DNA of 11,740 bases from Desulfovibrio sp. (lineage in GTDB: Bacteria; Desulfobacterota; Desulfovibrionia; Desulfovibrionales; Desulfovibrionaceae): positions 1 to 11,740 of the forward strand of contig DONZ01000154.1 of NCBI GenBank assembly GCA_003512875.1. The letters are read 5' to 3'. Position numbers and translations under genes: made by a program. Position 1 is the first letter of the stretch. Each line of letters begins with the position of its first letter. Shown here piece by piece: positions 1 through 11,740 of the stretch. Under the pieces are notes generated by a model that worked only from the letters and a program-made list of their open reading frames with translations, was not told where the DNA came from and did no database searches.

Positions 1-897
1 GTTGTTATTCCGGCTTTGCACCTGCGGGACAATTTACAGCTCAGACCGGGGCAATATTCGCTTTTGATCAAAGGAAACCAAATCGCTACCGCGGAAATAC
101 TGATTGACCATTATTTGGCTATGGACCCCGGGAACGCCACAAAGAAAATCGACGGCATTGAAACCATGGAACCCGCGTTCAGCCTGCCGGCGCTTTGGAT
201 TACAGAAATGCAAAAAGAAGACGCAATGGTCGCAGGCTATACCGTTGTCGACCCGGCAACGGTCATAGCGACCCATATCACCGAAGTTTTCCGCCGCAAC
301 CTGTCGGAATTTCTCGGCAGGCAGGAAGTGCAGGCTTTGCTTGATACGCTTGCGAAAACCGCTCCCCGTGTCGTGGATGAACTGGTGCCCAATGTCCTGC
401 AATTGGGACAGGTGCAAAAAGTCCTGCAAAATTTGGTGCGCGAAAATGTAAGTATCCGTGATATGCTGACTATTGTGGAAACGCTGGCGGATTACGGTCA
501 AGCGAATAAGAACCCTGACACGCTGACGGAATTTGTGCGGGAACGCATGGCGAGAACGATTATCCGTCCTTATCTTGACGAAGAAAACGCACTCGTAATT
601 ATGACACTCGATCCTCAAGCGGACAGAACTATCCAAGAATCCGTTAGAACGACGGAGGGTGGAGCGTTTCTTGCATTGAATCCGGCTGTTGCGCAAAAAT
701 TTATTGCAAATATCAATCAAGTGGTGGATAATGCCGTGATGTTTTCAAGCCAACCTGTGCTTTTAACCTCGCCTATGATACGCCCGCACGTGGCGCAGCT
801 CATTATGCGTTTTCTGCCCAATGTGCCTGTCCTCTCCCAAGTTGAAATTCCTGCTGACATCCGTTTGCATTCAGCAGGGACAGTAGGAATTGAATAA
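1..897 (+). CDS. flhA: FlhA, flagellar type III export gate protein, C-terminal part (5' end outside window)
   Basis: This is the cytoplasmic domain of FlhA, the flagellar export-gate subunit whose soluble ring docks chaperone-substrate complexes and the switch from hook to filament export. The frame is open from base 1, so the gene begins upstream; the TTG at 16 is internal. About 298 of a usual ~700 residues are present, and the N-terminal membrane helices are missing. Recognisable stretches are HLRDNLQLRPGQY near the start, the MDPG segment, the conserved FLGRQEVQALLD helix, VPNVLQLGQVQKVLQNLVRE, RDMLTIVETLADYG, and the late block ending LPNVPVLSQVEIP. The C-terminus (AGTVGIE) is a normal short tail. 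The TAA stop shares one base with the flhF ATG (TAATG), which suggests translational coupling. The type III secretion homologue SctV/LcrD is possible by fold, but the flagellar neighbours settle it. Confidence 0.97.
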   Translation, partial: VVIPALHLRDNLQLRPGQYSLLIKGNQIATAEILIDHYLAMDPGNATKKIDGIETMEPAFSLPALWITEMQKEDAMVAGYTVVDPATVIATHITEVFRRNLSEFLGRQEVQALLDTLAKTAPRVVDELVPNVLQLGQVQKVLQNLVRENVSIRDMLTIVETLADYGQANKNPDTLTEFVRERMARTIIRPYLDEENALVIMTLDPQADRTIQESVRTTEGGAFLALNPAVAQKFIANINQVVDNAVMFSSQPVLLTSPMIRPHVAQLIMRFLPNVPVLSQVEIPADIRLHSAGTVGIE

Positions 898-1946
898 TGC
901 AAGTTAAGACCTATACCGGAAATAGTACGAAAGAAGTTCTCGACGCCATAAAAAACGAACTTGGCGGCGATGCCGTCATTCTTTCCAGCAGGGAGCGTCA
1001 AAAAGACGGCAGGCGTGTTTATGAGATAACTGCGGGAACGGAAAGGACGGAACAGAACGAGCTTAAAGAAAAGACGGGTTCTTCCGCGGTACCGAGCGGC
1101 TGGGACGACTGGCATAAGGAATGGAGCAAGCTTAAGGAGCATATCTATGCGCTCATGCAGCCCGCCCTGCAATTTGACAAGCTGACGCCCCACCAACGGG
1201 TCGCTTTGGAATATCTGCAGCGTGAAGGCGTTGAAGATGATGTTATCGTTGAATTTTACAATGTTTTATTGGCAAAAAAATCAGAGGAAGCTTCCATGCT
1301 CAAAGTTTTGGCTTCTTTTGTGCCGGTAAAAAGTTTTATGTTTGAAAACTATCCGCAGCGGCTGCATATTGTCACAGGTCCTTACGGCGTGGGGAAAACA
1401 AGCACGGTTCTGCGTCTTGCGCTGCTCAGAAAACAGCAAAATCCCCATCACCGCATCGCCTTTATCAATACGGACAGTTTGCGGGGCAATGGCAGGCTCG
1501 TATTGCGGCATTGGGCTGATTTGTCTGGTTTTCCTTACTTTGAAGCCCCTGATAAGGAGTCCATGTTTGCGGCTTTAAAAGCCTGCGGTGATGCGAATTG
1601 CATTTTTATTGACATGCAAGGGCTTGCCAAAAATGAAAAATTTGAGGGTAAATTGCGCATGCTCGGGATTGAATCCATGCAAGCCCATGTGCATATTGCG
1701 CTTTCACCTCATTATCAGTATTTAAAGGATATTTTAAAACGGTATAAAAGCGCTTTTCCGACAAGCGTCATTTGGACCAAGCTTGATGAAGCGGAACATT
1801 TTGCAGAGCTTGTCAATATTGCCGTTTGGACAGGAATGCCTATTTCCGCCTTATCTTTTGGCGCGGAATTGCAGGGAACATTAATACCCGCTGACGAAGC
1901 ACAAATCTGGCGGCTGATTTTAAAGCATCAGCTGCCGAAGGGATAG
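897..1946 (+). CDS. flhF: FlhF, SRP-family GTPase for flagellar placement, with divergent GTPase motifs
   Basis: FlhF is the third SRP-type GTPase, beside Ffh and FtsY. It marks the site and number of flagella, usually polar, and works with FlhG. The N-terminus (MQVKTYTGNSTKEVLDAI, then LGGDAVILSSRE) is the classic FlhF opening. A variable linker (about 45-80) and helical N domain (about 85-150) follow. In the G domain, G1 is intact (GPYGVGKTST, 161-170) and G4 is intact (TKLDE, 294-298). The usual DTYR of G2 reads NTDSLR (191-196), and the usual DTAGR of G3 reads DMQGL (239-243). The closing loop is also unusual (FGAELQGTLIPAD). The protein has 349 residues, slightly short for the family. 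An AGGA at 885-888 lies 8 bases before the ATG. It overlaps flhA by one base and precedes flhG by one base. Nucleotide binding looks possible; normal hydrolysis is doubtful. Confidence 0.94.
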   Translation: MQVKTYTGNSTKEVLDAIKNELGGDAVILSSRERQKDGRRVYEITAGTERTEQNELKEKTGSSAVPSGWDDWHKEWSKLKEHIYALMQPALQFDKLTPHQRVALEYLQREGVEDDVIVEFYNVLLAKKSEEASMLKVLASFVPVKSFMFENYPQRLHIVTGPYGVGKTSTVLRLALLRKQQNPHHRIAFINTDSLRGNGRLVLRHWADLSGFPYFEAPDKESMFAALKACGDANCIFIDMQGLAKNEKFEGKLRMLGIESMQAHVHIALSPHYQYLKDILKRYKSAFPTSVIWTKLDEAEHFAELVNIAVWTGMPISALSFGAELQGTLIPADEAQIWRLILKHQLPKG

Positions 1947-1947
1947 T

Positions 1948-2769
1948 ATGGATATAGATAATCAAGCAATGCCGAAAGTCATCACCGTTACGTCTGGCAA
2001 GGGCGGAGTCGGCAAAACAAATATTTCCGTTAATCTTGCCTGCTGTTTGGCGAAGCAGGGCAAACGCGTTATTCTTGTTGATGCGGATTTGGGGCTTGCG
2101 AATGTCGATGTCATTTTGGGTCTGACCCCTCAGTACAATATTTATGATTTGTTCAAAGGGAAAAATCTTTCTGAAATTTTATACGATACGCCTTACGGTT
2201 TTCAGATTTTGCCCGCCTCTTCCGGGGTGAGCGACATGATGACCCTTGAAACAGGGCAAAAATTGGAACTTTTGGAAGCGTTTGACGAATTTGACGAAAC
2301 CATAGATTATTTGCTTGTCGATACCGGCGCCGGCATTCATGACAATGTTCTTTACTTCAACGTGGCGGCGCAGGAGCGGCTGGTCGTCCTCACTACTGAA
2401 CCGACTTCCTTGACTGATGCGTATGCATTGATTAAAGTATTGAAGCAAAGGCATGGAGTGTCGACGTTTAAAGTTTTGATCAATGCTGCATCAAGCGAGT
2501 CAATGGCAAAAGAGATTTATTCGCGCCTTTATGCCGCATGCGACCATTTTCTTGAAGGTGTCAGCTTGGATTACTTAGGATTTGTTCCAAAAGACGCCGT
2601 CGTGCGTAAATCCATTATGGCGCAGGTTCCTTTTTGTATAGGCGAGCCGAATTCACAGGCGGCAAAAGCTTTGGAAAGGGTTGCAAATTTTGTGCAAAAA
2701 TGGGATAGTCCGGAAACTGTTGACGGCAATATCAAGTTTTTTTGGAAAAAACTTCTCTTTAGGGGATAG
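1948..2769 (+). CDS. flhG: FlhG (YlxH/FleN), MinD-like ATPase controlling flagellar number
   Basis: FlhG is a MinD/ParA-type ATPase that limits flagellar number by regulating FlhF and, in some bacteria, the flagellar transcription activator. The deviant Walker A motif is intact (SGKGGVGKTN, 16-25), followed by VDADLGLANVD (44-54) and the Walker B region LLVDTGAGI (122-130). The protein has 273 residues, normal for the family. The ten residues before the P-loop (MDIDNQAMPK) contain NQA but not the DQAxxLR activator helix known from Bacillus-type FlhG. The C-terminus (NIKFFWKKLLFRG, 261-273) can form a basic, aromatic amphipathic helix, as expected for the MinD-type membrane anchor. An AAGGGA sequence 4 bases upstream supports the ATG. 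The gene lies one base after flhF and two bases before fliA. A generic ParA is much less likely in this setting. Confidence 0.95.
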   Translation: MDIDNQAMPKVITVTSGKGGVGKTNISVNLACCLAKQGKRVILVDADLGLANVDVILGLTPQYNIYDLFKGKNLSEILYDTPYGFQILPASSGVSDMMTLETGQKLELLEAFDEFDETIDYLLVDTGAGIHDNVLYFNVAAQERLVVLTTEPTSLTDAYALIKVLKQRHGVSTFKVLINAASSESMAKEIYSRLYAACDHFLEGVSLDYLGFVPKDAVVRKSIMAQVPFCIGEPNSQAAKALERVANFVQKWDSPETVDGNIKFFWKKLLFRG

Positions 2770-2771
2770 GT

Positions 2772-3521
2772 ATGACGCCTTGGTTAGATATGGAAAATGG
2801 AGAGAGGGTTTGGGACGACTTTTCCTCTATTGAAAAAGAAATGCTCATAAAGCATTATGCGCCGCAAATCCGGTATCTTGCATACAGGATGAAGGTGAAA
2901 TTGCCTAAACATATTGACATATCCGAACTTATCAGTGCAGGTACTCTCGGGCTCATGGAGTCTTTGAAAAAATATCAGGCAGATTTGGGTATTCGCTTTG
3001 AAACGTATGCCGAAAGCAGAATCAGAGGGGCGATGCTTGATGAACTCAGACGTTTGGATTGGTTTTCGCGCGGGCTCAGGCAAAGGGTCCGGCAAATAGA
3101 TGAAGCCATGTGGCAGCTGGAGCAAGATCTTGGCAGACAGCCGACTATTCAGGAAGTGCATGAAAAAACAGGACTTTCTGAAAGAGAAATTCACCAAGGC
3201 TTGGAAGCTTTGCAAAGCCAGCTTGCCATTCCGCTGGACAGTATTGAAGACACGCTTGCCAATGAAGCCGACAGAAACGGTGAACCTTTCCACGATACTG
3301 TATTCAATGAATTATCCGAAAAAATTGCATCGCTTATCGACCGATTGACAGATAAAGAAAAATTGGTACTATCTCTTTATTACACTGAGGAACTGAATAT
3401 GAGGGAAGTTGCCGAAGTGTTAGGTGTGACAGAAGGCAGGGTGTCACAGCTTCATTCGCAAGCGATATTACGGCTGCGAAAGGAGTTTACCCATAATTTT
3501 GGTGAAGAGGATTTATTTTGA
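2772..3521 (+). CDS. fliA: FliA, flagellar sigma factor sigma-28
   Basis: This sigma factor directs RNA polymerase to late flagellar and chemotaxis promoters. Region 2 spans about residues 26-97, with ISELISAGTLGLMESLKKY and then FETYAESRIRGAMLDELRR, a hallmark of the FliA/WhiG group. Region 3 (about 105-160) includes LGRQPTIQEVHEKTGLS. Region 4 (about 185-238) ends in the helix-turn-helix LNMREVAEVLGVTEGRVSQL. At 249 residues it has the usual length. AGGGGA at 2761-2766, inside the end of flhG, gives a ribosome site 5 bases before the ATG, so translation is probably coupled to flhG. The ATG at residue 7 is an alternative start with less support. No anti-sigma FlgM gene is visible in the window. 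WhiG-type sporulation sigma is ruled out by context. Confidence 0.96.
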   Translation: MTPWLDMENGERVWDDFSSIEKEMLIKHYAPQIRYLAYRMKVKLPKHIDISELISAGTLGLMESLKKYQADLGIRFETYAESRIRGAMLDELRRLDWFSRGLRQRVRQIDEAMWQLEQDLGRQPTIQEVHEKTGLSEREIHQGLEALQSQLAIPLDSIEDTLANEADRNGEPFHDTVFNELSEKIASLIDRLTDKEKLVLSLYYTEELNMREVAEVLGVTEGRVSQLHSQAILRLRKEFTHNFGEEDLF

Positions 3522-3562
3522 TTAAATCTTATGAATTAAAAATTATTGCCGATGTGTTTTTT

Positions 3563-3568
3563 TATAGT
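3563..3568 (+). promoter_or_regulatory. Possible -10 element before cheY
   Basis: The 66-base gap between fliA and cheY is very A+T-rich and contains TATAGT, one mismatch from the sigma-70 -10 consensus, 20 bases before the cheY start codon. I see no good -35 at 16-18 bases upstream. A separate internal promoter for cheY-fliL and the next two genes is therefore only a possibility; read-through from fliA would also work. Confidence 0.25.
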
Positions 3569-3577
3569 CTAATAAAT

Positions 3578-3583
3578 GAGGGA
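3578..3583 (+). promoter_or_regulatory. Ribosome-binding site that decides the cheY start
   Basis: GAGGGA lies 4 bases before the ATG at 3588. An in-frame ATG at 3576 would overlap this site and has no ribosome site of its own, so the downstream ATG is preferred. Confidence 0.75.
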
Positions 3584-3587
3584 AATT

Positions 3588-3968
3588 ATGCCATTTGATC
3601 CGAATATGCAAGTGCTTGTTGTTGATGATTTTTCCACAATGCGCCGTATTGTGAAAAACATTCTTCGTCAATTAGGTTTTAATAATATTGTTGAGGCTGA
3701 CGACGGCACAACAGCTTGGGAAATTCTGCAAAAACAAAAAATCGACTTTATTGTTTCTGACTGGAATATGCCTCAAATGACAGGAATTGAACTTCTTAGA
3801 AAAGTTCGTGCTGACGAAAGAATCGGGCATTTACCATTTTTAATGGTCACGGCGGAAGCTCAGCAGGAAAACATTTTGGAAGCCGCCCAAGCGAAAGTTT
3901 CCAATTATATTGTAAAGCCTTTTACTGCGGATACGCTTAAAAAGAAAATCGATAAAATCTTCCCGTAA
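3588..3968 (+). CDS. cheY: CheY, single-domain chemotaxis response regulator
   Basis: This is a free-standing receiver domain of 126 residues that, when phosphorylated by CheA, binds the flagellar switch and changes rotation. All catalytic positions are present: the acidic pair D13-D14 (VLVVDDFSTMRR), phosphoacceptor D58 (SDWNMP), T88 (MVTAEA), the switch aromatic Y107 and K110 (VKPF). DDFSTMRRIVKNILRQLGF is typical of true CheY rather than a receiver cut from a larger regulator. No output domain follows. It sits 66 bases after fliA and 15 bases before fliL, so it belongs to the flagellar unit. No cheA or other che genes are visible, so its kinase must lie elsewhere. Other single-domain receivers cannot be excluded, but the match to flagellar CheY is strong. 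Confidence 0.93.
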   Translation: MPFDPNMQVLVVDDFSTMRRIVKNILRQLGFNNIVEADDGTTAWEILQKQKIDFIVSDWNMPQMTGIELLRKVRADERIGHLPFLMVTAEAQQENILEAAQAKVSNYIVKPFTADTLKKKIDKIFP

Positions 3969-3983
3969 TAAAAGAGGATAATC

Positions 3984-4700
3984 GTGAGCCAAACTCAAGA
4001 AAAAGTCACGCAAAAAATTGAAAGCGCCAGTGACGAGAATTTGCCAGTTTCTGCCGAACCGAATGCTCCGGCAGAAAAAGGAAAGGAATTTCTTGACTTA
4101 GCAAAGAATAAAGTTGAGTTGGATCTTGAAGATGCTCCTTTTTTAAACGAAGAACCGGAAGAGCAGGAACAAGTTGCCGAGGAAAAAGCAGAACAAGCCG
4201 CTGAGAGCAAAAGCGATAAACAGCAAGAGGAAGTAAAACCCAAAAGCAAGAAAAAGCTTTTTCTCATCGGAGGCGGGGTTGCCGTTCTTTTGCTTGCGGT
4301 TATCGGTTTTTTCGTGTATGATATGCTTTTTACGGAAGAGCCTATTCTGCAAAACGTAATTGTCATTTCAAGTCCGGAGGTCCGCACGCCTCCGAAAGTC
4401 CATGAATTTAAACTCGACCCTTTTGTTGTGCAATGCGTCGACAGTTCGGGAAAAATTCATTTTCTAAAGGGAAGTTTCATTTTAAGCACGGGAAATTTTG
4501 AAGTGTTTCATGAAATTTCCAATAATCAAAAAGTGTTGCGTGACGCTATTTATTATTATCTGGAAATTCAGGATCCGGAGATTTTATTGAATTCCATTAA
4601 CCATCAGCAAATTAAAAAAGGATTGTTGGATACTGTCAATAAGTATATCATGAATGGCAGTGTTGATGATTTGTTCATAGATAGTCTTTTGGTTTTTTAA
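3984..4700 (+). CDS. fliL: FliL-like flagellar basal-body protein with a long acidic cytoplasmic extension
   Basis: FliL is a single-span inner-membrane protein whose periplasmic domain rings the stator units and supports torque. One membrane helix is clear at about residues 92-114 (LFLIGGGVAVLLLAVIGFFV). The periplasmic part (about 115-238) has the family pattern: HEFKLDPFVVQ, then FLKGSFILSTGN, LRDAIYYYL, and a tail ending FIDSLLVF. The first 91 residues are rich in Glu, Lys, Gln and Ala and look disordered. In ordinary FliL the membrane helix lies close to the N-terminus, so this extension is notable. The start is GTG, chosen because AAGAGGA (3972-3978) ends 5 bases upstream. The gene follows cheY by 15 bases. 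Family identity is from recognised pattern; the sequence is divergent, but context agrees. Confidence 0.87.
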   Translation: MSQTQEKVTQKIESASDENLPVSAEPNAPAEKGKEFLDLAKNKVELDLEDAPFLNEEPEEQEQVAEEKAEQAAESKSDKQQEEVKPKSKKKLFLIGGGVAVLLLAVIGFFVYDMLFTEEPILQNVIVISSPEVRTPPKVHEFKLDPFVVQCVDSSGKIHFLKGSFILSTGNFEVFHEISNNQKVLRDAIYYYLEIQDPEILLNSINHQQIKKGLLDTVNKYIMNGSVDDLFIDSLLVF

Positions 4701-4718
4701 TATTTTTAAGGAGGGTAT

Positions 4719-5033
4719 ATGAGTAATACGATAATCCCGCTCCTTAATGCGCAGCAGCAAGGAATGTCCACGACAATAACCAATATTGCCACGCGGCAAG
4801 AGGTTTTTGCCCAAGTTGCGCAATATGTCGCTGCCGAAGTTGTTGCGGAAGAGAATAAAAAATTGGATAAGGCTGCTGACGACCCGGAAGCGTCCCTGGT
4901 TAACCGTGACGGCGGAGGGCAAAACGAACCTCAGGAAAATTTTCAGCAGCGCCATGAAAAGGAAGAAGATGTCGAAACAAGCCCTTCCTATCATAATCCT
5001 TTAGCAGGCAAGCTCTTTAACGCAAAGGTATAG
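4719..5033 (+). CDS. Small protein of unknown function in the flagellar operon
   Basis: I do not recognise a family for this 104-residue protein. It has an excellent ribosome site (AAGGAGGG, 4708-4715) shortly before the ATG, tight spacing on both sides (18 bases after fliL, 8 bases before the next gene) and the same strand, all supporting a real gene. Residues 1-50 look helical and contain a hydrophobic run (VFAQVAQYVAAEVVAEE). Residues 50-90 are polar, charged and probably disordered, with a GGG at 65-67. The last residues (NPLAGKLFNAKV) return to a hydrophobic pattern and could be a docking motif. There is no signal peptide and no membrane helix, so it is probably cytoplasmic. A role in flagellar assembly or regulation is inferred from position only. 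Confidence 0.75.
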   Translation: MSNTIIPLLNAQQQGMSTTITNIATRQEVFAQVAQYVAAEVVAEENKKLDKAADDPEASLVNRDGGGQNEPQENFQQRHEKEEDVETSPSYHNPLAGKLFNAKV

Positions 5034-5041
5034 AGAAACAA

Positions 5042-5458
5042 ATGAATTTGCTTATTTTAGCCGCAATCACCATTGCCGAATTATTCCTTATCGTTCTTGT
5101 ATTGTTTTTTTTCAGAAGGCTGCGCAAGTCCGAACAAGTGATGCTCGCTATGCAGAACAATCAGGATGAACTTATGGAGCGGATGGTGCGCAATGCTAAT
5201 TTGGAGCAGGAGCTTGTGGCTACTTTCATGCAGCGTCAGGCGGAACTTGAACGTCTTAACGTCGCTATGGAAGAGCGTATTTTCATGCTTAAAAAATTGC
5301 TTAAACAAGCGGAAGAAATAAGCCATTCACCGTATCTGCTCCGTGAAGTGATCATGAATTCACGGAAAAAAGGCATGAATACCGATATGATCGCCCATAA
5401 AACAGGGCTTGCGAAAGATGAGATTGAATTGATTTTGAAAAAAGAAAATTTACTTTAA
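5042..5458 (+). CDS. Membrane-anchored coiled-coil protein with SwrB-like layout, end of flagellar cluster
   Basis: This 138-residue protein has one N-terminal membrane helix (about 3-24, LLILAAITIAELFLIVLVLF) followed by basic residues (RRLRK), so its bulk should face the cytoplasm. Residues about 30-95 form a charged helix likely to be a coiled coil. The C-terminal 40 residues (about 99-135) look like a small helix-turn-helix: LLREVIMNSRKKGMNTDMIA, then HKTGLAKDEIELIL. The same three-part plan and a similar end are known from Bacillus SwrB, encoded at the end of a flagellar operon and reported to activate the flagellar export apparatus. DUF2802-type flagellar-locus proteins have a related tail. 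These likenesses are recalled, not searched. The ribosome site (AGAGAA) is weak, so translation may depend on the preceding gene. Function is inferred from layout and position. Confidence 0.78.
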   Translation: MNLLILAAITIAELFLIVLVLFFFRRLRKSEQVMLAMQNNQDELMERMVRNANLEQELVATFMQRQAELERLNVAMEERIFMLKKLLKQAEEISHSPYLLREVIMNSRKKGMNTDMIAHKTGLAKDEIELILKKENLL

Positions 5459-5468
5459 TTCTTGAATA

Positions 5469-5497
5469 TTGACACATAGCAAAGCTTTTTGTATTTT
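5469..5497 (+). promoter_or_regulatory. Sigma-70-type promoter for the DHH/CBS/nucleotidyltransferase gene
   Basis: TTGACA at 5469-5474 is a perfect -35 hexamer. It is followed after 17 bases by TATTTT at 5492-5497, matching the -10 consensus at 4 of 6 positions. Transcription would start near 5504, about 18 bases before the ATG at 5522. The position, between the last flagellar gene and an unrelated RNA gene, fits an independent housekeeping promoter. Confidence 0.65.
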
Positions 5498-5517
5498 AAA
5501 AAAAAGTGCAAAGGCTT
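5479..5517 (+). repeat. Imperfect direct repeat around the promoter
   Basis: GCAAAGCTT (5479-5487, inside the promoter spacer) is repeated as GCAAAGGCTT (5508-5517, just before the start codon), with starts 29 bases apart. The two copies flank the -10 element, so they could be regulator half-sites. They could equally be chance in an A+T-rich gap. Confidence 0.3.
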
Positions 5518-5521
5518 ATGA

Positions 5522-8332
5522 ATGAATACGTACCGCCCCAAAAAAACTCTTGTTACCTGCCACAGAAATGCCGATTTTGACGCATTGTGTTCCTTATTCA
5601 GCATGTCTTTTTTTTATCCGGATGCTCAAATCGTCTATCCAGGCTCACAGGAAAAAATCGTACAAGCTTTTGTGCATGAAGTCATCGACCCTCTTTTTAA
5701 TTATGTCAACCCCAAGGATATCGATTTTGAAGGCATAGAACGGCTTGTTGTTGTGGATACTTCCCATACGAGCCGTTTGACGCATATTCAGCCTCTTTTG
5801 GATAGGGCGGGTTTTAAGCATGATGTTGAAGAAGAACAGGAAAATCAAGAGTTAGAAGTCATTATTTACGACCATCACCCTCAAACCAATATCAAGGCAA
5901 GCGGGGGAAGAATTGAAATCGTCGGCTCGACGTGTACGCTTATTTGCGAAGAGCTGCAGCGAAATAACAGGAATATTCACGATGAGGCTTTGTGTTTGCT
6001 CGGACTTGGTCTTTATTCCGATACCGGCGCTTTCACATATAATTCTGTCACCACGAGGGAGGCACAGGCTTTGTCATGGCTTTTGACACAGGGTTTCGAG
6101 CCTGATTTTGTCACTGCCTATGTCAATAAGCAAATCAATAAGGAACAGCTTTTCGCTTTGAACGATTTGGTGGAATCTGCGCAGTTTTATGATGTCGCAG
6201 GCATTAAATTCATTCTTGCAAGCTCGAAATTTGAAGAATGCTTGTATGATATCGCTTCGCTGACCCCTTTGTTTTTAGAAATATATCCTTGTGACGTTCT
6301 TTTCATGGTCGCCGCCATGGACGGCAAAGTGCAGGTTGTTGCACGCAGCAAAGATTATTCCGTTGATGTGGGGCAAATCATGGCTCTGCTTGGCGGCGGC
6401 GGGCATGCTTACGCGGCGGCGGCTACCGTGAAAGACAAGAGTATGCATGAAGTTTTGACGTTCATTGAAAGCCAGATCACGTTATTTTCCCATAAAGACA
6501 AGACTGTCCGGCGCCTTATGTCCGCTCCCGTAATGGGGGTCGATGAAAACGACTGTATCGAGCATGCCGCGGATTTGATGACGCGCTACGGCTTTAAGGC
6601 TGTGCCTATTTGGAATGAGCAGACGAAACGCTGTGCGGGTATTTTGGATTATCAAACATCTGCGAAAGCTGTGAAGCATGGGCTCGGAAAATATTCCGTA
6701 ACCCAATTCATGAACAGGAATATCCGTTGTGCTACGCTTGAAACGGATTTGCAGACACTTCTCGACATTATCATTGAAGACAAGCAACGCCTTGTGCCTA
6801 TTGTGGATTGTACGCCTTTGAACGAGGAAGAGGAAATTGCGGAAGAAACGCTCAGGGATTTGTCTGTTATCGGGGTTGTAACCAGAACGGACCTTGTTAC
6901 TTTGTTTTTAGATGAACAAAATACTTCCGCGACCAAGAAAAAAGCACATCGTCTTGCAAAGCGGAACGTGCAGAGAATTTTAAGATTGCGTACGCCGAAA
7001 GAATGCGTGAAAGCCCTTGAAATAGTCGGGCAATTGGCTGATGAGATGGGAGTTTCCGTTTATGTGGTCGGGGGCTTTGTGCGTGACCTCATCATGGACA
7101 GGGAAAAATGGCGCTGGCCCAATATGGATATTGATCTTGTGGTTGAAGGGGATGGCATTGTATTCGCCCATTATTTGGCGGAACTTTTGGGCGGGCGCGT
7201 TCGTGAACATAAGGAATTTATGACGGCTATCGTACTTTTTCCGTCCAGCAGGCTGCTGGATAAAAACGATTTTCAGTTTGACCATGAGGAGCAGGAGCTG
7301 CGTATCGACGTTGCGACAGCACGTTTGGAATATTATCAAAGTCCTGCCGTGCTTCCCACGGTTGAACTTTCTTCTATCCGAATGGATTTGACACGGCGCG
7401 ATTTTACTATCAACGCCATGGCTATAAAGCTGAATACCTCAAGCTTCGGGGAACTTGAAGATTATTTTGACGGACAAGGCGATATCAAACAAAAAACCAT
7501 TCGTATCCTGCATGCTCTCAGTTTTGTTGATGACCCCACAAGGGCTTTGCGGGCAATTCGTTTCGAGCAGCGGTATGATTTTAAAATTTCCATGCAATGT
7601 GAACGGCTTATCAGAAATGCTGTTGCCCTGCAATTAATTCAAAAATTAGACGGCAAGCGTATTTTGGCAGAACTTGAAATCACTTTGCAAGAAGAAAGTG
7701 TGCTTGAATGCATTTTGCGCATGCAGGATTTTAATTTGTTGGAAGAAATCCATTCCAGTTTAAGCTTATCCCACGCTAATGATGTTGATTTTGTGACAGA
7801 AGCGTACAGGGTGCTTGATTGGTATGATATGCTCTATCTTACTGAAAAAATAGATAATCTTTTATTCTTTTTACTCGTGATGAGCAAAGGGGTTTCCACC
7901 GGCGAGTTTAAAGGGCTTCTTGAACGGTTGTGCCTTTCTTCGGTGCAGGTTGAGAAATATTTGTTTATCCGCTCCCAGCTTATCGGTGTTCAGCCGAAAG
8001 TTGAAGCATGGTTTGAAAAGAAACGCCCCATGAGTTCTTTACATCTTCTGTTAAAAAATGTTGCAATGGAAGCTATTTTATATATGGTTGTCCGTTTGGA
8101 AAAAGAACACGGGGAAGAATTGAAGCGGCAGCTTTCTTATTATATTTATCAGGTCCGTCATGAAAAAATAGATATTACCGGCAATGATATTTTACGGCTT
8201 GGCGTTGAACAAGGGGCAAAGGTCGGCGAAATTTTGCAAAAAGTTCTCTTGGCTAAAATTGACGGCATTATTGCGGGGTATGACGAGGAAATTGTTTACG
8301 CCGAAGGGCTTATCAATAAGATTATCATATGA
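5522..8332 (+). CDS. DHH phosphoesterase / CBS pair / tRNA nucleotidyltransferase (poly(A) polymerase) fusion
   Basis: Three modules lie in 936 residues. First, a DHH/DHHA1 phosphoesterase (about 8-320) with all metal-binding motifs: HRNADFDA (14-21), VVVDT (76-80), DHHP (117-120), SDTGAF (166-171) and GGGGH (291-295). Second, two CBS domains (about 330-385 and 392-460), which in other proteins bind adenosine nucleotides. Third, a class II nucleotidyltransferase (about 495-720) with VVGGFVRD (515-522), metal ligands D536 and D538, RRDFTINA (625-632) and DDPTRALRAIRF (670-681), followed by a helical RNA-binding part ending with ITGNDILRLG. In CCA enzymes the template motif is EDxxR; here it reads DDPTR. 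This fusion is known in deltaproteobacteria and Aquifex-like bacteria and covers CCA-, A-adding and poly(A)-adding enzymes, so specificity cannot be read here. The ATG at 5518 is out of frame. AAAGG lies 7 bases before the chosen start. Confidence 0.93.
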   Translation: MNTYRPKKTLVTCHRNADFDALCSLFSMSFFYPDAQIVYPGSQEKIVQAFVHEVIDPLFNYVNPKDIDFEGIERLVVVDTSHTSRLTHIQPLLDRAGFKHDVEEEQENQELEVIIYDHHPQTNIKASGGRIEIVGSTCTLICEELQRNNRNIHDEALCLLGLGLYSDTGAFTYNSVTTREAQALSWLLTQGFEPDFVTAYVNKQINKEQLFALNDLVESAQFYDVAGIKFILASSKFEECLYDIASLTPLFLEIYPCDVLFMVAAMDGKVQVVARSKDYSVDVGQIMALLGGGGHAYAAAATVKDKSMHEVLTFIESQITLFSHKDKTVRRLMSAPVMGVDENDCIEHAADLMTRYGFKAVPIWNEQTKRCAGILDYQTSAKAVKHGLGKYSVTQFMNRNIRCATLETDLQTLLDIIIEDKQRLVPIVDCTPLNEEEEIAEETLRDLSVIGVVTRTDLVTLFLDEQNTSATKKKAHRLAKRNVQRILRLRTPKECVKALEIVGQLADEMGVSVYVVGGFVRDLIMDREKWRWPNMDIDLVVEGDGIVFAHYLAELLGGRVREHKEFMTAIVLFPSSRLLDKNDFQFDHEEQELRIDVATARLEYYQSPAVLPTVELSSIRMDLTRRDFTINAMAIKLNTSSFGELEDYFDGQGDIKQKTIRILHALSFVDDPTRALRAIRFEQRYDFKISMQCERLIRNAVALQLIQKLDGKRILAELEITLQEESVLECILRMQDFNLLEEIHSSLSLSHANDVDFVTEAYRVLDWYDMLYLTEKIDNLLFFLLVMSKGVSTGEFKGLLERLCLSSVQVEKYLFIRSQLIGVQPKVEAWFEKKRPMSSLHLLLKNVAMEAILYMVVRLEKEHGEELKRQLSYYIYQVRHEKIDITGNDILRLGVEQGAKVGEILQKVLLAKIDGIIAGYDEEIVYAEGLINKIII

Positions 8333-8356
8333 TGCAGGAAACGGGGAGGTGTTATC

Positions 8357-9577
8357 ATGGAGGGCAATAAGGAATTGTATTATGAGTATCAAAAAAATTA
8401 TCATAAAAAGATAAGAGAAATAAAGCAGCGTGTTGCAAACGGTCAGAAAATCAGGGTGGGGTTTTTGGTATGCGCCCTTCCTTCTTTTGCGGCTTTGCCA
8501 ATGTATCGGGCAATGCAGAAAGAGGAGCTTTTTGAAACCAAAATAGTGATGATTCCCAGTGTGTACAATATCAGAAATGCTTCCGACATCCATTTGGAAG
8601 CGGAGAATGTGTTCGGCAAAGAACAGGTGATGACAAGCTATGTTGATGAAAACAGCTTTAGAAGTTTTGACGGCAATTTCGATATTATTTTTTTTTCCAA
8701 TCCTTATGATAAGATTGTCCTTCCTATTCATTCAATCGAGCATTTTGCAAAATTGGGCGTTTTAACCGTTTATATCGGATACGGATATTTAACTTCCAAT
8801 CACAAGCTTGATTTTTTTAGAAAAGGGCATGAAATGAGCTGCTTGTGGAAATATTATCTCGACAGTAATGCCGGTTATGCGGAATATGCCGCCCATTCTC
8901 CTTTGAAAGGAAGAAACGCCAAGTTTTTAGGCTATGCCAAGATGGACAGTTTTATTCCTTTGCCTGTTGCGCCGAAAGGAAAAAAACGTATTATCATCAC
9001 AGCCCATCACAGCATGCAGATTTCTGCAGAGTCTATCGGAATACAGTATTCCTGTTTTTTGCGTTATTATGATTTTTATTTGCGTCTTGCCAAAATGTAT
9101 CCCGGTGTCGAGTTTGTTTTTCGTCCTCATCCGCTTTGGGAAACTGTTTTGCATGAATTTTGGCCGCAGGGTATGATTGATGAATATTACCGAAAAATCG
9201 AAGAATTGCCTAATATGTTTTTGCATACCGATTCAAATTATTTTGATTTGTTCCAAGCTTCTCATGCCATGATAAACGATTGCGGATCCTATAATGCGGA
9301 ATACATGTTCACGGGCAAGCCTCTTTGCATGCTTTCCAAAGGGGATGTGAAGGATAAGGAAAATTATAATGAATATTTTGCGTTGCAATGCATAAAACAT
9401 CATTATAAGGCCTATTCCGAACTTGATATTATTGCTTTTATCGAAGAAATTGTTTTAAAAGAAAATGATTTTATGAAAAATGACCGTATGGCGTTTTGGG
9501 ATAGGGAAATAAAAGGGAATTGGCCGCATTCGTCGCAATATGTTCTTGAGGATTTAAAAGCGTCGGTTTTAGGATAG
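8357..9577 (+). CDS. GT-B enzyme related to CDP-glycerol glycerophosphotransferases (TagF-like)
   Basis: The 406-residue protein has the pattern of the CDP-glycerol:poly(glycerophosphate) glycerophosphotransferase fold. GYAKMD (192-197) sits where TagF-type enzymes carry GYPRxD, AHHS (216-219) sits at the usual PTWR position, FRPHP (255-259) matches the conserved basic HP loop, and NDCGSYNAEYMFTGKPL (307-323) matches the DYSS...D...KP donor-binding block. The first ~30 residues are a charged helix, then a Rossmann-like strand begins (IRVGFLVCALPSF). There is no membrane helix or signal peptide, so it should act at the inner face of the membrane. GGGGAGGT at 8343-8350 is a strong ribosome site. 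It starts 24 bases after the preceding gene with no terminator between them. Donor and acceptor are unknown; transfer of a CDP-linked polyol-phosphate or sugar to a surface glycan is inferred. The PTWR replacement makes donor specificity uncertain. Confidence 0.75.
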   Translation: MEGNKELYYEYQKNYHKKIREIKQRVANGQKIRVGFLVCALPSFAALPMYRAMQKEELFETKIVMIPSVYNIRNASDIHLEAENVFGKEQVMTSYVDENSFRSFDGNFDIIFFSNPYDKIVLPIHSIEHFAKLGVLTVYIGYGYLTSNHKLDFFRKGHEMSCLWKYYLDSNAGYAEYAAHSPLKGRNAKFLGYAKMDSFIPLPVAPKGKKRIIITAHHSMQISAESIGIQYSCFLRYYDFYLRLAKMYPGVEFVFRPHPLWETVLHEFWPQGMIDEYYRKIEELPNMFLHTDSNYFDLFQASHAMINDCGSYNAEYMFTGKPLCMLSKGDVKDKENYNEYFALQCIKHHYKAYSELDIIAFIEEIVLKENDFMKNDRMAFWDREIKGNWPHSSQYVLEDLKASVLG

Positions 9578-9580
9578 CAC

Positions 9581-10180
9581 ATGGTTAAATTTATTTTTGA
9601 TTTAGACGGGACATTAACTAAAAAAGAAACATTGCCGATTATTTCCGATTACTTTTCTTTACAGGAAAAAATTGCGGAATTGACCACGCAGACGGTGCAA
9701 GGCAACATTCCTTTTGTGGAATCTTTTATTCGACGTGTTTCAATACTTGGGAAATGTCCTGTTTCGGAAGTTTCTGAATTGCTTGCAAAGGTGGAATTGC
9801 ATGAAAACGTGCATTCTTTCATTTCAGCCAATCCGGAACATTGCGTTATTGCAACAGGAAACCTGCTGTGTTGGGTTGATAAGACAATTCGGAAAATCGG
9901 CTGCAAGGCTTATTGCTCGGAAGCATCGGTTGAAAATGATACTGTGACGAAAATCATCTTTATTTTAAGAAAAGAAGCTGTTGTCGATTATTATAAAAAG
10001 CAAGGTGATTTTGTTGTATTCATCGGTGATGGCAACAATGATATGGAAGCTATGCGTTTGGCGGATGTTTCCATTGCGACGGGACTGATTCATGCTCCTG
10101 CAAACAGCGTGCTCGCTGTTGCGGATTATGCGGTATACAACGAGGAGGCTTTATGCCGTTTGCTCAATCAGTTATTATAA
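9581..10180 (+). CDS. HAD-family phosphatase, SerB-like (subfamily IB)
   Basis: This 199-residue protein is a haloacid-dehalogenase-type phosphatase. Motif I is DLDGT (7-11, nucleophile D7 and acid D9), motif II is the threonine of IATGN (T92), a lysine near 131 can serve as motif III, and motif IV is GDGNNDMEA (149-157). The helical insert at about 15-75 corresponds to the cap seen in phosphoserine phosphatase-type enzymes. It is a little short for SerB itself and lies in no serine operon, so a different small phosphorylated substrate is likely. AGGA lies 6 bases before the ATG, and only 3 bases separate it from the preceding gene. Its last 28 bases overlap the next gene. Similar SerB-like phosphatases occur in capsule loci, including those for phospho-substituents; that parallel is from memory. 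Confidence 0.85.
   Translation: MVKFIFDLDGTLTKKETLPIISDYFSLQEKIAELTTQTVQGNIPFVESFIRRVSILGKCPVSEVSELLAKVELHENVHSFISANPEHCVIATGNLLCWVDKTIRKIGCKAYCSEASVENDTVTKIIFILRKEAVVDYYKKQGDFVVFIGDGNNDMEAMRLADVSIATGLIHAPANSVLAVADYAVYNEEALCRLLNQLL
10142..10148 (+). promoter_or_regulatory. Ribosome-binding site inside the HAD gene for the overlapping nucleotidyltransferase
   Basis: GAGGAGG lies 4 bases before the ATG at 10153, inside the 3' end of the HAD gene. Its strength argues that the overlapping start is real and that the two proteins are made in a coupled way. Confidence 0.8.
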
Positions 10181-10788
10181 GCTGTGCGGGAATAGGGTCC
10201 AGGCTTGGTCTTGCAACGACCAAAGCCCTTATCAATATCAACGGGAAAAGCCTTATCCGTTGGCAGCTGGAACAGTTTAATGATGTGGAAGACGTACGTG
10301 TCGTTGTCGGTTTTCAAGCCCAAGATGTGATTGATGAAGTTCTTGCTTATAGAAAAGATGTTGTTTTTGTATATAATCATTCGTATTTCGAAACAAAAAC
10401 AGGAGCCAGCTATTATTTGGGAGCGAGGCATGGCGCGGAATACGCTTTTGAATACGACGGCGATTTGCTTGTTCATCCCGATGACTTAAAAATGTTGCTC
10501 AATCTTGACGGGGAATGGATAGCGTATTCAGATAAAATGTCAGATGACGCTGTTTATGTTAAAGTTAATCCGCAAGGCGAGGTTGTTTCTTTCTCAAGAG
10601 AACAGGGGGATTTTGAATGGACCGGGCCCTGTTGCATCAAAAAACAAAAATTGCGGTATCATTCCGGAAATGTTTTTAATCAGTTGGAACCGTATTTGCC
10701 CATGAAAGGCGTTAAAATCAGGGCTTGTGATATTGATACCTTTGAAGATTACCAAAGAGCCGTGGTTTGGGTACAAAAAAATTTATAG
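10153..10788 (+). CDS. Nucleotidyltransferase of the sugar-phosphate/phosphocholine cytidylyltransferase (LicC-like) type
   Basis: The 211-residue protein has a short GT-A nucleotidyltransferase fold. It opens with IISCAGIGSRLGLATTKAL (8-26), the nucleotide-binding signature with basic residues R17 and K24. DVRVVVGFQAQDVIDEV (47-63) follows, then the metal-side strand DGDLLVHPDD (102-111), and DIDTFEDYQRA (193-203), where the aspartates normally bind magnesium. Such enzymes join a phosphorylated small molecule to NTP, giving CDP-, UDP- or other activated donors. The size and lack of a C-terminal beta-helix favour a LicC-like cytidylyltransferase over GlmU or RmlA, and the glycerophosphotransferase-like neighbour makes a CDP product attractive. 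Both points are inference. It starts 28 bases before the HAD stop, in another frame, with its own strong ribosome site. The substrate cannot be told from sequence. Confidence 0.83.
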   Translation: MPFAQSVIISCAGIGSRLGLATTKALININGKSLIRWQLEQFNDVEDVRVVVGFQAQDVIDEVLAYRKDVVFVYNHSYFETKTGASYYLGARHGAEYAFEYDGDLLVHPDDLKMLLNLDGEWIAYSDKMSDDAVYVKVNPQGEVVSFSREQGDFEWTGPCCIKKQKLRYHSGNVFNQLEPYLPMKGVKIRACDIDTFEDYQRAVVWVQKNL

Positions 10789-10798
10789 TTTCGATTTT

Positions 10799-10802
10799 GG
10801 AG
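10799..10802 (+). promoter_or_regulatory. Ribosome-binding site that decides the methyltransferase start
   Basis: GGAG lies 6 bases before the ATG at 10809. The frame is also open from a TTG at 10767, inside the preceding gene, but that codon has no ribosome site and would add 14 residues unlike the family. The ATG is preferred. Confidence 0.7.
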
Positions 10803-10808
10803 ATCAAT

Positions 10809-11453
10809 ATGAATGGGAATGCATTGGATTTTTTTCATACTTTGGCTAAAAAAGACGGGATTGAACCTGATGTTGTAAAATTTTCAAAGAGCAATGATTT
10901 TTCTGCATTCGATATGGATTTTGTTAAGCCATATCTCGGTTGTTCTGTCGACTGGTTGGATGTGGGGGCGGGTACCGGTTTGCTTATCAACGGGTTACAT
11001 CAAAAGGTTAGAAACGTCGTTGCCATAGAGCCTGTTGAAGAATTTTCAAATTTTATTGTCAAAGCTGAAAATGTGAGCGTTATTAATGAAACCCACAGTG
11101 GGTACATAGAAAAATATGCGGATATGCCCTTTGAACTTATCACTTGTTTCGGGTTTATTCAATATTTAAACACTCAAGAAGCGCTTGATTTTTATAAGAA
11201 GTTTTATCCGCTTTTAAAAGAGAACGGAAAATTTATCGTTAAAAATCAATTCGGCGTCCAAGGTGATGTTGTTGTCGATACTTTTTCCGAAGCGCTGCAA
11301 TCTGTCTATTATTCCGAATACAGAACGCTGGAGCATGAGAAAAAGCTGATGGCGGAAGCAGGTTTTAAAAATTTTGAAGTTGTGGATATTTATCCGCCTG
11401 AATGCAGTAAATGGGATAATACGCATTATTTTGCAATAGTTGCAGAAAAATGA
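10809..11453 (+). CDS. Class I SAM-dependent methyltransferase
   Basis: The protein has 214 residues from the ATG. Motif I, which binds S-adenosylmethionine, is WLDVGAGTGLL (49-59). The acidic residue of motif II is E74 (VVAIEP). A later strand (FELITCFGFIQYL, 108-120) corresponds to motif IV, followed by LLKENGKFIVKNQ (135-147), typical of small-molecule methyltransferases of the UbiE/TehB-like group. There is no RNA- or DNA-binding extension and no membrane helix. It lies 20 bases after the nucleotidyltransferase gene on the same strand, so it probably acts on the same product or its precursor, for example by O- or N-methylation. The substrate is unknown. Local base composition is notably A+T-rich compared with the flagellar genes. 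Confidence 0.87.
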   Translation: MNGNALDFFHTLAKKDGIEPDVVKFSKSNDFSAFDMDFVKPYLGCSVDWLDVGAGTGLLINGLHQKVRNVVAIEPVEEFSNFIVKAENVSVINETHSGYIEKYADMPFELITCFGFIQYLNTQEALDFYKKFYPLLKENGKFIVKNQFGVQGDVVVDTFSEALQSVYYSEYRTLEHEKKLMAEAGFKNFEVVDIYPPECSKWDNTHYFAIVAEK

Positions 11454-11699
11454 CTTGCATGGTGAAATTTGTTAACGGCATATCATAAAGAGATTGAATA
11501 CCGAGCCTGAAAGAATTACTGTTTTAATCTGGGAGCGAGTGTCTTGTTCGGCAGAGAAGAGTGGAAAAAATATTGCTGAAATGATTGCAGCACTGCATGA
11601 TGCTGTGCATGAATGGTGTAGAATAGACGGGCAATTTGAAAATCTTTTCAAGAAAAACCTTGACTTTTCGTCTGAATTATATATTGTATTTGCTTGCGT
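11454..11699 (+). other. Intergenic stretch between the methyltransferase gene and the tRNA
   Basis: About 246 bases with no gene I can support. A 71-codon frame starts with TTG at 11494 and runs to a TAG at 11709. It has no clear ribosome site or recognisable family, and it runs through the tRNA promoter into the tRNA, so I do not call it. A weak inverted repeat (CAGCA with TGCTG, around 11588-11605, 8-base loop) has no following T-run and is not a terminator. No terminator is visible after the methyltransferase stop. Confidence 0.6.
11660..11687 (+). promoter_or_regulatory. Likely promoter of the tRNA gene
   Basis: TTGACT (11660-11665) is a near-perfect -35. TATTGT (11682-11687) lies 16 bases further on, and an overlapping TATATT (11680-11685) is a better hexamer at a poorer 14-base spacing. 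The start point would fall within about 10 bases of the mature tRNA 5' end, as is common for tRNA promoters. Confidence 0.5.
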
Positions 11700-11740
11700 G
11701 GAACCTTAGCTCAGTTGGTAGAGCTACCGGCTCATAACCG
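11700..11740 (+). tRNA. tRNA with anticodon CAT, probably elongator tRNA-Met (3' part outside window)
   Basis: The 5' acceptor strand is GGAACCT (11700-11706), then T8 and A9, D stem GCTC/GAGC (11709-11712 and 11721-11724) around the loop AGTTGGTA, anticodon stem ACCGG (11726-11730), and the seven-base loop CTCATAA (11731-11737) with anticodon CAT at 11733-11735. The next three bases, CCG, begin to close the stem before the window ends. The gene starts with G rather than C and its anticodon stem lacks three consecutive G-C pairs, so it is not initiator tRNA. An Ile2 tRNA with modified CAT cannot be fully excluded from the visible part. Confidence 0.9.

What the first reader, a model, noticed from the sequence alone, without database searches (positions are those of the whole stretch)
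8357..11453. Four-gene cassette for a possible nucleotide-activated, methylated phospho-modification
A TagF-like GT-B transferase, SerB-like HAD phosphatase, LicC-like nucleotidyltransferase and SAM methyltransferase are packed with gaps of 3 and 20 bases and one 28-base overlap. Seen in sequence: motifs and spacing. Family knowledge: nucleotidyltransferases of this type make activated donors, and TagF-like enzymes transfer polyol-phosphates. Inference: the four genes make and attach one small, possibly methylated, phosphate-linked group to a surface glycan, capsule, LPS or flagellin. Campylobacter capsule loci for O-methyl phosphoramidate combine a SerB-like phosphatase with a cytidylyltransferase, a loose parallel. 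I know of no described pathway with exactly this set, and only one transferase is present, so the set may be minimal.
Basis: partly seen in the sequence, partly recalled or inferred. Interest (0 to 1): 0.72.

Follow-up and report, generated by a model that had tools for sequence, protein, structure and literature searches.

The report
Type A-like flagellin decoration cassette
Four adjacent genes in a gut sulfate-reducing bacterium match the kind of gene set that attaches a methylated amino acid, through phosphate, to the sugar on flagella of Clostridioides difficile and Pseudomonas aeruginosa, so the finding is real and extends a known but rarely reported pathway to a new group.

Summary
In detail: four genes, gaps of 3 and 20 bases, one 28-base overlap. 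HAD and nucleotidyltransferase are 36% and 34% identical to PA1089 and PA1090, with overlapping genes in both; the methyltransferase match is weak; the transferase folds like TagF and aligns by profile with PA1091's phosphotransferase part. The cassette follows a flagellar gene run here, but in most relatives it lies elsewhere. Best explanation: it makes CDP-(N-methyl)threonine, or a close analogue, and transfers the phospho-amino acid to a surface sugar, most likely on flagellin. Not shown: amino acid, sugar, acceptor; no core glycosyltransferase was found beside it. The nucleotidyltransferase is patchy: 12 of 288 family genomes, 1 of 395 over the phylum, the query itself. Novelty: new member of a known kind.

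The parts
8357..9577 (+). CD0244-like / TagF-like GT-B phosphotransferase (proposed: moves phospho-amino acid from CDP donor to a glycan)
9581..10180 (+). HAD-IB, SerB/ThrH-like; counterpart of PA1089 and, by description, CD0241 (proposed: makes the phospho-amino acid)
   Evidence: 36% over 196 aa to PA1089; best PDB profile hit M. jannaschii phosphoserine phosphatase 2.1e-26, ThrH 1rku 5.3e-7; E16 and R52 invariant in 9 of 9 aligned
10153..10788 (+). LicC-like cytidylyltransferase; counterpart of PA1090 and, by description, CD0242 (proposed: CTP + phospho-amino acid to CDP-amino acid)
   Evidence: 34% over 208 aa to PA1090; LicC 1jyk 2.6e-10; 28-base overlap with HAD gene
10809..11453 (+). 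SAM methyltransferase; possible counterpart of PA1088/CD0243 (proposed: N-methylates the amino acid). Alternative start TTG 10767
   Evidence: 25% over 80 aa to PA1088, E 8e-9; shared C-terminal stretch
1..4700 (+). context: flhA (partial), flhF, flhG, fliA, cheY, fliL
   Evidence: Pfam FHIPEP, ParA/MinD type, sigma-70, Response_reg, FliL; FlhF by NCBIfam, under its cut-off; flhG, fliA and cheY named from domain type and position
5522..8332 (+). context: A-adding tRNA nucleotidyltransferase (DHH-CBS-PolyA_pol)
   Evidence: NF041569 6.5e-193, below its cut-off; Pfam
11700..11740 (+). context: 5' end of a tRNA-Met gene, cut by window end
   Evidence: tRNA-Met at the corresponding place in G680 (L147 8267-8342) and G001 (L042 10484-10559); not called in the cut window

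Best explanation
The cassette is a Type A-like phospho-amino-acid tailoring pathway. The HAD protein makes (or moves phosphate onto) a phospho-amino acid, most likely phosphothreonine; the LicC-like enzyme joins it to CTP, giving a CDP-amino acid; the methyltransferase N-methylates it; the TagF-like transferase moves the phospho-(N-methyl)amino acid to a sugar, most likely one O-linked to flagellin. Shown here: gene set, homology, gene order, predicted fold of the transferase. Inferred: every reaction, threonine, the sugar, flagellin. The reaction order is the published model for C. difficile, whose enzyme activities are themselves hypotheses.
For: Same four families as cd0241-0244. Against the P. 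aeruginosa b-type locus: HAD 36%, nucleotidyltransferase 34%, overlapping genes in both (28 and 25 bases), MT weak but significant, transferase by profile. CD0244 is reported to resemble TagF and UDP-GlcNAc 2-epimerase; the window transferase's best fold matches are these two. HAD keeps E16 and R52 in 9 of 9 sequences; in the profile alignment they fall on E20 and R56 of M. jannaschii phosphoserine phosphatase, substrate-binding residues by recall, as expected for an amino-acid substrate. 3 of 120 listed transferase relatives are fused to GT2 glycosyltransferases, as PA1091 is. Position behind a flagellar gene run in G000, G680, G001, and both characterised loci are flagellar.
Against: No glycosyltransferase beside the cassette; none of the 10 GT2 matches of G000 lies on its cassette or flagellin contigs; in the complete same-species genome G680 the only glycosyltransferase seen near flagellins is a GT8 gene 2.8 kb from one of five (10 of 35 ORFs there scanned); PA1091 has no match in G000 at E<=0.001. 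In 9 of 12 genomes no homologue of the window's flagellar genes is in the fetched stretch. Foldseek's 50 listed rows are mainly 2-epimerases without TagF. Window MT and transferase are remote from PA1088 and PA1091. HMMs favour SerB over ThrH. C. difficile sequences could not be compared.
Confidence: 0.68

Rival explanations
1. Same chemistry, other acceptor: the phospho-amino acid is put on LPS, O-antigen, capsule or another surface glycan, and the flagellar position is incidental.
For: In 9 of the 12 family genomes no homologue of the window's flagellar genes was found in the fetched stretch, 5 to 20 kb, several cut by contig ends. G571's copy lies among GT2, ABC-exporter, GDP-mannose dehydratase and LicD-like genes; G004's beside thiamine genes; a Gastranaerophilales genome has the pair beside a radical SAM gene; PMC4441256 reports the pair in Helicobacter hepaticus away from flagella (passage).
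Against: In the window's species and G001 the cassette starts 24-40 bases behind the tRNA nucleotidyltransferase gene that follows the flagellar run; both characterised systems act on flagellin.
Confidence: 0.27
2. The activated small molecule is not threonine but another amino acid or amine phosphate (serine, a D- or allo-amino acid, choline, aminoethylphosphonate).
For: LicC and PntC (6pd1) are the nearest solved nucleotidyltransferases; an Asp/Glu racemase family gene lies beside or near the pair in 3 of 12 genomes (G015, G571, G559).
Against: HAD keeps the two phosphoserine-phosphatase residues; no choline kinase, PEP mutase or racemase among the window's genes; the nearest characterised systems use threonine.
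Confidence: 0.3
3. O-methyl phosphoramidate-type (Campylobacter) pathway.
For: Both involve a cytidylyltransferase and a methyltransferase (recalled).
Against: No glutamine kinase or amidotransferase among the window's genes; HAD and nucleotidyltransferase have clear counterparts in the b-type locus. Campylobacter sequences were not compared.
Confidence: 0.02
4. The HAD protein is a plain phosphatase and the phospho-amino acid comes from elsewhere, for example from a kinase.
For: HMMs score it as SerB (60 bits, under that model's cut-off) above ThrH (17.7 bits); in the PDB profile search phosphoserine phosphatases also lead.
Against: cd0241 and pa1089 mutants lose the phospho-amino acid, though an older pa1089 mutant showed a mixture; the gene is with the nucleotidyltransferase in 12 of 12.
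Confidence: 0.3

Closest known systems
C. difficile Type A flagellin glycan genes cd0240-cd0244
   Same: HAD, LicC-like nucleotidyltransferase, methyltransferase and a separate TagF-like transferase, in a flagellar locus (by description)
P. aeruginosa b-type flagellin genes pa1088-pa1091
   Same: HAD and NTase homologous with overlapping genes; MT and phosphotransferase remotely similar
   Different: There the transferase is one 1694-aa chain with a GT2 domain and lies directly before fliC
Lic phosphocholine pathway (LicC)
   Same: nucleotidyltransferase family and CDP-activation logic (PMC6697681 passages)
   Different: no LicA- or LicD-type gene in the window; HAD and MT instead
Pnt phosphonate tailoring (PntC)
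   Same: LicC-type activation of a small phosphorus compound for surface transfer (PMC6697681 passages)
   Different: no PEP mutase or aminotransferase in the window; 6pd1 scores lower than LicC

Membership tests
Type A / b-type flagellin modification | CD0241/PA1089-type HAD protein | tested here: met
   36% over 196 aa to PA1089, E 7e-48; CD0241 itself not compared
Type A / b-type flagellin modification | CD0242/PA1090-type nucleotidyltransferase | tested here: met
   34% over 208 aa to PA1090, E 6e-35; overlaps the HAD gene as in P. aeruginosa; CD0242 not compared
Type A / b-type flagellin modification | CD0243/PA1088-type methyltransferase | tested here: inconclusive
   25% over 80 aa, E 8e-9; shared C-terminal stretch; orthology not settled since SAM methyltransferases are many
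Type A / b-type flagellin modification | CD0244-type (TagF-like) phosphotransferase | tested here: met
Type A / b-type flagellin modification | core-sugar glycosyltransferase (CD0240 or the GT part of PA1091) | tested here: inconclusive
   10 GT2 matches in G000, none on the cassette or flagellin contigs; PA1091 search finds none in G000 at E<=0.001; G680 not searched for GT2 as a whole
Type A / b-type flagellin modification | genes in a flagellar locus | tested here: met
   window, G680, G001; not seen in the other 9 of 12
Type A / b-type flagellin modification | phospho-N-methylthreonine on O-linked sugar of flagellin | not testable with these tools
   needs mass spectrometry or NMR
O-methyl phosphoramidate pathway | glutamine kinase and amidotransferase beside the cytidylyltransferase (recalled) | tested here: not met
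   no such family among the 13 main window ORFs scanned; two small ORFs have no family; rest of genome not searched
Lic phosphocholine pathway | choline kinase LicA and transferase LicD with LicC | tested here: not met
   no such family among the window ORFs scanned; rest of genome not searched
Pnt phosphonate pathway | PEP mutase in the cluster | tested here: not met
   no such family among the window ORFs scanned; rest of genome not searched

The most novel reading that the evidence does not exclude
The overlapping HAD/nucleotidyltransferase pair is a portable CDP-amino-acid-making module exchanged among gut bacteria of several phyla, a third tailoring route beside the phosphocholine (Lic) and phosphonate (Pnt) ones. 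It is plugged into interchangeable transferases (CD0244-like, PF04464, LicD) and acceptors, flagellin being only one; in racemase-bearing relatives the amino acid may be D- or allo-configured.
Probability: 0.4. Interest if true: 0.62.

Novelty: new member of a known kind. Interest (0 to 1): 0.42.

Why it matters
In 2014 the Type A genes were reported as clustered, outside C. difficile, only in P. aeruginosa PAO1, and no CD0244 orthologue was found beside the others in any other organism (PMC4441256, passage). Here a lineage of Desulfovibrionaceae carries all four kinds, with a separate CD0244-like gene, behind a flagellar gene run. That gives new enzymes for testing the unproven step (CDP-threonine) and suggests that gut commensals may share a motility-related flagellin decoration with C. 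difficile. Close relatives of the nucleotidyltransferase in a Gastranaerophilales genome and a Bacillota species make phospho-amino-acid decoration worth looking for in phosphoproteomes.

Tried and rejected
Pfam, PDB profile search and BLASTP gave nothing useful for the transferase; only profile and fold comparison did. ThrH membership of the HAD protein, as the C. difficile paper proposes for CD0241, is not favoured over SerB by HMM scores. By tblastn at E<=1e-5 no phage record holds the nucleotidyltransferase and one plasmid record does, an 847-kb P. aeruginosa record carrying the flagellar b-type locus. A core glycosyltransferase beside flagellin was sought and not found (in the two G680 flagellin stretches 10 of 35 ORFs were scanned with Pfam, the rest only looked at). 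Foldseek's 50 listed rows are mainly UDP-GlcNAc 2-epimerases and kin, none named TagF; the realignment puts TagF level with them. Epimerase activity is disfavoured by the paper's argument that cd0244 loss leaves GlcNAc on flagellin. The Enterobacteriaceae survey hit for 'cd0244' was a false match to domain number cd02440.

A methyltransferase motif pattern was run on 938 ORFs of overlapping, redundant loci: 22 matched, by position all copies of the cassette or G003 C25 methyltransferases, but the pattern as written missed the window's and G680's own MT (Ala for Leu) and both G559 methyltransferase regions. The nucleotidyltransferase tree used 25 rows (23 different), 11 of them picked by me from the 120 listed hits; 4 of 20 inner branches are well supported and the tool warns of long branches (G559, PA1090, G556, G023, G463).

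Full report
WHAT IS THERE. The window is most of contig C148 (12,424 bases) of a draft genome, G000 (1.73 Mb, 80% complete). On the + strand the window carries the end of flhA, then flhF, flhG, fliA, cheY and fliL type genes, two small ORFs without a Pfam family, an A-adding tRNA nucleotidyltransferase and the four genes. The first gene begins 24 bases after the tRNA nucleotidyltransferase gene. The only terminator-like site listed on the + strand between 8332 and 11453 is one inside the HAD gene, and such sites are no commoner than in shuffles (11 found, 12.6 expected). A tRNA-Met gene follows. A single-contig genome of the same species, G680, has the same arrangement, the four proteins 99.5-100% identical.

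THE KNOWN PATHWAY. C. difficile Type A glycan is GlcNAc on flagellin joined by phosphodiester to N-methyl-L-threonine, made by CD0240 (glycosyltransferase) and CD0241-CD0244. Of PMC10714395 I read the abstract with introduction, the model section and the discussion and passages: the authors hypothesise CD0241 as phosphoserine:threonine phosphotransferase (PSP/ThrH-like), CD0242 as CTP:phosphothreonine cytidylyltransferase, CD0243 as N-methyltransferase and CD0244 (TagF-like, also similar to UDP-GlcNAc 2-epimerase) as the phosphothreonine transferase. Passages of PMC11833859 give N,N-dimethylthreonine and a deoxyhexose for P. aeruginosa, by pa1088-pa1091, PA1091 combining glycosyltransferase and CD0244-like parts. 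The window has one gene of each of the four kinds.

DIRECT TEST. The P. aeruginosa locus was fetched from a plasmid record (L067): methyltransferase, HAD, NTase, a 1694-aa protein, B-type fliC. I take these as pa1088-pa1091 from gene order and the papers. Against it the window's HAD is 36% identical over 196 aa (E 7e-48), the NTase 34% over 208 (6e-35), the MT 25% over 80 (8e-9). The transferase shows no significant BLASTP match, but its family profile aligns over 202 columns with PA1091 210-433 (probability 84%, E 7e-6), overlapping PA1091's PF04464 region 263-496. HAD and NTase genes overlap there by 25 bases. Two methyltransferases of the same-genus genome G003 are 32% and 25% identical to PA1088 over nearly full length, and window-type and PA1088-type methyltransferases share a C-terminal stretch of the form S-x-E-[LI]...Y-x3-YR, with SEAL in the window. 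Among the 120 listed of 170 profile hits for the transferase, three (P0162, P0236, P0241) carry a GT2 domain in the same chain, as PA1091 does. C. difficile proteins themselves could not be reached.

DISTRIBUTION. At E<=1e-20 the NTase is in 12 of 288 genomes of the family and in 1 of 395 spread over the phylum, the query itself. In the 12 (G000, G680, G001, G003, G004, G015, G023, G463, G556, G559, G571, G683): a HAD match beside the NTase 12 of 12 (in G003 cut by contig ends, in G463 only its later part). A SAM methyltransferase nearby 10 of 12 (not seen in G023, G683; frame broken and one gene away in G004; convergent in G015; one gene away in G571; two genes upstream of HAD in G559, where it lacks the shared motif). 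A CD0244- or PF04464-type transferase next to HAD 7 of 12 (G000, G680, G001, G004, G015, G556, G559; in G015 and G556 32% and 26% identical to the window's, in G559 recognised by PF04464 with only a 51-residue match); the same seven have all four. Five lack it there; G003 has a relative about 9 kb away beside an aminotransferase, a methyltransferase, a TagD-like cytidylyltransferase and two LicD genes, and G571 has a LicD-like gene next to its methyltransferase. Several contigs end near the genes, so absences are weak. Of 13 HAD/NTase overlaps measured, 9 are 28 bases (window, G680, G001, G004, G023, G463, G556, G571 and the Gastranaerophilales genome), 2 are 43 (G015, G683) and 2 are 25 (G559, P. 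aeruginosa); G003 was not measured.

FLAGELLAR OR NOT. In G000, G680 and G001 the cassette stands behind the flagellar run; in the other 9 of 12 no homologue of the window's six flagellar genes turned up in the fetched stretch (E<=1e-5; an earlier ORF search gave one 27% CheY-type match in G683). In G004 it is beside thiamine genes, in G571 among glycan-export and nucleotide-sugar genes, and in a Gastranaerophilales genome the pair is beside a radical SAM gene. The 2014 paper noted the pair in Helicobacter hepaticus without flagellar genes (passage). G680 has five flagellin-size matches and one FlgL-size match. Around the flagellins the only glycosyltransferase recognised is a GT8 gene 2.8 kb from one of them, beyond a U32 peptidase gene; 10 of the 35 ORFs of those two stretches were scanned. 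None of G000's 10 GT2 matches is on a contig with the cassette or a flagellin, but the contigs are short. So flagellin is the likeliest acceptor, not an established one.

ORIGIN. The window NTase is 74% identical to that of a Gastranaerophilales genome and to one named Anaeromicropila herbilytica (P0076), more than to G023 or G571 in its own family (57%, 44%). G559's NTase is 42% identical to PA1090 and 33% to the window's, and the two group in a tree of 25 rows, though both are long branches about which the tool warns. This suggests more than one horizontal acquisition. The cassette's G+C is 0.39 against 0.44 for window 1-8332, a weak sign.

NEW HINT. An Asp/Glu racemase family gene (PF01177) lies near the pair in G015, G571 and G559 (3 of 12). 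It fits an amino-acid substrate and raises the possibility of D- or allo-amino acids there; the window has no racemase beside the cassette.

PRINT STATUS. Searches (listings with abstract starts, capped at 10 to 20 rows each) showed no paper on this gene set in Desulfovibrionaceae; most subscription papers are not held. Other surveys may exist.

VERDICT. Real, coherent and explained: a new member of a known, rarely reported kind. Confidence 0.68 in the pathway as stated; my estimates are about 0.85 that the genes are of the Type A kind, and about 0.6 each for threonine and for flagellin.

Noticed in passing
L151 4538-5245, L044 8513-9244, L152 7066-7851: Asp/Glu/hydantoin racemase family genes (PF01177) beside or near the HAD/nucleotidyltransferase pair in three genera.
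   Followed up: partly
L068 (G003 C25) 5287-10918: Second transferase relative with class V aminotransferase, PA1088-type methyltransferase, TagD-like cytidylyltransferase and two LicD genes: a possible sister phospho-decoration cluster with another activation enzyme.
   Followed up: partly
L152 9175-11037 (G559): 620-aa protein with PF04464 phosphotransferase and methyltransferase regions in one chain, in a cluster whose HAD and NTase resemble PA1089/PA1090.
   Followed up: partly
L043 10439-12620 (G004): B12-binding radical SAM gene between the nucleotidyltransferase and a methyltransferase whose reading frame is broken.
   Followed up: no
L147 1024-7950 (G680), downstream of the tRNA-Met: Prophage-like genes (D5_N type, DnaG zinc ribbon, baseplate OB domain, PAAR with DUF6402) near the tRNA beside the cassette.
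   Followed up: partly
L048 3271-3876 (G002): A lone HAD relative (48%) next to what look like thiamine genes in a genome without a nucleotidyltransferase match, the same kind of neighbourhood where G004 keeps the cassette.
   Followed up: no
L153 10654-14815 (G680): Four flagellin genes in tandem; the window's own draft genome shows only two matches of this kind on one short contig (C83), the second partial and partly read as N.
   Followed up: no
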